DNA of 64,000 bases from an uncultured Spirochaetales bacterium (GTDB lineage: Bacteria > Spirochaetota > Spirochaetia > Sphaerochaetales > Sphaerochaetaceae): contig CASFTW010000001.1 of assembly GCA_949297785.1 (NCBI GenBank), forward strand, positions 1 to 64,000, given 5' to 3'. Positions 1 to 64,000 of this stretch are shown here, in pieces. Every line of letters starts with the position of its first letter. The first letter of the stretch is position 1. The notes under the pieces are model-generated. The model made no database searches. It had not been told where the DNA came from and worked only from the letters and a program-made list of their open reading frames with translations. The position numbers and the translations under genes are program-made.

Positions 1-1
1 A

Positions 2-29
2 GAGGAAAAACCTCATAAAAACCGGTTTT
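2..29. other. Short hairpin and palindrome at window edge
   Basis: A small inverted repeat (GAGG, 5 A, CCTC at 2-14) is followed by the perfect palindrome AAAACCGGTTTT at 18-29. It may be the terminator of a gene lying left of the window, but there is no clear T tract and the upstream gene is not visible. Confidence 0.3.
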
Positions 30-95
30 CCGATTCAAATCATAGCGTTTCGGATTGTTTCAGTGAAGTTTAGTACATAATTTTCGCTCTCGTTG

Positions 96-104
96 TGTTA
101 TAAT
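96..104 (+). promoter_or_regulatory. Extended -10 promoter, leaderless type
   Basis: TG at 96-97, one base, then a perfect TATAAT at 99-104. Only six bases separate the hexamer from the ATG at 111, so transcription should start at or next to the start codon. No good -35 and no Shine-Dalgarno sequence are visible. Confidence 0.65.
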
Positions 105-110
105 GCATCT

Positions 111-689
111 ATGGTAAATGAGTTTAAAATCTGGCTGAAAGACAATTCCTCTGTCTATGATGCGCTTGAGGAAGCACTCCTTTCTGTGAAAAGCGGAAAG
201 AAAGTGCTTGCAGTAGGTCCTTTTTCCCTTGTCGCCGCTGCAGTGCTTGACGAGAAGCTTTGCGGAAATGTCGAGGTCATGTGCGACAATCTGGAATTCA
301 TAAATGATTTCAGGACCAGCATCGATCCTGAAGGCAGAATACCTGTAAGACGGGGAGTTGAAGGGACTTTCGATTTCATTTTCGCTCCGATGTATATAAA
401 TCATATTCCGAAGAACAGGCTTGTGAGTTTTCTGTTTGATGTTTATGACGCACTTGAGAAAGGAGGGCTCTTCACATTTTCATTTCAGGACAGCCTGAAG
501 GTCGATCTTGATGAGGGAAAGGAAATGCCGCTCTGGTTCAGCCGCACTGAGAAGCTTTTCACGAAGTATTATACGATGCAGGATGTGCTGAACACCCTGA
601 TCACGATAGGTTTCAAGATAAAGAATATCAGCGAGGTTGAAGGGGAAGGCATAATTCATGCAGTCTGCTTTGAATGCATAAAACTGTAA
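111..689 (+). CDS. Methyltransferase-like protein, function unknown
   Basis: A 192-residue soluble protein. The order of hydrophobic strands (VLAVGPFSLVAAAVL near residue 33, an acidic VEVMCDN strand end, FDFIFAPMY near 85, and a YDALEKGGLFTFSF stretch near 112) resembles a class I SAM-dependent methyltransferase. The glycine-rich SAM loop is not typical, since GPFSL replaces GxGxG, so SAM binding is uncertain. A TTG start at 93 is possible in frame, but it would lie upstream of the -10 box, so the ATG at 111 is preferred. The next gene follows after 85 bases with its own promoter. The fold is an inference and the substrate is unknown. Confidence 0.6.
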   Translation: MVNEFKIWLKDNSSVYDALEEALLSVKSGKKVLAVGPFSLVAAAVLDEKLCGNVEVMCDNLEFINDFRTSIDPEGRIPVRRGVEGTFDFIFAPMYINHIPKNRLVSFLFDVYDALEKGGLFTFSFQDSLKVDLDEGKEMPLWFSRTEKLFTKYYTMQDVLNTLITIGFKIKNISEVEGEGIIHAVCFECIKL

Positions 690-721
690 AAGGAGATTGT
701 GTGAAGATATCTTCAATGCTA

Positions 722-749
722 TTGAAAAAAAACGGAATTGAAGTACATT
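722..749 (+). promoter_or_regulatory. Promoter for the small membrane protein
   Basis: TTGAAA at 722-727, a 16-bp spacer, and TACATT at 744-749. A GGGAGG ribosome site lies further downstream, near 760, before the ATG at 775. Confidence 0.5.
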
Positions 750-774
750 GTTTCATGTCGGGAGGAAAATGTAA

Positions 775-1197
775 ATGAAGAAAAGTACTTTAATCACGCT
801 GATTGTTTCAATCCTGCTGATCGTGGCAGGATTCGTGCTTGTGGGCTGCGGCATCTCAAGTGCATATGATACATTTGAATACCGTTTCGGAAGAGCTGTA
901 TATTTTGAATCTTCCTTCATCAATTACAATCTTGAATCAAAACTTCTTACGACGTTCGGGCAGATGACATTCATCCTCGGTATCGCAGGAGTTTTCCTTT
1001 TCGCCTATCTTGCAATAAAGAATCCGAAGGAAAGGAAAGAGAAGAAGATCAGTGGAAGCGTAAGGGAAAGAGCGTATGCAGAGCCTGTACATGAATACAG
1101 GGCAGAGCCCGTTCATCCTGTGAAGGAAGAAAGCAATGAGAGAGTGCCGGAAGACGGGAATGAAAATGAATCTGGCGATACTCAAGAGACAAAGTAA
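775..1197 (+). CDS. Small membrane protein with charged C-tail
   Basis: 140 residues. Residues 5-27 form one hydrophobic segment and residues 62-82 a second; about 28 residues that include a tyrosine/phenylalanine-rich stretch lie between them. After the second helix the chain is charged and low in complexity (KNPKERKEKK, then many E, P and V), with a near repeat AEPVHEYRAEPVHP. The predicted topology puts this tail in the cytoplasm. The LVGCG near residue 24 looks like a lipobox but lies at the end of a long helix and lacks typical n-region spacing, so lipidation is unlikely. No family is recognised. It has its own promoter and a GGGAGG ribosome site. Confidence 0.6.
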   Translation: MKKSTLITLIVSILLIVAGFVLVGCGISSAYDTFEYRFGRAVYFESSFINYNLESKLLTTFGQMTFILGIAGVFLFAYLAIKNPKERKEKKISGSVRERAYAEPVHEYRAEPVHPVKEESNERVPEDGNENESGDTQETK

Positions 1198-1207
1198 GAC
1201 CGGGTAA

Positions 1208-1237
1208 TTGACATTTGCCGCGATAAATGGCTAAATA
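1208..1237 (+). promoter_or_regulatory. Promoter for the 54-residue CxxC protein
   Basis: Consensus TTGACA at 1208-1213, an 18-bp spacer, and TAAATA at 1232-1237. It directs transcription into the small gene at 1273, which has AGGAG at 1262-1266. Confidence 0.65.
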
Positions 1238-1272
1238 GTCGTTGCGCAAATTCAAACCTATAGGAGTCAAAA

Positions 1273-1437
1273 ATGTCAAAAGCACATAGAGGTACTGGCA
1301 TCAGAGAACTGGCTAATCAGGGTAGAGCAACATGTCCGGTCTGCAAGAGAGAGGCAATCAAGTGCCTTTACGAAGTAGAGATGGACGGTGCAAAGCTCAA
1401 TGTCTGCAAGCAGTGCAATGCCAAGCTCAAGAAATAA
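1273..1437 (+). CDS. 54-residue CxxC zinc-ribbon-like protein
   Basis: A short gene with every sign of being real: a consensus promoter (1208-1237), AGGAG six bases before the ATG, and a hairpin-plus-T terminator (1458-1487). The protein begins MSKAHRGTGIRELANQG, then has CPVCKRE, a middle stretch with an extra cysteine, and CKQCNAKLKK at the end. Two CxxC pairs about 28 residues apart suggest one bound zinc. It is very basic, which suits nucleic acid or ribosome binding. It is not ribosomal protein L28 or L33 by sequence. I think similar small proteins occur in other spirochaetes, but I know of no assigned function. Confidence 0.75.
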   Translation: MSKAHRGTGIRELANQGRATCPVCKREAIKCLYEVEMDGAKLNVCKQCNAKLKK

Positions 1438-1457
1438 GATCAGTATGGTCTTTCATG

Positions 1458-1487
1458 TCGAGGTTGTTGTCCAGCCTCGATTTTTTT
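1458..1487 (+). terminator. Terminator of the CxxC gene
   Basis: Stem TCGAGG (1458-1463) with CCTCGA (1475-1480), an 11-base loop and seven T. The loop contains the -35 of the murC promoter, and the T tract runs into its -10 box. Confidence 0.7.
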
Positions 1488-1492
1488 ATACT
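1464..1492 (+). promoter_or_regulatory. murC promoter nested in a terminator, leaderless type
   Basis: TTGTTG at 1464-1469 lies in the terminator loop. A 17-bp spacer leads to TATACT at 1487-1492. The murC ATG is at 1501, eight bases after the -10. No Shine-Dalgarno sequence is seen, so a leaderless or nearly leaderless mRNA is expected. Confidence 0.65.
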
Positions 1493-1500
1493 TTTCACAT

Positions 1501-2898
1501 ATGAAATATTTTCTTGTAGGTATCAAAGGCACAGGCCTTTCCCATCTTGCCGCCTATCTGGTAAAAGGCGGGAATGAAGTGGAAGGCTGCGATGTCAGCG
1601 AGGACTTCTTCACTTCCATAATACTGAAAGGCATCACACTGCATCCGCTTGATTCTCCGCTTCCTTCCGGTACGGATGTTATCGTTTATTCCACAAGTTA
1701 TGAGAACCGTTCGGTCCCTGCAATGGAAGAAGGAAGAAAAAGGGGTGTGAAAATATTGTCATACCCCCAGATGCTTGCGGTTTTATCTTCCGCAATGCCG
1801 TCACTTGCCGTATGCGGCACTCACGGCAAGAGCACGACATGTGCAGCTGCCAGTTTTCTGGCTTCTTCACTCACTCTGCCTTACGGCTCAGTATACGGTT
1901 CGTTCCTTTTGGGAAATGAAAAGGTCTTTCATGACGGTGATGAAGGCATTATCATCGAAGCATGCGAGTATCAGGATCATTTCATGCTATACGACCCAGC
2001 AGTCCTTACCGTGACATCACTTGAGTTCGATCATCCTGATTACTTCGAGGATCTTGATGCCGTGAAGAAGAGTTTCAGGAACAGGGTGACTTCTCTGAAA
2101 AAAGGAGCCGTTGTCGTATACAATACCGATATATCCAGATATGTGAAGGACTGGCAGAGCGAAAGACCGGATCTGGTTTTCATCGGCTATGGTGACAGAG
2201 GCCCTTTTTCCCTGTCGAAGAATGCACAGGACAACTGGACTCTTACAGGTGTTGAAGGAAGTTTCATCTGTCATGAGAAAAACGTTGCCATCGTATATGA
2301 TTACATAGCAGCTGCCGTATCGCTTGCGGCCCTGATGCTTTGCACTGAGAACAGAACTGTTTCCGTTTCATCTGTTGCAGCGCTCCTGCCCCGTATGCTT
2401 TCGTTTATCGGTTCTTTCCCGGGACTTGCCGCAAGGGGAGAGGTTGTGAAAACTGAAGGCGGGGTTACCTATATTGACGACTATGCCCATCATCCCCATG
2501 AGATCAAGGTCTGCCTTGACAACCTGAGACAGAAATACCCGGGAAGACGGATCATCGCGCTTTTCATGCCGCATACTGCAAGCCGCACCAGAGCACTCAT
2601 GAAGGACTTTGTGACGGTGCTCTCGGCATTTGATGCGCTTTTCATACAGAATGTCTATTCATCTGCACGCTCTGACGGAGGCAATGAAGCCTCATTGCAG
2701 CTTTACAAGGCTCTTGAGAAAAAGGTTTTCAGAACCTTCTACGGCAGACTCAACAGCGTTGCATACTGCGACAGCGATGATGATGCGGTAATGAGAACCG
2801 CTTCGTTTCTCATCCCCGGCGATATCCTTGTGACACTTGGTGCCGGAGACAACCGTGCTCTGATTGACAGGATAGCATCTGCTGGAAGATTATCGTGA
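1501..2898 (+). CDS. murC: UDP-N-acetylmuramate--L-alanine ligase
   Basis: 465 residues, the usual MurC length. It adds L-alanine to UDP-MurNAc, using ATP, in cytoplasmic peptidoglycan precursor synthesis. The N-terminal Rossmann part shows GIKGTGLSHLA (residues 7-17); the ATP loop GTHGKST is at 106-112; EACEYQDHF near 151 and the following FDHPDYF match the MurC metal and substrate region of the Gram-positive-like branch; DDYAHHPHE near 326 is the central Mur-ligase signature. Mpl is the main alternative, but the EACEY form favours MurC. murD lies elsewhere in this window (37966-39327), so these mur genes are dispersed rather than in a dcw cluster. Confidence 0.88.
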   Translation: MKYFLVGIKGTGLSHLAAYLVKGGNEVEGCDVSEDFFTSIILKGITLHPLDSPLPSGTDVIVYSTSYENRSVPAMEEGRKRGVKILSYPQMLAVLSSAMPSLAVCGTHGKSTTCAAASFLASSLTLPYGSVYGSFLLGNEKVFHDGDEGIIIEACEYQDHFMLYDPAVLTVTSLEFDHPDYFEDLDAVKKSFRNRVTSLKKGAVVVYNTDISRYVKDWQSERPDLVFIGYGDRGPFSLSKNAQDNWTLTGVEGSFICHEKNVAIVYDYIAAAVSLAALMLCTENRTVSVSSVAALLPRMLSFIGSFPGLAARGEVVKTEGGVTYIDDYAHHPHEIKVCLDNLRQKYPGRRIIALFMPHTASRTRALMKDFVTVLSAFDALFIQNVYSSARSDGGNEASLQLYKALEKKVFRTFYGRLNSVAYCDSDDDAVMRTASFLIPGDILVTLGAGDNRALIDRIASAGRLS

Positions 2899-2932
2899 AA
2901 TATAGTAGGGTAGATGAAACAGGAGAAGAGAA

Positions 2933-3802
2933 TTGAATAGCATGACCGGTTACGGCTACAGAAGTGTGAGCCGTGATGACTATCAGATTGAGATTGAGAT
3001 AAAAGGATACAACAACAGGTATCTTGAGATTGCAAGCTATATAAACAGCAGTCTCAGTTCATATGAAGGCTATATAACCTCACAGGTGAAGAAGGTCGCC
3101 AGAAGGGGTAAGATCGAGCTGTCCGTCAAGCTCAAGGTTTTCGAAAGCGAAGCTGAAGTCCACCTTGACGAGGCTCTTTTCCGGCAGTACCTTGCGGCAT
3201 TCCGCAGGGCTGAGGAAATTTCTTCCCTTCATTTCGATGTGGATGCTTCCGCCCTGCTGAGGATAGAAGACCTTTTCTCCACTTCCTGTCAGAAGAATGC
3301 TGAAGTGTATAAAGATGCGCTTGACGAGGCGCTTGAAGGCGCTCTTAATGATTTCTCGCTCAGCCGCAGCAGGGAAGGAGAGGAAACAAAGAAGGATCTG
3401 TACCGTCTGGGACGCTCATTTGAGGAAGCCAACGATAGAATCGGACGCAGTGTCCTTGAATATGAAGATTATTTCAGGAAACTTCTCATCGAGAAATATG
3501 AGGAGCTGGACCTTTCTTCACGCTATGATGAGACAAAGCTGCTTCAGGAGATCGGCGCACTGCTTGTGAAGTATTCCATCAATGAGGAGCAGAACAGGCT
3601 CAAAACCCACATAAAGGAGTATTTCAAACTGCTTGAGTCTTCGGAGCCTGTAGGAAAGAAGCTGGACTTCCTCTGTCAGGAGATGAACAGGGAAGTCAAC
3701 ACCACAGCAAGCAAGAGCCAGAATGTCAGCATCACTCTGGAGACAGTGCAGATGAAGGATGATCTTGAAAACATAAGAGAACAGATAAGGAACATAGAAT
3801 GA
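2933..3802 (+). CDS. yicC: YicC/YloC family endoribonuclease
   Basis: 289 residues. The start MNSMTGYGY matches the N-terminal signature of the YicC family, which supports the TTG codon at 2933; GGAG lies about seven bases upstream. The C-terminal DUF1732-type region carries KLDFLCQEMNREVNTTASK, the most conserved stretch of the family, followed by helices. YicC/YloC proteins are known as RNA-cleaving or RNA-decay factors. The gene overlaps the next one by four bases (ATGA), so the two should be translated together. Its place before a nucleotide-kinase-like gene and rpoZ follows the common yicC-gmk-rpoZ order. Confidence 0.88.
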   Translation: MNSMTGYGYRSVSRDDYQIEIEIKGYNNRYLEIASYINSSLSSYEGYITSQVKKVARRGKIELSVKLKVFESEAEVHLDEALFRQYLAAFRRAEEISSLHFDVDASALLRIEDLFSTSCQKNAEVYKDALDEALEGALNDFSLSRSREGEETKKDLYRLGRSFEEANDRIGRSVLEYEDYFRKLLIEKYEELDLSSRYDETKLLQEIGALLVKYSINEEQNRLKTHIKEYFKLLESSEPVGKKLDFLCQEMNREVNTTASKSQNVSITLETVQMKDDLENIREQIRNIE

Positions 3803-4317
3803 GAATTGCGATCAGTTCAAAGTCGGGCTGCGGCAATACTACAGTGTGTACGCTGCTTGCCTCAAAACTCGGCTACAAACTTATTAATTTCACTTTCCGC
3901 CAGCTGGCCGAGGAGAATGGTGTTGATTTCTGGACTTTCTGCCAGATGGCAGAGAATGATGACAATATTGACAGACAGCTTGACAGCCGTCAGGTTGAGA
4001 TGGCAATGGCAGAGAAAAACTGCGTGCTCGGTTCCCGTCTTGCTATCTGGATGCTCGATGCTGCCGATCTCAAAGTGTATCTGACCGCAGATGCAGGCAC
4101 CAGGGCCCGCAGGATTTTCAACAGGGAAGGCGGAAGCTATGAGGAACGTCTTGAACAGACTGTCAGACGCGATGAGAGGGACTCTGCCAGATACAGAAGA
4201 ATCTACGGCATCGACAACAATGATACATCCAGGGCAGATCTCGTAATTGCCACTGACGACAAGACGCCGGAAGAAATTGTTTCCATTATTATGAGTGAAG
4301 TGAAAAAACGGAGTTGA
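3799..4317 (+). CDS. Cytidylate kinase-like P-loop protein
   Basis: 172 residues. The chain begins with a P-loop-like SSKSGCGNTTV (residues 6-16) and continues in the manner of the archaeal/second type of cytidylate kinase: VLGSRLAIW near 76, DLKVYLTAD near 91, a lid-like ARRIFNREGG near 102 and RDERDSARYRRIYGID. It would phosphorylate CMP or dCMP with ATP. The usual P-loop lysine is replaced by asparagine (GCGNT). From memory the GNT form recurs in spirochaete relatives, so this may be a variant rather than damage. It occupies the position where gmk is normally found; a GMP role cannot be ruled out. Confidence 0.75.
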   Translation: MRIAISSKSGCGNTTVCTLLASKLGYKLINFTFRQLAEENGVDFWTFCQMAENDDNIDRQLDSRQVEMAMAEKNCVLGSRLAIWMLDAADLKVYLTADAGTRARRIFNREGGSYEERLEQTVRRDERDSARYRRIYGIDNNDTSRADLVIATDDKTPEEIVSIIMSEVKKRS

Positions 4318-4342
4318 AAAACTTTCTCATGTTCTGTATTAT
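4314..4342 (+). promoter_or_regulatory. rpoZ-miaA promoter
   Basis: TTGAAA at 4314-4319 (overlapping the stop of the kinase-like gene), a 17-bp spacer, and TATTAT at 4337-4342. GAGGAG near 4357 precedes the TTG start of rpoZ. Confidence 0.65.
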
Positions 4343-4368
4343 TCTCAAGTTAAGCGAGGAGAAGCAAG

Positions 4369-4572
4369 TTGAGCATCTTATTAGACAAGCTGATTGATAA
4401 AGAAGGCAATATTTATGAAATGACCTGTGTCGCCATCAAGGAAGCAAATGTCATTCAGGGTACAAACCTCAAGGATGAGATTGAGAAGAACGGCGAGAAG
4501 GTCACCACTCATGTCCTCTCACAAGTCTTGAATGATGAAATCAAGTACACAACAGGTGACGAGGAAAAATAA
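4369..4572 (+). CDS. rpoZ: RNA polymerase omega subunit
   Basis: 67 residues with a TTG start and GAGGAG seven bases upstream. Omega helps assemble and stabilise the beta-prime subunit of RNA polymerase. The sequence has the expected small-helical pattern, with NIYEMTCVAIKEANVI resembling the conserved first helices and an acidic end. It follows the yicC and nucleotide-kinase genes, the classic context of rpoZ. The identity rests on context plus this weak but characteristic sequence. Its 3' end overlaps the beginning of miaA by 41 bases if miaA starts at 4532. Confidence 0.72.
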   Translation: MSILLDKLIDKEGNIYEMTCVAIKEANVIQGTNLKDEIEKNGEKVTTHVLSQVLNDEIKYTTGDEEK

Positions 4573-5494
4573 GCCGATAATTTTCCTTTTCGGGCCGACG
4601 GCCAGCGGAAAGACTTCGCTGGTGGAAGCATTGTTTACATCCGGCTATCAGATTGTAAATGCAGACTCTGTTCAGGTGTACAGACACCTTGATATAGGGT
4701 CTGCAAAGCCGTCTGAAGAGCTTATGGGAAAAATCCCTCACCATCTTGTAGATATCCTGGATCCGTGGCAGCAGTTCACTGTCGGACAGTTCATTGAAAA
4801 AGCCGATGAGGCTGTCGATTCAATTTATGCCGATGGTGATATCCCGCTTGTAACCGGCGGCACTGCATTTTATTTCAAGCATTTTCTTTACGGTCTTTCG
4901 TCTGCTCCTGTTGCGGATGAAAGTATAAGAGCGCGTGTTGATGCAGAACTTAAAAGAGATGGAGCTCATGCTCTTTATGAGAAACTCCGGCAGGCAGATC
5001 CTGTCAGTGCTGAAAGAATAAACATCAATGACACCTACCGTATAACACGTGCTCTTGAAGTGTGGTATCAGAGCGGCAGGCCGCTGTCAAGTTTCGCGCT
5101 TCCCGACAAGCCGCGCCGTGATATGAAACCTCTTGTCCTCAATATAGTCAGGGACAGACAAGAGCTTTACCGGAGAATAGATCGGAGGGTGGATGAAATG
5201 TTCTCTCTCGGCCTTGTCGATGAGATAAGAAAACTGAGGAAGATGGGAGCAGATCCATCCTGGCCCGGACTTGCCGGAATAGGGTATGCTGAATTCTTTT
5301 CGGCTTTTGACAACGGCTGCAGCAGCATGGAGGACATAAAAAATGCCATCTGCCGCAATTCAAGGCATTATGCCAAGAGACAGATGACATTCTTCAGATC
5401 GTTTTCAGATGTCGTTGACATCCATCCCGATGATCTGGCTTCAATCCGCAGCGTTGTTGACTGCTATCTCTCTGGGATTGAAAGTATCGATTAA
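4532..5494 (+). CDS. miaA: tRNA dimethylallyltransferase
   Basis: 320 residues. It transfers a dimethylallyl group to A37 of tRNAs that read UNN codons. Visible signatures are the P-loop FGPTASGKT (19-27), DSVQVYRHLDIGSAKP near 41, PHHLVDI near 66 and GGTAFYFKHFLYGL near 106. The start is uncertain: ATG at 4532 or 4535, or GTG at 4556, none with a strong ribosome site, all overlapping rpoZ, which suggests translational coupling. Its last 54 bases overlap the convergent gene at 5441-6946. Confidence 0.93.
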   Translation: MMKSSTQQVTRKNKPIIFLFGPTASGKTSLVEALFTSGYQIVNADSVQVYRHLDIGSAKPSEELMGKIPHHLVDILDPWQQFTVGQFIEKADEAVDSIYADGDIPLVTGGTAFYFKHFLYGLSSAPVADESIRARVDAELKRDGAHALYEKLRQADPVSAERININDTYRITRALEVWYQSGRPLSSFALPDKPRRDMKPLVLNIVRDRQELYRRIDRRVDEMFSLGLVDEIRKLRKMGADPSWPGLAGIGYAEFFSAFDNGCSSMEDIKNAICRNSRHYAKRQMTFFRSFSDVVDIHPDDLASIRSVVDCYLSGIESID

Positions 5495-6946
5495 CAGAGT
5501 ACCTGTGAATTTCACGCTTATGGCAGATACATCCGTGATATTCCACCAGCCACGCTTGTTCCAGGCGAATGTGAAATCCTGACTCATTGAGTAGACATAA
5601 ACCAGTGATTTGTCTTCTGCCGTGCTGATATCAGCCTGATCTTCCTCATTGTACGGATAGGGTGTGTAATATGTTCCTTCCACATGATATGAGTTCTCTC
5701 CGGTCTGTGTGATTTCAAGGTCCGTAACGCCGTAGATGCTTGAGGTGTTGCTTATTGCCGGCCGTCCGGCTTCAATCCAGTCATCAACGGGAATGAACGG
5801 GGAAACGCCCTCGTATGCGCTTCTCGTCTGTCTTGTCACGTACAGATTGATGACTTCGCTTTCCTGCGGGGCAGAGCAGCCGTCAAGGGCATCGGAAAGA
5901 TCATCGACATTGAGATTGTTCTGTGCTTCATAGAAAGCCTGGATCATTTCCACCTGGTTCATGTCCTTAGTGTACGGAGGCTCAAGCAGATTTGAAATAT
6001 AACTGAACAGGATGGCGGCAACAACGACGAAGACGACTGATGCCGTGATTATTATGCTTCCTTTCTGTCTCCAGAAATTCTTTCTTCTGGCTTCCTTCTC
6101 AATTTTCTCCATCAGCGATTTTGATTTTTCAGATGAAGCTATTTCGCTGCTTCTGGCCTTTAGCGCGGCTTCATCGATACTGGAAACGCTCCAGTCCAGT
6201 GAAGATGCCTTGCTGATGAACCAGCTGAGGTTGTCACAGGCACTCCTGTTTCCCATGATGTCCCTCTGGTCTCTTTCCTTCGCATGCATCACGAAATTGA
6301 TGAATCCTATGGTTTCATCGCTCAGTGAAGGGAAAAGTCCTTCTTTGTAGATTTCAAGCGGAATGTCATGACAGCCGGACTGCCTTATGCTGATGTCTTC
6401 ATACGGTTTTATTCCGGTAAGGGCGAAGTACATGAACTGGGCAAACTGCCTTATAAGTGAAAAGCCGGCTTCGGTATTGTTCTTGATGTAGCAGCCATGT
6501 GCGCTGTAGCGGTCTTCTTCGCTCAGATATATGGAAATGAGATCCCCCAGATCCGGTGGAAGGATGAGAACACCGTCTCCTCCATTTACGATGAAGAAAC
6601 GGTATGTCGGGATAATATTCACGATTGTGGAGGCGAATTTCTCTCCCCTCTGTGTGAGTATTCTGGCAATTGTGAGAATAATTGAAAGTGCCTTGTCCCT
6701 GTGCAGGGAGGCTATGCTGTCAAACGGTTCTATGTCTATTTTGTCAAAATAAACATAGCGGCTGCCTTCGATTGTGCAAAGTCCGGTCCATGTCCATGGA
6801 CACTCATCCCCGTTCAGAAAAAGGACTCCTTTCTGCTTTTCCCCCTGCATCATATGCTTGGGGGGCTGAAGATCTTCTCCTCCCAGCAGTATGCAGGTTT
6901 TCTCTTCTCCTTCTATGATTCTGTTTACAATATTACCGGCTTTCAT
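5441..6946 (-). CDS. Pseudokinase-like single-pass membrane protein
   Basis: 501 residues from the ATG at 6946, which overlaps the stop of the Memo-like gene by four bases. The N-terminal half (to about residue 250) recalls the C lobe of a Ser/Thr kinase: FAQFMYFALTGIKPYED, then LFPSLSDETIGFINFVMHAKERDQRDIMG, as in the helix F-I region. I cannot find the catalytic HRD or DFG motifs, so it should be inactive if it is a kinase relative. A charged stretch (about 275-300) leads to one membrane helix near 305-325, then a 170-residue outer domain of unknown type. It probably reports across the membrane. The kinase relation is an inference from pattern only. Confidence 0.55.
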   Translation of the reverse strand: MKAGNIVNRIIEGEEKTCILLGGEDLQPPKHMMQGEKQKGVLFLNGDECPWTWTGLCTIEGSRYVYFDKIDIEPFDSIASLHRDKALSIILTIARILTQRGEKFASTIVNIIPTYRFFIVNGGDGVLILPPDLGDLISIYLSEEDRYSAHGCYIKNNTEAGFSLIRQFAQFMYFALTGIKPYEDISIRQSGCHDIPLEIYKEGLFPSLSDETIGFINFVMHAKERDQRDIMGNRSACDNLSWFISKASSLDWSVSSIDEAALKARSSEIASSEKSKSLMEKIEKEARRKNFWRQKGSIIITASVVFVVVAAILFSYISNLLEPPYTKDMNQVEMIQAFYEAQNNLNVDDLSDALDGCSAPQESEVINLYVTRQTRSAYEGVSPFIPVDDWIEAGRPAISNTSSIYGVTDLEITQTGENSYHVEGTYYTPYPYNEEDQADISTAEDKSLVYVYSMSQDFTFAWNKRGWWNITDVSAISVKFTGTLLIDTFNPREIAVNNAAD

Positions 6947-7713
6947 TCCTTGACTCCGTAAACCTGCCAGATCCTTCCGTCTCCGGCATTGCTTATATTC
7001 TCTCCTATGTAATTGCCGCATCGGGCCGTATTCAGCGTGAACTTACCTGGAAATGCGGTGCGGGCGGCTTCCATGATTTTGTATGCACACCCTGATATCT
7101 TCTTCCTGTTTCCGGCATCAAGCAGCGGTGCATTGTTCTCAAGCAGCTCCTTCAGCGTCTTTGCCATGCTGTTGATTTCTTCGCTGTTGCCGAGGGATGT
7201 GAAATTCCCGGACACGATGAAAAGCGTGTCATTCTCCTCCTTCTTGAGTTTTGCCATCAGTCTGGAGAGGGTTAGGATGTCATCTTTGCTGTCAAGACTT
7301 GTGAAAAGAGGCAGCAGTGTGCTGTGAGGCGAATTGCATGCGATATAAGGGTAGAAGATCTCAATTGCATATTCTCTTTCAGCATACTCGTCATTGATCT
7401 TCACACCGGGTATCTGCTCGATGTGCACACCTCCCAGAGGAGTGAGAACGTCGCCGGATGAGAGCGTGAAGAGGCATTGCCCCGCATCGGATTCGAAAAC
7501 CTCATTGTGGACAGGGGCAATTATCACGATGCGCCGGGGATTATGGATCAGCGAGAATGCATCCTGATACATGCTGTGAATGAACTCAAGACTTGAATGG
7601 GGAAGCAGAATGAGAGAAGGGGTGTGTCCTTCCTTCTGCTCGCATTTGCAGTAACCGAGAAGCTCATTCCTGTCAGACGGGTAGTACAGATCCATGAAGT
7701 ATGATGGTTTCAA
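6943..7713 (-). CDS. Memo-like (AmmeMemoRadiSam protein B family) protein
   Basis: 256 residues. The order LPHSSLEFIHSMYQDAF (near 37), RRIVIIAPVHNEVF (near 60), SGNFTSLG (near 168) and TARCGNYIG (near 229) follows the Memo family, which keeps two histidines and one cysteine as a metal site. Here they would be the H of LPHSS, the H of APVHN and the C of ARCGN. The usual PHAGY and SSDFSHY forms are altered. The start is a TTG overlapping the previous stop by four bases, with GGAGGAG just upstream. Its AMMECR1 and radical-SAM partners are not in the window. The activity is unknown. Confidence 0.68.
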   Translation of the reverse strand: MKPSYFMDLYYPSDRNELLGYCKCEQKEGHTPSLILLPHSSLEFIHSMYQDAFSLIHNPRRIVIIAPVHNEVFESDAGQCLFTLSSGDVLTPLGGVHIEQIPGVKINDEYAEREYAIEIFYPYIACNSPHSTLLPLFTSLDSKDDILTLSRLMAKLKKEENDTLFIVSGNFTSLGNSEEINSMAKTLKELLENNAPLLDAGNRKKISGCAYKIMEAARTAFPGKFTLNTARCGNYIGENISNAGDGRIWQVYGVKE

Positions 7714-9116
7714 TTCTTCTCCTCCTTGCTTAAAAGTAGTCTTTTGATTCTTTCTTCGTCTAGTGTAACATAAAGATTTTTCTCATTTGTCGGAACGACA
7801 AGCCCGAGTTTACCGTCTTTCACACGGCGCAGATACTTTACTTTCGTGTAGTAAAGGTCCGCCTTGCCCTGCGTTTTGGCCTTTGAATAATGAATTGCAA
7901 GGCATCCGGCATCAAGCAGGACGTCAAGCGGAATTGACTTGTCCTTTTTGCCCCTGATGATCACATAGCCTCCGGCATAGTCTCTCGTATGAAGCCATGT
8001 GTCGCCGCTTCGTGCATTCCTGCGCAGCAGTGTGTCGTTTTCCTTTGCATTGCGGCCGACAAGAATCTCAAAGCCGGAACTCTCAAAGCGCAGACCGGCT
8101 TCAAGGGGAGTTTTCTTTACTGATGTCTGGCTGCCCCTGAGGCTTTTCGTCAGTTCTCTGAGATCGTGTTCCTGCCGGCTTGTCAGCTCTTCATGGAATT
8201 TCCTTTTCTCTTCCAGTCTGGATTCAAGATTCTTCTGTTCCTCCGCTGCGCTGATATAAATCCTTTCTTCTCTTTTGTATTTCTGGTAAAAGGCGTTTAT
8301 GTTTCCGCTCACGCTCAATGACGGATCGAGTGAGATCCTGACCTGAGAACCGCTGAAGTCCGTAAGAAGAACGCTGCTTTCCCCTTTTCTGACCATATAT
8401 GAGAATGATGAGAGCAGGTCGGCGCTTTCCTTGTAGGACTCATATGAAGAAGATCTTCTGACCCGTTCCCTCACATCTCTCAGCTGACTTTCAAGCGCGC
8501 TTATTTCCTTTCTCGTCTGTTCTTCAAGCTGATGATAGGCCGCATCCGTCTTTTCTTCCCTGACAGCGTTGCTGTAATAACGGTCAATGTAGGAATTGAA
8601 GCTTTCTCCTTCCCACTGGCGCACGGGAAACCGTTCCTCATCCCAGGCTTTCGCTTCTTCCGCATTGTAAGCCCAGCCTCGCTCTTCACCGCGTTTTGGA
8701 CGTCTCATGAGGACTTCAAGGATTATGTCATCACCGTCCGTGATGATCACGTTGCTGCCCGGGCCGGAGAAGAACCGGAAGTAGATTCTCCTGACTTCAC
8801 CGGCCTTCACAAGCGTGAAATAGAAGACTCGTTCGCCTTCAATCTGCCTTACTTCCGTTATCCTGCTGCCGGTGATGTTTGCCCTCATGTACTGCGTGAA
8901 TCGCTGTGCCTTGTCACTTTTTTTCCTCATTATCCCGGTCCTGCAGAAATGCTGGGTTCTGGTTCCTATCTCAAAATAGAGGAGGAAAGCCTTCTCCTCT
9001 TTTGAGAACATGGAAAACGTGAAGCTGTGGTAATCATGTTCACTGACTTTCTGAATGAAGCTGTCTTTCAGACTGAGTTCGCTCAGCAGCAGTCTTATTT
9101 CATTGCTGTTCAACAT
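7710..9116 (-). CDS. rqcH: NFACT family protein, RqcH/FbpA-like
   Basis: 468 residues from the ATG at 9116, with GGAGGT seven bases upstream; the start overlaps folC by 17 bases. The N-terminal NFACT-N domain has RFFSGPGSNVIITDGDD near 115. A charged coiled coil follows (about 190-330), and the C-terminal NFACT-R domain is recognised by LLRRNARSGDTWLHTRDYAGG near 370 and AGCLAIHYSKAKTQGKADLYY. RqcH binds stalled 50S-peptidyl-tRNA complexes and recruits tRNA-Ala for Ala-tailing; some relatives were named fibronectin-binding proteins. Cytoplasmic ribosome rescue is the likeliest role. Confidence 0.85.
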   Translation of the reverse strand: MLNSNEIRLLLSELSLKDSFIQKVSEHDYHSFTFSMFSKEEKAFLLYFEIGTRTQHFCRTGIMRKKSDKAQRFTQYMRANITGSRITEVRQIEGERVFYFTLVKAGEVRRIYFRFFSGPGSNVIITDGDDIILEVLMRRPKRGEERGWAYNAEEAKAWDEERFPVRQWEGESFNSYIDRYYSNAVREEKTDAAYHQLEEQTRKEISALESQLRDVRERVRRSSSYESYKESADLLSSFSYMVRKGESSVLLTDFSGSQVRISLDPSLSVSGNINAFYQKYKREERIYISAAEEQKNLESRLEEKRKFHEELTSRQEHDLRELTKSLRGSQTSVKKTPLEAGLRFESSGFEILVGRNAKENDTLLRRNARSGDTWLHTRDYAGGYVIIRGKKDKSIPLDVLLDAGCLAIHYSKAKTQGKADLYYTKVKYLRRVKDGKLGLVVPTNEKNLYVTLDEERIKRLLLSKEEKN

Positions 9117-10431
9117 TGAGAATACCTCCGAAACGGCTGGCAAGGTAGAAGGAGCCTGCTATGAGCACGGCAGAGCTGTCACTGACAGCTTCATCAAGCG
9201 CACTGCGGCTATTTTCTTCATACACCACGATATTGTCGTCACTTTTCATTGCAAGCGCCTTTTCATATATGCTCCTGCTGCTGCTTTTCCTGAATGAGTC
9301 CGGTTTTGAGATCACAACTTTCCTGAATGAGGCGAGTATGATGGAAAGCATGCCTTCAATATCCTTTCCGTCGATAGCGGCGAATATGCAGGCATTGCTG
9401 TCTTTATGCGGATAAAGAGCCGTGAATGATGAGACTGTATGCATTGCCGAGACTTTCGTATGACATACATCCATAACGACCGGTTTGCCTTTATAGCGGT
9501 GCATCTCGAAACGTCCTGGAAGGGATGCCGTCTCCACGGCTTTCTCGCTCTTCCCCTGTACGTAGAAACCGAGTCTGCGGGCAGCAAGAAGGGCAAGCGC
9601 CGCATTTTCCGCCTGCACCTCGCCGCGCATTGAAAGCACAAGGGATGCATTATAGCCGTCGGCAAATGAAAAGGAACAGACTTCACCGCATTCCTTCGTA
9701 TCGGTCTGAAGCGACATCAGCTCATCTGAGAGGGAGTACAGAAGTGCATTCTGTCTTTCTGCTTCCTTTTTCATCACTTCCATTGCATCCATCCTGAGTA
9801 TTGAGAGGAAGACCGGTCTGTTCTTTTTTATGATCTTGCTTTTTTCGGTTGCGATCTTCTCGATCGTGCCACCCAGTACATTGGTATGCTCAAGTTCAAT
9901 CGGCGTGATTACCGAGGCAACCGGGTTAAGGGTGTTTGTTGCATCCAGCCTTCCGCCGAGTCCTGTTTCAATGACCGCATATTCACAGCCGGCTGCCTCG
10001 AAAAGCATGTAGGCATATGCTGTGTAAAGCTCGAATGTGGAGGGTTTTTCCTGCCCGTATTCAGGCGGAAGCGAAAAGTTCCTTACAGTTTTTTCCAGTC
10101 TGTCTGCACATCTGATTAGCAGAGAGTCGTCAAAGAAAGTGCCGTTTAGGGAAAAGCGTTCCCTGTAGTCACTCAGATGAGGGGAAAGGTACAGTCCTGT
10201 CCTGTATCCGGCCGCCGTGAGCAGGGCGGAGAGATAGCAGCATGTCGAACCTTTTCCCTTGCTTCCCGCAACATGCACTGCCTTGAATGATTCTTCCGGA
10301 TGGGACAGTGCGTCAAGCAGCAGGCTCATCCGCTCAAGACGCGCTTCGCGCAGAATGCCCGGTGTGGAAGTCTGCATGTATGAAAATGAATCAAGATAGG
10401 ATGTGACTTCCCCGAATGACGAAAAACTCAT
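9100..10431 (-). CDS. folC: Folylpolyglutamate/dihydrofolate synthase
   Basis: 443 residues. It adds glutamate to folates with ATP. The Mur-ligase-like P-loop is GSKGKGST (56-63), and AVIETGLGGRLDATN near 148 plus the C-terminal domain fit FolC. The ATG at 10431 is preferred over an upstream codon at 10467, because a complete promoter (TTGATT, 17 bp, TAAACT) ends seven bases before it and no Shine-Dalgarno sequence is present. It leads a four-gene overlapping operon with the NFACT, Memo-like and pseudokinase-like genes. Confidence 0.9.
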   Translation of the reverse strand: MSFSSFGEVTSYLDSFSYMQTSTPGILREARLERMSLLLDALSHPEESFKAVHVAGSKGKGSTCCYLSALLTAAGYRTGLYLSPHLSDYRERFSLNGTFFDDSLLIRCADRLEKTVRNFSLPPEYGQEKPSTFELYTAYAYMLFEAAGCEYAVIETGLGGRLDATNTLNPVASVITPIELEHTNVLGGTIEKIATEKSKIIKKNRPVFLSILRMDAMEVMKKEAERQNALLYSLSDELMSLQTDTKECGEVCSFSFADGYNASLVLSMRGEVQAENAALALLAARRLGFYVQGKSEKAVETASLPGRFEMHRYKGKPVVMDVCHTKVSAMHTVSSFTALYPHKDSNACIFAAIDGKDIEGMLSIILASFRKVVISKPDSFRKSSSRSIYEKALAMKSDDNIVVYEENSRSALDEAVSDSSAVLIAGSFYLASRFGGILNVEQQ

Positions 10432-10438
10432 GAAAAGA

Positions 10439-10467
10439 AGTTTAGCCAAAGACGGGTTTACAATCAA
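10439..10467 (-). promoter_or_regulatory. folC operon promoter, leaderless type
   Basis: On the minus strand: TTGATT (10467-10462), a 17-bp spacer, TAAACT (10444-10439), then seven bases to the ATG at 10431. A Shine-Dalgarno sequence is absent. Confidence 0.7.
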
Positions 10468-10548
10468 GTTTTGTCTTCTGCTTGCCCGTTTCCGTCTTCC
10501 GAGGTTTTATACAGTATTACGCAATTTGAAAATGTGTAAGGAAAAATA

Positions 10549-10577
10549 TTGAACAATAGGAATTATGTTAATAGAAT
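10549..10577 (+). promoter_or_regulatory. Promoter for acyl-CoA synthetase gene
   Basis: TTGAAC at 10549-10554, 17 bp, TAGAAT at 10572-10577. The start should be near 10584; GGAGAG precedes the ATG at 10604. Confidence 0.65.
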
Positions 10578-10603
10578 AAGGTAAAAAGTTCGGAGAGAAA
10601 TAT

Positions 10604-12343
10604 ATGGCATTCAAAGTACCCAATCCAGATGCATTCGCATTCCTTGACCAGTACAGGGGAAAGGATTTTTCCGGCACCTGGCCTACAGTTGTGGAGATGT
10701 TTGAGATCTCCTGCAAGAGATTCGGTGACCGTCCTTGTTTCAAGGCCTTCCATCCGAAAGAATTGTTCCTCACATACAATGAAGTGAGACAGAAAGTTCT
10801 GCAGATCAGCAATTATCTGCTTTCAACCGGCGTGAAGAAAGGCGATAAGATCGCGGTTTCCGGCAAGAACAGTCCTGAATGGGCAATCGCCTATCTGGCA
10901 GTGCTTTATGCCGGTGCAATCGTGGTTCCTCTTGACATCACGTACAACGATACCGACATGGAGACCCTCATGGCATTCGGAGGCGTGAGCAGGATCTTCA
11001 TTGACAGCGACAGAGTCGACAATGTAGGAACGAAGACCGGAAAGGTCAGCCTGGTCGAAAAATATTCGCTTGAGGAAGGAAACAAGAACTATCCTTATCT
11101 TTTCAGCCTCAGTGCCGAGGGAAAATTCACTGCAGAGAAGGCAGTGGAAGATGATGTTGCGGCAATTCTCTTCACATCCGGAACAACCGGCACTCCGAAG
11201 GGTGTTCAGCTCACGCATAAGAACCTTGTGTCGGACTGCTATCAGGCACAGCTTCTCATGAAGCTTTATCCGGAAGATGTATTCTATGCGATTCTTCCCC
11301 TGCATCATGCATATACCATGCTGGCTGTTTTCTTTGAGACCATTTCCTGCGGTGCCTCCTGTGTATTCGGCAAGAGACTCATCGTTCCTCAGGTTCTCAA
11401 GGAACTCAAGATGGGCAAGGTGACAATGTTCCTTGCAGTTCCGTTGCTTTTCAACAAACTGCTTTCCGCTCTCATGAACGGAGTAAGGAAGAAGGGTATT
11501 GTCGTTTACGGTCTTATCAGGGCAATGATGGGTGTTTCCGGATTCCTCAAGAAGAGACTGCACATCAATGTCGGCAAGAAATGGTTCACTTTCCTTTTGA
11601 AGCAGCTTTCCCTTGAAAACGCCAGAATCTGCATCTGCGGCGGAGGACCTCTTCCTCCTTCAACCTTCAAGATGTTCAACGAGCTCGGAATTGACTTCGT
11701 CCAGGGTTACGGCCTCACCGAGACAAGCCCGATCACGCACCTGAATCCTGTCGAGGCCTATGATGAGGATTCCGTCGGTCATGTCATTCCGGGTCTTGAA
11801 GTGAAGATCGTGGATCCTGACAGCGAAGGAAACGGCGTCATATATATCAGAGGCAGTGTCGTCATGAAGGGCTATTACAACAATGAGGAAGCGACACGCG
11901 AAGTCCTCAGTGAGGACGGATGGCTCAACACAGGTGATGTCGGACACCAGAGGGACGGTTATCTCTATCTCACGGGAAGGGCAAAGAATGTCATCGTCAC
12001 TGAAGGCGGCAAGAATGTGTTCCCTGAGGAGATTGAGGACCACTTCCAGCTTCATTATGATGTCGATCAGATCTGTGTCTGCGGTTATGTGATTGATGCA
12101 AAGGACAAGAGTGAAGGCATTGCAGCCGTCATCTATCCTTCTGCTGATGCTCTCAAGGTCCATCCCGATGATATCGAGAAACATATCAACTCGATTGTCT
12201 CTCTTGTGAATAAGGAGCTTCAGAGCTATAAGAAGATAACCAAGGTCATTATCGCAAAGGAGCCTCTTGCCATGACTTCGACGAAGAAGATCAAGAGATT
12301 CGAGGTTGAGAAAGCTTATAAAAACGAGCTCAACAAGGCCTGA
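10604..12343 (+). CDS. AMP-dependent long-chain fatty-acid--CoA ligase
   Basis: 579 residues. Members activate fatty acids to acyl-AMP and then acyl-CoA. Motifs: FTSGTTGTPKGVQLTHKN (near 189-206), GYGLTETSP near 368, GWLNTGDVG near 438, and the C-terminal K-containing KIKRFEV. The protein has no signal peptide and is probably membrane-associated in the cytoplasm. It has its own promoter and is closed by a terminator (12365-12394). A second, more distant relative is at 18269-20083. Host- or diet-derived fatty acid use is plausible but the substrate length is not shown by the sequence. Confidence 0.85.
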   Translation: MAFKVPNPDAFAFLDQYRGKDFSGTWPTVVEMFEISCKRFGDRPCFKAFHPKELFLTYNEVRQKVLQISNYLLSTGVKKGDKIAVSGKNSPEWAIAYLAVLYAGAIVVPLDITYNDTDMETLMAFGGVSRIFIDSDRVDNVGTKTGKVSLVEKYSLEEGNKNYPYLFSLSAEGKFTAEKAVEDDVAAILFTSGTTGTPKGVQLTHKNLVSDCYQAQLLMKLYPEDVFYAILPLHHAYTMLAVFFETISCGASCVFGKRLIVPQVLKELKMGKVTMFLAVPLLFNKLLSALMNGVRKKGIVVYGLIRAMMGVSGFLKKRLHINVGKKWFTFLLKQLSLENARICICGGGPLPPSTFKMFNELGIDFVQGYGLTETSPITHLNPVEAYDEDSVGHVIPGLEVKIVDPDSEGNGVIYIRGSVVMKGYYNNEEATREVLSEDGWLNTGDVGHQRDGYLYLTGRAKNVIVTEGGKNVFPEEIEDHFQLHYDVDQICVCGYVIDAKDKSEGIAAVIYPSADALKVHPDDIEKHINSIVSLVNKELQSYKKITKVIIAKEPLAMTSTKKIKRFEVEKAYKNELNKA

Positions 12344-12364
12344 TGAGGCGCAGAGCATATTGCA

Positions 12365-12394
12365 AAGCCTATCCTGTCTGGGGTAGGCTTTTTT
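12365..12394 (+). terminator. Terminator after the acyl-CoA synthetase
   Basis: Stem AAGCCTATCC with GGGTAGGCTT, a six-base loop and six T. It separates the synthetase from yhbY. Confidence 0.75.
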
Positions 12395-12412
12395 AATGTA
12401 TAAGGAACGATT

Positions 12413-12727
12413 ATGGAATTAACAAGTCAGCAGAGAGCCTTTCTGAGATCTTCGGCACAGACGATGAAGCCAGTTGTGATGGTCGGAAAGGATGGAGAGA
12501 GTGATGAGGTTGTCTCAGCTTTGGATGAAGCACTGGCGCATCATGAGCTTGTCAAAGTGCGTTTCCAGTCTCATAAGGATGAGACTTCTTCGATTGCAGC
12601 TTCTCTTGCACAGCGCACGGCTTCTTCTCTTATTGCCGTGACGGGATTCACCGCTGTTTACTACAGGCCGGCAGATAAGAAGGAAGAGCGGCGCTACAAT
12701 TTGAAAACACTGGAAATCAACTGGTGA
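12413..12727 (+). CDS. yhbY: YhbY family RNA-binding (CRM domain) protein
   Basis: 104 residues, one CRM domain. YhbY proteins associate with pre-50S ribosomal particles. MELTSQQRAFLRSSAQTMKP at the start, VVMVGKDGESDEVV (the GxxG-type loop at 25-28) and VKVRFQ near 47 are typical. AAGGAA lies about seven bases before the ATG. A bidirectional-looking terminator follows at 12732-12772. Confidence 0.9.
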   Translation: MELTSQQRAFLRSSAQTMKPVVMVGKDGESDEVVSALDEALAHHELVKVRFQSHKDETSSIAASLAQRTASSLIAVTGFTAVYYRPADKKEERRYNLKTLEINW

Positions 12728-12731
12728 AAGC

Positions 12732-12772
12732 AAAGCCGGGAATGAGATTCTCCTCACACCCGGCTTTCATTT
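12732..12772 (+). terminator. Terminator between yhbY and pfp
   Basis: Nine-base stem AAAGCCGGG with CCCGGCTTT, an 18-base loop and a T-rich end. It lies in the 63-bp gap between convergent genes and may work in both directions. Confidence 0.7.
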
Positions 12773-12790
12773 TTCCATGATGTCCGTATC

Positions 12791-14449
12791 TTACTTTGAC
12801 TGCTCAAGAACGAGTGTCTTTGTGGTTATGTCACATACTTCCTCAGGTCCGTAATACTGGATTGCACCCGGGAACGTGAAGCATGTTTCCTTTTCCCATG
12901 TCTTTCTGTGTTCCTCGAAATACCTGAACGGCTTTCCTTCGAGTTCAACAAGGGCCTTCCTTATAACAGGCTTGTATTCACCGTGACGGCGTTCGATGTT
13001 CATCATCTTTGTTATCGGGATGCCTCCGGCTTTCCAGTTTGCAGGACCTTCACTGAGACCTGTGACGACAGACATGTAGCCGGTCAGGCCGTTTGCAATG
13101 AGCAGAAATGCGTTATAACCGAGTGAATAGCAGTAGTCGGCATCGAAATTGGACGGGAATGCACAGCGTCCTTCATAACCGAAGAAGTGGTTGAGTGCAT
13201 TGAACTTTCCGCTGTATTTTCCTTCCTTCTTCCTTCTTGCAAGTTCTTCTGAAACCATTGTGATGAGAAGCTTTTCTGTCTCGATCCTGCTGACCTGTAC
13301 ATTTCCGTGCGGGTCTCTGTCCATGAGAAGCTGTTTCTGTATATCTGAGGGGAGGGAGGCAAAGACCTTTCTGCTGTTCTCGCTGAGCTTTGCTGATATG
13401 AAAGCTGTCTGTGCTTCGAATGAGGTGAGTGTGGAATATTCCTTTTCATTCTGTGCAAGCAGGTCATTGAGCTCGCTGATGAGAACCTTGACCTCGGGAA
13501 TGAATTCGATAAGTCCTTCAGGAATGATCGCGACACCGAAGTTGCAGCCTTCATCTGCGCGCAGTGCCACGACATCGGCAATGTAGTTCACGATGTCCAT
13601 CATGCTCTGCTTCTTTGCTTCCACCTCTTCACCGATCAGACAGATGTTCGGCTGGCATTCAAGTGCGCATTCAAGTGCGATATGGCTGGCAGAACGTCCC
13701 ATTACCTTGATGAAATGCCAGTACTTTCTCGCAGATGCGGCATCCCTTTCAATATTTCCGATAAGCTCGCTGTATGTCTTGCAGGCTGTATCAAAACCGA
13801 AAGAAGTTTCAATCACGTCATTCTTCAGATCTCCGTCGATGGTCTTCGGACAGCCGATCACCTGGATTCCTGCATTCTGGGATGCGAAGTATTCCGCAAG
13901 AACTGCAGCATTGGTATTGGAATCATCGCCGCCGATGATCACGATGGCGTTGAGAGAGTGCTTTTTCGCAACCTCTCCTGCAACCTTGAACTGTTCGACT
14001 GTCTCGAGTTTGGTGCGTCCTGAACCGATGATGTCGAATCCACCTGTATTTCTGTATTCATTGATGAACTCATCGGTGAATTCGACGCAGTCATCTTCAA
14101 GAAGACCGCTCGGACCGCCTTTGAAGCCGAGGAGAACGTTATCCTTTCCGGCTTTCTTGAGTGCATCATAAAGACCTGTGATGACATTGTGTCCGCCCGG
14201 AGCCTGTCCGCCTGAAAGGATTACGCCGACAACATGCTTTCTGTTCTCGGCTTTGCTTGGTGCTGCGAGGAAGGAAATTTCCTTCATTCCGTATGTATGG
14301 GGAAACATTTCTCTGATCTTGTCCTGATCGGAAACGGACTGTGTGGCCTTGCCGTATTCAATCGCGACATGACTGATGTCATTCTGGAGAATCTTCGGCA
14401 GCTTCGGCTGGTAGCCGTAGCGTGCTTTCTGTAAAGGTGAAATTGTCAT
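12791..14449 (-). CDS. pfp: PPi-dependent 6-phosphofructokinase
   Basis: 552 residues, the length of the long (plant beta-like) PPi-PFK class. It makes fructose 1,6-bisphosphate with pyrophosphate, and the reaction is reversible. Residues that mark PPi use are visible: GGDDSN (173-178) where ATP enzymes have GGDGS, and PKTIDGDL (201-208) where they have PGTIDND. MGRSASH is at 250-256. AAGGAG stands nine bases before the ATG. PPi-based glycolysis is common in spirochaetes. Neighbours on both sides are unrelated. Confidence 0.94.
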
Positions 14450-14545
14450 TTTTTCGACTCCTTGTTCTTGTACTGAATGAAATCATACAGATTAATAGAA
14501 AGAATTGCTAGAATACTTTTGCCAAACTTAATATGCTGGGAGTAT

Positions 14546-15079
14546 ATGAGCCTGAATATACTTGTTGATGCTGATTCCATGCTGCCGGCCATGAGGGCGA
14601 TCATACTGCGCAGGGCAGTGAAGGGCAATATTGAGACTGTCTTCGCATCTGATCGTCTTCTGAAGGATGTTGAGGAAGCCGTGAAGAACCATACAGCCCA
14701 GCTGAGGGCTCCGCTGCGTCAGGTACTCGACAAAACCGAGATCAGGAAAGTCAGAAGCAGTATAAGGATGGCCATCGTTCCGCAGGGAAAGGATTCTGCC
14801 GATGACTATATAGTCTCTCTTGCTGATGAGAATTCCCTTGTGATCAGCCATGACATCCCGCTTCTCTCCCGCGTCATAGAAAAAGGCGCCGCTGCGATTG
14901 ATGACAGGGGAAATGTCTACACAAAGGAAAACATAAGAACAAGACTGAGCGAAAGGGATGTCAACGGAATACTCAGGCAGATGCAGGTGTTTGACGGAAA
15001 GACAAAACGCTTTGATGCCAGGACAGTCGAAAAGTTCGCAAATGCCTTTGACAGCATGATCACATCTCTTTCTGTTTAG
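14546..15079 (+). CDS. YaiI/YqxD family (DUF188) protein
   Basis: 177 residues from the ATG at 14546. LNILVDADSMLPAM at the start and SADDYIVSLADENSLVISHDIPL near 90 match the DUF188 family, a PIN-like fold of unknown activity. The family's usual DADACP is changed to DADSML, so the cysteine and proline are missing. An upstream in-frame start at 14477 would add 23 residues that do not fit the family. A weak -35/-10 pair (TAGAAT, 17 bp, TATGCT) lies just upstream, together with GGGAG. Confidence 0.78.
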   Translation: MSLNILVDADSMLPAMRAIILRRAVKGNIETVFASDRLLKDVEEAVKNHTAQLRAPLRQVLDKTEIRKVRSSIRMAIVPQGKDSADDYIVSLADENSLVISHDIPLLSRVIEKGAAAIDDRGNVYTKENIRTRLSERDVNGILRQMQVFDGKTKRFDARTVEKFANAFDSMITSLSV

Positions 15080-15120
15080 AAATTAGCCGGATTACATGAA
15101 ATTTTTGTATATGAAGGTGT

Positions 15121-15561
15121 ATGACAAAGTTTTATGTGTTTTCGAATCTCAAAGCAAAGGAAATGATTGAAGCTGCAGGCTACAGATGCGTGATGCTGGA
15201 AAGCCGGGAGGAAAGACTGAGGAGAACAGTCGCACTGCAGATCCGCCGTGAAAACGATATTGAGAACATAAGCGGTTTTGTGAACACTCTCAGCAGTACA
15301 TACTGTGTCTATCTTATATTCATGCCGCAGGAGATGAAGGAATGTGAGCTCGTCTCAGATCTGGATGGCCGCTATCTGACAGGGAGGGAGACTGAATTCA
15401 TCACGCATGTGCTGAATGATGATGTTGTGAAGAAAACCTGCATTGAGATGGGCCTGTCGCGGAGCGGCTATTACAAGATGCTCAAAAAAATACTCGGCAG
15501 GCTTAATCTCAAGACTGCCGAGCAGCTTCATTCATGGGCGCTTCTGCACCTGTCTGTTTAG
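15121..15561 (+). CDS. LuxR-type helix-turn-helix protein
   Basis: 146 residues. The C-terminal part LTGRETEFITHVLNDD, then MGLSRSGYYKMLKKILGRL and HSWALLHL, follows a GerE/LuxR DNA-binding domain (LTxRExEV ... recognition helix ... KL). The N-terminal 75 residues are not a recognisable receiver or ligand domain. It is therefore a short transcription factor without a known input. It has AAGG before the ATG and a TATATG box seven bases upstream, so leaderless expression is possible. Its stop overlaps that of asnS (TTAG). Confidence 0.65.
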   Translation: MTKFYVFSNLKAKEMIEAAGYRCVMLESREERLRRTVALQIRRENDIENISGFVNTLSSTYCVYLIFMPQEMKECELVSDLDGRYLTGRETEFITHVLNDDVVKKTCIEMGLSRSGYYKMLKKILGRLNLKTAEQLHSWALLHLSV

Positions 15562-16943
15562 AAATCTGCGCTTCTCACATAGCGCGGATAAGGAATTACA
15601 TCCCTTATGTTGGCAACGCCTGTGACGTACTGGATGGCTCTTTCAAAGCCAAGGCCGAAACCGGAATGGGGAACGGAGCCGAAACGTCTGGTCTCAAGAT
15701 ACCACCAGTAATCCTTCGGGTTGAGCCCGAGTTCGTTGATGCGGCCGAGAAGCTTATCGTAATCTGCCTCTCTTTCAGATCCTCCGATGATTTCCCCCAG
15801 ACGGGGTACAAGCACATCCATGCCGCGAACCGTTTTCCCGTCTTCGTTCATCTTCATGTAGAAGGCTTTGATTTCCTTCGGATAGTCCGTCACGATAACC
15901 GGCGACTTGCATACGATTTCCGTGAGGTATTTCTCATGTTCGGTCTGAATATCCGAACCCCAGTGCACGGGGAAGTCGAACTGGTCGTTCACTTTCTCAA
16001 GCTCCTTTATCGCATCGGTATATGTCATGCGGGCAAAAGGAGAGTCGATGACATGCCTGAGAGTTTCAATGTTTCCCTTGAGGACGAAGTTGTCGAAGAA
16101 CTCCATCTCCTCAGGACATTTCTCAAGCACATATGAGAAGATATATTTCAGGAACGCCTCGGCCGTTTCCTCATCTCCCTCAAGATCGCAGAACGCCATT
16201 TCCGGTTCCACCATCCAGAATTCTGCAAGATGGCGTGTCGTATTGCTGTTCTCAGCCCTGAAGGTAGGTCCGAATGTGTAAATGTTCTTCAGCGCAAGTG
16301 CATAAGTCTCGCCTTCAAGCTGTCCGGATACTGTGAGGGAGGCTTTCTTGGCGAAAAAGTCCTTGTCGTAATCGACACTGCCGTCCTTCGTCTTCGGCAC
16401 ATTGTCAAGATCAAGCGTTGTGACCTGGAAAGTTTCGCCGGCACCTTCGCAGTCGCTTGTTGTGATCAGCGGGGTGTTGACGTAATAGAAACCGTTTTCC
16501 TGAAAGAAGGTGTGGATCGCATAGCTGAGACAGCTTCTGACTCTCATTACCGCACCGATGAGGTTTGTTCTCGGACGGAGATATGCGATCTCCCTGAGGA
16601 ATTCGATTGTGTGTCTTTTCTTCTGAAGCGGGTAGTCGGAAGGACATGTTCCCACGATCTTCAGATCCTCAAGAGCAAGTTCGACAGCCTGACTTCCGCC
16701 CTGGCTTTTGACAAGTTTTCCGCTGCACTCAACTGCTGTGCCTGTGGTTACCTGTGAAAGGAGATCATCATTATTGAAAGAAGCCTTGTCGATAACAACC
16801 TGAAGCCCCTTCACAACAGAGCCGTCATTGACTTCAAGAAAGCATACGTTTTTGCTGTCTCTCTTCGTTCTTACCCATCCTTCGGCCTTTATGGTTTCTT
16901 CACCCGGAAGCGAAGACAGGATTTCCCTGATTCTGTCTTTCAT
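15558..16943 (-). CDS. asnS: Asparaginyl-tRNA synthetase
   Basis: 461 residues; charges tRNA-Asn. The N-terminal OB fold (AEGWVRTKRDSKNVCFLEV near 20) and the class II core (FRAENSNTTRHLAEFWMVEPE, and GFGLGFERAIQYVTG with NIRDVIPYPR at the end) identify AsnS over AspS. The ATG at 16943 has AAGGAG eleven bases upstream and starts the canonical N-terminus; a longer frame upstream overlaps the promoter. asnA (23778-24812) elsewhere in the window makes the asparagine. Confidence 0.95.
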   Translation of the reverse strand: MKDRIREILSSLPGEETIKAEGWVRTKRDSKNVCFLEVNDGSVVKGLQVVIDKASFNNDDLLSQVTTGTAVECSGKLVKSQGGSQAVELALEDLKIVGTCPSDYPLQKKRHTIEFLREIAYLRPRTNLIGAVMRVRSCLSYAIHTFFQENGFYYVNTPLITTSDCEGAGETFQVTTLDLDNVPKTKDGSVDYDKDFFAKKASLTVSGQLEGETYALALKNIYTFGPTFRAENSNTTRHLAEFWMVEPEMAFCDLEGDEETAEAFLKYIFSYVLEKCPEEMEFFDNFVLKGNIETLRHVIDSPFARMTYTDAIKELEKVNDQFDFPVHWGSDIQTEHEKYLTEIVCKSPVIVTDYPKEIKAFYMKMNEDGKTVRGMDVLVPRLGEIIGGSEREADYDKLLGRINELGLNPKDYWWYLETRRFGSVPHSGFGLGFERAIQYVTGVANIRDVIPYPRYVRSADF

Positions 16944-16977
16944 AATTAAGAAATCTCCTTGAAAATAAGTTAGTGCT

Positions 16978-17006
16978 ACTTTAGGAGTTTTCATCTTTAT
17001 AGTCAA
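16978..17006 (-). promoter_or_regulatory. asnS promoter
   Basis: On the minus strand: TTGACT (17006-17001), 17 bp, TAAAGT (16983-16978). Confidence 0.65.
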
Positions 17007-17060
17007 TTGTCACAGAGACCGCCTGAGGCCTGCTCTAGCAAAGATTGGCCATTATAAAAG

Positions 17061-17094
17061 ACGGGAAAAAGTCCGTATGGTGAAAAATCACCAT
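17061..17094. promoter_or_regulatory. Tandem hairpins between asnS and the Spx-like gene
   Basis: ACGG/CCGT (17061-17076) is followed at once by ATGGTGA, four A, TCACCAT (17077-17094). The second is a perfect seven-base-pair repeat. No T tract follows on the plus strand and no gene ends here on the minus strand, so an operator or RNA element is likelier than a terminator. Confidence 0.4.
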
Positions 17095-17182
17095 GAGAAA
17101 AAACGTTTGGAAAATTGACAATGAGAGTTTTTTTAATGTTATTTTATTATATTGATATTTATCAGTGACAGAGGTTTTGATC

Positions 17183-17509
17183 TTGATACAGGTGATAGGT
17201 TATCTGAATTCGAATGATACGAAGAAGGCCATCCGCTATCTCAAGGAGAGAGGGAAGGAGTATCAGTTTGTCGATCTGAAAGAACGTTCTCTCTCAAAAG
17301 GGGAGCTTGAGAATATATTCCGTCACTTCAATCCGGAGGATTGCATAGACATTTCCAGTGCCTACTACAAAAAGAGGCTTGCATACATGGTCTATGATGC
17401 GGCACAGGAACTTGAGGAGCACAACGAGCTTTTCATCACTCCGATACTGCGCTGCAACGGAAAGGCCGCACTCGGTTTTGATACCCGGTTTTTGGAGGCG
17501 AACTTATGA
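17183..17509 (+). CDS. ArsC/Spx-like protein lacking catalytic cysteines
   Basis: 108 residues from the TTG at 17183, which has AGAGG eight bases upstream; GTG at 17165 is possible in frame. The thioredoxin-like ArsC/Spx pattern is clear: KKAIRYLKERGKEYQFVDLKE near 11, then FITPILRCNGKAALGFD near the end (the RPI and GFD signatures). The N-terminal CxxC or CxxS site is NSND, so neither redox sensing nor arsenate reduction by the usual cysteine is expected. It overlaps the MBL gene by four bases (ATGA). Confidence 0.7.
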   Translation: MIQVIGYLNSNDTKKAIRYLKERGKEYQFVDLKERSLSKGELENIFRHFNPEDCIDISSAYYKKRLAYMVYDAAQELEEHNELFITPILRCNGKAALGFDTRFLEANL

Positions 17510-18276
17510 TAAAATATGCAGTCCTCACATCCGGAAGCTGCGGCAACAGCTACGCCTTCTATGACGGCAAATCCTGTCTGCTGGTTGATGCCGGGCTCAC
17601 TCTGAGCGGACTTAAACGCCGGCTTGAGCAGGTGGACATCCCGTTTGATGCTCTCACTGATGTGCTTGTCACCCACATGCATCCCGATCACAGCAAAGGT
17701 CTGGGGGTTCTTTACCGTGCCAGAGGAGTGTGCATCCACGCATCCAGACAGTGTTTTGAAAGCGATGAAAGCATTTTCGCAAAACTCGGGCTGAAAGAGG
17801 ACATGCTTTCTCTCTTCAGTTTCGGCGATGAGCTTTTCCTCGGCTCCTTCCACGCCGTGCCTTTCAGGACCATTCACGACAGTGCGGGATCTGCGGGGTA
17901 TTTCATCGAAAACGGAGAATCGAGGTTCTTCCTCATGACTGATACGGGCATCTATTCCCCTCAAAGCCTTGAGATGGCAAAGGCGAGCAGCGTGGTTTTC
18001 CTTGAAAGCAACTACGATGACGACATGCTTGAGAGAGGAAGATATCCTTTCCCTCTCAAGCGCAGGATAAGCGGAGAGAGGGGACATCTGTCAAACAGAC
18101 AGGCAAGGGATTTCCTTTTTCAGATCGGTGCCGGGGATAAAACTGTTTTCCTCGTGCATCTTTCAGACAACAACAATACTGTTGATGCCGTTATGGACAA
18201 TTACACAGACGGTTTTGAGATAAAGAACTTCACTGTATGTGAAAGAGGCAGGACATATGGAGGTTTCTATGGGTGA
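17506..18276 (+). CDS. MBL-fold metallohydrolase, YycJ/WalJ-like
   Basis: 256 residues. The start (VLTSGSCGNSYAFYDGKSCLLVDAGL) and THMHPDHSKGLG (HxHxDH at 57-62) match the YycJ/WalJ type of metallo-beta-lactamase fold, which binds two metals. Further ligands are FLMTDTG near 143 and the late GHLS. WalJ relatives are tied to DNA-exonuclease activity and cell-wall or replication control in Firmicutes. It lies between the Spx-like gene and the second acyl-CoA synthetase, overlapping both. Confidence 0.85.
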   Translation: MIKYAVLTSGSCGNSYAFYDGKSCLLVDAGLTLSGLKRRLEQVDIPFDALTDVLVTHMHPDHSKGLGVLYRARGVCIHASRQCFESDESIFAKLGLKEDMLSLFSFGDELFLGSFHAVPFRTIHDSAGSAGYFIENGESRFFLMTDTGIYSPQSLEMAKASSVVFLESNYDDDMLERGRYPFPLKRRISGERGHLSNRQARDFLFQIGAGDKTVFLVHLSDNNNTVDAVMDNYTDGFEIKNFTVCERGRTYGGFYG

Positions 18277-20083
18277 TGCGAAAAAAAAGAAGACAGATAA
18301 GGCAAGGGAATATTCCTTCAGGGAATGCGGAAAGATAAAAAGACCTGACGGGCTTGTCATGTACGGGGTGAAGAAATATACATTCCGCGATTTCGTGGAG
18401 GCTGTATGCGCCCGTTATTCCAAACTTCTCTGCTACACCGTATACGGCGGAGAGGATGAGGTCAGCTTCTCCTACCAGTATCTCGGTTTCAAGGTTCATG
18501 CGATAAGCCAGTATCTTCTGAACATGGGAATAAAGAAGGGTGACAGAATATGCATCTACGGTGAGTCCAGTCCGATGTGGATGATGTTCTATCTCGGTCT
18601 CACTTCAATCGGAGGCATTGCGGTCCCGATACTCCCCGGCTTCAGCGGGAAGGAGGCCATAGTCGCCATGCGGGATTCCGGCTGCACCGCCATATGTGCA
18701 CAGCAGAGACAGTTCAACTCCGTAAGGGATTTCGTGCTGGAGAACAATTATGAGATCTTCCGCCTTGAGGATCTTTTCCATCTGCCTGAAGATGTGAGGG
18801 GGCAGATAGATGACAAGAATTTCCTCTCCCTGCCGGGTGTGGACATCACCCATACAAAGTTCAGCCTGAGGGAGCTTAACGCACTTCCTCTGGAAGAAGA
18901 CGATATTGCCTCGATAATCTACACATCAGGCACCACCGGCTCATCAAAGGGTGTTGTGCTTACCCATAAGAACATCATAAGAAATGCGGACAGGGACAGT
19001 TTTGAATACTTTGTCGGCAAGCCGGGAATGAGGGTTCTTTCAATTCTCCCGATAAGTCATATATATGAATTCACGATAGGACAGCTGCTTTCCATGAACT
19101 GCGGTTTTGAGATTCATTTCCTAGGCAAGCCGCCTGCGGTCTCCGTTCTCATGCCGGCTCTCAAGAAGATAAGACCTCACGTCATACAGACTGTTCCTCT
19201 TCTTATCGAAAAGGTTTACAAAGCTGCTGTCGCTCCGGTCATCAAGGGAGAAGGCAGTCTCGCAAAGTTCTACCGCAATCCTCTTACACGGAATCTGGTT
19301 GCACGCCTCATCGGGCATAAGCTGCACTCCACGTTCGGCGGCAAGCTGCTGTTCTTCGGAATCGGCGGCTCTGCACTTGACAGGGAAGTTGAGGAGTTCC
19401 TTTATAGAGCTCGTTTTCCATATGCTCTCGGCTACGGACTTACGGAGACAAGTCCGCTTCTGGCAGGATGCGGACCGAAGAGAAAGCAGCATAAAGTTTC
19501 CTCCTGCGGCAAGGTTCATCCCGATATCGACATGAAGCTGCTTGAGATTGACTCCACAGGAGTTGGCGAGATTGCGGTGAAGGGGCCGAGCGTCACACCG
19601 GGCTATTACCATAATGATGCTCTCAATGCCGAGGCTTTCACAGGAGACGGTTATTTCAGGACAGGGGATCTGGGCTTTATCGACAGGAAAGGATGGCTGT
19701 ACATCAAAGGCCGCTGCAAGACCATGATTCTCGGGCCTGCAGGTGAGAATATCTACCCCGAGTCGATTGAATCCGTGATCAACAACATGCAGTTCGTGCA
19801 GGAGTCCCTTGTCGTTCCTCAGGGAACCGGACTTCTTGCCCTCATCAAGATAGATATCGAGCTGATGGCGAAGAGTCTCAAGATAAGCATTGAGGATGCA
19901 AAGAAGGAAGCTGTGAAGTATGTCGCATCGCTCAGGGGAGAAGTGAACAAGGAGCTTTCCGCACAGAACAGAATCGATTCAGTGGAGCTGCAGGAGGAAG
20001 AGTTCGAGCGGACTGCCACACAGAAGATAAAGAGGTTCCTGTATCCGAAGAAAAAAGATGGAAGCGGGGAAAAGAAAAGCTGA
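18269..20083 (+). CDS. AMP-dependent acyl-CoA synthetase, second type
   Basis: 604 residues from ATG 18269, with GGAGG five bases upstream; it overlaps the MBL stop by eight bases. Motifs are YTSGTTGSSKGVVLTHKN near 218, GYGLTETSP near 387 and RTGDLG near 463. The N-terminal MGDAKKKKTDK is strongly basic and the adenylation core is followed by a lysine-rich end. It is only a distant relative of the gene at 10604. Long-chain fatty acid activation is likely; acyl-ACP synthetase is the main alternative. Confidence 0.82.
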   Translation: MGDAKKKKTDKAREYSFRECGKIKRPDGLVMYGVKKYTFRDFVEAVCARYSKLLCYTVYGGEDEVSFSYQYLGFKVHAISQYLLNMGIKKGDRICIYGESSPMWMMFYLGLTSIGGIAVPILPGFSGKEAIVAMRDSGCTAICAQQRQFNSVRDFVLENNYEIFRLEDLFHLPEDVRGQIDDKNFLSLPGVDITHTKFSLRELNALPLEEDDIASIIYTSGTTGSSKGVVLTHKNIIRNADRDSFEYFVGKPGMRVLSILPISHIYEFTIGQLLSMNCGFEIHFLGKPPAVSVLMPALKKIRPHVIQTVPLLIEKVYKAAVAPVIKGEGSLAKFYRNPLTRNLVARLIGHKLHSTFGGKLLFFGIGGSALDREVEEFLYRARFPYALGYGLTETSPLLAGCGPKRKQHKVSSCGKVHPDIDMKLLEIDSTGVGEIAVKGPSVTPGYYHNDALNAEAFTGDGYFRTGDLGFIDRKGWLYIKGRCKTMILGPAGENIYPESIESVINNMQFVQESLVVPQGTGLLALIKIDIELMAKSLKISIEDAKKEAVKYVASLRGEVNKELSAQNRIDSVELQEEEFERTATQKIKRFLYPKKKDGSGEKKS

Positions 20084-20113
20084 AAACGGCTAGGAGAAAA
20101 AGCGGTTTGTTTT

Positions 20114-20119
20114 TATAAT
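20114..20119 (+). promoter_or_regulatory. aroG -10 box, leaderless type
   Basis: Perfect TATAAT, six bases before the ATG at 20126. No convincing -35 is seen and no Shine-Dalgarno sequence is present. Confidence 0.5.
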
Positions 20120-20125
20120 TGTTCC

Positions 20126-21187
20126 ATGAAACAGATTATTCCAAGCTATGATATTCATATAAAGGCGATGGATCCGATCCTCACCCCGAATGAGATATGC
20201 ACACAGTTTCCGATGTCTCAGGAGGATGGAGAGAGGATCCTCTCGTACCGCCAGAGTGTGAGAGATATCCTCAGCGGCCGTGACAGAAGGCTGCTTGCGA
20301 TTGTCGGCCCGTGTTCGATTCATGACACGGCTGCCGCCCTTGATTATGCCCGCCGGCTCAAGGATCTGAGTGACGGGGTGAGCGATCAGTTGTTCATCAT
20401 CATGAGGACCTATTTTGAAAAGCCGCGCACCACTGTCGGCTGGAAGGGTCTCATTCTCGATCCGGATCTGGATGGTTCATATGATATCAACAAAGGGCTG
20501 CGCACGGCCCGCAAGCTTCTTATCGACATAACACACATCGGTCTTCCTGTGGGCTGCGAGGTGCTTGATCCGATTATACCCCAGTACATTGATGACATAA
20601 TCTCATGGGCCAGTATCGGCGCAAGGACGACTGAAAGCCAGACACACCGCAATCTTGCAAGCGGTCTTTCAGTTCCTGTCGGCTTCAAGAATTCAACATC
20701 AGGCGAATATACTCATGCGATCAATGCGATAAAGAGTGCTTCCAGTCCTGCCGCCTTCATAGGTGTCAGCAAGGACGGTGAGTCCATTATTTTCCGCACC
20801 ACCGGCAATGACATGTGCCATCTCATAATGAGAGGCGGCGACAGGAGTCCCAATTATTATGAAGACGAGGTTGAATCTGCCCGCAAGCTCATGCTTGACA
20901 ACAAGCTCAATGATGCCATCATCATCGACTGTTCACATGGCAACAGCAGGAAGGACTTCAGGCGTCAGAAGAGAGTTCTCAGAAGTGTCATCGATCAGGT
21001 TATCTGGGGTGATGAGTCCATAAAGGGTTTCATGCTTGAAAGCAATATAAATGAAGGAAATCAGCCGATCGGGCCTGATCTGAGATACGGTGTGTCCATC
21101 ACTGATTCCTGTATCGGCTGGGATGAGACTGAGAGAATCCTGACGGCTTCAGCTGCGCTTTTGAGGGAAAGGGAGGTTGGAAAATGA
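20126..21187 (+). CDS. aroG: 3-deoxy-7-phosphoheptulonate (DAHP) synthase
   Basis: 353 residues, AroF/G/H class. It joins phosphoenolpyruvate and erythrose 4-phosphate in the first step to chorismate. VGPCSIHD near 55, RTYFEKPRTTVGWKG near 94, GARTTESQTHR near 172 and the C-terminal DCSHGNSRKD and ESNINEGNQ are class signatures. I cannot assign the feedback amino acid. It overlaps the DJ-1 gene by four bases (ATGA), so the two should be translated together. Confidence 0.93.
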   Translation: MKQIIPSYDIHIKAMDPILTPNEICTQFPMSQEDGERILSYRQSVRDILSGRDRRLLAIVGPCSIHDTAAALDYARRLKDLSDGVSDQLFIIMRTYFEKPRTTVGWKGLILDPDLDGSYDINKGLRTARKLLIDITHIGLPVGCEVLDPIIPQYIDDIISWASIGARTTESQTHRNLASGLSVPVGFKNSTSGEYTHAINAIKSASSPAAFIGVSKDGESIIFRTTGNDMCHLIMRGGDRSPNYYEDEVESARKLMLDNKLNDAIIIDCSHGNSRKDFRRQKRVLRSVIDQVIWGDESIKGFMLESNINEGNQPIGPDLRYGVSITDSCIGWDETERILTASAALLREREVGK

Positions 21188-21735
21188 GCAAGAGTGCTGT
21201 TATTCTTTTTGCATATGGTTTTGAGGAAGTCGAGGCGCTTACTGTTTATGACGGACTTGTCAGAGCCGGTGTGAAGGTTGTGAAACTTGCGGTAGGAGGA
21301 AGCCTCAATGTGGTTTCCTCTCATGGTGTTGAGATTGTCTGCGATGATCTGGTTGAGAATTACAAGGATGTTTCAGACCTGATCTATGTGCCTGGCGGCA
21401 TGCCGGGCAGTACGAACATTGCCCAGTGCTGGAGTGCCAATGAGCTTATAATAAAACATGCGCAGGACAGGCTTGTGAGTGCCATATGCGCAGCTCCTGC
21501 AGTCGTGCTCGGTCCGCTTGGCCTTCTGCACAGCGGAAAAGCAACCTGCTTCCCCGGATGTGAGGATTACAGCCCTTCACTCAGCTTTGTTTGTGACGGG
21601 GTGGTGGAAGACGGGAATATAATCACGGCGAAATCCGTGGCATATGCCTGGCCGCTTGTCTTCACTCTTGTTGAAAGGCTTCTTGGCAGTGAAGCTGCAG
21701 AGAAACTTGAAAAGGCAATCTACTGGAATATTTAA
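21184..21735 (+). CDS. DJ-1/PfpI family protein
   Basis: 183 residues. Members include glyoxalase/deglycase-like and chaperone-like enzymes. GFEEVEA (12-18) supplies the conserved glutamate, and SAICAAPAVVLG carries the nucleophile-elbow cysteine (C102). DLIYVPGGMPGSTN near 65 is typical of the YajL/ThiJ branch. It is translationally coupled to DAHP synthase; a terminator follows. The biological substrate is unknown. Confidence 0.87.
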   Translation: MSKSAVILFAYGFEEVEALTVYDGLVRAGVKVVKLAVGGSLNVVSSHGVEIVCDDLVENYKDVSDLIYVPGGMPGSTNIAQCWSANELIIKHAQDRLVSAICAAPAVVLGPLGLLHSGKATCFPGCEDYSPSLSFVCDGVVEDGNIITAKSVAYAWPLVFTLVERLLGSEAAEKLEKAIYWNI

Positions 21736-21740
21736 ACTGA

Positions 21741-21765
21741 GAGCCGCGCGATGCGGCTCTTTCTT
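21741..21765 (+). terminator. Terminator between DJ-1 and the next convergent gene
   Basis: GAGCCGC (21741-21747) with GCGGCTC (21753-21759), a five-base loop and a T-rich end in a 29-bp convergent gap. Confidence 0.7.
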
Positions 21766-22172
21766 CAGATTGCGATTTCTTCTACAGTTGCTCTCTTTTT
21801 CGTGTGAAAGAGAGAGAACATGAATCTGAGTATGCTCACTTCATTTTCCTGAATGTAGGATTCAATTGTCTCATCAAGATTCCTGAAACCCGTTTCATCT
21901 GCCATCTCATAAAGCTCAAAGTAGACTTTGCTTATGCTTTTCTGTGATGCGATGAGCTTAAGCTTAAGGCTTGAGAGAATTTCATTCATGATCGGTGAGA
22001 AAATGTTTTCCGTCCATGAGAAAAGAGCATCATGGAATGTAAGCTGTCTTGAAAGAGTTCTTTCAAGTTCTGCCCTGTGGCTCTGGATCTCCACATAAAG
22101 GGAAGGAACATCGCTTTTGTCGAAGTATCCTCCGGTAGAATTGAGAATCAAAGTAACATATGACGCTTTCAT
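21765..22172 (-). CDS. Conserved hypothetical protein, 135 residues
   Basis: I do not recognise a family. The protein is soluble and mostly helical, without signal or membrane segment. The middle part (about 35-110) is rich in L, E and S with phenylalanines (FHDALFSWTENIFSPIM, SKVYFELYEMAD), suggesting a helical bundle. It has GGAGG before the ATG and a strong promoter (TTGACG, 17 bp, TATTAC). It is a single-gene unit convergent to the DJ-1 gene. Confidence 0.6.
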   Translation of the reverse strand: MKASYVTLILNSTGGYFDKSDVPSLYVEIQSHRAELERTLSRQLTFHDALFSWTENIFSPIMNEILSSLKLKLIASQKSISKVYFELYEMADETGFRNLDETIESYIQENEVSILRFMFSLFHTKKRATVEEIAI

Positions 22173-22213
22173 AAAACGCCTCCACTATTTCAATTCTCCT
22201 TTTGTCGGCCATA

Positions 22214-22242
22214 GTAATACTAAGTTTAAAATTTTTCGTCAA
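22214..22242 (-). promoter_or_regulatory. Promoter for the 135-residue protein
   Basis: On the minus strand: TTGACG (22242-22237), 17 bp, TATTAC (22219-22214). Confidence 0.65.
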
Positions 22243-22374
22243 GAGGTTTAATTTTCTTTAACATTCTTTTTACATTTTCTTATTATGTTAGAAATAAGTC
22301 AAAATAAAACCTGAAGATGGATTCACGAGGCAAGTATACTGCAGGACGCCGGTTTCCGTATTAAGACAAAGATT

Positions 22375-22403
22375 TTGCAGTCTCTGCAAAAGGGGGATAG
22401 AAT
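22375..22403 (+). promoter_or_regulatory. Promoter of the secreted FnIII-like gene, leaderless type
   Basis: TTGCAG at 22375-22380, 17 bp, TAGAAT at 22398-22403, then six bases to the ATG at 22410. The GGGGGA inside the spacer is upstream of the predicted transcript start and cannot act as a ribosome site. Confidence 0.65.
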
Positions 22404-22409
22404 TGTAGC

Positions 22410-23207
22410 ATGAAAAAAATTGCTGCCATTATGCTTGTCCTTGCCGCTTCCTTTTCCGCATTTGCCGCTCTTTCTGTCAGAAGCCTTGCAAACAGTTTCA
22501 CACTTGAGTGGGATGAGGTTGAAGGCTCGCTCTGGTATGATATCTACATCGATGACGCTTTCATAGTCAGACTTGACAGCAGCCAGCTTTGCTACACTGT
22601 TGAGAATCTTGACGGCAACAGAGAGTACAAAGTGTCATGGGCTGCGAGGGATGGGGAGAACAATAATCTGGATGTCTCTATACAGAACTGCAGAACGCTT
22701 TCGTGGGATGGTGAGTACCGGTGGGTGAACACAAGTGATGACGACAATAGGGGAAAGATGAAAACGCTGACAATGCGGGTGAAAAGTGCATATGACTCCG
22801 GATACGGGCAGTACCCTGAAATATATGTGGTGAGGGACGGAAAAGAGTACCGTTTCTTCCCGATTTTCAACCCCGGCGAGGAAAAAGGCGGCTGGATAGA
22901 ATGGGATGATGATTCTTATTATGCAGAGAGTTACAGGAAGTGCGCCGAGCTTATAAACAGTTCACTGATAAATCCGTCAAGATGGAAGCTGAATTCAATG
23001 CGGATATCGCCATCAGAAGTGTTCCTTTCCGTAAGCAGCAAAGCTTTCGGTTTAACGGCCGACACTGATTCCACCATAAGGTTTTTCTATAATGATGAAG
23101 GCAGACGCTGTCTTGAATACAGGATGGACGGTGATTCCCTTTTCAGGAAAATCGCATTCATGAATCCTGTTGACGGTTCTCCTGTTTATCTGCTGGAGGA
23201 GACATAA
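22410..23207 (+). CDS. Secreted protein with FnIII-like domain
   Basis: 265 residues. MKK, then a hydrophobic stretch ending SAFA near residue 19, is a Sec signal with a probable signal peptidase I site. Residues 20-100 look like a fibronectin type III fold: FTLEWDEVEGSLWYDIYID and YTVENLDGNREYKVSWAA fit its strand pattern. The rest (about 105-265) is rich in tyrosine, tryptophan and aspartate and is not recognised. A periplasmic or surface place is expected. The promoter predicts a leaderless mRNA. Confidence 0.65.
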   Translation: MKKIAAIMLVLAASFSAFAALSVRSLANSFTLEWDEVEGSLWYDIYIDDAFIVRLDSSQLCYTVENLDGNREYKVSWAARDGENNNLDVSIQNCRTLSWDGEYRWVNTSDDDNRGKMKTLTMRVKSAYDSGYGQYPEIYVVRDGKEYRFFPIFNPGEEKGGWIEWDDDSYYAESYRKCAELINSSLINPSRWKLNSMRISPSEVFLSVSSKAFGLTADTDSTIRFFYNDEGRRCLEYRMDGDSLFRKIAFMNPVDGSPVYLLEET

Positions 23208-23209
23208 TG

Positions 23210-23231
23210 AAAAACCTCCCCGCGCGGGGAG
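23210..23231 (-). terminator. mscL terminator
   Basis: CTCCCC, GCGC loop, GGGGAG (23216-23231), followed on the minus strand by a run of T (23214-23210). The hairpin lies in the 50-bp gap between convergent genes. Confidence 0.7.
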
Positions 23232-23257
23232 ATCTGAGAATCCTTATCCGGGATATC

Positions 23258-23689
23258 TTACTTTTTGAGAAGATCCCTGATCTCTTCAAGGAGAACGATG
23301 TCTGCCGGTTTTGCAGGCGGTGCGGCAGGTGCTGCTGCCTTTGCCTCTTCTTCCTTCTTCTTTCTTGCTTCACTCATCTTGTTGAATGATTTCACGATGA
23401 CGAAGAGGGTGAGTGCGGTAAGCAGGAACTGGATTATCGTGTTGATGAATGCACCGATGTTTATTGTCACTGCAGCCGTTGTTTCAGTTGCTGCCGCAAG
23501 TGTGATTACCATTGATGCAAAGTCAATACCGCCTGTGATGATTCCGATCACCGGGCTCACTATATCATTGACGAGACTTGTAACTATAGCATTGAATGAA
23601 GCGCCGATGATAACGCCGACTGCCATGTCGAGGACGTTGCCGCGGGTGATGAATTTTTTGAATTCAGCGAAAAAACCTGTGTCTTTCAT
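23258..23689 (-). CDS. mscL: Large-conductance mechanosensitive channel
   Basis: 143 residues. MscL opens under membrane tension to release solutes. FFAEFKKFITRGNVLDMAVGVIIGASF (6-32) holds the amphipathic start and the first transmembrane helix; a second helix is near 80-104. The cytoplasmic end has an added Ala/Pro/Lys segment before the final helix (LLEEIRDLLKK). GGGG lies six bases before the ATG. It has its own promoter and terminator. Confidence 0.94.
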   Translation of the reverse strand: MKDTGFFAEFKKFITRGNVLDMAVGVIIGASFNAIVTSLVNDIVSPVIGIITGGIDFASMVITLAAATETTAAVTINIGAFINTIIQFLLTALTLFVIVKSFNKMSEARKKKEEEAKAAAPAAPPAKPADIVLLEEIRDLLKK

Positions 23690-23734
23690 GTTAACCCCTA
23701 TATATTAATTTTTTATTTCATGATAACTTTCCGG

Positions 23735-23764
23735 AGTATAACCATATATGTTACTTTTAATCAA
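23735..23764 (-). promoter_or_regulatory. mscL promoter
   Basis: On the minus strand: TTGATT (23764-23759), 18 bp, TATACT (23740-23735). Confidence 0.6.
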
Positions 23765-23777
23765 TACGTGAGGTAAG

Positions 23778-24812
23778 ATGATGAAATTTTTCCCTTCAGG
23801 ATATAAACCGATACTCAGTGAGAGAGAGACGGAACGTGCCATAAAAATAGTGAAGGATATTTTTGAAAAAGAGCTTTCAGGCGCACTGCGGCTGTCAAGG
23901 GTCACAAGCCCTCTGTTCGTTCCTTCCGGCAGCGGTATCAACGATGATCTCAACGGAGTGGAGCGTCCTGTCACATTTGAGGTCGGTAACATGAACAATG
24001 CGAAAATGGAGATTGTCCAGTCGCTTGCGAAGTGGAAGAGGATGGCGCTTGCCGATTACAGGATTGCAAAGGGCTACGGTCTTTACACAGATATGAATGC
24101 TCTCCGCCCTGATGATGATATCGACGAAATCCACTCGATTTATGTTGACCAGTGGGACTGGGAACAGGTGATAGGAGAGGAAGAGAGAAATCTTGAATAT
24201 CTGAAAAAGGTCGTGAGGGAAATCTATTCCGCACTGAAGAGGACCGAGTTCCTCATCCATGAGACATATGCTGCACTGGAACCGTGCCTTCCTGATGAAA
24301 TCACGTTCATACACACTGAGGATGCACTGAAGATGTATCCAGATCTTTCAGCAAGCGAAAGGGAAAGGGAGCTTGCCAGAAAGTACGGTGCGGTATTCCT
24401 TATAGGAATCGGTGCCAGACTTGCTGATGGAAAGCCGCATTCTGGCCGTGCACCCGACTATGATGACTGGTCCACTCCTACAGGAAACGGACATGCAGGA
24501 CTGAATGGCGACATAATTGTCTGGGATACTGTAAGAAACGCAAGTCTTGAGCTTTCCTCAATGGGAATCAGAGTCAGCAGAGATTCTCTTCTCTTTCAGC
24601 TGAAGGAGAAGGGCTGCGAGGAAAGAGCAGGGCTTTACTGGCACAAGAGGCTTCTTGCAGGCGAATTTCCCCAGACAATCGGAGGCGGAATCGGACAGAG
24701 CAGACTGTGCATGTTCCTTCTCAAGAAAGCCCATATAGGGGAAGTCCAGGCTTCCGTATGGCAGAAGGAGGCAAGAGAAGAGGCCAATGAACTCGGCTTC
24801 AGCCTTATCTGA
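23778..24812 (+). CDS. asnA: Aspartate--ammonia ligase
   Basis: 344 residues. It makes asparagine from aspartate, ammonia and ATP. VDQWDWEQVIGEEERNLEYL near 118, FIGIGARLADGKPHSGRAPDYDDW-like residues near 213-232 and the final GGIGQSRLCMFLL near 300 match AsnA, a class II synthetase-like fold. Two ATG codons (23778, 23781) follow GAGG; either may be used. It shares one base with cadD (TGATG), so the pair are co-translated. It supplies asparagine for asnS. Confidence 0.94.
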   Translation: MMKFFPSGYKPILSERETERAIKIVKDIFEKELSGALRLSRVTSPLFVPSGSGINDDLNGVERPVTFEVGNMNNAKMEIVQSLAKWKRMALADYRIAKGYGLYTDMNALRPDDDIDEIHSIYVDQWDWEQVIGEEERNLEYLKKVVREIYSALKRTEFLIHETYAALEPCLPDEITFIHTEDALKMYPDLSASERERELARKYGAVFLIGIGARLADGKPHSGRAPDYDDWSTPTGNGHAGLNGDIIVWDTVRNASLELSSMGIRVSRDSLLFQLKEKGCEERAGLYWHKRLLAGEFPQTIGGGIGQSRLCMFLLKKAHIGEVQASVWQKEAREEANELGFSLI

Positions 24813-25378
24813 TGATCACAGCACTCGTCTCATCACTGCTGGCATTCATCGGCACGAATATTGATGATATCATCATACTGATGCTGTTCTTCTCTGTTTC
24901 AGCATCTGAATACGACAGAATGAAAGTTGTCCTGGGTCAGTATTCCGGTCTGGGACTTCTTTTTGTTTTCAGTCTGCTGGTTTCAGCCGGGCTTGCTGTC
25001 TTTTTCTCCTCTTATGTCTGGATTCTCGGCTTTGTCCCGTTTGTTCTCGGAATAAAGGCATGGGTGTGCCGGAATGATGAAGAGGAGGAAGGAAAAGAAG
25101 GGGAAATCTCTTTTTTGAACGTAATGGCTGTCACTGTATCAAATGGTGCTGACAATGTGGGAATATATATTCCGCTGTTCTCTTCATACAGCAAAGCGGA
25201 AATACTGACAGCAGCCGTTGTCTTCATCCTGATGACAGGATTGCTGTGCTTTGGCTCATATAAGCTTGTCAGTATTCCCGTACTGAAGAAGAAAATCGCA
25301 AGATACAGAAAAGTCCTGGTGCCTGTCGTTTTCACCGCACTGGGACTTTTCATAATTTCAGATGGAATACTCTTCTAG
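24812..25378 (+). CDS. CadD family cadmium-resistance transporter-like protein
   Basis: 188 residues with about five to six hydrophobic helices. The start (ALVSSLLAFIGTNIDDIIILMLFF) and the central VTVSNGADNVGIYIPLF near 107 are CadD-family signatures, with paired acidic residues in the membrane (NIDD, NGADN). Between helices there is a very acidic stretch (DEEEEGKEGE). It stands directly after asnA with a one-base overlap, an odd pair with no obvious shared job. Cation transport is the family role; the ion is not shown. The stop overlaps that of the M20 gene at a CTAG. Confidence 0.78.
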   Translation: MITALVSSLLAFIGTNIDDIIILMLFFSVSASEYDRMKVVLGQYSGLGLLFVFSLLVSAGLAVFFSSYVWILGFVPFVLGIKAWVCRNDEEEEGKEGEISFLNVMAVTVSNGADNVGIYIPLFSSYSKAEILTAAVVFILMTGLLCFGSYKLVSIPVLKKKIARYRKVLVPVVFTALGLFIISDGILF

Positions 25379-26676
25379 AATTCGGTGATTATTTTCTTGT
25401 AGAAATCGACTCCGGGCCGCAGTGTCGATATGTTTATGTTCTCATTTGCCGCATGAATCGACTCATACTGCTGGTTGTCGATTTCAAGCGGAGCAAAGCG
25501 TATCACATTGTCGCAGATACGGCTGAAGTGATGGGCATCTGTGCCGCCTGTCATTGCGTAAGGGCATGTGATCACAGCTGGGAAGGATGTCTTCACCGCA
25601 GCTTCCACTTTATGGAAAACACTGCTGTTATGATCAACAACAGGGTAGGCTCTGTTAGAATTGATTACTTCCACTTCAATATCATAACGGGCTGCTATGT
25701 CAGTGAGTATTCTCAGAGTTTCATCAGCATCAGTATGATGTATGACCCTGCAGTTGCCGGTCACGTATGCAGAAGATGGCAGGACATTCAGCCCGTCAGA
25801 GCCTTTTGCCGTGGTAAAGGCAATCGTTGTCTTTATCATTGCAGTTGCGAGTCTGTTCACCTTCGGAAGCACCATCTCAAGCAGAGGTGAGAAGAAACGG
25901 GCATGCGTCAGCAGAAAGCCGAGCGGACCTTTTATCGCAGGTCCCATGCGGCGGAACATCTCGATTGTCGTCTCATTCATCTTTGCCCTGAACGGATCTT
26001 TTTTCTCGATGTCTGCCATGAACTGACCAAGTCTTACAAGCGGGGTGTTCTTCCCGGGGGCGGATGCGTGCCCTCCTTTACCTTTTGCAGTGAAACGGAA
26101 ATTGCATGTTCCTTTCTCAAGTGTTCCCATCATTGCGAATTTCCCTTCTGCGCCTTTGATCGGTTCTTCCTTGATCATTCCTCCCTCATCAAGAACGAGC
26201 AGGGGACGAACGCCTTTGCTTTCAAGGTAGTCAACAGCAAGCTTTGCTCCTTCACCGCTGATTTCCTCTCCGTCTGAAGACGAGATGTAGATATCTCTTT
26301 CAGGTGTGAAGCCTTCACTGATGAGTTCTTCCAGCGCTTCGAATATGCACATCAGGGAAGATTTCGTATCCACAGCTCCGCGGCCCCAGACTCTGCCGTC
26401 ACTTATCAGACCGGAAAAGGGTGGAACCTTCCATTCTCCGGCCGCCTCCACAACATCCTGATGACTCATGAGAACAATCGGGCCATCATCACTTTTTCCT
26501 TTCCATTTCAGAAGAATGGCCTCATTGAATTTAACAATACTGCATGTTTTGAATACCGATGGAAAGAGTTCTTCAAGAACAGCATGGAATTTCCGGAATT
26601 TTGCACTGTTGTCGACATCATTCTGGCTGACAGTGTCGACCTGTATCATGCGTGAGAGTTTTTCCTCAAGCTTCAT
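25375..26676 (-). CDS. M20 family metallopeptidase
   Basis: 433 residues. Two-metal hydrolase of the ArgE/DapE/CPG2/carboxypeptidase-S type: SHQDVV (H72, D74), VDTKSS (D103), GEEISG (E137-138), DEGG (163), and GGTDAHHF near 393. It cleaves an amide of an N-acyl amino acid or small peptide in the cytoplasm, as no signal is present. It overlaps the upstream membrane gene by 11 bases and shares an operon with two membrane proteins, so its substrate may be what they import. The exact substrate is unknown. Confidence 0.86.
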   Translation of the reverse strand: MKLEEKLSRMIQVDTVSQNDVDNSAKFRKFHAVLEELFPSVFKTCSIVKFNEAILLKWKGKSDDGPIVLMSHQDVVEAAGEWKVPPFSGLISDGRVWGRGAVDTKSSLMCIFEALEELISEGFTPERDIYISSSDGEEISGEGAKLAVDYLESKGVRPLLVLDEGGMIKEEPIKGAEGKFAMMGTLEKGTCNFRFTAKGKGGHASAPGKNTPLVRLGQFMADIEKKDPFRAKMNETTIEMFRRMGPAIKGPLGFLLTHARFFSPLLEMVLPKVNRLATAMIKTTIAFTTAKGSDGLNVLPSSAYVTGNCRVIHHTDADETLRILTDIAARYDIEVEVINSNRAYPVVDHNSSVFHKVEAAVKTSFPAVITCPYAMTGGTDAHHFSRICDNVIRFAPLEIDNQQYESIHAANENINISTLRPGVDFYKKIITEF

Positions 26677-27373
26677 TTCTGTTTTCCTCCTGTCTGATCC
26701 AGCCTTTGCGGTAGAAAATATAACCGCATCCTATTGAGATTCCTCCGCATGCAATGATGAGGAAGCTTGTCGAGTTCACCATTGAAGGGACGAGAATGCA
26801 TAATACTGTCATAAAGGCCAGAGGTATTATTGTAAGACGCCAGCTTTTCCTGAAGTACTGCCATGCGAGAGCTCCGAAAAGTGCGGGAATGACATTGTCA
26901 AAGGCAGGCTTCAGCACCGGATTGTTCAGTACCGGAGTAAGCGGTATGAGGAGAAGGACTCCTATGAATATTACAAGCATGGTCACAAGAGATGAGGCGG
27001 CAACCGACAGCGTGGATATTATCTCATTTTCCCTGCTGCCGACTTCCGCCTTTGCCGTTTCACGCGCGTTGAACGCACACGGCAGTTTGAGGTTTGTTAT
27101 GTTTCCAGTGATGAAGGCAAGATAGCTTGCACCTGGGCCCAGCAGAGGTACATAAATAAGATATTCCACAATGCAGGAGGGTACATAGATGATAAGAACG
27201 GCCGCACTTGCCTTGATGAACCCGTCCCACTGTATGGATGCTCCTGTGATGAGTGAGAAAATGAAAGGAGCTGCAAGCAGCATTGTCAGTGCAATGATGA
27301 GTCCGCCTCTTCCCCAGCTGTGAATGCTGTTTGTGTATGCTTCGTATGCTATGTCCTGATCTTTGATGTTCAT
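26666..27373 (-). CDS. Multi-span membrane protein, partner of DUF5058
   Basis: 235 residues with about five to six predicted membrane helices (near 24-44, 55-70, 75-90, 128-150, 157-172, 176-215). There is a polar patch PCAFNARETAKAEVGSRENEI between helices. I do not recognise a named family. It overlaps its neighbours by four bases upstream (ATGA) and 11 downstream, so all three genes should be coupled. The pattern of two partner membrane proteins resembles a split permease; this is an inference. Confidence 0.62.
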   Translation of the reverse strand: MNIKDQDIAYEAYTNSIHSWGRGGLIIALTMLLAAPFIFSLITGASIQWDGFIKASAAVLIIYVPSCIVEYLIYVPLLGPGASYLAFITGNITNLKLPCAFNARETAKAEVGSRENEIISTLSVAASSLVTMLVIFIGVLLLIPLTPVLNNPVLKPAFDNVIPALFGALAWQYFRKSWRLTIIPLAFMTVLCILVPSMVNSTSFLIIACGGISIGCGYIFYRKGWIRQEENRNEA

Positions 27374-28107
27374 ACAAGGCCTCCCATGTTCATGAATACG
27401 CTGCCTGCCATGCCGGCGAGCATTGCAAGTGCAAGAGAGAAACTGTCCAGAACCTGGAGCTTATATTTTCTGCAGGCCCAGTCAAGAACTGCCATGACAA
27501 GTGCCGACACCAGTGCAGTGAGGAAGGGGATGAATGCCGTTATCCTTATAGCCTGAGACAGATAGGAACCGATGAAGGTTGAGCACAGACCTATCATCAT
27601 CGCGCTCATGGCTATTGATGCGAATCCTGCAGATGATGAGCCTGACTTTTTCACCAGCTTAAGCTTTGAAGAGTATTTTTTCAGTGTGAAAATTGAAAGG
27701 ACTCCTCCCCAGATTATTCCGAATGTCATTACCGCAAGGATTGTGACAAGGTTATCCATAGTGAGTACGGAACTGTCCAGACTTACACCCATGTTCTCAG
27801 CTGCCATTTCTGCAACTGTCGCTTCGTACTGCAGATTTCCGATTACCGACAGCCTCAGCCATGAAACCGGCACACCGAGACTTCCGGACAGTGCGATTAC
27901 TCCAAGCAGAATTGAAATGGAAGGAAGAAAAGTGAATGCAGCTGATGATGTGACAGCTTTTTTCAATACAGCTTCATTCATTCCGATTTTCTTTCCGGCC
28001 CTGTAGCTTTTGACCATAAAAACTATGCAGATGAATATGATGAAAAGCAATATGATGCCCACAACCAGATAAAGAGGCAGGGAATTTGCTCTTTCTATGT
28101 ATGACAT
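27370..28107 (-). CDS. DUF5058-like membrane protein
   Basis: 245 residues, about six helices. The N-terminus SYIERANSLPLYLVVGIILL and the segment AVTSSAAFTFLPSISILLGVIALSGSLGVPVSWLRLSVIG (residues about 51-90) resemble DUF5058 proteins of unknown function, which from memory tend to neighbour M20 peptidases. AGGAGG lies five bases before the ATG. It leads the operon with the second membrane protein and the M20 peptidase. Confidence 0.66.
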   Translation of the reverse strand: MSYIERANSLPLYLVVGIILLFIIFICIVFMVKSYRAGKKIGMNEAVLKKAVTSSAAFTFLPSISILLGVIALSGSLGVPVSWLRLSVIGNLQYEATVAEMAAENMGVSLDSSVLTMDNLVTILAVMTFGIIWGGVLSIFTLKKYSSKLKLVKKSGSSSAGFASIAMSAMMIGLCSTFIGSYLSQAIRITAFIPFLTALVSALVMAVLDWACRKYKLQVLDSFSLALAMLAGMAGSVFMNMGGLV

Positions 28108-28368
28108 GGATTCCTCCTGAAATGAGATTGCCTCAGTCTACACTTTCTGGCAGAAGGATGAAAAGATGATAGATGGGTGGAAAATAAAAATGTCATTTTG
28201 AATTGAGAATTGATTGATATGCTCAAGATATCTCATATATCGGGGAGCCAAAGAAATCTGTTTTAGATTCGAGTCCCTGGATACGTTGTGAGGAGAGGGC
28301 ACCGGTGACGTTGTCTGTTTTATTTTAAAATGATCTTCAATGGCATGTTTTGCTTTTTATGCTGAAAC

Positions 28369-28390
28369 ATTGGTAGACCTGTCTACCAAT
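28369..28390. promoter_or_regulatory. 22-bp palindrome, candidate operator
   Basis: ATTGGTAGAC, two bases (CT), GTCTACCAAT. The ten-base arms match perfectly. The centre is too short for an RNA loop, so a dimeric repressor site fits better. The TGGT...ACCA arms resemble GntR-type operators. It stands about 260 bp upstream of the DUF5058 gene and beside the tRNA-Leu terminator; its target gene is uncertain. Confidence 0.5.
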
Positions 28391-28411
28391 AGTGTGAAGT
28401 TTTGTTGCCAT

Positions 28412-28451
28412 CCTATAAAAATAAATGGGATAGAATAAACTTCTATCCCAT
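28412..28451 (-). terminator. tRNA-Leu terminator
   Basis: ATGGGATAGAA (28425-28435) with TTCTATCCCAT (28441-28451), a five-base loop, and on the minus strand a T-rich run after it. It lies seven bases beyond the tRNA 3' end. Confidence 0.75.
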
Positions 28452-28458
28452 CAGTAGT

Positions 28459-28542
28459 TGCGGTCGACTGGACTTGAACCAGCATAGCCTTTCGACCACT
28501 AGCACCTCAAGCTAGCGTGTCTACCAATTCCACCACGACCGC
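28459..28542 (-). tRNA. tRNA-Leu (GAG anticodon)
   Basis: 84 nt. The acceptor stem GCGGTCG pairs with CGACCGC (28466-28460), discriminator A. The anticodon stem CTAGC/GCTAG holds the loop TTGAGGT, giving anticodon GAG. A long variable arm and GGTTCAAGTCC T arm are present, as expected for Leu. CCA is not encoded. It reads CUC and CUU. Confidence 0.93.
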
Positions 28543-28579
28543 AATCGGTAGTTGCTGTGAGTGACTCACAACATGGAAG

Positions 28580-28609
28580 ACATTACTCTATGTTCCCTAA
28601 TCAAGTCAA
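28580..28609 (-). promoter_or_regulatory. tRNA-Leu promoter
   Basis: On the minus strand: TTGACT (28609-28604), 18 bp, TAATGT (28585-28580). The preceding CTTA is the same as in the second tRNA promoter. Confidence 0.55.
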
Positions 28610-28729
28610 TAAGGTTTCGAAAAATTTTTTATTTTTTTACGTTTTCTTTTTTATTGCCGGATTTATCAAAAAAAGTTTGAATCATGCTACACACTTGTGC
28701 ATAATTAAATACATAAAAGAGGCGGAGAG

Positions 28730-29074
28730 ATGACACCAGAAGATATGTTTCTTGATTACAGATTGATGAATCCAAAAGTCACTGATTATACACACTGCAT
28801 TGTATCTGAGTATATCGGAGAAAAGATTCTCAATGGAGATTTGAAATCATTTGCTGTCGGACAGTCTGTATATGATGCAACAGGAGAGGATTTCCCCCAG
28901 ACCGGTGATATCCAGGTTGTGACAGGAAACAACGGGGAGGCGCTTTGTCTCATCAAAGTTGAATCAGTCGCAGTAATGATGCAGGAACATATTCCGGATG
29001 ATGTACCGTGTCTTCCATCACGCAGAGAAGGAGAACTTTATACGGTACTTCTGGTAGATGTTGTGATGCGCTGA
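28730..29074 (+). CDS. ASCH-domain-like protein
   Basis: 114 residues. The segment SFAVGQSVYDATGEDFPQTGDIQVV and EALCLIKVESVAVMMQEHIPDD (near 43-88) follow ASCH-domain proteins, where the motif GD..V and the strand CVI mark the beta-barrel; ASCH domains are thought to bind RNA. The C-terminal tail of longer ASCH proteins is lacking, so this is a short form. GGAG is close before the ATG. It lies between two tRNA genes on the opposite strand. The role is unknown. Confidence 0.55.
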   Translation: MTPEDMFLDYRLMNPKVTDYTHCIVSEYIGEKILNGDLKSFAVGQSVYDATGEDFPQTGDIQVVTGNNGEALCLIKVESVAVMMQEHIPDDVPCLPSRREGELYTVLLVDVVMR

Positions 29075-29117
29075 CTTGTCATCAGGGCAAAAAAAATCCT
29101 TGCAGAAGCAAGGACTT

Positions 29118-29190
29118 TAGCGAGAGGGGGACTCGGACCCTCGACCGATCGGATATGAGCCGATTGCTCTACCAACTGAGCTATCTCGCC
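29118..29190 (-). tRNA. tRNA with CAT anticodon (Met or Ile2)
   Basis: 73 nt. The acceptor GGCGAGA pairs with TCTCGCT (G1-T72 wobble), discriminator A. The anticodon stem ATCGG/CCGAT holds loop CTCATAT, anticodon CAT. The first pair G1-U72 and lack of initiator features argue against initiator tRNA. Elongator Met and lysidine-modified Ile2 cannot be told apart by eye. CCA is not encoded. Confidence 0.88.
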
Positions 29191-29206
29191 ATGTGACAAC
29201 ATGGAG

Positions 29207-29236
29207 ATACTAGCAAAAAGCCTGATGAAGTGTCAA
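29207..29236 (-). promoter_or_regulatory. Promoter of the CAT tRNA
   Basis: On the minus strand: consensus TTGACA (29236-29231), 18 bp, TAGTAT (29212-29207), 16 bp before the tRNA. Confidence 0.65.
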
Positions 29237-29261
29237 TAAGGATTTTGAATAAAAGATACTA

Positions 29262-29810
29262 TTATTTGTAATTCCTTTCATTGTAAAGAAACTGGGCATA
29301 TCTTACGCTTGAATCACTGCTTGGTTCGCAGCATCTATCAAGAATTTCTTCATACTCCTTAATGTTTTTCATGCACTTTTCAAAGCCATCCTCGATACCG
29401 TATTCCCTTATAAGAGAAGTGAAATAATACATTGGAATTCCAGGTGCATGTCCTGGTGTGTGGACACATGATATGCCCTGTGCTATGGCATGCATTTTAG
29501 CCTGCGTGACCGGATCCTTTTCTCCCGCGCTGTGGTGAAGCTCGAGGATGACATAACGGGCTTTGTTCATTTTAACATTTCCATTCATCCATTGCCGGCA
29601 TATCTCTATTGCTTCTTCTGCCTGTTCTTTCTCTTCTCTGTCCAGTTCATCTTTTATTTTTCCGCATATTTCAAATGCCCAGAGAGCAACTGCGATGCGG
29701 GAGGATGACGACAGCTTTTCCTCAAGCGGCAGGAGAAGGGGATCTGTTTTGGTGAACAGCAGCTTGCGTCGGAGATGAAGACGCTTCGCGGTTTCTTCCT
29801 TTGCTGTCAT
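29262..29810 (-). CDS. Imm5-like putative immunity protein
   Basis: 182 residues from ATG 29810, AGGAG about 12 bases before. It resembles the Imm5 family: IAVALWAFEICGKIKDEL near 40, a charged helix with CRQWMNGNV, then a run of short helices ending CVHTPGHAPGIPMYY near 130, the most typical feature. Imm5 proteins are proposed antitoxin partners of secreted polymorphic toxins; in many genomes they occur alone. No toxin-like gene is visible here. It lies divergent to the MATE gene with 55 bp between. Confidence 0.65.
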   Translation of the reverse strand: MTAKEETAKRLHLRRKLLFTKTDPLLLPLEEKLSSSSRIAVALWAFEICGKIKDELDREEKEQAEEAIEICRQWMNGNVKMNKARYVILELHHSAGEKDPVTQAKMHAIAQGISCVHTPGHAPGIPMYYFTSLIREYGIEDGFEKCMKNIKEYEEILDRCCEPSSDSSVRYAQFLYNERNYK

Positions 29811-29829
29811 TTTTATTTTCAGCTCCTGA

Positions 29830-29858
29830 TTGAAATTTTTATTCTGCAATGCTAAACC
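29830..29858 (+). promoter_or_regulatory. MATE gene promoter, leaderless type
   Basis: TTGAAA at 29830-29835, 17 bp, TAAACC at 29853-29858, then seven bases to the ATG at 29866, with no Shine-Dalgarno sequence. Confidence 0.5.
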
Positions 29859-29865
29859 ATAACAC

Positions 29866-31236
29866 ATGGCACATTCAATCGATTTCACACAAGGTTCAAT
29901 ACAGAGGAATCTCATCGCATTTGCCTTACCTCTGTTTCTGGGAAATCTTTTCCAGCAGATGTACAATGCGGCTGATTCGCTCATTGTGGGCAATTACCTT
30001 GGACGTGAAGCACTTGCCGCCGTATCATCCTCATCACCTCTGATCAATATGATGGTGGGTTTCTTCAACGGTATGGCAATCGGTGCCGGTGTCATAATCT
30101 CAAGGAATTTCGGAGCACGCGACCAGAAAGGACTGGACAGGGCAATACACACTGACATCGCTTTCTCAGTTGTCGCAGGTATCTTTCTGACCATTGCTGG
30201 AAGTCTTTTCACTCCTGCGATACTTTCCCTGATGCAGACACCTGAAGATATAATGCCAAACAGCATTGAGTATTTCCGTATATACTGTCTGGGCATAATA
30301 TTCTCACTTCTTTACAACACATGCATGGGAATCATGAACGCGCTGGGTGACAGCCGGCATTCACTTTATTATCTGATTGTCTCCTCAATAACAAATGTCG
30401 TCCTTGATATCCTTTTTGTCGGTTACATGGGCGGCGGGGTAGGCTCTGCGGCTTTTGCAACAATCATCAGTCAGGCATTGTCCGTGATTCTTTCCCTGAT
30501 GAGGCTTTTCCGCGGTCAGGACGGCCTTTACAAAGTTGAGATACGCAAGATCAGGTTTCACAGACAGACTCTCAGGGAAATCCTGCGTTTCGGACTTCCT
30601 TCCGGAGTACAGAATTCCGTTATCGGAATTGCGAATCTTGTCGTGCAGACAAACATCAATTCATTTGCATCAGCAGCTGTTGCCGGAAGCGGTGCATACA
30701 GCAAAATAGAAGGATTTGCGTTCCTTCCGATCACAAGCTTTTCGCTTGCACTCACGACCTGTATCGGTCAGAACCTTGGTGCAAAGGAATACACACGTGC
30801 AAAGAAGAGCGCTGTATTCGGAATCTTCTGTTCCATTACCATGGCCGAGCTTATAGGACTTGCCGTATTCCTGCTTGCTCCGGTGCTCATTTCGGCATTC
30901 AACAGCGATCCGGAGGTTGTGGCATACGGTACCCGTCAGTGCAGGATAGAAGGTTTCTTCTACTGCTTCCTCGCACTTTCACACTGCATTGCAGGTATAC
31001 TCAGGGGCGCCGGTAAGGCCAGCATCCCTATGCTGATAATGTTCGGTTCCTGGTGTGCACTGCGCGTCACATATCTGACGGTGGTCCTGCATTTCTATCA
31101 TCATATAGAAATCGTTTATTCAGCGTATCCTCTCACATGGTCAGTCAGCTCTGTCATATTCATCATTTACATGTTCAAAGCCGACTGGATACACGGCCTT
31201 GAGAAGAGGGAGAAGCAGAGAAGCGTTGCCGTATGA
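29866..31236 (+). CDS. MATE family efflux transporter
   Basis: 456 residues, about twelve helices in two six-helix halves. NLIAFALPLFLGNLFQQMYNAADSLIVGNYLG at 15-46 is characteristic of MATE cation/drug antiporters, with the repeated GxxxxxxNxxxD-like pattern in the second half (LRFGLPSGVQNSVIGIANLVVQ near 243). Export of organic cations by Na+ or H+ antiport is the family role. It ends one base before the stop of the convergent FAH gene. Confidence 0.9.
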   Translation: MAHSIDFTQGSIQRNLIAFALPLFLGNLFQQMYNAADSLIVGNYLGREALAAVSSSSPLINMMVGFFNGMAIGAGVIISRNFGARDQKGLDRAIHTDIAFSVVAGIFLTIAGSLFTPAILSLMQTPEDIMPNSIEYFRIYCLGIIFSLLYNTCMGIMNALGDSRHSLYYLIVSSITNVVLDILFVGYMGGGVGSAAFATIISQALSVILSLMRLFRGQDGLYKVEIRKIRFHRQTLREILRFGLPSGVQNSVIGIANLVVQTNINSFASAAVAGSGAYSKIEGFAFLPITSFSLALTTCIGQNLGAKEYTRAKKSAVFGIFCSITMAELIGLAVFLLAPVLISAFNSDPEVVAYGTRQCRIEGFFYCFLALSHCIAGILRGAGKASIPMLIMFGSWCALRVTYLTVVLHFYHHIEIVYSAYPLTWSVSSVIFIIYMFKADWIHGLEKREKQRSVAV

Positions 31237-31237
31237 G

Positions 31238-32008
31238 CTACGCTTCATCCTCCACCGTGTTCCTAAGAACTCCGAGTCCTTCAATCTCAACCTCGATGAC
31301 ATCTCCGCTATTCATATGATTTGTTCCTGACGGCGTTCCTGTGAGTATGACGTCTCCGGCATGAAGAGTCATGCATTTTGAAAGATAGCTGACAAGGTAT
31401 GGTACCGGGAAGATAAGATTCTTTGTGTTTGATTTCTGGACTGTTCTGCCGTTGAGGCGGCATTCAATCTCAAGAGATGACGGATCGACTTCATCGCTGA
31501 TGAAAGGACCGAGAGGCAGGAATGTGTCAAAGCCTTTTGCAATTGTCCATTGTCCGTTCTTAGGCTGCAGGTCACGTGCTGTCACATCGTTTGCACAGCA
31601 GTAGCCAAGTATGTAGTCAGAGGTTTCATCCTCGCTTATGTTCTTGCATTCTTTCTTTATGACAACAGCCAGCTCGGCTTCGTAATCAAGGGTTTTGCAC
31701 ATTGCCGGCTTGATAATATAGTCTTCCGGTCCGATGACTGCATTCTCGCTTTTCATGAACACGACAGGACTTTCCGGTACGGGCAGTCCGAACTCCTCGG
31801 CATGGTCGCGGTAATTGAGACCGATGCACAGCGCCTTTACGGGAAATGTGGGGTTCACAAGTATGACATCTGCTCTCTTGTAGACTTTCCCGCTTTCCTT
31901 TATCTCTTCTCCTGTAAACGGGTCGGTTATTTCCCTTATGTTCTCTCCGTCAATGAGGCCGTAACAGATTGATTCTTCGTCAAATGGCACGAATGCAGCT
32001 ATCTTCAT
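31238..32008 (-). CDS. Fumarylacetoacetate hydrolase family protein
   Basis: 256 residues. The FAH fold is shown by ALCIGLNYRDHAEEFG near 60, PVVFMKSENAVIGPED near 81, a metal-binding LDYEAELAVVIKK (E...E) near 107 and LTGTPSGTNHMNSGDV near 223. Members hydrolyse or decarboxylate beta-diketo acids; oxaloacetate decarboxylase and acylpyruvase are common types in bacteria. It overlaps the GNAT by four bases (ATGA). The substrate is not determined by sequence. Confidence 0.88.
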   Translation of the reverse strand: MKIAAFVPFDEESICYGLIDGENIREITDPFTGEEIKESGKVYKRADVILVNPTFPVKALCIGLNYRDHAEEFGLPVPESPVVFMKSENAVIGPEDYIIKPAMCKTLDYEAELAVVIKKECKNISEDETSDYILGYCCANDVTARDLQPKNGQWTIAKGFDTFLPLGPFISDEVDPSSLEIECRLNGRTVQKSNTKNLIFPVPYLVSYLSKCMTLHAGDVILTGTPSGTNHMNSGDVIEVEIEGLGVLRNTVEDEA

Positions 32009-32607
32009 TTTTTAATTCTCCTGTCAGTGAAATGGTATGTCTGTCTTATGACAAATCCTCTTTCAGTATAGAATCTGAGAAGGTTTTGGTCATCTGCGAA
32101 AAGATATATGTTCCCTGTCTGTTCAAGCAGACGGCTTCCGTATCCTTTTCCCCTGTATTCTTCCCGTGTGAAGAATGAGGAAAACTGGCGGCGGCCTTTT
32201 GTGCTGTAGGCTGCTGAGACCAGAGTGTCATCATCCCATACGGCAAAGAACTCCTCTCCGCTGTTTCTGAGCGACGTAAGGTATTCTTCATCTGTATTCC
32301 ATGGAGTGAAGGAAGAATAGAAGGCCTCCATTTCCGCAGGACTGGGAATCCTTTCCTGCCACTGTGTTCTCTCTCTTTTCTTGTAAAGGAGGTATCTGTT
32401 CACATTGGATGAGGAAGGGTAGAGCACTGTCGTGAATGAAGGATCTTCTGCCAGTCTTCCTGTGATGCCTTCCGGAGCGGAGGTTATCAGAAGATGACCG
32501 TGAAAACTGACGGCAAGGGTATTGCCGTCATTGAAAATGACATGTTCATCTTTTATGTATTGTGCCGGAATGATCAGATTTGATTCTTTTGTGTAATCTG
32601 TTTTCAT
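32005..32607 (-). CDS. GNAT family N-acetyltransferase
   Basis: 200 residues from ATG 32607. The C-terminal part carries FTREEYRGKGYGSRLLEQ near 145 (the RGKGYGS acetyl-CoA loop) and YTERGF near 182. The N-terminal half is unrecognised. The start is unusual: the ATG lies four bases after the T run of the hflC terminator hairpin. An alternative ATG at 32643 is inside that hairpin and would give 212 residues. No ribosome site is seen for either. Confidence 0.78.
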   Translation of the reverse strand: MKTDYTKESNLIIPAQYIKDEHVIFNDGNTLAVSFHGHLLITSAPEGITGRLAEDPSFTTVLYPSSSNVNRYLLYKKRERTQWQERIPSPAEMEAFYSSFTPWNTDEEYLTSLRNSGEEFFAVWDDDTLVSAAYSTKGRRQFSSFFTREEYRGKGYGSRLLEQTGNIYLFADDQNLLRFYTERGFVIRQTYHFTDRRIKK

Positions 32608-32610
32608 GTG

Positions 32611-32641
32611 AAAAACAGATCCTGCCGTGCATGGCAGGATC
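32611..32641 (-). terminator. hflC terminator
   Basis: GATCCTGCC (32618-32626) with GGCAGGATC (32633-32641), a six-base loop and, on the minus strand, TGTTTTT. It lies just before the GNAT start. Confidence 0.78.
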
Positions 32642-32649
32642 ATATGATA

Positions 32650-33615
32650 TCAGATGTATTTGAAATACTCGCTGTCTGTCGAGAGTATCTTGTTCATTGC
32701 AGGAATTGTATTCCTGTATGACTGCATTGTGCTGTAGAACTCGAAGAATTCAGGATCAGCACTATAGCTTTCAGAATAGATACGGCTGGCTTCGGCATCT
32801 GCTTCACCGCGTATGCGTGCAGCTTCGGCTTCAGCTTCTGAGAGAATCGTGTTCATGTCCCTCTCGGTGGTACCCTGCCACTCGGCAAGCTGGCCGCGGC
32901 CGTAGGAGCGGTATGCTTCTGCAATCTGGTTCCTCTCCTTGATCATTCTCTCGTAGACGGATTCAGTCAGGTCGTCAGAGTAGCGGATCTGACGTATGAT
33001 CACATCCTCGAGCGCGATGCCGTATGTGTCGGTGAAGGCGGAAGCCTGTTCGAGAATCTTGTTCGAAATACCCTCTCGTCCGATTTCAATGCTCTGCTGT
33101 ACCGTTGTGGTTGCCGTCAGAGTCTGCAGCGTCTGTGCATCTTCTGCAGAGTCGACATCCTGGAAATCTTCCACGATGTTTATCTCGTTGATCTGGTTTG
33201 TGGAACGTACAGCCTCATTGAGATTGTTCTCCGAGATCACAGTCCTGATCGTTGAATCTATGATGTCATTGAGACGTCCCAGACCGGATGAGACCGTGCC
33301 GACGGTTTCATAGAAAAGTGCAGGGTCGGCGATATACCAGCGGGCAGTGGCGTCAACCCAGATGAACTGGTTTTCGCTTGTGGGGATTCTCTGTGCTTCC
33401 CCGTCCCAGCTCTGCAGCTTTGATGAGTATTTGACTACATTGTCCACAAGAGGCATCTTGAACTTGAGGCCGGACTCTGTCTGTGTGTCCACAATCTTTC
33501 CAAAGCGTGTGACCACAGCCTGTTCCCCCTCGCTGAGGATATAGAAAGGTCCGAGCAGAAGGAAGACAACCAGAAGAAGTGCGATGATTACGAGAACCGT
33601 TATGAGTTTTTTCAT
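32650..33615 (-). CDS. hflC: Membrane protease modulator HflC
   Basis: 321 residues. One N-terminal membrane helix (residues 5-27), then a stomatin/prohibitin domain starting LSEGEQAVVTRFGKIVDT. With HflK it forms a large membrane complex around FtsH that limits its proteolysis. NTILSEAEAEAARIRGEADAEA near 253 is the typical coiled segment. It overlaps hflK by four bases and has its own terminator. FtsH is not in the window. Confidence 0.93.
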   Translation of the reverse strand: MKKLITVLVIIALLLVVFLLLGPFYILSEGEQAVVTRFGKIVDTQTESGLKFKMPLVDNVVKYSSKLQSWDGEAQRIPTSENQFIWVDATARWYIADPALFYETVGTVSSGLGRLNDIIDSTIRTVISENNLNEAVRSTNQINEINIVEDFQDVDSAEDAQTLQTLTATTTVQQSIEIGREGISNKILEQASAFTDTYGIALEDVIIRQIRYSDDLTESVYERMIKERNQIAEAYRSYGRGQLAEWQGTTERDMNTILSEAEAEAARIRGEADAEASRIYSESYSADPEFFEFYSTMQSYRNTIPAMNKILSTDSEYFKYI

Positions 33616-34598
33616 TTTGCACCTCCTACATTCTGTACCGGAAGGAAGTTTTCAAGGGAAGAATCCACGAGTGTGAGAGGGGAAGCTTCCTCTGATGAGT
33701 AGATATCATTCATTGTTTCAATGTATATCCTCTTTTCAGTCACTTCCTGATTTTCCTCATATGCTTCCCTCATTGCATTGAAAGCCGCGACATCGCCCTG
33801 TGCCTCATTCACTCTCTGTGCGGCATAGCCTTCAGCCTGCAGGATTATCCTGCTGGCTTCACCCTGCGCCTCGGGAATTGCGGTATTGTAATATTCCTTT
33901 CCTTCATTTATGAAACGGTTCATGTCCTGGATGGCCTTGTTCACGTCTTCAAAGGCATCCTGAACCTCTCCTTCGGGCGGAACTATGTTCTGCAGTTTCA
34001 CTGTCACAACTTCAATGCCGAAATCATAACCGTCAAAGATACGCTGCATGTTTTCCTGTGCATCGATTTCAATCTGCGTTCTCAGATTTGTCATTACGGA
34101 CAGGATGGGCAGATCGCCTACAAGCGCATTCATGACGGACTGTGAAATGTCGCGTATGGTGGTTTCCTTGTCTTCTACATTGAAGAGCCATTTCATCGGA
34201 TCATTGATCCTGTACTGCACGATCCATTCGACATCCACGATGTTCAGGTCGCCGGTGAGCATGACTGACTCATCCTCATATGCGCTTGCACCTGAAAGAC
34301 CTGTTCCCGTCATGTCATTCGATCTGTAGCCGAAAGTCAGAGTCTGCACAAGCTGTGTCGGCACTGTATAGCTCTGCTCAAGTCCGAAAGGAAGTTTTGT
34401 CTGCAGTCCCGGTCCTACCGTTCTGTTGTAGCGTCCGAGCCTCAGGACGACAGCCTGTTCGGTCTGGTCCACAACAAAAAAGGATGAACCCGCCGCTATG
34501 ATCAGGAAGACCGCGATCAAAACCACGATGATGATCTTCGGGCTGAAGGAGAATCCTCCTCCTTTAGCCGGTTTAACAATTTTTTCTTCGTCGTTCAT
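33612..34598 (-). CDS. hflK: Membrane protease modulator HflK
   Basis: 328 residues from ATG 34598. A short charged start (MNDEEKIVKPAKGGG) leads to one membrane helix (18-42), then a stomatin-like domain with VDQTEQAVVLRLGRYNRTVGPGLQ and the coil EAQGEASRIILQAEGYAAQRV near 230. The longer upstream start at 34637 would lie outside the promoter. No Shine-Dalgarno sequence is visible, and a short leader of about 14 bases is predicted from the extended -10. Confidence 0.92.
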   Translation of the reverse strand: MNDEEKIVKPAKGGGFSFSPKIIIVVLIAVFLIIAAGSSFFVVDQTEQAVVLRLGRYNRTVGPGLQTKLPFGLEQSYTVPTQLVQTLTFGYRSNDMTGTGLSGASAYEDESVMLTGDLNIVDVEWIVQYRINDPMKWLFNVEDKETTIRDISQSVMNALVGDLPILSVMTNLRTQIEIDAQENMQRIFDGYDFGIEVVTVKLQNIVPPEGEVQDAFEDVNKAIQDMNRFINEGKEYYNTAIPEAQGEASRIILQAEGYAAQRVNEAQGDVAAFNAMREAYEENQEVTEKRIYIETMNDIYSSEEASPLTLVDSSLENFLPVQNVGGAK

Positions 34599-34619
34599 AG
34601 TTTTCAAAAAGATAGGGAA

Positions 34620-34628
34620 ATTATAGCA
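34620..34628 (-). promoter_or_regulatory. hflKC promoter (extended -10)
   Basis: On the minus strand TG, one base, TATAAT. The start of hflK is 21 bases after the hexamer. It is part of a divergent region shared with metG. Confidence 0.55.
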
Positions 34629-34695
34629 GAGCGGCAATATCTTTCCTACACACAGAGGTGTCTTTCACTTCAGAAAATCCTGTGTTTTCATGCTT

Positions 34696-34711
34696 CGGCG
34701 GCTTTCCGCCG
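34696..34711. other. Hairpin in the hflK-metG intergenic region
   Basis: CGGCGG, CTTT, CCGCCG is a perfect six-base-pair hairpin midway between the divergent promoters. No T run follows it on either strand, so it could be a regulatory site or structure. Confidence 0.4.
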
Positions 34712-34727
34712 CACCTTTGTGCAATAG

Positions 34728-34756
34728 TAGAAAATTAAAGGCGAACCGGCTATAAT
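34728..34756 (+). promoter_or_regulatory. metG promoter
   Basis: TAGAAA at 34728-34733, 17 bp, TATAAT at 34751-34756. The start should be near 34763, with AAGGAG at 34776-34781 ahead of the GTG at 34789. Confidence 0.65.
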
Positions 34757-34788
34757 TCACTCTGCCATCCATGGAAAGGAGTAAAACA

Positions 34789-37020
34789 GTGAAAAAAAGA
34801 CTCATAACTTCAGCTCTTCCCTATGTGAACAACATTCCGCATCTGGGAAATCTGATACAGGTTCTCTCTGCAGATGTTTTTGCCCGTTTCTCACGTTCTT
34901 ACGGTGTTGAGACATTCTATGTCTGCGGAACGGATGAATACGGTACTGCAAGCGAGACAAGAGCCCTGCAGGAAGGTGTCACACCGCGCGAGCTGTGTGA
35001 TCATTATCATAAAATACACAAGGCAATTTACGAATGGTTCAATATTTCATTCGATTATTTCGGACGCACCAGCACACAGCGTCATACTGAGATCGTCCAG
35101 GACATATTCAATGAAATCAATAAAAACGGCTATATCAAGGAAGAGGAGAGCGAGCAGCTTTTCTGCCCGCACTGTGCCCGTTTCCTTGCAGACCGTTATG
35201 TAAACGGCACCTGTCCGCACTGCGGCAGCAATGACGCACGCGGTGATCAGTGCGATGCCTGCCAGACTCTTCTTGACCCGACTGAGCTTATTGATCCCCG
35301 CTGTTCTGTCTGCGGTACCACTCCTGTGCTGAAGAAGACAAAGCATCTCTATATTGACCTGCCGAAGGCCCTTCCTCTGCTTCAGAAATGGACTGAGGAT
35401 GCTTTCAGGAACAACAACTGGTCAAAGAATGCTGTAAATGTGACGACTTCATGGTTCCGCGACGGCCTGAGGGAACGCTGCATCACCCGTGACCTGAAGT
35501 GGGGTATACCTGTTCCTGTAAAGGGTTATGAGGACAAGGTTTTCTATGTATGGTTCGATGCTCCGATCGGATATATCTCAATGACTGCGGAGGCCCTTGA
35601 CGACTGGCAGCGCTGGTGGAAGAGTCCTGAGGACACTCAGCTCATACAGTTCATCGGAAAGGACAATATCCCGTTCCATACAGTCATATTCCCTGCAACG
35701 CTCCTGTGTACCGGAGAAAAGTGGACAATGCTGTACCAGATGTCTTCAAGCGAGTATCTGAACTATGAAGGCGGAAAGTTCTCGAAGAGCCACGGCACCG
35801 GTATCTTCGGCGATGACGTGCAGAGCACCGGAATACCTGCCGATGTATGGCGTTTCTATCTCTTCTACAACAGACCTGAGAAGAACGATTTCAACTTCTC
35901 CTGGTCTGATTTCCAGGACAAAGTCAACGGCGAGCTGATCGGAAATCTCTCCAACCTCGTCAACAGAACGCTGAGTTTCATAAAGAAATTCTATGACGGG
36001 AAGATTCCATCTGCATCTTCTCTTGATGAAAGCCTCATCGGGGTTATCAGAAAGAGCGAGGCCGAGATCACTGATCTGATGAACAATGTCGAGGAGAGAA
36101 GCGCCCTGAGAGCCGTTCTCGCACTCTCGGATGCCGGAAACAAGGCTTTCCAGGACGGAGAACCATGGAAGATGAGAAAGGAGAATCCTGAAAAGGCCGC
36201 ATCCCTGCTCAGAACACTCTGTTTCCTCATCAGGGATCTGGGTATCATGATCGAACCGTTCATGCCTTCGACAAGCGAAAAGATATTCTCCTTCTTCGGA
36301 GAGAGAAAATGGACATGGCAGGATCTTGGATCATTTGATGACGCACCTGAGACTGTCGGAGACATTTCACTGCTGTTCTCCAAGCTCGACGATGACTTCG
36401 TCAGTTCCCTGAAGGACCGCTTTGCAGGCAGCCAGGAAGAGAGAAAGGAAAAGAAAGAAAACAGAAAAGAGGAAAAGAAAATGAACAATAACAATGCTGT
36501 GATTGAAAATGAGACAATAGCTCATCAGTTTGAGCGCCGTGTCACGCTGAAGGTTGCCAGAATCGCAGAAGTGGAGAAGCATCCAAACGGTGATCTCCTT
36601 TACATTCTTCATCTTGATGACGGCACGGAAGAAGGACGCACAATCGTTTCCTCCATTGTACCTTATTACAAGGCTGAGGAACTTGACGGAAAGAAGATAA
36701 TTGTCGTTGCAAACCTCAAGCCGGCAAACTTCAGAGGCGTGAAGTCCTGCGGCATGCTGCTTGCTGCAAGTGATCCCGATGCACCGGAACACACAACCTG
36801 CGAGGTTCTCTTTGCAGATGACGACATTCCTGAGGGAACTGTTCTCAAGGTTGCTAATCAGGGCGAAGTGGAGAAGGTCACAACATACATCAAGCCGGAT
36901 CATTTCTTCGCGATGCCGCTTTATACAAAGGGCGGTGTGCTGATGGTTGACGGCAAGGAGATTCTTGCCGACGGACGCCAGATCAGGAGCCGTAAATACA
37001 TTGATGGACCTGTCGGTTAA
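34789..37020 (+). CDS. metG: Methionyl-tRNA synthetase with tRNA-binding domain
   Basis: 743 residues from the GTG at 34789 (AAGGAG seven bases upstream); the ATG at 34771 in frame is upstream of that site. HLGN is at 18-21, four CxxC zinc-knuckle pairs lie near 126-185 (two-knuckle type), and KFSKS is at 330-334. An extremely charged linker (KEKKENRKEEKK near 551-567) joins the class I core to a C-terminal EMAP/Arc1p-like tRNA-binding domain (575-743, VARIAEVEKHPNGDLLYIL). The tail overlaps the FemAB gene by 17 bases. Confidence 0.95.
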   Translation: MKKRLITSALPYVNNIPHLGNLIQVLSADVFARFSRSYGVETFYVCGTDEYGTASETRALQEGVTPRELCDHYHKIHKAIYEWFNISFDYFGRTSTQRHTEIVQDIFNEINKNGYIKEEESEQLFCPHCARFLADRYVNGTCPHCGSNDARGDQCDACQTLLDPTELIDPRCSVCGTTPVLKKTKHLYIDLPKALPLLQKWTEDAFRNNNWSKNAVNVTTSWFRDGLRERCITRDLKWGIPVPVKGYEDKVFYVWFDAPIGYISMTAEALDDWQRWWKSPEDTQLIQFIGKDNIPFHTVIFPATLLCTGEKWTMLYQMSSSEYLNYEGGKFSKSHGTGIFGDDVQSTGIPADVWRFYLFYNRPEKNDFNFSWSDFQDKVNGELIGNLSNLVNRTLSFIKKFYDGKIPSASSLDESLIGVIRKSEAEITDLMNNVEERSALRAVLALSDAGNKAFQDGEPWKMRKENPEKAASLLRTLCFLIRDLGIMIEPFMPSTSEKIFSFFGERKWTWQDLGSFDDAPETVGDISLLFSKLDDDFVSSLKDRFAGSQEERKEKKENRKEEKKMNNNNAVIENETIAHQFERRVTLKVARIAEVEKHPNGDLLYILHLDDGTEEGRTIVSSIVPYYKAEELDGKKIIVVANLKPANFRGVKSCGMLLAASDPDAPEHTTCEVLFADDDIPEGTVLKVANQGEVEKVTTYIKPDHFFAMPLYTKGGVLMVDGKEILADGRQIRSRKYIDGPVG

Positions 37021-37969
37021 GCCCATTGCACTGGATGCTCTGGAATGCCAAAGCATATTCCAGAGCAGGTTCTGGGCCGAAGTCAAGAAACAGAACTCAT
37101 GGAATTCCCTGGCCTTCCGCTTTGCCATGGAAGGCTATTGTTGCGATGTTCTTGTCCTTGTAAGAACTTTCTCATTCTTCTCAATTGCCTATATACCGAT
37201 GGGCTTTTCTCAAGGTGTCAGCGAAAAGCACCTCACGGCTTTTGCTTCTGAAGTAAGAAAGCACCTTCCCTCATCATGCATTTTGCTGCGCTTTGATCTG
37301 GACTGGAGCTGTTCTGACTCGATCGAGACCGGAAAACTCAGAAAATGCAGCTTTTCCGTTCAGCCTCTGGGTACGGTGAGGATAGATCTTTCCCGTGATC
37401 TTTCCTTCAAGGACCGTGTGAAACGGAACCTTAAAAAGGAAGAGGGGATAGTAGTGCGCCTGTGGGACGGAGATGAGGAGGCTTTCTCAAAATGGTATGA
37501 CACATATGTGCATACTGCACTCAGGGATCATTTCTCGACCCGGAGTTATGATTACATCCGCTCTATATTCTCTCTTAAGGATCTTGATGTGGAGCCGCGT
37601 CTTTACATAGCCTACAGTGATGGTGAGATTTCAGGCGGAATCGTCAATCTCAGGGGAAAGAGTGAAGAAGTCTATCTGTTTGGTTCTTCAATAAAGCATA
37701 CCGGCAACATTTCATGCGGTTATGTCCTTCAGGCAGAAGCAATAATGCGTGCAAAGGAAGACGGTGTGAAGGTTTATGATCTTTTCGGTATTGAGGGAAA
37801 AGGAGAGGACAACAGCCATATTTCATCCCTTACGACTTTCAAGACCGCATTCGGAGGGGAAAGAACATACCGCATGCCGACTCTGGACTATGTGTATAAT
37901 CCGGCAGGGCATATTTTCCGTCTTGTTGATTCCCTGCGCTACAAACTTGCCAGACGCAGCCGCATCTAG
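37004..37969 (+). CDS. FemAB/lipid II aminoacyltransferase-like protein
   Basis: 321 residues from ATG 37004, within the end of metG. The FemX/FemAB family adds amino acids to the lipid II stem using aminoacyl-tRNA; it has two GNAT-like subdomains. QSRFWAEVKKQNSW near 22, RNLKKEEGIVVRLWD near 137 and LQAEAIMRAKEDGVKVYDLFGIEG near 242 fit. It follows metG directly, and its stop overlaps murD, a peptidoglycan gene. The acyl amino acid is unknown. Confidence 0.78.
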   Translation: MDLSVKPIALDALECQSIFQSRFWAEVKKQNSWNSLAFRFAMEGYCCDVLVLVRTFSFFSIAYIPMGFSQGVSEKHLTAFASEVRKHLPSSCILLRFDLDWSCSDSIETGKLRKCSFSVQPLGTVRIDLSRDLSFKDRVKRNLKKEEGIVVRLWDGDEEAFSKWYDTYVHTALRDHFSTRSYDYIRSIFSLKDLDVEPRLYIAYSDGEISGGIVNLRGKSEEVYLFGSSIKHTGNISCGYVLQAEAIMRAKEDGVKVYDLFGIEGKGEDNSHISSLTTFKTAFGGERTYRMPTLDYVYNPAGHIFRLVDSLRYKLARRSRI

Positions 37970-39327
37970 GCATCAAGCGGGAAAGTCTTTTTTCCGCTTT
38001 TTCTCGCTGTGTAAAGCTTTACCAGCGCTTTGAACTGTGTTCCCCTGTCAAACTCATTCTTGAAGTATTCAAAAGAAGCCGCTCCGGGTGAGAGAAGTAC
38101 GCACTGCACCTGACTGAACTCATCTCTTTTTTCTTCAGCCCTGCTCACGGCATTGTTGAAGGCATCCTTCATTGATGTGAAGGGCCCCTCATACTTTATC
38201 TTGCTGTTATCAAGAAGAGGTATGAGCTGATGATCTGTAAAAGATCCTGCAAGCAGGCTGATGCTTGCAGCGTTTTTCAGGGCATCCAGCATTCCCGCAG
38301 CTTTGAGATTCTTGTCGGTGCCGCCGCAGATGAGATGAACCGGAAGAGGGGAAATGTTCTTCATTGAGAAATTGACCGCTTCCGCAATTGTCGCCGCTGA
38401 ATCATTTATGAACATTATGTCGTCAAACAGGGCGACCTGTTCTATCCTGTGAGGCATGCCTTTGTAAGATGACAGAACCCGGATGGTGTCTTTCCTGCTG
38501 AAGCCGAGCAGTCTGAGGGCACAGTATGCGCACTGCAGCTCCATTTTCTTTTCCTTGAACGGGTTGTAATAGCCCGGGAAGGTCTTCACAAGCTTTTTCA
38601 GGCCGAATGTGTGATTCAGGATGAAATCCTTGTTCCTGCTGTTCACAAGAATTGAATCGCAGTCCGTATTGAAAAGCTTCAGCTTGTCATCATAATACTC
38701 GCTCAGTTTGCTGTAGCTGTTCTGATGATCCGCATATTTGCTTGTGAATATTGTCATTCTGAAATGCGGCAGATGTCCGTTGAGCGCAATGTACGTGTCA
38801 TGAATCTGCCAGCTGGAAAGTTCCATGACAATGTATTCCGGGCGTGCTTTTCCTTCAGCCTTCCTTCTTTCAATCTCCTCGAGGACAGTGAATGCTGAAA
38901 TGCCGATATTGCCGCAGATGAGAGTATCCTTGCCCAGTTCGTTCAGGGCATGATTTATCGCAGAGACGGTTGTGGTCTTGCCCTTTGTTCCTGTGACTGC
39001 AATCAGTTTTATCTTCTTTATCTCGGGTGATGAGAAGAGGAATGAGAAATCATTGGCAATCCTCTTTGCAAGAGACAGCTGGGGAAGGGACGTCGGAACA
39101 GCCGGGTTCTTGATGACAAGATCTGCCCATCTGATGTTCTCCTTTGGATCCTTGTCTTCGAAAAAACATTTCACGCCCAGGTCTTCCAGTTCCTTCGGAA
39201 CGTTGCCGAAATAAGAACGCGGCGATACATCGGAAACACGCACTTCGTAAGCGTCCCGTCTGGCGAAATAAAGACTTGCGGCACGACCTCCGCCATTGAT
39301 TCCAAGACCAAGAATGAGAACTTTCAT
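37966..39327 (-). CDS. murD: UDP-N-acetylmuramoylalanine--D-glutamate ligase
   Basis: 453 residues. It adds D-glutamate to UDP-MurNAc-L-Ala. ATP loop TGTKGKTT (about 112-119), ICGNIGISA near 137, ELSSWQI near 166, and MPHRIEQV near 290 are present. The ATG at 39327 is preferred to the TTG at 39330. It is not in a dcw cluster; its stop shares CTAG with the convergent FemAB-like gene. Confidence 0.9.
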   Translation of the reverse strand: MKVLILGLGINGGGRAASLYFARRDAYEVRVSDVSPRSYFGNVPKELEDLGVKCFFEDKDPKENIRWADLVIKNPAVPTSLPQLSLAKRIANDFSFLFSSPEIKKIKLIAVTGTKGKTTTVSAINHALNELGKDTLICGNIGISAFTVLEEIERRKAEGKARPEYIVMELSSWQIHDTYIALNGHLPHFRMTIFTSKYADHQNSYSKLSEYYDDKLKLFNTDCDSILVNSRNKDFILNHTFGLKKLVKTFPGYYNPFKEKKMELQCAYCALRLLGFSRKDTIRVLSSYKGMPHRIEQVALFDDIMFINDSAATIAEAVNFSMKNISPLPVHLICGGTDKNLKAAGMLDALKNAASISLLAGSFTDHQLIPLLDNSKIKYEGPFTSMKDAFNNAVSRAEEKRDEFSQVQCVLLSPGAASFEYFKNEFDRGTQFKALVKLYTARKSGKKTFPLDA

Positions 39328-39443
39328 CAATCGGATTTCCCTCTGCTTATACGGATCATTTTCCCGTACGCATAATATAATAACACACTATGGGTGAATT
39401 TGACTTCAAAATACAAGTTTTTTCTCCAAAATTTCATATTTCA

Positions 39444-39452
39444 TGATAAAAT
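39444..39452 (+). promoter_or_regulatory. guaD promoter (extended -10)
   Basis: TG, one base, TAAAAT at 39447-39452. The leader to the ATG at 39551 would be about 90 bases. I see no recognisable purine-riboswitch core in it. Confidence 0.5.
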
Positions 39453-39550
39453 GTTTTCTGCTGAGGATTTCTTTATCAGGACTCTTCAGCACTCTGCGGC
39501 ATCACAGTTTTCTTCATGCCTCATGAACATCATCACAGAGGAGGTTTTTC

Positions 39551-40819
39551 ATGCAGAACTGTATAATTCACGGCGATATCTTCTACACACCGGAAAAAGA
39601 CAGGAGTGTATCGATGCCCGATTCAGATCTTGTCATAGAGAACGGCAAGATAAAAGGCTGTTTCAGAAAAGCGCCGGGGGAATACCGGTCCCTCAGACTG
39701 CTTGATTACAGCGGCAAGCTGGTAATTCCTGCATTATATGATCTTCACATCCATGCAAGCCAGTACCAGTTCAGGGGTCTGTGGATGGATGAGGAACTCC
39801 TTTCCTGGCTGAATGAGCATACTTTCCCTGAAGAGGCGAAGTACCGGGATATAAAGTATGCGCATAAGGCATATTCCATCTTTGCGGAAGATCTTTACAA
39901 AAGTGCCACCGCCAGGGCCTGCATATTTGCGACGATACACAAGGGCTCATCCCTCCTGCTGTGCAGGATGCTTGACGAGCTGTCAATGCCGTGCTTTGTC
40001 GGCAAGGTGAATATGGACAGAAACTCACCATCAATCCTTGTTGAGGATACTGATGAATCGATTGAAGAGACCATGTCTTATGTGAGAGAGGTTAAGGAAA
40101 ACTTCACATATGTGAAACCCATCATAACCCCGCGTTTCATTCCGAGCTGCAGCGACAGACTGTCTTCCGCTCTTGCAAGGATAGCTGGGGATGAGAATCT
40201 TCCAGTGCAGAGTCACCTGTCTGAAAACCTCAGTGAAGTTGACTGGGTGAAGGAACTGTGCCCGCATTCGGAAAGCTATGCGGATGCATATAGGATGTTG
40301 GGGCTGATGGGGAAACAGAAGACCGTGATGGCGCACTGCGTCCATTCTTTTGGAAGGGAAGAGGAGATTCTGAAAAACGAAAACATATATATCGCGCACT
40401 GCCCGGATTCAAATACCAATCTTTCATCCGGCATCATGCCTGCCCGCTACTTCCTCGACAACGGTTACAGAATCGGGCTCGGCTCTGATGTTGCAGGAGG
40501 AGTGAGCCTTTCCATCTTCCGTGCCATAGCTGATGCAGTGAAGGTCAGCAAGCTGTATTACCGTCTTGTGGATCCTTCGTTCCGGGCCCTGAGTTTCAAT
40601 GAGGCTTTCTATATCGCGACAAAGCTCGGCGGATCGTTTTTCGGCCTGGCCGGCAGCTTTGAGGAAGGCTATGAAGCTGATGTCGCAGTGCTTGATGATT
40701 CATCTGTTTCAAGTACTGTTCAGGATCTTTCTGTTGCTGAAAGGGTTGAGCGGTATGCCTATCTTGAAAGTGACAAACCTGTCATTCATAAGATAGTGGG
40801 CGGAAAAATTCTCTTTTAG
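39551..40819 (+). CDS. guaD: Guanine deaminase
   Basis: 422 residues. It converts guanine to xanthine. The amidohydrolase metal site is LHIHAS (H66, H68) with HLSEN near 217, AHCVHS near 259 and GSDVAGG near 312. The family's guanine-specific stretch QYQFRGLWMDEELLSWLNEHTFPEE (71-95) is present, which separates it from other amidohydrolases. GAGGAGG is six bases before the ATG. It is a single gene with a leader of about 90 bases. Confidence 0.93.
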   Translation: MQNCIIHGDIFYTPEKDRSVSMPDSDLVIENGKIKGCFRKAPGEYRSLRLLDYSGKLVIPALYDLHIHASQYQFRGLWMDEELLSWLNEHTFPEEAKYRDIKYAHKAYSIFAEDLYKSATARACIFATIHKGSSLLLCRMLDELSMPCFVGKVNMDRNSPSILVEDTDESIEETMSYVREVKENFTYVKPIITPRFIPSCSDRLSSALARIAGDENLPVQSHLSENLSEVDWVKELCPHSESYADAYRMLGLMGKQKTVMAHCVHSFGREEEILKNENIYIAHCPDSNTNLSSGIMPARYFLDNGYRIGLGSDVAGGVSLSIFRAIADAVKVSKLYYRLVDPSFRALSFNEAFYIATKLGGSFFGLAGSFEEGYEADVAVLDDSSVSSTVQDLSVAERVERYAYLESDKPVIHKIVGGKILF

Positions 40820-40831
40820 ACTTCAGGTCTA

Positions 40832-40860
40832 TTGACCAAAAACGCCTAAGGGCGCAATAA
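40832..40860 (+). promoter_or_regulatory. Promoter of the 29-residue basic protein
   Basis: TTGACC at 40832-40837, 17 bp, CAATAA at 40855-40860 (AATAAT at 18 bp). Confidence 0.55.
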
Positions 40861-40911
40861 TGTCAGACTGTAATTACAAAAAAATTCCAATTGGAGATAA
40901 GGAGCAATACT

Positions 40912-41001
40912 GTGCCTTGCGGTAAGAAAAGAAAGAAACATAAGATTGCAACACACAAGAGAAAGAAGAGACTTAGAGCTAACAGACATAAGAAGAAGTA
41001 A
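40912..41001 (+). CDS. 29-residue AURKAIP1/COX24-type small ribosomal protein
   Basis: A very short gene with promoter, AGGAG seven bases before the GTG start, and a strong UUCG terminator. The protein begins PCGKKRKKHKIATHKRKK and ends RLRANRHKKK; about two thirds of residues are K, R or H. It resembles the bacterial AURKAIP1/COX24 domain family, whose relatives include the mitochondrial mS38 C-terminus and actinobacterial bS22. A place in the small ribosomal subunit is likely, though no ribosome structure is implied for this organism. Confidence 0.82.
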   Translation: MPCGKKRKKHKIATHKRKKRLRANRHKKK

Positions 41002-41029
41002 GTCTTGACTTAGTGTTGATCTGAAAATG

Positions 41030-41058
41030 CAGGAGCTTCGGCTCCTGTATTTTTTTTC
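41030..41058 (+). terminator. UUCG-loop terminator
   Basis: CAGGAGC, TTCG, GCTCCTG, then TA and eight T. The tetraloop makes it very stable. Its end contributes to the promoter region of the next gene. Confidence 0.85.
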
Positions 41059-41068
41059 TCTTTCCGTG

Positions 41069-41074
41069 TATAAT
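41069..41074 (+). promoter_or_regulatory. -10 box of the CBM9-like gene, leaderless type
   Basis: Perfect TATAAT with seven bases to the ATG at 41082. A poor -35 (CTGTAT, 18 bp) sits in the preceding terminator. No Shine-Dalgarno sequence. Confidence 0.55.
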
Positions 41075-41081
41075 AAGCGTC

Positions 41082-41648
41082 ATGAGAATCACAAAGGAAA
41101 AGACGGAACATCATCTTGACAATTATCTGTGGGGCTCCTGTGAGACGGATGCTGCCGTGAACGTAGCTCTGTCACATGACGACTGTGTCCTTCATGCACT
41201 ATTCGATGTGAGGGAAAAAGAACTCAGGCGCATGGTATGGGATGCCAACGGTCCTGTATGGACAGACAGCTGTGTTGAAATATTCATAAAGAACAGAAAT
41301 TCCAGCGAATACTCGAATTTCGAATTCAGTGCATCTGGAGCTTTTCTGGCATGTCATGGAGAGGGCCGCAAGGACAGAATCTTCTACACTGATGATGAAC
41401 GCACTGCCGTTACTGACAGTGTCAGCATTCTTGAGAACAGCAACAAGGGTAACCACTGGATACTCAGTGCCTCAATAGATCTCAGGAAGCTTGGAGTAAT
41501 TGAAAGCACGGATGATGAGATATGCTTCAACATATATAAATGCGGAGACGGGCTCAAAAAGCCTCATTTCATTTCACTTTTCCCCATTTCACTTCCGTCC
41601 CCTGACTTCCACTGTCCATCCTTCTTCACCTGTGCTCAGCTAGTGTAG
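41082..41648 (+). CDS. CBM9-like (carbohydrate-binding-like) domain protein
   Basis: 188 residues. The strand pattern ALFDVREKELRRMVWDANGPVWTDSCVEIFI (near 40-70), NFEFSASGAFLACHGEGR near 81, WILSASIDLRKLG near 127 and CFNIYKCGDG near 148 matches the family-9-like domain found in sugar-binding proteins. No signal peptide is present, so a cytoplasmic role is expected despite the fold's usual exported use. It has a leaderless-type promoter and ends in overlap with tcdA. Confidence 0.7.
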   Translation: MRITKEKTEHHLDNYLWGSCETDAAVNVALSHDDCVLHALFDVREKELRRMVWDANGPVWTDSCVEIFIKNRNSSEYSNFEFSASGAFLACHGEGRKDRIFYTDDERTAVTDSVSILENSNKGNHWILSASIDLRKLGVIESTDDEICFNIYKCGDGLKKPHFISLFPISLPSPDFHCPSFFTCAQLV

Positions 41649-42356
41649 GGCGAAAAACTCATCTTCTCCTATCAGGGTTTTCAGCGCCTCGTTTGCAATG
41701 TTCTGGCCGAAAACAGCTGTGACGGGCGCAAGGCTTCCAAGTCCGCTGTTTTCTGAATAGGTGAATACGACTTCCTCATCAGAGAAGACAACTTTCACTC
41801 TTTTGAGGTTCAAAGAGAGCTTTCTTGCCTTTGTCCTCACTGCCTTTGCTAGAGGACAGACACAGGTTTTATCAAGTGTTGTGACTCTGATGCGCGAGAT
41901 GTCACGTCTCAGAGCCGCTCCCATTGAGGAAATGATTGGAATGTCCATTTCTTCACATACCTTCATCAGGCCGACTTTCGAGTCGACGCTGTCTATGCAG
42001 TCGATCACAAGGTCCGCGTCTTTCACTATTTCCCCATAATTTGAATCATCGGCAAATGCATTCACGCTTTCTATGATGATGTCCGGATTGATAGAAAGTG
42101 CCCTGTCCCTTGCGGCATCAACCTTGGGCATTCCGATTGTGTCATAGGTGGCAAGGATCTGGCGGTTGAGATTCGAAAGACAGAAGCTGTCGAAATCGAC
42201 GATGCGGATGAATCCGATGCCGGAGCGCACAAGGCTTTCAAACGCGTAGCCGCCGACAGCGCCTGCTCCTACCAGTGTGATTCTCTTTCCGTGGAGCTTT
42301 TCCACGTTCTCTTTTCCGATCAGCAGTTCAAGACGTAAAAACTGTTCTTCTCTCAT
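41640..42356 (-). CDS. tcdA: tRNA threonylcarbamoyladenosine dehydratase
   Basis: 238 residues, E1-like fold. TcdA cyclises t6A37 to ct6A in ATP-dependent manner. GAGAVGGYAFESLVRSGIG (31-49) is the nucleotide loop, FDSFCLSNLNRQ near 55 the adenylation region, and CVCPLAKAVR near 165 holds the cysteine pair. MoeB/ThiF relatives are the alternative, but the ending and the lack of partner genes favour TcdA. It overlaps the TatD-like gene by 29 bases. Confidence 0.83.
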   Translation of the reverse strand: MREEQFLRLELLIGKENVEKLHGKRITLVGAGAVGGYAFESLVRSGIGFIRIVDFDSFCLSNLNRQILATYDTIGMPKVDAARDRALSINPDIIIESVNAFADDSNYGEIVKDADLVIDCIDSVDSKVGLMKVCEEMDIPIISSMGAALRRDISRIRVTTLDKTCVCPLAKAVRTKARKLSLNLKRVKVVFSDEEVVFTYSENSGLGSLAPVTAVFGQNIANEALKTLIGEDEFFALH

Positions 42357-42942
42357 CTGTCATTTCCTCAAGCCGGGCTATGCTTATTCCAAGCTGCAGT
42401 GCAGCTGAAGTATATACTTCCTCAAGAACAATGTCAGCTTCAGGTGAGCATGGCATGTCGCTTTCAAGCAGGAAGTTCTTCCTTACAAGTGAGCTGAATT
42501 CCCTTGACCTGATGCTTCTTTTCCCAAGGGATATGAAACCTCCGAGTCTGCAGTATTCATCCGCAATCCGGGAGGAGGAGGTGAAGCCATGCACAATGAA
42601 AGGCACTCTCACCTTCATGTCTTTGAGAAGATGCAGCATTTCATCATGCCGTCTCACCACATGCAGAGTGAAGGGACGTGAATAATCTCTTGCAAGTTCC
42701 AGCAGTTTTTTTATAACGGTGATGCTGTATTCAAAACGGCTGTCGGGGCCGAACTCTCCGATGAATGCCGCTGTATCTTCCTTCAGCCTTTCTTCGATCA
42801 GCAGTGGAACATTCTCATCAGGAGAAAGTGTTCCGTAGCTGTGAAGCGGATAGCTGACTGCTGGCTGATATTCCTCAGGCAATGAGGTGCAGATCAGTGC
42901 ATCCTGTCTGTATTCACCGATATGGGCATGCGCGTCAAACAT
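42328..42942 (-). CDS. TatD-like metal-dependent hydrolase
   Basis: 204 residues. MFDAHAHIGEY (HxH at 5-7) and AFIGEFGPD (the metal-bridging E), LHVVRRHDEM, FIVHGFTSSS and the final LLESDMP show the TatD fold. The protein is shorter than the usual 250-260 residues and lacks some late helices. TatD proteins cut DNA or RNA 3' ends; this one may have a different substrate. It is coupled to tcdA by the 29-base overlap. Confidence 0.77.
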   Translation of the reverse strand: MFDAHAHIGEYRQDALICTSLPEEYQPAVSYPLHSYGTLSPDENVPLLIEERLKEDTAAFIGEFGPDSRFEYSITVIKKLLELARDYSRPFTLHVVRRHDEMLHLLKDMKVRVPFIVHGFTSSSRIADEYCRLGGFISLGKRSIRSREFSSLVRKNFLLESDMPCSPEADIVLEEVYTSAALQLGISIARLEEMTDERRTVFTS

Positions 42943-42975
42943 GTGAAAATAATACAGAAATCCGGAGAATGTTTC

Positions 42976-43004
42976 TAGAAATTGATGTAAAACTGTCTCA
43001 TACT
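42976..43004 (+). promoter_or_regulatory. Promoter of the EAL gene, leaderless type
   Basis: TAGAAA at 42976-42981, 17 bp, CATACT at 42999-43004, then six bases to the ATG at 43011. No Shine-Dalgarno sequence. Confidence 0.5.
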
Positions 43005-43010
43005 GTATTC

Positions 43011-44996
43011 ATGTCTGATATCATCACATATCTGCTGCCGGATATATTCTCAGCAATAATGATTCTGTGCATGGGTGTATATCTTTTCTTTGAGAAGGAT
43101 CTGTATGTGGCACGGCTGAGGAAATCGTTCTTTATCCTGCTGTCCGTATGCTTCGTGTACTCTCTATTTTGCATCCCCATGGATATCGTGATGAACTTTG
43201 AATCTGTCTTCTCTCCATCAGCAAGTCTTGCTGTGGCGAGTGTGCATGCTGTTTTCAGTCAGGTGACAGCCAACCTGCTGATGTTCTATATCGTCAGGGA
43301 TTCACAGAACAATCTTTCAGGAAAAAGGGAGATGAAACCTGTGATATATGCCGCTACGGCTCTCACATGCGCATCCATCACGCTGTTCATAATCAACATA
43401 AGGACAGGAATTGCATTCTCATTTCCATCTCATGGCGGGGAGGTTGAGTTCGGGCCTCTGTATTTCATCCATTTCATTCTGCTTTCATGTGCTGCAGTCG
43501 TGACTTTCACATTCATATTCAGGGAAAGAGATAATATCCTGCCGCAGATAAGGAGAATGGCATCATATGTCCCCATAATCATAGCCGTTCTGGTGGTCAT
43601 GCAGATTATCTACCCGAAAAGCGAGGCTCTGCTGATCCTTGTTTCAGTGCTGCTGTTCTACTGCTTCACGAACCTCACGACATCTTCCTTTCTCATCGAC
43701 AACCTGACAGGTTTCGGCAATCTGAAATACATGTCTTCATTTCTGTCATATTATTTTGACAAAGGCTTCCAGTTCTCGGTCATCACTGTCCAGATCCATG
43801 ATTACAGCAGAATGCATGTGGATTTTGACGTGAAGTCTGTGGATACACTGATCAAAACGATAGGAAACAGGTTCGCGCAGCTGGAACTCATACAGCAGGT
43901 TTTCAGGATTTCGGAGAACAACTTTGTTCTGATAGGACCTCCTCCCGCTGACCGCAGATGCAGGACGCTGTGCTCACAGATTGTGGATATCTTTTCCGGA
44001 ACATACGTGATAGACAGGACGAACTTCACGCTTAAAGGGGATATTTATCTTATTCCGTGTCCCATCGTCGCAGCAAGCAGGGATGAGGTTTTCAGCATGC
44101 TGACTTTCTTTTCGGAAAGAAAGGTCGATCTCAGAAGCCTGGCTGCGCCATATTATTCCGCAGGCAATGATTTCTTCAGTCTCATTGTCTGTGATCTCCG
44201 CCTCAAGGAACTCCTCAACAGAAGAAATTATGTGATCGGGCTGATAAAGAAAGCCTTTGATGAGAATCTTTTTGAAGTCGAATACCAGCCTGTTTTCGAT
44301 ACCGGTGGAAATTTCTGCAACCTTGCGGAGTGCCTGATAAGGCTTTACGACAAACGGTACGGGCATTACGTCAGACCGCTTGAGTTCATCCCGATAGCCG
44401 AAAGCGAAGGCTATATCGACAGGATAGGACTTTTCGTGCTTGACAAAAGCTGCAGGGTCATAAAAGAGTGCATTGACAAGGGACTCCCGGTTCCAACCAT
44501 ATCTGTCAATTTCTCGGCCCGGCAGTTCTATTCCGCGAATCTTGTGGATGATGTGATGAATCTCATCGATTCCTATGGAGTGCCGCCTGAATACATAAAA
44601 ATAGAGATAACGGAAACCAGCATAATAGAGAATTTCTCCAAAGTCAGGCATGTCATGGAAGAGATGATGCACCGCGGACTCGGATTCTATCTTGATGACT
44701 TCGGTTCCGGTTATGCCAACATTGCACGCTACATCAGTCTTCCGTTTGAATGCGTGAAGATCGACCGTTCATTCATCAGGGCTGCGATGAACGACAGGAA
44801 AAACGATGTCTTCCTGCATTCAGTGGTCTCCTGTTTCACGTCCCTTGATTATAAAGTCATATTTGAAGGTATCGAAACGGCTGAGGGGTATGATTATGTC
44901 TGCCGCTTTGACAAGGCTGTCATCCAGGGCTTTTTCTATTCACCTCCGCTCAAGAGCGGAAAGTTCAGAAAATTGCTAGGTCTGTCAGATTTTTGA
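43011..44996 (+). CDS. Membrane-bound c-di-GMP phosphodiesterase with degenerate GGDEF
   Basis: 661 residues from ATG 43011; a longer upstream frame crosses the promoter. The first ~210 residues form seven to eight helices, a membrane sensor. A degenerate GGDEF follows (LTGFGNLKYM near 238; RISENNF replaces the GGDEF signature), so no cyclase activity. The EAL domain (about 405-655) has ECLIRL for EAL, SVNFSARQF, KIEITETSI, LDDFGSGYANI, VKIDRSFI, EGIETAEG and QGFFYS, so the metal and substrate residues are kept and phosphodiesterase activity is likely. It should lower c-di-GMP and adjust motility or adhesion. Confidence 0.85.
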   Translation: MSDIITYLLPDIFSAIMILCMGVYLFFEKDLYVARLRKSFFILLSVCFVYSLFCIPMDIVMNFESVFSPSASLAVASVHAVFSQVTANLLMFYIVRDSQNNLSGKREMKPVIYAATALTCASITLFIINIRTGIAFSFPSHGGEVEFGPLYFIHFILLSCAAVVTFTFIFRERDNILPQIRRMASYVPIIIAVLVVMQIIYPKSEALLILVSVLLFYCFTNLTTSSFLIDNLTGFGNLKYMSSFLSYYFDKGFQFSVITVQIHDYSRMHVDFDVKSVDTLIKTIGNRFAQLELIQQVFRISENNFVLIGPPPADRRCRTLCSQIVDIFSGTYVIDRTNFTLKGDIYLIPCPIVAASRDEVFSMLTFFSERKVDLRSLAAPYYSAGNDFFSLIVCDLRLKELLNRRNYVIGLIKKAFDENLFEVEYQPVFDTGGNFCNLAECLIRLYDKRYGHYVRPLEFIPIAESEGYIDRIGLFVLDKSCRVIKECIDKGLPVPTISVNFSARQFYSANLVDDVMNLIDSYGVPPEYIKIEITETSIIENFSKVRHVMEEMMHRGLGFYLDDFGSGYANIARYISLPFECVKIDRSFIRAAMNDRKNDVFLHSVVSCFTSLDYKVIFEGIETAEGYDYVCRFDKAVIQGFFYSPPLKSGKFRKLLGLSDF

Positions 44997-45063
44997 TTTT
45001 CCTGTTTTCCTTGTCTTCATCTTTCGTTAATATTCTTCTTGGATTTCGAATGAGGAAAATATA

Positions 45064-46482
45064 ATGAGAAAAACAAAGATCATATGCACGATGGGGCCTG
45101 CCGTAGACAGCGATGAGATGATAGAGAAGCTCATCAGCAACGGCATGGATGCTGCGCGTTTCAATTTTTCACACGGCTCGCATGAAGAACACAAGGAAAG
45201 GCTCGACAGGGTCAAGAGAGTTAGACAAAAGCTCGGTGTGCACATCCCTCTGATTCTGGATACCAAAGGTCCTGAAATAAGGATCGGCACATTTGAGAAC
45301 AACTATGTTGTGTTAGAGGAAGGCCAGTCTTTCACTCTTTACAGTGACAGCGAGGCTGCAGGAAACGAAAGCGGGGTCGGTGTGACTTATCCGTATCTTG
45401 CAGAGGATGTGGAGAAGGGCAATGTGATCCTCATTGACGACGGTCTTGTCTCTCTTACCGTCACTGCGGTGGACGGAACGAACATAATCTGCCGCGTTGA
45501 TAACCCGGGAAGGATATCAAACCACAAGTCTATAAATATTCCGGGCGTAAACATTGACCAGCCTTATATATCAAAGAGAGACCGTGACGATATTCTCTTC
45601 GGAATCGAGAACGATGTCGATTTCATCGCCGCCAGTTTCATGAGAAGCGCCGATGATGCGAAAAAACTCAGAAAACTGCTGAACGTCAATGGAGGAGAGA
45701 AGATACAGATCATTGCCAAGATCGAGAATGCATCGGGTGTGAGAAATCTTGAGGAGATTCTCGAAATTGTGGACGGCATAATGGTCGCACGCGGTGACAT
45801 GGGTGTCGAGATTCCTTTCAGGCAGCTTCCCTCAATTCAGAAGAAGATCATAAAGACCTGCTACAACAAGGGAAAGATCGTAGTGACTGCGACACAGATG
45901 CTTGAATCCATGAGCGAGCATCCGCGTCCCACCCGTGCCGAGGTTTCCGACGTTGCCAATGCAATTTATGACGGAACAACCTGTCTCATGCTTTCCGGAG
46001 AGACTGCCGCCGGAAAGTATCCTGTGCTTGCAGTTAGGACAATGTCTGAGATCGCATCCTATACGGAGAATGAGATTGACTACAAGAACAGATTCTTCAA
46101 GTCCCAGCTCAAGCTCAACTCCGACATCATGAACACGATTGCAAGTGCTGCCGTTGACGCCTCTTTCTTCCTTGATCTGAAGGCAATCGTCTGCATGACA
46201 GTCTCCGGACGCACGGCGCTTGTGACAAGCTACTACCGTCCATCCTGTCCTGTAATTGCATGCGTGACGGATGAGAAGGCTGCCCGCCAGCTCAATCTGG
46301 GTTACGGCATCCATCCTGTCATGGCAAAGCTGATTGAGGATATGGATTTCATGAAGGCTCTTGCAATAGAGACCGCACTGAAGACCAATATCGTGAAGAA
46401 AGATGATCTTGTCGTTCTCATCACCGGTTCAACGACAGGCGGGTCCTATTCATCAGACTGCATGCAGATTACAAAACTCTGA
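45064..46482 (+). CDS. pyk: Pyruvate kinase
   Basis: 472 residues. The last ATP-forming step of glycolysis. RKTKIICTMGPAVDS at 2-16, ARFNFSHGSHEEH near 33, MVARGDMGVEIPF near 240 and TATQMLESMSEHPRPTRAEVSDVANA near 277 are definitive. GAGG lies eight bases before the ATG. The C-terminal allosteric domain is present. With pfp upstream in the window this fits PPi-based glycolysis. A terminator follows. Confidence 0.95.
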   Translation: MRKTKIICTMGPAVDSDEMIEKLISNGMDAARFNFSHGSHEEHKERLDRVKRVRQKLGVHIPLILDTKGPEIRIGTFENNYVVLEEGQSFTLYSDSEAAGNESGVGVTYPYLAEDVEKGNVILIDDGLVSLTVTAVDGTNIICRVDNPGRISNHKSINIPGVNIDQPYISKRDRDDILFGIENDVDFIAASFMRSADDAKKLRKLLNVNGGEKIQIIAKIENASGVRNLEEILEIVDGIMVARGDMGVEIPFRQLPSIQKKIIKTCYNKGKIVVTATQMLESMSEHPRPTRAEVSDVANAIYDGTTCLMLSGETAAGKYPVLAVRTMSEIASYTENEIDYKNRFFKSQLKLNSDIMNTIASAAVDASFFLDLKAIVCMTVSGRTALVTSYYRPSCPVIACVTDEKAARQLNLGYGIHPVMAKLIEDMDFMKALAIETALKTNIVKKDDLVVLITGSTTGGSYSSDCMQITKL

Positions 46483-46494
46483 AGCGCAACCAAT

Positions 46495-46525
46495 GCCGGC
46501 CTATTCAATGTGGCCGGCCGGTGTT
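46495..46525 (+). terminator. pyk terminator
   Basis: GCCGGCC (46495-46501), a ten-base loop, GGCCGGC (46512-46518), then CGGTGTTTT. Confidence 0.65.
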
Positions 46526-46557
46526 TTCACGTTTTGAATTTTATTTTCCCGGCTTTA

Positions 46558-46587
46558 TTGACCTAAATTCATTTTCTATGATATTTT
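46558..46587 (+). promoter_or_regulatory. rpsF operon promoter
   Basis: TTGACC at 46558-46563, 18 bp, TATTTT at 46582-46587. The leader to rpsF is about 55 bases. Confidence 0.55.
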
Positions 46588-46648
46588 ACATAAGCCTCTT
46601 TATCCGCTTCGTTGAGGCGGATCAAATATAAGTCCACAAGGAGGAACT

Positions 46649-46930
46649 ATGAGAAATTATGAGTTCACAGTCATCTTCGACGCAAATGACGAGAAGATGA
46701 AGGAAGGGTTGGCATTCGTTACCGACTCTTTAGCTAAGGCAGGTGCAGAGATCACAAAGCAGGATGACCTTGGAATCAAGACTCTTGCTTACCAGATCAA
46801 CAAGCAGGACAAGGGCCACTATGTTTATTTCGAGCTCTCTGCTGATCCGGCTTCCATTGCACGTCTCAGCCATGCATTCCAGTTAAGCACACTCGTACTT
46901 AAATTCTTGTTCGTCAATCCGGAGAAATAA
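46649..46930 (+). CDS. rpsF: 30S ribosomal protein S6
   Basis: 93 residues. MRNYEFTVIFDANDEK at the start, IKTLAYQINKQDKGHYVYFEL near 48 and the final VLKFLFVN are typical of S6. It binds with S18 at the platform of the small subunit. AAGGAGG lies five bases before the ATG. The rpsF-ssb-rpsR order is the standard bacterial one. Confidence 0.94.
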   Translation: MRNYEFTVIFDANDEKMKEGLAFVTDSLAKAGAEITKQDDLGIKTLAYQINKQDKGHYVYFELSADPASIARLSHAFQLSTLVLKFLFVNPEK

Positions 46931-46963
46931 GTCGGAGTATTTGTTTGACAGGAGGATTTCAAA

Positions 46964-47545
46964 GTGGCTGATTTAAACAATGTCTGCCTTACCGGGCGTT
47001 TGACAAGACAAGCTGAAATTCGCTATTCACAGGGCGGGGGCGGTGCCGTTGTGCGCTTCTCCATCGCTGTTAACAGAAGAAAGAGGTCTGCTGACGGCAA
47101 TTCCTGGGAAGAAGAGGCAAATTTCTTTGATTGTGTCTATTTCGGACGTGCCGCCGAATCTGTTAACCAGTATCTTGAAAAGGGCCGCCAGGTTTCAATT
47201 TCAGGAGAACTCAGGCAGAACCGCTGGGAACAGGACGGACAGTCAAGATCAAAAGTTGAAATTGTTGTCGGCCAGTTGAATTTTCTGGGCTCCCGCAATG
47301 ACAATGCAGGAGGCGGCAATAACAGTGCATATTACGAAGGAGGAAGCAGCAGACAGGCTTCATATGCACAGGCACCCCAGTACGCAAACGGTCCTCAGCA
47401 GGGCGGTATGAACATGGGTGATGCAGCTCCTTCAAATCAGAATCGTTTTTCAGGTAATTTTTCCCGCACACCGCAGCCGGAGACAGTATCCAATGATTAC
47501 GGCCTCGGTCCGGAAAGTTACGGCGATGATGATGTACCATTTTAA
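46964..47545 (+). CDS. ssb: Single-stranded DNA-binding protein
   Basis: 193 residues, longer than the common 150-180. The OB fold (NVCLTGRLTRQAEIRYSQGGGGAVVRFSIAVNRR near 6-39) is followed by a Q/N/G/A/S-rich linker (about 110-180), and it ends DDDVPF, the acidic protein-interaction tip. The GTG start has AGGAGG upstream. It coats single-stranded DNA in replication and repair. Confidence 0.95.
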   Translation: MADLNNVCLTGRLTRQAEIRYSQGGGGAVVRFSIAVNRRKRSADGNSWEEEANFFDCVYFGRAAESVNQYLEKGRQVSISGELRQNRWEQDGQSRSKVEIVVGQLNFLGSRNDNAGGGNNSAYYEGGSSRQASYAQAPQYANGPQQGGMNMGDAAPSNQNRFSGNFSRTPQPETVSNDYGLGPESYGDDDVPF

Positions 47546-47564
47546 TTTTTAGGAGAATTAAAAA

Positions 47565-47846
47565 ATGCGTGATGATAACGAAGCTTTTGTAAATGACAAG
47601 GATTCTGCAGGAAGAAAGCCTGGCATGAGAAAGACAGGTTTCAAGAAGAAGGTATGCAAGTTCTGTCAGCCGGGTGCTCAGAAGGCTGATTACAAGAACC
47701 CTGATATGCTCCGCCGCTATATCACAGAGCGCGGCAAGATCCTTCCCGCAAGAATCACAGGAACATGTGCAAAGCACCAGAGAGCTCTCAATGCAGAGAT
47801 CAAGAAGGCCCGTGTGCTTGCATATCTCCCATTTGAGAAAAAATGA
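47565..47846 (+). CDS. rpsR: 30S ribosomal protein S18
   Basis: 93 residues. The family core is [46 protein letters not shown]. An N-terminal 20-residue extension ([20 protein letters not shown]) precedes it. The cysteine pair and histidine suit zinc-type S18. AGGAG is eight bases before the ATG. It overlaps DUF2232 by four bases. Confidence 0.95.
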
Positions 47847-48820
47847 ACGACGGAAAGCTTGAGAAAGGCGATGTGCTCAGAGTCGCGGCAAACGTGATCA
47901 TTGCATTCGTTGTGCATGAATTACCGATCGGCTCGCTGTTCTTCGCCTTGCCCTTGCTGATGTTGGATAAGCGCTACCCGAAGAAAATCACGGACACCGC
48001 CTGCGTTGCAGCTCTGGTGCTGGTTCTGGGCAGGAATATCCTGTACAATCTTGATATTCTCAACCAGGGCCTAACGTGGGTCTTCATTATGGTAAATATG
48101 TTCATTCCACTTTCACTCGTGCTTTGCGCTGTGGTATGGGTGAACAAAGATGATGCAGAGAGCATTTTCCTGCGGATGGTTTACTCTTTCATTCCGGCAG
48201 TTATCCTCTTTGCCGTCTATGGCATCTTCTTCGCTGTATTCAGCGAACAAGCAGGCATCGTAGGCGCAGCTTACACGGAAATGATCAGTGCAATGCTGGC
48301 TCCGTTCTTTTCGGCAGCAGGCATTGATACCGGTGTTCTTGCTTACCTTGTGATGCTTACAATACTGAGCCTTCTGCTTCCGTTTCTGTTCATGAACCAT
48401 TTCGGTATCGTGTACATTTACGAAGCGGCGTCTCACCCTGAATCAGAGGAGTTTGAGAAGAGGGTGATGAATTTCAGGATTCCTGAGTTCTTCATTTATA
48501 TCTTCCTTTCCCTCTGGGTTCTTGTGCTGCTTTTCTACTTCGTTGCGGTTCCTCAGTGGATTTCCATTCCTGTTCTGGGACTTGCAGTTGTGAGCATGCT
48601 GTTCTACTTTGTTCAGGGATTTGCCATAGCTGACTACAATATAAGGATAAGAAAACCGGGCATGACAAGTTTCAGACTTGCAAGCTGGCTTCTGCTTGTT
48701 CTCATCATCTTTCAGGTGGTGAACCTAATTCTGGTTCTCGGATTGTCTCTTGCAGGCGTTCTTGAGAACTGGGTCAATTTAAGAAAACGTAAGGAGTTTT
48801 CAGATGAAGATTATTCTTAA
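47843..48820 (+). CDS. DUF2232 (YybS-like) membrane protein
   Basis: 325 residues with about eight helices; mostly hydrophobic, with the polar stretch [19 protein letters not shown] near 193-211. It sits between rpsR and rplI as yybS-like proteins (DUF2232) do in some Firmicutes, and the helix pattern fits. The function is unknown. It overlaps rpsR by four bases and rplI by 17, so it is embedded in ribosomal translation coupling. Confidence 0.7.
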
Positions 48821-49424
48821 TCAGGACGTAGTCAACCTCGGTGAAGAGGGTGACGTAGTAGTAGTAAAGGATGGTTATGCACGTAACTACCTCCTTCCTA
48901 CCGGAGCTGCAGTTCTTTACAACAAGACCAATGCTGCAATCTTTGCTTCCCGCGCTGCACAGATCGAGAAGAGAAAGGCTGAAAAGAGAGCACTCAGCGC
49001 ATCACTTAAAGAAAAGCTTGATGCCACAGTAGTCAATCTCGTTGTCACAGCAGGCGAATCCGGCAAGCTCTTCGGATCAATCACAGCTGCGATGGTTCAG
49101 GAAGCTCTCAGCAAGCAGGGTATTGAAGTTGAGAGAAAGAAGATTGAAGTTGCAACACATGCCATCAAGATGGTCGGCACATATTCAGTTGTTGTACACC
49201 TCTATGAAAATGAAGTTTCACACGTGAAGCTTGTTGTTGAATCCGAAGCCATGGTCAAGGAAAGAAAGGCCAAGGAAGCAAAGGAGAAGGCTGAAGCTGA
49301 GGCAAAGGCCAAGGCAGAGGCTGAAGCCGCTGAAAAGGCAGCAGCAGAAGCTGCAGCTGCTGAAGAGGCTGTTGCAGAAGAAGCCGCTCCTGCTGAAGAA
49401 GCACAGACAAGCGAAGAGAACTAA
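48804..49424 (+). CDS. rplI: 50S ribosomal protein L9 with long acidic/Ala tail
   Basis: 206 residues; L9 is normally about 150. The N-domain [32 protein letters not shown]-type start and the C-domain SGKLFGSITAAMV near 78 are normal. From about 150 on there is a lysine-rich, then alanine/glutamate-rich helix (KERKAKEAKEKAEAEAKAKA and on) ending EEAAPAEEAQTSEEN. AAGGAG is eight bases before the ATG. A terminator follows and carries the dnaB promoter. Confidence 0.93.
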   Translation: MKIILNQDVVNLGEEGDVVVVKDGYARNYLLPTGAAVLYNKTNAAIFASRAAQIEKRKAEKRALSASLKEKLDATVVNLVVTAGESGKLFGSITAAMVQEALSKQGIEVERKKIEVATHAIKMVGTYSVVVHLYENEVSHVKLVVESEAMVKERKAKEAKEKAEAEAKAKAEAEAAEKAAAEAAAAEEAVAEEAAPAEEAQTSEEN

Positions 49425-49440
49425 TTTCTTATATTTGCTG

Positions 49441-49488
49441 ATGCCCATACAGAAGCTTTGTGCTATACTGTATGGGTATTTTTTATTT
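49441..49488 (+). terminator. rplI terminator
   Basis: ATGCCCATACAG (49441-49452) with CTGTATGGGTAT (49468-49479; one wobble pair), a 15-base loop, then TTTTTTATTTT. The dnaB -10 box lies within the second arm and loop. Confidence 0.7.
49461..49469 (+). promoter_or_regulatory. dnaB promoter nested in a terminator
   Basis: Extended -10: TG at 49461-49462, one base, TATACT at 49464-49469. The transcript should start near 49476; GGGAG precedes the ATG at 49504. Confidence 0.5.
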
Positions 49489-49503
49489 TGAGGGAGTCTG
49501 CAT

Positions 49504-50895
49504 ATGGATGAATTCACGGAAAGAGGGCGTACACTGCCGCATAATGAGGATGCTGAACGTGCTGTTCTTGGTGCAATTCTTCTGAATGCAAATTCTCTTG
49601 AAGTTGCGATGGAATCGGTGAGTCCGTCAGATTTCTATCATACGGGGCATCGTGCTCTTTTCTCTGCATTCATCGCATATTCTGATTCAAATCCTCTCAA
49701 GACTCTTGATCTCATCTCCATCATCGATTTTCTCAAATCGCGCGACCAGCTTGAGCAGTGCGGCGGTGTTGCTTATATATCATCGCTGACGGAGAATGTG
49801 TCAACCACAGCTTCAGTCGGAGTGCACAGCCAGATTATCCATGCTCTTGCTCTGAGACGGCAGTACATACAGCTTGCCAACGAGTTCTCCATCGCCGGTT
49901 ATGATGAGAGTCAGGAAATCATAAAGCTGCTTGATGAAAGTGAGGGAAAGCTGTCCCGTCTTGCCCAGGGCACGGGAGATGCGAATAAGGACTATTCCAT
50001 AGGACAGTTCGTATCACAGGCTCTTGTCAATCTGAGAGAAAGAATGGAAGGAAAGCCTTCGGGGAACCTTGAAACCGGTTTTGACAAGCTTGATTCCCTT
50101 ACGGACGGAGGCTTTCATCCAACGGACTTCATTATCATCGCAGCACGTCCGTCTATCGGTAAGACAGCCTTTGCTACAAGCATTGTGCAGAATATGATCT
50201 GTGCACCCAGAAACTATTCAGTTGCTTTCTTCAGCCTTGAAATGAGCGGTATTCAGGTGTCTCAGCGTCTTATTTCAGGTGTTTCCAAAGTTCCTTTGAA
50301 AATGCTTAGAAACGCAAGCTTTGCAAACCAGAGAGATCCAAAGTTCAATCATGTTATGAGTGCGGCTCAGCGGCTTTTTGAGACAAAGCTCTTCATCCTT
50401 GATACTCCGAACATGAAGCTTTCCGAGATAAGGACAACTGCAAGAAGACTCAGAAGGGAGCAGAACATTCAGGCTATATTCATTGACTATATCGGTCTTA
50501 TTGATGCTGAAATGCCCGCTGCCAGCAAGAAGTTTGAGCAGGTTACTGAAATTTCAAAAGCACTCAAGAGTCTTGCCCGTGAGCTTGAAATTCCCGTTAT
50601 CGTTCTCTGTCAGGTCACACGTGATGCTGAAGGAGATAAAAACGAGCCTCAGCTCAATAACCTCAGAGATTCCGGTGCAATCGAGCAGGATGCCGATATG
50701 GTAATGTTCCTGCACAGGAGCCGCAAGGTTGATGCTGACAAGCTTGTGAAGGACCAGAAAGGCGAGAATACGCTCCAGCCGACCAAGGTGATCGTTGCAA
50801 AGCAGAGAAACGGTGAGACAGGTGAGTTTTTCGTTGGTTTCAAGCCGAGCACTGCAAGTTTTGAATCTCTTGCTGACGGTGCCTGGTCTGTTTAA
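49504..50895 (+). CDS. dnaB: Replicative DNA helicase DnaB
   Basis: 463 residues. The N-terminal helical domain (PHNEDAERAVLGAILLN near 12) and the RecA-like ATPase (IIAARPSIGKTAFA near 212-225, VAFFSLEMSGIQVSQRL, FIDYIGLID near 328, LRDSGAIEQDADMV near 384) are complete. No intein is visible. It opens the fork as a hexamer. Its stop shares TTAA with the convergent rseP. Confidence 0.95.
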   Translation: MDEFTERGRTLPHNEDAERAVLGAILLNANSLEVAMESVSPSDFYHTGHRALFSAFIAYSDSNPLKTLDLISIIDFLKSRDQLEQCGGVAYISSLTENVSTTASVGVHSQIIHALALRRQYIQLANEFSIAGYDESQEIIKLLDESEGKLSRLAQGTGDANKDYSIGQFVSQALVNLRERMEGKPSGNLETGFDKLDSLTDGGFHPTDFIIIAARPSIGKTAFATSIVQNMICAPRNYSVAFFSLEMSGIQVSQRLISGVSKVPLKMLRNASFANQRDPKFNHVMSAAQRLFETKLFILDTPNMKLSEIRTTARRLRREQNIQAIFIDYIGLIDAEMPAASKKFEQVTEISKALKSLARELEIPVIVLCQVTRDAEGDKNEPQLNNLRDSGAIEQDADMVMFLHRSRKVDADKLVKDQKGENTLQPTKVIVAKQRNGETGEFFVGFKPSTASFESLADGAWSV

Positions 50896-52226
50896 GTGTT
50901 CAGGTAGTGCAGTATGTCAAGGCTGTACATTGCCGCAAGAATGACAACTGTGAACACAAGACCGATGATATGGAATATTACATAGCTTTTCGGCTTCATT
51001 TCATTTCCTGTTATCATCTGGTAGATGTTTATCAGGATCTGACCACCGTCAAAAGTCGGAATAGGTATGAGGTTTGCCACGCACAGCGATACTGAGACCA
51101 GACTCAGAAGATATATGAAGGCCCTGAGTCCGGTCAGGAAATCAGTCTGGATGCCGAGTGTTGTGATTGTTCCGATTGTCAGGGCAGCCCTTGCCGGTCC
51201 TGTGATTTCATTTCTCACTTCTTCCCGGTTCAGATTAACAAGGTTAAGCAGACTGGTTACTGTGTCTTTTATTGCTTCTGCCGCTTTCATAAGTGATGAA
51301 GCAATGCTTTTGAAGAATCCGTCTCTTTCAAGAGGAATCAGGCGGCTCTGCCATGCAAATGGGAATGAGGATGAGGAAGGAAGAAAAACATCTGTTTCCT
51401 TTCCATCCCTGATGAGCTTTATGTTCATGTCTCTGTCTGAAACCTGATAAAGATCATATGCATTTGTGACAGGATGTCCATTTACTGATGATATTACATC
51501 GCCGCTTTGAAAAAGCTGTGTGCCTTCAACTCTTCCTATTACAGGTTCCTGATACAGGGCGATGCCGTAACGGTAAGTACCACTGTCAGGAACGCCGTAT
51601 GCATTCACATCAATGATTTCACCGTCTCTTTCCACGGTCATCGGAAGCACAGCCTTGTCAGCAGCTGATATAATTCCTTCAGCTTCTTCAAAAGTGCTGA
51701 CAGCCTTTCCGTCAACAGAAATAACAAAGTCGCTTGTTCTGAGCTCAGATTGTGTGATGTCAGAGCCGAAAAGTGAAGGGTAGTCAGATACTATTACGAT
51801 TTTCGGGTCATGCACGGCCTGCCATGCCGGAATCATGGAGACAATGAAGAAAAGCAGGACTGCAAGAAGGAAATTGATCAGAGGTCCGGCAATGAAGATG
51901 ATAATTCTTGTCAGCGGCGTTGTCGTGAAGTATGAGCCGTATTCTGCCTTGCTGAAAGTTTTCTCATCATCCCTCAGTGCTTTTATAAGGTCAATTGAAC
52001 CTTCCATCTGGCAGTATCCGCCGAAAGGTATAAGGGAGAATCTGTAGTCTGTGTTTTTGCCGTGGATTGTGAACAGTGCAGGCCCCATGCCTATGCCGAG
52101 AGTCTCGACCTGTACTCCCATGGCCTTTGCTGCAATGAAATGCCCGATTTCGTGAACAAGTATTACAAAGCCTATTCCGATAAGGCCTAATGCGTATTTC
52201 AGTATTGTCAGAAGGATGCCAGACAC
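50892..52226 (-). CDS. rseP: RIP metalloprotease RseP
   Basis: 444 residues from the GTG at 52226, which overlaps dxr by 19 bases. The first helix carries VHEIGHF (H25 and H29, with E26), then a PDZ region and the late NLIPIPTFDGGQIL (the second metal motif, FDG for LDG). It cuts membrane-spanning anti-sigma or signal remnants. The place after dxr and cdsA is the usual one for this protease. No ribosome site of strength is seen. Confidence 0.91.
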   Translation of the reverse strand: MSGILLTILKYALGLIGIGFVILVHEIGHFIAAKAMGVQVETLGIGMGPALFTIHGKNTDYRFSLIPFGGYCQMEGSIDLIKALRDDEKTFSKAEYGSYFTTTPLTRIIIFIAGPLINFLLAVLLFFIVSMIPAWQAVHDPKIVIVSDYPSLFGSDITQSELRTSDFVISVDGKAVSTFEEAEGIISAADKAVLPMTVERDGEIIDVNAYGVPDSGTYRYGIALYQEPVIGRVEGTQLFQSGDVISSVNGHPVTNAYDLYQVSDRDMNIKLIRDGKETDVFLPSSSSFPFAWQSRLIPLERDGFFKSIASSLMKAAEAIKDTVTSLLNLVNLNREEVRNEITGPARAALTIGTITTLGIQTDFLTGLRAFIYLLSLVSVSLCVANLIPIPTFDGGQILINIYQMITGNEMKPKSYVIFHIIGLVFTVVILAAMYSLDILHYLNT

Positions 52227-53290
52227 GAGGATGCCCTTTCTCTAGCAAGACTGTCGTAATGTTTTATTTCTTCAAATGAATGTGCACTTTCACTCCAGTC
52301 ATGATCAAGTACTCGTTCCACAACCTCTGCAATCTGTGTGTATCTGATCCTGCCTTCGATAAACGCAGACACTGCCACCTCATCTGCTGCATTGAAAGCA
52401 ATGGGGTAGGCTGCTTTGCCTGAAAGAACATTGTATGCCAGAGAGAGCAGAGGAAATTGATTCCTGTCCCAGGATGAAAAGGTAAGTGTAAGATCCTCGA
52501 ATGAAAGAGGATTTACAACATTGTGAAGATCCTGATGTCCGTCATTGAGTGCGCTTATGATAGGAAGCGTCATGTCCGGAGGGGAAAGCTGTGCATAGAC
52601 AGCGCCGTTTTCAAGTCTGATCATTGAGTGGACGATTGACTGACGGTGGATGGTGACTTCAATTTTCTCGGCAGGCATATTGAAAAGGAAGCCTGCTTCA
52701 ATGACCTCAAGCCCTTTGTTTGCAAGAGTGCTGCTGTCAATCGATATTTTTCTGCCCATTTTCCATGTAGGGTGGCTGCAGGCTTCTTCAACAGTAACGT
52801 TTTCAAGATCCCTGCGGTTCAGGAACGGTCCACCCGATGCTGTGATGACAAGTTTTGAGACTTCATCTTCATGCCCCCTGAGCAGGTTATATATTGCACT
52901 GTGCTCACTGTCCACCGGAATTATTTTCGCTCCGTTCTTCTGTGCACTTTCAAAGAGGAATGATCCTCCCATCACAACTGATTCCTTGTTTGCAAGAGCC
53001 AGATCAACTGAATGCTTTATGCACATCAGACTTGCTTCAAGTCCCGGACTGCCGGCAATGCCGTTCAGTGCAATGTCAGAATCCGAGGAGGCTATGAAAG
53101 CATCAAGCTTTTCTGAATCATCATTGATTATATAAGGACAGTCAAATTCATCTGCAAGAGCCTTGAGTTTGTCTTCATTGTGGCGTGCTGCAAGGCCTGT
53201 GATCTTCACATCCAGTTTCCCGTCTCTTACAGCATTCAGGGCTGTTGTTCCGATTGATCCTGTGGCTCCGAGAATAAGGACTTTCCTCAT
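52208..53290 (-). CDS. dxr: 1-deoxy-D-xylulose-5-phosphate reductoisomerase
   Basis: 360 residues. Second enzyme of the MEP isoprenoid pathway; it uses NADPH. GATGSIG (8-14), LANKESVVMGG near 99, DSEHSA near 126, ASGGPF near 150 and HPTWKMGRKISIDSSTL near 172 identify it. One base separates it from cdsA. With uppS in the same operon it links isoprenoid supply and undecaprenyl carrier formation. Confidence 0.95.
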   Translation of the reverse strand: MRKVLILGATGSIGTTALNAVRDGKLDVKITGLAARHNEDKLKALADEFDCPYIINDDSEKLDAFIASSDSDIALNGIAGSPGLEASLMCIKHSVDLALANKESVVMGGSFLFESAQKNGAKIIPVDSEHSAIYNLLRGHEDEVSKLVITASGGPFLNRRDLENVTVEEACSHPTWKMGRKISIDSSTLANKGLEVIEAGFLFNMPAEKIEVTIHRQSIVHSMIRLENGAVYAQLSPPDMTLPIISALNDGHQDLHNVVNPLSFEDLTLTFSSWDRNQFPLLSLAYNVLSGKAAYPIAFNAADEVAVSAFIEGRIRYTQIAEVVERVLDHDWSESAHSFEEIKHYDSLARERASSCLASF

Positions 53291-53291
53291 T

Positions 53292-54140
53292 TCAGATGGT
53301 CACCTGGAATAAATGAAGCACTGCCATGTAGACAGGTGCTGCGATAGCAATCGAGTCAATTGAATCAAGCATGCCGCCTCTGCCCGGAATTGCATTTCCC
53401 GAATCCTTCAGCCCGCTTGAGCGTTTGAATGCAGATTCTATGAGATCTCCGCAGATTCCAGCACATGCAGTGAGCAGACCCACAACAGCTCCTTCCCACC
53501 ACGAAAGCGTATAGCTGTCAATTAAAGCGCACAGCAGAGCTGCGAATAGTGCAGGAATGAGAGCACCTGCAATGAATCCTGCAACGCTCTTGTTCGGGCT
53601 TACCTTCACAATTCCCTTGTTGTTCTTTCCAAGCAGCATGCCGAAGAAATATGCGAATGTGTCGGATGAGAAGACAAGCAGGAAGAATGTGAGAAGCCAC
53701 ATGGTGGCATTCTGCAAGAAACACAGCCTTATGAGGAAAATTCCGAACAGGTTGGGGTAGAGGAACTGGATTACTGAATATGATATCCGGTCACGGGTAA
53801 GACGGAAATTGTCTTTATAACCGGTTATGGTCTCAATCAGGAAAATAAGAGAGAGTATGCCTATGCAGGTGTAGAGAATTATCGCATTGTTGCCTGCAAA
53901 TGCATATTCCACATATGCTGCTATAGGTAGGAATGCACCCAGCCAGTATGGAACCGGAAGCTTGATGTCAGGTTTGTCATGAACGAGAATATTGTGTATC
54001 TCACTTGAACCGATCACGCATACGGCGAGAACCAGCAGGCAGAAAACTGCATGATGGTAATGCGGCATGAAAAGAATAATAAGGAGCAACAATGGTACGG
54101 CAATAAAGCCTGTTAATACTCTCTGTCCGTTCGATGTCAC
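53292..54140 (-). CDS. cdsA: Phosphatidate cytidylyltransferase
   Basis: 282 residues, about eight helices. It makes CDP-diacylglycerol for phospholipids. The signature is FKRSSGLKDSGNAIPGRGG then LDSIDS (about 243-266). The start is GTG overlapping the uppS stop by four bases (GTGA). The inner membrane is its site. Confidence 0.92.
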   Translation of the reverse strand: MTSNGQRVLTGFIAVPLLLLIILFMPHYHHAVFCLLVLAVCVIGSSEIHNILVHDKPDIKLPVPYWLGAFLPIAAYVEYAFAGNNAIILYTCIGILSLIFLIETITGYKDNFRLTRDRISYSVIQFLYPNLFGIFLIRLCFLQNATMWLLTFFLLVFSSDTFAYFFGMLLGKNNKGIVKVSPNKSVAGFIAGALIPALFAALLCALIDSYTLSWWEGAVVGLLTACAGICGDLIESAFKRSSGLKDSGNAIPGRGGMLDSIDSIAIAAPVYMAVLHLFQVTI

Positions 54141-54826
54141 TGGACAACGCCTCCAAATCTGCGAACTCTGGTGTTGTAAGTGTCAATGACGTCACTTACG
54201 TCCTTTTCTCCCCAGTCTGGCCAGAGTTTATCACAAAATACGAATTCAGCATAGGCACTATCAAATAAAAGGAAGTTGGAAATTCTGAATTCACCGGCTG
54301 ATCTGACGATAAGATCAACAGGAGGAACATCAGGATTCTGGAAATGGGCTCTGATTATCTCAGGCGTAACCTCTCTTGCTCCTTCCTTTATTGCAGCATT
54401 TACAGCCTGACATATTTCAGCCTGTCCGCCGTAATTTATGGCAAGCTGCACGCTGATTCTGTCAAAGTTCTTTGTTGCCTCTCTGACTTCTTCAAGGGAT
54501 TTTCCTGCATCCTTGGGCAGAGCTGAAATGTCACCGAGGGTGAGGATGCGGATGCCGTTTTTCTCGTAGAAAGGGAATTCCCCCATGATCTTCTCGCTGA
54601 AAAGACCCATGAGGTAATTCACTTCATCCTGGGGACGCCTCCAGTTTTCCGTTGAGAAACAGTACAGCGTCGCATACCTGACTCCTTCATTTATGCAGCC
54701 GAGTATTACTTTCTTGAGGGCTTTTAAACCTGCAAGATGACCTGCTGTACGCGGAAGGAAGCGTGCTTTTGCCCATCGCCCGTTCCCGTCCATTATAAAG
54801 CCTATATGCTGTGGAATGTTTCTCAT
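54137..54826 (-). CDS. uppS: Undecaprenyl diphosphate synthase
   Basis: 229 residues. It makes the C55 carrier for peptidoglycan. IMDGNGRWAK with D13, LYCFSTENWRRP near 73, INYGGQAEI near 140 and RSAGEFRISNFLL near 189 are family signatures; SAGEFRISNF replaces the usual SGGExRLSNF. A hairpin terminator upstream separates it from frr, so either read-through or a weak own promoter is needed. Confidence 0.93.
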   Translation of the reverse strand: MRNIPQHIGFIMDGNGRWAKARFLPRTAGHLAGLKALKKVILGCINEGVRYATLYCFSTENWRRPQDEVNYLMGLFSEKIMGEFPFYEKNGIRILTLGDISALPKDAGKSLEEVREATKNFDRISVQLAINYGGQAEICQAVNAAIKEGAREVTPEIIRAHFQNPDVPPVDLIVRSAGEFRISNFLLFDSAYAEFVFCDKLWPDWGEKDVSDVIDTYNTRVRRFGGVVQ

Positions 54827-54843
54827 TGATGACCTGTCCCCGC

Positions 54844-54879
54844 AAAAAATGCAAGCAGGGCGTGAAAACCCTGCTTTGC
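54844..54879 (-). terminator. Terminator between frr and uppS
   Basis: GCAAGCAGGG (54851-54860) with CCCTGCTTTGC (54869-54879, one bulge) and, on the minus strand, six T. It probably attenuates the rpsB-tsf-frr transcript before the lipid genes. Confidence 0.72.
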
Positions 54880-54882
54880 AAA

Positions 54883-55437
54883 TCAGATTTCCATAATTTC
54901 CTTTTCTTTGGCTTCAGCGACTTTTGCCACCTGATCAATGGCCTTGTCAGTCATTTTCTGGATTTTGTTCTCTCCGTCCTTCTGCTGATCTTCGCTGATG
55001 TCACCGTTCTTCTGGAGTTTCTTGAGTTCCTCCATTGCGTCACGGCGTACGTTCCTGATGGCAACTCTTGCACCTTCAGCACTTGCCTTTGCGCTCTTTG
55101 CAAGCTCCTTTCTTCTCTCCTGTGTCAGAGGCGGGAAGCTTACGCGGATGAGTTTGCCGTCATTATTCGGATTGAGTCCGAGCTCGCTCTTCTGAATTGC
55201 TTTCTCGATAGCAGGAAGAACACTCTTGTCCCATGGCTGGATGACAATGAGTCTTGCTTCCGGGCTGGAGATTGAGGCAACTTGGTTAAGCGGTGTCTCG
55301 CTTCCGTAGTAGTCCACCTTGATTTTGTCAAAGAGGGCAGTGGAAGCCTTGCCTGTGCGCATTGAGAGGTATTCACCCTCAAGAGAAGAAATGCACTTGT
55401 TCATTCTGCTTTCGCAGTTGTTGAGTACGTCCTGCAT
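54883..55437 (-). CDS. frr: Ribosome recycling factor
   Basis: 184 residues. It splits the post-termination ribosome with EF-G. RTGKASTALFDKIKVDYYGSETPLNQ near 28, VIQPWDKSVLPAIEKAI near 73 and RVSFPPLTQERRKEL near 103 are diagnostic. AAGGAG stands eight bases before the ATG; tsf ends 12 bases upstream. It follows tsf as in most bacteria (pyrH is absent between them). Confidence 0.94.
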   Translation of the reverse strand: MQDVLNNCESRMNKCISSLEGEYLSMRTGKASTALFDKIKVDYYGSETPLNQVASISSPEARLIVIQPWDKSVLPAIEKAIQKSELGLNPNNDGKLIRVSFPPLTQERRKELAKSAKASAEGARVAIRNVRRDAMEELKKLQKNGDISEDQQKDGENKIQKMTDKAIDQVAKVAEAKEKEIMEI

Positions 55438-55449
55438 GGCTTCTGCTCC

Positions 55450-56292
55450 TTAGGCGTCTACACCGGCCTGGAAGAACTTGTAAGCGCTGATCTCAAGTTT
55501 TGCACCGGCAGCCTTGCCGACTTCTGCCATTTTCTTCTCAACAGACATTGAGTCGTCCTTTACGAACGGCTGGTTGAGGAAGCAGACCTCGCTGTAAAGC
55601 TTGTTGAGCTTACCGCGTACGATACCCTCGAGAACCTTCTCCGGCTTGTCCATTGTTGCGACCTGAGCCTTGAAGATTGAAAGCTGCTCAGCTTCATATT
55701 CCTTTGAAACACTTGCTGTGTTGAGGAACTGAGGCTTGAATGCTGCGACATGAAGGGCACAGTCGTGCGTGAATTCCCTGACTGCCTCGTTCTCGAAAGC
55801 TGCTGCATTGTCGCTTGTGAAGACGACAACTACTGCGACAGCACCTTCACCGTGTACGTATGTTGTTGCATAACCGTTTGCAGGAACATCAATTACACAA
55901 AGTCTCTTGAGGTTCATGTTCTCCTTGATTGTCGCAATGAGACCGTCAACCATGCTCTTGAGCTCATCGTTGGGTTCTGTATAACCCTTCTCAAGAACAA
56001 CATCGCACATCTTCTCGCCGAGAGCCTTGAACTGGTCGTTCTTTGCAACGAAGTCAGTCTCGCAGCTGAGCTCGAGAAGAACAGCCTTGCCGTTTGCGAC
56101 CTTTGTGAATACACGGCCGTTCTCAGTTGCTCTGTCCTGTCTCTTTGCAACTGCTGCAAGACCCATTTCCTTGAGGATCTTCTCAGCCTGTGCCATATCG
56201 CCGTCAGCTTCTGCAAGAGCCTTCTTGCAGTCCATCATACCAGCTCCTGTGATATCGCGGAGCTTTTTTACATCTGCTGCTGTGATAGCCAT
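55450..56292 (-). CDS. tsf: Elongation factor Ts
   Basis: 280 residues from ATG 56292. It exchanges GDP for GTP on EF-Tu. ITAADVKKLRDITGAGMMDCKKALAEADGD (3-32) and LSCETDFVAKND near 79 are diagnostic. AAGGAG is seven bases before the ATG. A longer frame upstream is not real. Rich in internal lysine and alanine as usual. Confidence 0.95.
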   Translation of the reverse strand: MAITAADVKKLRDITGAGMMDCKKALAEADGDMAQAEKILKEMGLAAVAKRQDRATENGRVFTKVANGKAVLLELSCETDFVAKNDQFKALGEKMCDVVLEKGYTEPNDELKSMVDGLIATIKENMNLKRLCVIDVPANGYATTYVHGEGAVAVVVVFTSDNAAAFENEAVREFTHDCALHVAAFKPQFLNTASVSKEYEAEQLSIFKAQVATMDKPEKVLEGIVRGKLNKLYSEVCFLNQPFVKDDSMSVEKKMAEVGKAAGAKLEISAYKFFQAGVDA

Positions 56293-56302
56293 AATCTTCT
56301 CC

Positions 56303-57160
56303 TTACTTTGTATAGAGGTCTTCCTCTTCTTCGCCTGCTTCTTCCTCGGCAGGAGCAGCTTCATCTCCGCTGTAGTTTGCGTAGTCTTCCTCGCTGATCT
56401 CCTCGTCCTTGTTCTCGACAGGAGCGCTGTTCACTGCTTCTTCCTCATCATCAAGTGACTCGATGATCTGGATGCCTGCTTCATTGTCGGCATCGATTAC
56501 AGCGTTTGCGAAAATCTCGACGAAAAGCTGGATAGCCCTGATTGCATCATCGTTGCCCGGGATAGGGTATGTGATGTTTGTCGGATCGCAGTTTGTGTCA
56601 ACGACAGCGATTACAGGAATGCCGAGTCTCTTGGCCTCTGCAACTGCAAGTGCTTCCTTCTTTGTGTCGATGATGAAAAGTGCGCCCGGGAGCTCCTTCA
56701 TATCCTTGATGCCGCCGAGGTTCTTCTCAAGCTTTGCCTTCTCCTTTGTGAGGAGTGCGACTTCTTTCTTTGTGAGGGATTCAAATGTTCCGTCAGCTTC
56801 CATCTTCTCGATCTTCTTGAGTTTTGCGATGCTCTTCTTGATTGTTGAGAAGTTTGTGAGCATGCCGCCGAGCCAGCGGTTGTTGACATAAGGCATGCCG
56901 CATCTCTTTGCTTCAGCCTCAATTGTCTGCTGTGCCTGCTTCTTTGTGCCGACAAATAAAATCTGTTTGTTGTTCTTGACCTGTGCTCTTACAGCTTCAT
57001 AAGCCTCTACGATGCAGGCTGAAGTCTTCTGAAGGTCAATAATGTGAATACCGTTTCTCTCTGTGAAGATGAAACGAGCCATCTTTGGATTCCATCTCTT
57101 TGTCTGATGTCCAAAGTGTACGCCTGATTCCAACAGGCTTTTCATTGTTACTACTGCCAT
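56303..57160 (-). CDS. rpsB: 30S ribosomal protein S2 with acidic tail
   Basis: 285 residues, about 40 more than usual. [22 protein letters not shown] (6-27), [19 protein letters not shown] near 86 and the SQRY-type [14 protein letters not shown] near 160 are typical. The last 55 residues are acidic ([23 protein letters not shown]). It begins the rpsB-tsf-frr transcript, with AGGAG before the ATG and a structured leader. Confidence 0.94.
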
Positions 57161-57177
57161 AGTAATTCTCCTGATTT

Positions 57178-57200
57178 GTCATCCTTTGTTCAGGAATGAC
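57178..57200 (-). promoter_or_regulatory. rpsB leader hairpin
   Basis: GTCAT-CCT pairs with AGG-ATGAC with a bulged A and a loop of about six bases. It is just upstream of the rpsB ribosome site, so it may be an S2 autoregulation site. This is a candidate only. Confidence 0.4.
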
Positions 57201-57267
57201 CCCTTACTCTACGTCTCGTACCGGATAACCGGCCGGAAATTCCATGTTCTACGAACACAGTGGCTTT

Positions 57268-57297
57268 AATATATACGGAAAAGGGAAATTTAATCAA
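57268..57297 (-). promoter_or_regulatory. rpsB promoter
   Basis: On the minus strand: TTGATT (57297-57292), then TATATA at 16 bp or TATATT at 18 bp spacing. Confidence 0.55.
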
Positions 57298-57313
57298 GAT
57301 AGGGGAGAAGGTG

Positions 57314-57347
57314 AAAAACAGGCCGCATCGGACAATCTGATGCGGCC
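57314..57347 (-). terminator. Glycerate kinase terminator
   Basis: GGCCGCATC (57321-57329) with GATGCGGCC (57339-57347), a nine-base loop, then TGTTTTT on the minus strand. It lies downstream of the glycerate kinase gene. Confidence 0.78.
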
Positions 57348-57353
57348 ATTGAA

Positions 57354-58487
57354 TCAGAGCTTCATGCTTTTCATGAAGCGCAGTATGTTGTCCATTGTAA
57401 GCGAAAGGTCGCTTTTGGCTCTCAGGCGTGCTTCCTTATAGGGAACAGCAACCCTGTTTATGGAGAAGATGCCTGTGACACCTTCATCGTACGCCGCTTC
57501 GATACCATCCGCGATATCACCGACGAGTGCGATTACGGGAACACCGAGCTTCTTTGCCTTTCTTGCAACACCGATGACGACTTTCCCTCTCAGCGACTGG
57601 CCGTCGATCTTCCCTTCGCCTGTGAAGATCATGTCGGCACCTGAAGCAAGAGAGTCGAATCCTGTGACTTCAAGAACCGTCTCGATTCCCATCTGGAGGC
57701 GGGCAGAGAAGAAAGCCTTCATGCCGCCGCCCATTCCGCCTGCGGCTCCGCTTCCAGGAAGAGCCTGGAGATCATATCCCAGCTCTTTCTTTATAAGGCC
57801 GGCAAGATATACCATTTTTGCATCAAGTGATGCGACCATGGCCTCATCCGCACCTTTCTGCGGGCCGTAAACGGCTGCTGCCCCGCTGGGACCGTAGAAC
57901 GGGTTGTCTATATCGCACATCGCCGTGATGGGAAGTGCCCTGACTGCAGGATCCATCGTGGACACGTCGATATGCGTGATTTCGTCAAGCGTTCCGCCTA
58001 CCGGGGTGAATCTCTTTCCTTCCTTGTTGAGGAAGGTGACACCGCATGCGGCTGCGGCTCCGCAGCCCGCATCGTTTGTGGAGCTGCCTCCAAGTCCGAT
58101 GACAAGACGCTTAGCTCCCTTTCTTGCGGCATCCAGAATAAGTTCTCCGACACCGTAAGTCGTGGTTTTTGAAGGATCCTTCCTGTCTCCGACCTGGGGA
58201 AGACCTGCACTGGCCGCCATTTCGATGACTGCTGTGCCGTCAGGCAGCATTCCGTAGAAGCTGTCGATTTCCTCTCCCCATGAACCTTTTGTCTTTATTC
58301 TTATTTTCTCTCCGCCAAGGGCGGTGAGGAAGGAATCAACGCTTCCTTCCCCTCCGTCAGCCACAGGAACACTGACCACCTGACAGCCCGGATGATAGTG
58401 AAGGATGCGCTCCTTCATTGTCTCTATTATCTGGCTGCTGGACATCGTTCCCTTGAACGAATCAGGAATCAAAACAACTTTTTTCAT
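57354..58487 (-). CDS. glxK: Glycerate kinase (GarK/GlxK type)
   Basis: 377 residues. It phosphorylates D-glycerate to 2-phosphoglycerate or 3-phosphoglycerate. VLIPDSFKGTMSS (near 5-17), VADGGEGSVDSF near 43, GLGGSSTNDAGCGAAAACGV near 133 and TGEGKIDGQSLRGKV near 288 are signatures of the class II kinase. It follows a GntP-type permease by 10 bases; together they bring in and phosphorylate glycerate. The ATG is preceded by AGGGCC only. Confidence 0.92.
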   Translation of the reverse strand: MKKVVLIPDSFKGTMSSSQIIETMKERILHYHPGCQVVSVPVADGGEGSVDSFLTALGGEKIRIKTKGSWGEEIDSFYGMLPDGTAVIEMAASAGLPQVGDRKDPSKTTTYGVGELILDAARKGAKRLVIGLGGSSTNDAGCGAAAACGVTFLNKEGKRFTPVGGTLDEITHIDVSTMDPAVRALPITAMCDIDNPFYGPSGAAAVYGPQKGADEAMVASLDAKMVYLAGLIKKELGYDLQALPGSGAAGGMGGGMKAFFSARLQMGIETVLEVTGFDSLASGADMIFTGEGKIDGQSLRGKVVIGVARKAKKLGVPVIALVGDIADGIEAAYDEGVTGIFSINRVAVPYKEARLRAKSDLSLTMDNILRFMKSMKL

Positions 58488-58497
58488 AGGCCCTGAC

Positions 58498-59871
58498 TCA
58501 GATCATGAAGAGTGAGAGAATGAACACAAAGATCATTCCTACAACACCCATGATGCCAGTTACTGCAGACTGTGTCCTGTAGCCGTCCTGCATATCGATG
58601 TGACCGAATTTTGTCACAACCCAGAAGTAGGAGTCATTTGCATGGGATACAGTCATTGCGCCGGCTGCGATAGCCATGACTGTGAGTGTGCCTGCGAGCG
58701 GAGTTGTAAGGCCGAGGAGTGTCATCATTGAACCCGGATCAGCAATTGAGCCCATGATGCCTGCAGTTGTCGTAAGGGCAACTGTTGATGATCCCTGAGC
58801 TGTCTTGAGGATTGCCGATACGATGAACGGGAAGAAGATTCCGATTGTGGAGAGGATTGCTGCATTCTGCTGCATGTATTCCACGAAACCTGCTTCTGAG
58901 ATTACCTTTCCAAGAACGCCGCCGGCTGCTGTGATGAAGAGGATCGGGCCTACAGTCTTGAGTGTATCGTCACAGATGCTGTAGAAATCCTTCATCTGCT
59001 TTCTCTGTGCAAGAAGGATGACACCGAAGACAGTACCGACTGCAAGAGCGATGATAGGTGTACCGATGAATGTGAAGAATGTTGCTGCAGCTCCACTCCA
59101 TCCGGCCATTGATGAAATTGAACCGAGAGCCATGCAGATGATCGGGATGATGATCGGGGCAAGAGCCATGAAGCCGTTTGGAAGCTTACCGAAGCTCTTG
59201 AGAAGCTTTTCGTATTCTTCTGCACTTACGTCATTCTTGTCTTCAACTGTCTTGACTCTCTTTCCGATATAGTTTGCATAGAAGTATGCTGCAATGAGAC
59301 ATGGAATCGAAACAAGGGCGCCGATGCCCATTACCATGAGAAGATGGTCGCCGACTCCCAGTGAGCTTGCGGCTGCGATCGGACCCGGTGTTGGCGGGAT
59401 GAATACGTGTGATGTGTAAAGACCTGCTGAAAGAGCAACGGTGAGTGCTACTGATGAATAGCCTGTTCTTTTCTGCAGTGCACCTCTGATCGGATCGAGG
59501 ATAACGAAGCCGGAATCACAGAATACAGGGATTGAAACAACCCAGCCCATGAGCTCCACTGCAAGGTCTGGGTGCTTCTTGCCGACAAGGCGTACGACCA
59601 TCTCTGCAAGCTTGAGAGCACCGCCGGTCTTCTCAAGGATAGTACCGATGAGGGCACCGAGAATGATGACGATACCGATGCTGCTGAATGTTCCCGAGAA
59701 GCCTGCACCGATCATGTTAGGTATGTTTGCAAGCGGGATACCGACGACGATTGCAAGAATAAGGGAAATACCCATCAGTGCGATGAACGGATGAACCTTA
59801 AACTTGCTGATTGCGACAATCATCACGATAATTGCGATGATGAAGGAAATGATTAAACCAATTCCCGACAT
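58498..59871 (-). CDS. GntP family (gluconate/glycerate) permease
   Basis: 457 residues with about twelve helices. IGAGFSGTFSSIGIVIILGALIG (near 55) and STVALTTTAGIM near 366 match GntP/GntT permeases for gluconate or related sugar acids. Its pairing with glycerate kinase points to glycerate. AAGGAGG stands before the ATG. A TTGCAG, 18 bp, TAGAAT promoter lies upstream. Confidence 0.88.
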   Translation of the reverse strand: MSGIGLIISFIIAIIVMIVAISKFKVHPFIALMGISLILAIVVGIPLANIPNMIGAGFSGTFSSIGIVIILGALIGTILEKTGGALKLAEMVVRLVGKKHPDLAVELMGWVVSIPVFCDSGFVILDPIRGALQKRTGYSSVALTVALSAGLYTSHVFIPPTPGPIAAASSLGVGDHLLMVMGIGALVSIPCLIAAYFYANYIGKRVKTVEDKNDVSAEEYEKLLKSFGKLPNGFMALAPIIIPIICMALGSISSMAGWSGAAATFFTFIGTPIIALAVGTVFGVILLAQRKQMKDFYSICDDTLKTVGPILFITAAGGVLGKVISEAGFVEYMQQNAAILSTIGIFFPFIVSAILKTAQGSSTVALTTTAGIMGSIADPGSMMTLLGLTTPLAGTLTVMAIAAGAMTVSHANDSYFWVVTKFGHIDMQDGYRTQSAVTGIMGVVGMIFVFILSLFMI

Positions 59872-59907
59872 TTTCTGCCTCCTTAGTGTGTTTGTTCTGT
59901 TGGAATA

Positions 59908-59937
59908 ATTCTAAATCCGTGTACAAATCGCCTGCAA
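59908..59937 (-). promoter_or_regulatory. gntP-glxK promoter
   Basis: On the minus strand: TTGCAG (59937-59932), 18 bp, TAGAAT (59913-59908). Confidence 0.55.
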
Positions 59938-60003
59938 GTAAAATTTTTAAATCCAATCAGATATTCAAAGTTAAATTTTACGATGGAGAGGTAATGTCAA
60001 AAA

Positions 60004-60012
60004 TGTTACAGT
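60004..60012 (+). promoter_or_regulatory. Extended -10 box, leaderless type
   Basis: TG, one base, TACAGT (60007-60012), then six bases to the ATG at 60019. The pattern TG-T-TA matches the box of the first gene in the window. No Shine-Dalgarno sequence. Confidence 0.4.
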
Positions 60013-60018
60013 AATAGC

Positions 60019-60387
60019 ATGAATGAAGAAGAAAAACTGTTTTTTGCCGGCAGAGATGAGTCATTGAACCTGTATGAGGTTTTCAGACAGAGGCTGATGC
60101 ATGATGTCCCTGATGCAAGAGTAAAGGTTTCGAAGACCCAGATATCTTTTTTTCTCTCCCGCATGTTCGCATGCGTGTCATTCCTTCCAGTGAAAAGGAA
60201 GGCGGAAAGGGGAGATGTGTTCATCACGGTGACATTTTCCCTCCCATACAGAAACGAGAATGAAAGGTGCGTGTGCAGCAATCCCTGTCCGGGGCGATTC
60301 ACCCATCATGTTCTTGTAAGGAACTTATGCGACATCGATGATGAACTCATGATCTGGATTAATGAGGCAGCAGATGCCGCTTCATGA
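60019..60387 (+). CDS. DUF5655-like protein
   Basis: 122 residues. LNLYEVFRQRLMHDVPDARVKVSKTQISFFLSR (near 15-48) with HHVLVRNLCDIDDELMIWINEAADAA at the end follows the DUF5655 pattern: a small alpha/beta fold of unknown function often fused to nucleases. This copy stands alone. It contains four cysteines (CVCSNPCPG near 85). Its stop overlaps that of the following GNAT by six bases (TCATGA). Confidence 0.6.
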   Translation: MNEEEKLFFAGRDESLNLYEVFRQRLMHDVPDARVKVSKTQISFFLSRMFACVSFLPVKRKAERGDVFITVTFSLPYRNENERCVCSNPCPGRFTHHVLVRNLCDIDDELMIWINEAADAAS

Positions 60388-60939
60388 TTCAGCATCAGGT
60401 TTTTCCCATTCTTTCTTTGTAATTCTATAACATATATGAGGCATGGTCCTTCCTTTGTACACCTTGTCAATCCTGTCACAAGGCTTCATGCCGAGTCTTT
60501 CAGCGACTTTCATGCTGGCAAAGTTGTCTTCCTTTATTATTGCCCATATCTCAGGAAGAGACAGTTTGCTGAATCCATAGTCAACTGCAGCTGATGCCGC
60601 TTCTGTTGCATAGCCTTTGTGCCATGCTTTATCGGAAAAGACATAACCGGCCTCAACGACTTTTTTATCTCTCACCATCTGGTAAGTCAGGCCGCACTGG
60701 CCGATGAAGCTTCCGTCTTTTCTCAGCCTTACGGCAAGAAGGCCCAGTCCGTCTTCTTCCTTGTATCGTCTGAGCTGATTTGCAATCCATCTGTCAACCT
60801 CATCACCGCTGAAGGCATGTCCCCATGCATACATCACATCTTTGTTCTGCAGTATCGGGGCGATGTGTTTCCTGTCGCTTTCCCGAATCCTGCTGAGACA
60901 CAGCCTTTCTGTAATTATGTCTTCACTGAATGCCTGCAT
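60382..60939 (-). CDS. GNAT family, RimJ/RimL-like N-acetyltransferase
   Basis: 185 residues from ATG 60939, preferred over 60957 because a perfect TATAAT ends six bases ahead. ITERLCLSRIRESDRKHI at the start, then GQCGLTYQMVRDKKVVEAGYVF and WHKGYATEAASAAVDYGF near 107, and VYKGRTMPHICYRITKKEW at the end, match the RimJ/L branch, which acetylates protein N-termini or small amines. The substrate is unknown. Confidence 0.85.
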   Translation of the reverse strand: MQAFSEDIITERLCLSRIRESDRKHIAPILQNKDVMYAWGHAFSGDEVDRWIANQLRRYKEEDGLGLLAVRLRKDGSFIGQCGLTYQMVRDKKVVEAGYVFSDKAWHKGYATEAASAAVDYGFSKLSLPEIWAIIKEDNFASMKVAERLGMKPCDRIDKVYKGRTMPHICYRITKKEWEKPDAES

Positions 60940-60945
60940 GGCATC

Positions 60946-60951
60946 ATTATA
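60946..60951 (-). promoter_or_regulatory. -10 box of the GNAT, leaderless type
   Basis: A perfect TATAAT on the minus strand, six bases before the ATG at 60939; the -35 is poor and there is no Shine-Dalgarno sequence. Confidence 0.55.
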
Positions 60952-60979
60952 TAACATTTCCTTCAGAGGGTGCGAATAA

Positions 60980-61014
60980 GAAAGCAGCAGCGGGGAGAAA
61001 CCGTCCGCTGCCGC
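60980..61014 (-). terminator. Porin terminator
   Basis: GCAGCAGCGG (60984-60993) with CCGCTGCCGC (61005-61014, one mismatch) and TTTCTT following on the minus strand. Confidence 0.72.
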
Positions 61015-61054
61015 AGAAAAGATTAATCAAATAGGAATTATGATAACGTAACCA

Positions 61055-62125
61055 TTACCATGCGACTGATACGTAAGGAACGATGTTGAGGCCGCCGTTG
61101 TCATAATTGAATCCGGCTGCTGCTTCAGCATACTCAAGGCCGAGGCCGAAAGTAATGTTGGTGTATGTGTAGGAAATATCCGTTCCGACATAATATGTGT
61201 TTTCATAGTCAGTGACATCATCAGCACCTGTGTAAAGACCGATTCCGAGGTTATCGATGAGGTTCAGGTCGATGCCCGCATACAGTGAGTGAGCTTCATC
61301 CTTTGTGTATGCATATTCAACAGCGACTTCGATGAGATCAATGCCGCCGTACACTGTGACTGCGAAATCATTGCCTTTCTCGAAGTTGTATCTGTCTGCA
61401 ACGGAAACACCGGCTGTGAAGTCTGTTCCAAGCAGTTTACCGATATTGATATCGGCAGCAGCGCCGAAAATACCGTTATCCTGATCGTCTTCACCGTTGA
61501 GGACATAGTCCACGGAAACTGCGATACCGTCAACCGGTGTCACAAGTGCGGATGCCGTGAAGTCGCCTCTGTATATGGTGCCATCCACTGTTTTTTCTTC
61601 TTTGGAAACAGGATCTTCAACAGTGACTTTTCCTGTGAGCTTCGGAGCAAGTGCAGCCTGAACCTGCACAAGGTCGCCATATGCGAAACCGAGTGTGGCG
61701 AAATAACCGTTGTCGGCTGTTCTCACACGGTCAAAGCTTTTTCCGGACTGGTTTGAATAAGCTCTCAGTGTTGTTGACCTGTCGTTTGCCGCCATTCCTG
61801 CTGTCAGGGAGAAGGGAGAGTCGGCACCGAAGATCATCTTGCCGAAATCGACTGTCACGTCTCCTGCAAGAGAACCTGACGAATCAAGTGCTGGTGTGCC
61901 TTCAAGAAGTACTGTCCACAGTCCGTTGTCATCTGCGATTGAAAGGTTAACAGATGCGGTATCTGTGTCATCGCCGTCATCACCGTAGAGGTGTGTTTCC
62001 CAGTTCTCTTCGTCATAGTTGAACTGGAAGCCTGCAGTTGCACTGCCGCTGAAAGACACACCGGCAAACACACTTGCACTTACAAGTGAGATTACCAGTA
62101 CCAATGCGAGAATTTTTTTCATCAT
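61055..62125 (-). CDS. Outer membrane porin-like protein
   Basis: 356 residues. MMKKILALVLVISLVSASVFA (1-21) is a Sec signal. The mature chain has many short alternating strands rich in Y, G, D and N (such as GLTAGMAAND and LGIGLYTGADD), repeated ~20-residue units, and ends VAW, the outer-membrane-type aromatic end. It is acidic. Spirochaete outer membranes have such barrels. It follows the OmpR-type regulator with three GTGTAGAA repeats in between, so it may be its target. GGAG precedes the ATG pair (62125/62122). Confidence 0.8.
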   Translation of the reverse strand: MMKKILALVLVISLVSASVFAGVSFSGSATAGFQFNYDEENWETHLYGDDGDDTDTASVNLSIADDNGLWTVLLEGTPALDSSGSLAGDVTVDFGKMIFGADSPFSLTAGMAANDRSTTLRAYSNQSGKSFDRVRTADNGYFATLGFAYGDLVQVQAALAPKLTGKVTVEDPVSKEEKTVDGTIYRGDFTASALVTPVDGIAVSVDYVLNGEDDQDNGIFGAAADINIGKLLGTDFTAGVSVADRYNFEKGNDFAVTVYGGIDLIEVAVEYAYTKDEAHSLYAGIDLNLIDNLGIGLYTGADDVTDYENTYYVGTDISYTYTNITFGLGLEYAEAAAGFNYDNGGLNIVPYVSVAW

Positions 62126-62142
62126 TTAATCTCCATTTTTTT

Positions 62143-62253
62143 GTGTAGAATACCTGAATTCTCACATCCTTCAGTGTAGAAGAAATGTGAAAGGTAAAGA
62201 GTTGAAGTGAAAAAAATGAGATGAATTTTGAATAAAATGTGATTTGTGTAGAA
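62143..62253. repeat. Three GTGTAGAA repeats upstream of the porin
   Basis: GTGTAGAA occurs at 62143-62150, 62174-62181 and 62246-62253, all in one direction. Starts are 31 and 72 bases apart, near whole numbers of helical turns (about 3 and 7). On the gene strand they read TTCTACAC. The first overlaps the proposed -10, the second touches the -35, the third is further upstream. This is suited to an OmpR-type regulator. Confidence 0.6.
62147..62174 (-). promoter_or_regulatory. Porin promoter
   Basis: On the minus strand: CTGAAG (62174-62169), 16 bp, TATTCT (62152-62147). It overlaps the repeats described separately. Confidence 0.45.
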
Positions 62254-62266
62254 ACTTGGAGATTTC

Positions 62267-62971
62267 TTATATTTTCACAGGCTGTCCTGAAAAACGGTAG
62301 CCGTATCCGCGTACTGTCTCAATCCATTCCTGTGCATATGAGCCCAACATCTTCCTTATATTCTTTATATGTGTGTCAACTATTCTGTCATAGGAATCAG
62401 AGCGGTAATCGAAACAGTTGTCTATTATCTGTTCACGGGTCAGCAGTATGCCGGCATTTGTGCTCAGATATGAAAGGACGCGCCATTCTGCATTTGTGAG
62501 CTCAAGCGGTTCTCCGTCCAGAGAGAATTTATGCGACTTCGTATTCTGTGTGAGTTGCGAATTCCTCAGTTTCCATGTGTGGAGATTGTGATCTTCACTG
62601 CCTTCTTCCCGGAACATTCTTCTGAATATGACATTGATGCGCAGTACAAGTTCTTTTTTTGATATCGGTTTTATAAGGTAGTCTTCACAGCCGAGCTCGA
62701 AACTCAGGATACGGTCCGATTCGCTTTTCTTTTCAGTGATGACGATAACCGGAAAATCATATTTCTGTTTCATTGTCTTTAAAAGCTGAAAACCGTCGGT
62801 ATCGGACATGTCAAGGCTGATTATCGCGACATCAGGAATCTTGCGGTTCAGTGCAGTGAGGAATTCATCGCTTGTCAGGTAGGCTGTGACATCATATTCA
62901 AACAATACCAGATACTGGGAGATATCCAGTCTGTCTTTTTCGTTTTCATCAAGTATGTATATTCTTATCAT
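62267..62971 (-). CDS. OmpR/PhoB family response regulator
   Basis: 234 residues. Receiver domain (1-118): DENEK near 8 for the acidic pocket, IISLDMSDTDGF with the phospho-acceptor D in the SLD, TEK near 79, and YLIKPIS near 98. The winged-helix domain (about 133-232) has LELTNAEWRVLSYLSTNAG, LTREQII and DTHIKNIRKMLG with WIETVRGYGYRF. No histidine kinase gene is next to it in the window, so its signal partner lies elsewhere or it is an orphan. It sits just upstream of the porin gene on the same strand. Confidence 0.92.
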   Translation of the reverse strand: MIRIYILDENEKDRLDISQYLVLFEYDVTAYLTSDEFLTALNRKIPDVAIISLDMSDTDGFQLLKTMKQKYDFPVIVITEKKSESDRILSFELGCEDYLIKPISKKELVLRINVIFRRMFREEGSEDHNLHTWKLRNSQLTQNTKSHKFSLDGEPLELTNAEWRVLSYLSTNAGILLTREQIIDNCFDYRSDSYDRIVDTHIKNIRKMLGSYAQEWIETVRGYGYRFSGQPVKI

Positions 62972-63003
62972 GAATATAAGTTATTTGCACATTATGTGTT
63001 CCT

Positions 63004-63032
63004 TATGTTTGAAAATGAATTTTGCATGTCAA
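63004..63032 (-). promoter_or_regulatory. Response regulator promoter
   Basis: On the minus strand: consensus TTGACA (63032-63027), 17 bp, AACATA (63009-63004). The spacer is good; the -10 is poor. Confidence 0.5.
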
Positions 63033-63121
63033 TTCTGAAAAGAATGATGGAATGTACTGTTTTCAGGTGTTCTGAATGATGCTTTCATCTGTGCATGCAT
63101 GGTACCTCTGATCCTGAAAAT

Positions 63122-63155
63122 GAAAGAGCCGGCCAGAAGGGGACGTCTGACCGGC
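63122..63155 (-). terminator. Terminator of the RND pump gene
   Basis: GCCGGCCAGA (63128-63137) with TCTGACCGGC (63146-63155), an eight-base loop; on the minus strand it is followed by TCTTTCATTTT. Confidence 0.72.
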
Positions 63156-63190
63156 AATATGGATAACCGTACAGAAGTACAGGTTTTTCC

Positions 63191-64000
63191 TTAACTGAAT
63201 TCTCCCTTTCTTCTCCTCTCGTCGAATGAAAGCAGCTGGTTTTCAAGGGATTCTGGATTGCTGACTTTCTCTGCTCTTTTTCTGTTGAGTATTGAGTAGA
63301 GGACCGGTGAGAGAAGCAGTGTGAGGAAGGCACCGGTTGTTATTCCGCCGATGAATGTGAGTGTGATTGGCTGGAGCATTTCAGAACCTTCTCCGGGGAA
63401 GAATGCCATCGGGATGATACCGATGATCGTTGTGAGTGTCGTCATGAGGATCGGCCGCAGTCTTGAGCGTGCTGCCGACAGACAGGCCGTGCGGACATCG
63501 ATGCGTTCATGTCTTACCAGCTGGTTGATCCAGTCGACGAGCACGATGCCGTTGTTCACGACAACACCGATCAGTGCGATGATTCCCACAAAACTGAAGA
63601 GCGTGAAATCCTGATTGTATGTGATGTGTATGAACACTACGCCGATGAGAAGGAGAGGCACGGTTGCGAATATGATCAGCGGATCGATGAGAGATTCAAA
63701 CTGTGCCGCCATGACCGCATATACGAGGAGCAGGGCCAGAAGGACTATCACAACAAGTGTAGGGACGTATTCCATGAAGTCGCTCATCTCGCCGCCCTGT
63801 GATATCGTCACGCCTTCGGGAATGACGAGTTTTTCATCAAGTGCCCGGTTCACGGCATTCTGCACATCGCTTGCACTGTAACCGTCCATGATGTCGGCAG
63901 TGACATGGTTGATTCTCATCTTGTCTTCTCTAATGATGGTCCTGGGGCCACTCGATTCTTCGATTTCGGCTACGCTGTCAAGGCGGACAGATACACCGCT
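63191..64000 (-). CDS. RND efflux transporter, AcrB/HAE1 type (C-terminal part)
   Basis: Partial: the frame runs off the right edge, so only the last 269 residues are seen. VSVRLDSVAEIEESSGPRT, then MRINHVTADIM and a helix-rich stretch with FVGIIALIGVVVNNGIVLVDWINQL near the middle (the conserved RND helix 11 region), IIGIIPMAFFPGEGSEMLQP and GAFLTLLLSPVLYSIL match the hydrophobe/amphiphile type. A tail of charged residues follows (RAEKVSNPESLENQL). The pump would move drugs or lipids across the envelope with an outer membrane channel and an adaptor that lie upstream of the visible part. Confidence 0.85.
   Translation of the reverse strand, partial: SGVSVRLDSVAEIEESSGPRTIIREDKMRINHVTADIMDGYSASDVQNAVNRALDEKLVIPEGVTISQGGEMSDFMEYVPTLVVIVLLALLLVYAVMAAQFESLIDPLIIFATVPLLLIGVVFIHITYNQDFTLFSFVGIIALIGVVVNNGIVLVDWINQLVRHERIDVRTACLSAARSRLRPILMTTLTTIIGIIPMAFFPGEGSEMLQPITLTFIGGITTGAFLTLLLSPVLYSILNRKRAEKVSNPESLENQLLSFDERRRKGEFS

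Follow-up and report, generated by a model that had tools for sequence, protein, structure and literature searches.

We found that the junction between cxxC, which encodes a small protein with two CxxC pairs, and murC is most likely occupied by one element of about 45 bp that combines the cxxC terminator, the murC core promoter and a leaderless murC start. The junction lies in the window, the 64,000-nt stretch of DNA analysed here, which is the start of contig C1 of a 2.2-Mb genome. Compared across relatives, it appears to be a compact, evolutionarily maintained form of a known type of gene junction.

The upstream gene of the junction, cxxC (1273–1437, plus strand), is an open reading frame for a 54-aa protein and is led by a Shine-Dalgarno sequence (SD; TAGGAG). 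An orthologue is present in 15/16 genomes of the genus. Conservation of the protein extends through the genus and most of the sampled family, with its gene beside murC, yet it has no match in Pfam, NCBIfam or PDB. The downstream gene, murC (1501–2898, plus strand), starts 63 nt after the end of cxxC and encodes a 465-aa UDP-N-acetylmuramate--L-alanine ligase of cell-wall synthesis with Mur ligase domains; its product matches TIGR01082 at 1.6e-79 and 268 bits, which does not reach the model cut-off of 335 bits, and the runner-up model scores 104 bits. The MurC of the closest named relative found, a Sphaerochaetaceae genome, is 40% identical to it, which places the genome with the Sphaerochaetaceae. 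A scan of genome contigs returned mainly distant Bacteroidota MurC and was uninformative for the junction. One record among these matches (L059) bears the title Bifidobacterium breve; its MurC falls among the Bacteroidota-like matches, and the record is probably a mislabelled MAG.

Behind cxxC, the sequence at 1457–1481 (plus strand) folds into a hairpin of 10 pairs with a 5-nt loop (5′ arm 1457–1466, loop 1467–1471, 3′ arm 1472–1481), and a tract of seven T residues follows at 1481–1487. The predicted folding energy is –14.5 kcal/mol (z –6.3), and 0/200 shuffled sequences fold as stably. This is the make-up of an intrinsic terminator, a G+C-rich RNA hairpin with an immediate U tract. In the alignment of relatives, pairs 8-30 and 11-27 of the stem change on both sides (U-A to G-C and A-U to G-C), and the hairpin sits 20 nt downstream of the cxxC stop in all species. 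From its sequence, the element at 1457–1487 very probably ends cxxC transcription. Since the hairpin also lies 19 nt ahead of the murC start, it might be imagined as an attenuator or riboswitch in a murC leader and not as the cxxC end; however, its fixed distance from the cxxC stop ties it to the upstream gene, and an RNA start at 1499–1501 would leave it outside the murC mRNA. A search of Rfam returned no family at threshold and one sub-threshold snoRNA match. We rejected the attenuator or riboswitch, which we consider extremely improbable, on the Rfam result and on the tie to the cxxC stop.

The murC promoter as read from the sequence consists of a –35 hexamer (TTGTTG, 1464–1469), a 17-nt spacer (1470–1486), a –10 hexamer (TATACT, 1487–1492) and a discriminator of eight bases (1493–1500) that leads up to ATG 1501, all on the plus strand. 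The positions that the first-pass annotation gave for the –35, the –10 at 1487 and the ATG eight bases on are all correct, and the first base of the –10 does lie in the T tract, as it had said: T1487, the last T of the tract, is shared. Its placement of the –35 in the terminator loop holds for 1467–1469 but not for TTG 1464–1466, which takes part in the stem at the upper end of the 5′ arm (U-G, U-A, G-C). With the –35 within the hairpin, half in the 5′ arm and half in the loop, and the –10 beginning in the T tract, terminator and promoter share bases on the same strand.

Hexamers about 17 nt apart are the layout of a sigma-70-type promoter, and this layout is kept in relatives. The match to TTGACA/TATAAT is 3/6 plus 5/6 (8/12), with a weak –35, and falls below the threshold of a generic promoter scan, so that a single genome sequence taken without comparison makes a weak case for a murC promoter. 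When we counted gene starts in 302 kb that are preceded by TTG, 17 or 18 nt, at least 5/6 of TATAAT and 6 to 8 nt, we found 5/153, as compared to a mean of 0.16 and a maximum of 2 in dinucleotide shuffles. A purely accidental promoter was rejected on this count (5 observed, 0.16 expected) and on the persistence of the motif at a divergence where synonymous sites are saturated.

To follow the junction through the genus, we compared the genomes that have murC, and the order cxxC, hairpin, murC is kept in 15/15 of them. In 13 of these 15 species, murC has no SD, starts with ATG and carries a –10-like hexamer 6–10 nt upstream. Seven sequences from five lineages (the window clade, G014, G005, G009 and G008) share TTGT, a spacer of exactly 17, TATACT, TATGCT or TATTAT, 7–8 nt and ATG. 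Between these five lineages, MurC is 49–55% identical and the four-fold sites of murC are 24–38% identical, so neutral sequence has been randomised. The probability that TTGT would hold its position in all four of the further lineages by chance is about 1e-9, a rough figure that ignores shared ancestry and the constraint of the hairpin. Weaker versions at spacer 17 are present in G015 (TTGATC/TATTTT) and G011 (TTGATT/TAATGT). In four species on deeper branches (G003, G006, G004 and G007), a –10-like hexamer lies 6 nt before the ATG and there is no TTG 16–18 nt upstream of it; the embedded –35 is therefore not genus-wide. In two sister species (G002 and G012; loci L005 and L006), the embedded promoter is lost, the T tracts are short and murC has GGAG or GGAGG with a TTG or GTG start.

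Outside the genus, the order cxxC, murC recurs in at least eight further genera of the family, some of which (several cases) have an SD at murC, and the hairpins of other genera (for example, L018 and L022–L025) have no TTGT-17 motif. In a MurC tree, all strong cases fall in one clade with 99/97 support, and the two SD species are nested inside it. The simplest history that we infer from this distribution is that an ancestral murC was led by an SD, that murC became leaderless in the genus, that the –35 was then fused into the terminator in one clade, and that the SD returned in two species.

These comparisons also bear on whether the element is a terminator only. In that case, murC would be transcribed by polymerase that started at the cxxC promoter and read through, and the promoter-like bases would simply result from a T tract lying beside A/T-rich DNA. 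Co-transcription may be ancestral, as the shared gene order and the SDs in other genera would suggest, and the two sister species have the short T tracts and SDs that go with read-through. However, in the window clade, murC would have no SD on a read-through mRNA; a T tract gives no reason for TTGT and its 17-nt spacing to persist in lineages whose neutral sequence is randomised; and the hairpins of other genera are without the motif. We consider this reading distinctly improbable, and read-through as the sole source of murC mRNA was rejected because murC has no SD and the TTGT-17 grid is conserved. Of the readings considered, a murC promoter overlapping the terminator of cxxC accounts best for the comparisons, and it is well supported because the –35/–10 spacing is kept in divergent lineages and lost in the two SD species. 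The proposal of the first-pass annotation, a murC promoter inside the cxxC terminator, is thus supported by the grid kept in five lineages, by the compensating hairpin and by this loss.

A further possibility is that TTG is kept for the RNA, as the top of the terminator stem or as a protein-binding loop at the cxxC 3′ end, and that only the –10 serves murC, with no true –35. TTG does pair with A/G, A/G and C/U in 4/5 lineages, 20/31 leaderless promoters of the genus lack TTG at 17–18 nt, and the four deeper-branching species keep the –10 alone. Against this, the strand that pairs with TTG varies while TTG is constant; the hairpin of G014 is offset by one base from the promoter grid, and TTG is still 17 nt away from the –10; and TTG also peaks at 17–18 nt where a leaderless promoter has no hairpin. 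Hairpin pairing could be part of the reason why TTG is conserved, but we think it unlikely that the RNA accounts for it to the exclusion of a –35. The earlier claim that RNA and DNA functions can coexist in 45 bp fits this overlap, in which constraints on the RNA and the DNA can be told apart on shared bases. The two functions may nevertheless depend on each other, as interference or hand-over between them would be expected.

There is no SD upstream of ATG 1501, and no alternative start codon lies in frame from the cxxC stop to the MurC domain. With no SD, an AUG start and the –10 8 nt away, within the spacing of about 6–8 nt that marks leaderless genes, a leaderless mRNA is expected, and that of murC is probably leaderless, with a leader of 0–2 nt. 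To ask how common such starts are, we sampled 302 kb of contig C1, where 266 background genes were called with our own simple ORF and codon-usage caller, and 115–200 kb from each of four other genomes. Among 52 genes of contig C1 with no SD and a gap of 25 nt or more, 13 have a good –10 hexamer at 6, 7 or 8 nt from the start (6, 6 and 1 genes, respectively), as compared to about 0.4 per position elsewhere before the same starts. Samples of three further species gave the same peak within the genus (7/32, 8/34 and 3/25). Genes led by an SD are a biased control for the position of the –10 because the SD sits in the same place; we used the sister genus (G017, a sample of its complete genome) as a control, where the peak before starts without an SD is 0/38. 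Among 31 leaderless promoters, seven have TTG at spacer 17 and four have it at spacer 18; of the other spacers from 12 to 23, only 14 and 22 are represented, by a single promoter each. By these sequence measures, leaderless starts are a class characteristic of this genus, and murC belongs to it since it has no SD and follows the –10 peak at 6–8 nt and the TTG peak at 17/18, into which TTGTTG fits. The predicted leaderless murC mRNA and the wide leaderless use in the genus are the key consequence that the first-pass annotation had left implicit.

The murC junction is not the only predicted one of its kind in this genome. In the 302-kb sample, a terminator is found in 15/68 same-strand gaps, and in five of these the next gene looks leaderless and the terminator ends no more than 50 nt from its start. 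At C1:132081, the –10 (TAAGAT; TATGAT in relatives) follows the T tract immediately, with 6 nt between it and the ATG. In one relative (G010:C2:89476–90023, L171/L172), the orthologue of the kinase-like gene at C1:132081 is split into two overlapping frames, by a frameshift or an assembly error. At 41020–41082 of the window, the gene for the 30-aa ribosomal protein bS22 (MPCGKKRKKHK...; 3.4e-10 to a solved protein) is followed by a hairpin, a T tract, TATAAT, 7 nt and ATG 41082 of a 188-aa gene. Judged by its sequence, the bS22 junction is similar to the murC junction; its hairpin and a –10-like hexamer near the start are kept in most of 13 species, and its –35 region falls within the 3′ arm and T tract, with no TTG kept. 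The tightest predicted overlap with a recognisable –35 is the murC junction.

Taken together, the parts of the junction, their spacing and conservation, the missing SD and the leaderless class of the genus, all established by sequence and comparison, suggest a mechanism in which promoter strength, exact start, termination efficiency and leaderless translation are inferred. The 3′ end of the cxxC transcript would fold into the hairpin at 1457–1481, and the RNA would be released in the U tract at about 1482–1488. The same bases as duplex DNA would form the murC core promoter, with the loop, the 3′ arm and the T tract as its 17-bp spacer. By the usual sigma-70 distance from –10 to +1, murC RNA would start at 1499–1501 (A1499 or A1501), with no leader and no SD, and would be translated by the leaderless route. 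RNA polymerase has a footprint of about 30–40 bp. Because it spans this much and both events act on the same DNA, termination and initiation should not be able to take place at once: the promoter would be hidden under a terminating polymerase, and a bound holoenzyme would block an elongating one. In vitro, a polymerase that has completed intrinsic termination can stay bound to the DNA and start again at promoters close by (PMC6978380, PMC6978322), which would make a hand-over possible at the murC junction. The promoter near the terminator is a possible restart site, as in those experiments, although they used a separate terminator and promoter in vitro and the murC junction is overlapping and known from sequence. 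The overlap might even be a coupling device, in which the polymerase that terminates cxxC, already on the murC promoter, restarts or blocks it and murC output tracks cxxC without a shared mRNA. On this reading, the genus would use such junctions after small translation-type genes (cxxC and bS22); we give the idea only a small chance.

Terminator-promoter overlap and leaderless mRNA are each known; what is new, as predicted here, is that both occur in one 45-bp element, with comparative evidence for DNA and RNA constraints on the same bases. In the inter-operon overlap at tufB-secE of Salmonella (Brandis, Cao, Hughes 2019, as described in PMC7055797), a terminator also shares DNA with the promoter of the next unit on the same strand, in a gene order long kept. 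The murC junction differs from that description in that 8 nt separate the –10 from the start codon, which makes terminator, promoter and leaderless start one element. Some bacteria, the spirochaete Leptospira interrogans among them (PMC5243855), make many leaderless mRNAs, and such mRNAs are found in Corynebacterium glutamicum (PMC3890552), with the –10 6–8 nt before the AUG and no SD as at murC; unlike these, the murC case is predicted from sequence alone, and theirs are not described as embedded in a terminator (PMC5243855, PMC3890552). In the open-licence literature, we found no earlier case of a promoter within a terminator with a leaderless start. The junction offers a clean comparative case for separating constraint at the level of RNA from that at the level of DNA, as the stem is free to change if compensated and the –35/–10 grid is fixed, and a natural template for the hand-over of polymerase from a terminator to a co-located promoter. 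In this host-associated genus of spirochaetes, predicted leaderless starts form a regular class, and automatic annotation that relies on the SD would misplace them.

Leaderless-looking starts were also seen at other sites. The first ORF of the window most likely starts at ATG 111, 6 nt after a perfect TATAAT and of the leaderless type, and not at the listed TTG 93. On contig C1 of the window's genome (G000), two divergent gene pairs (204167–204234 and 220145–220178) have gaps of 66 and 32 nt, and both genes of each pair look leaderless, with promoters that point apart within a few tens of bases.
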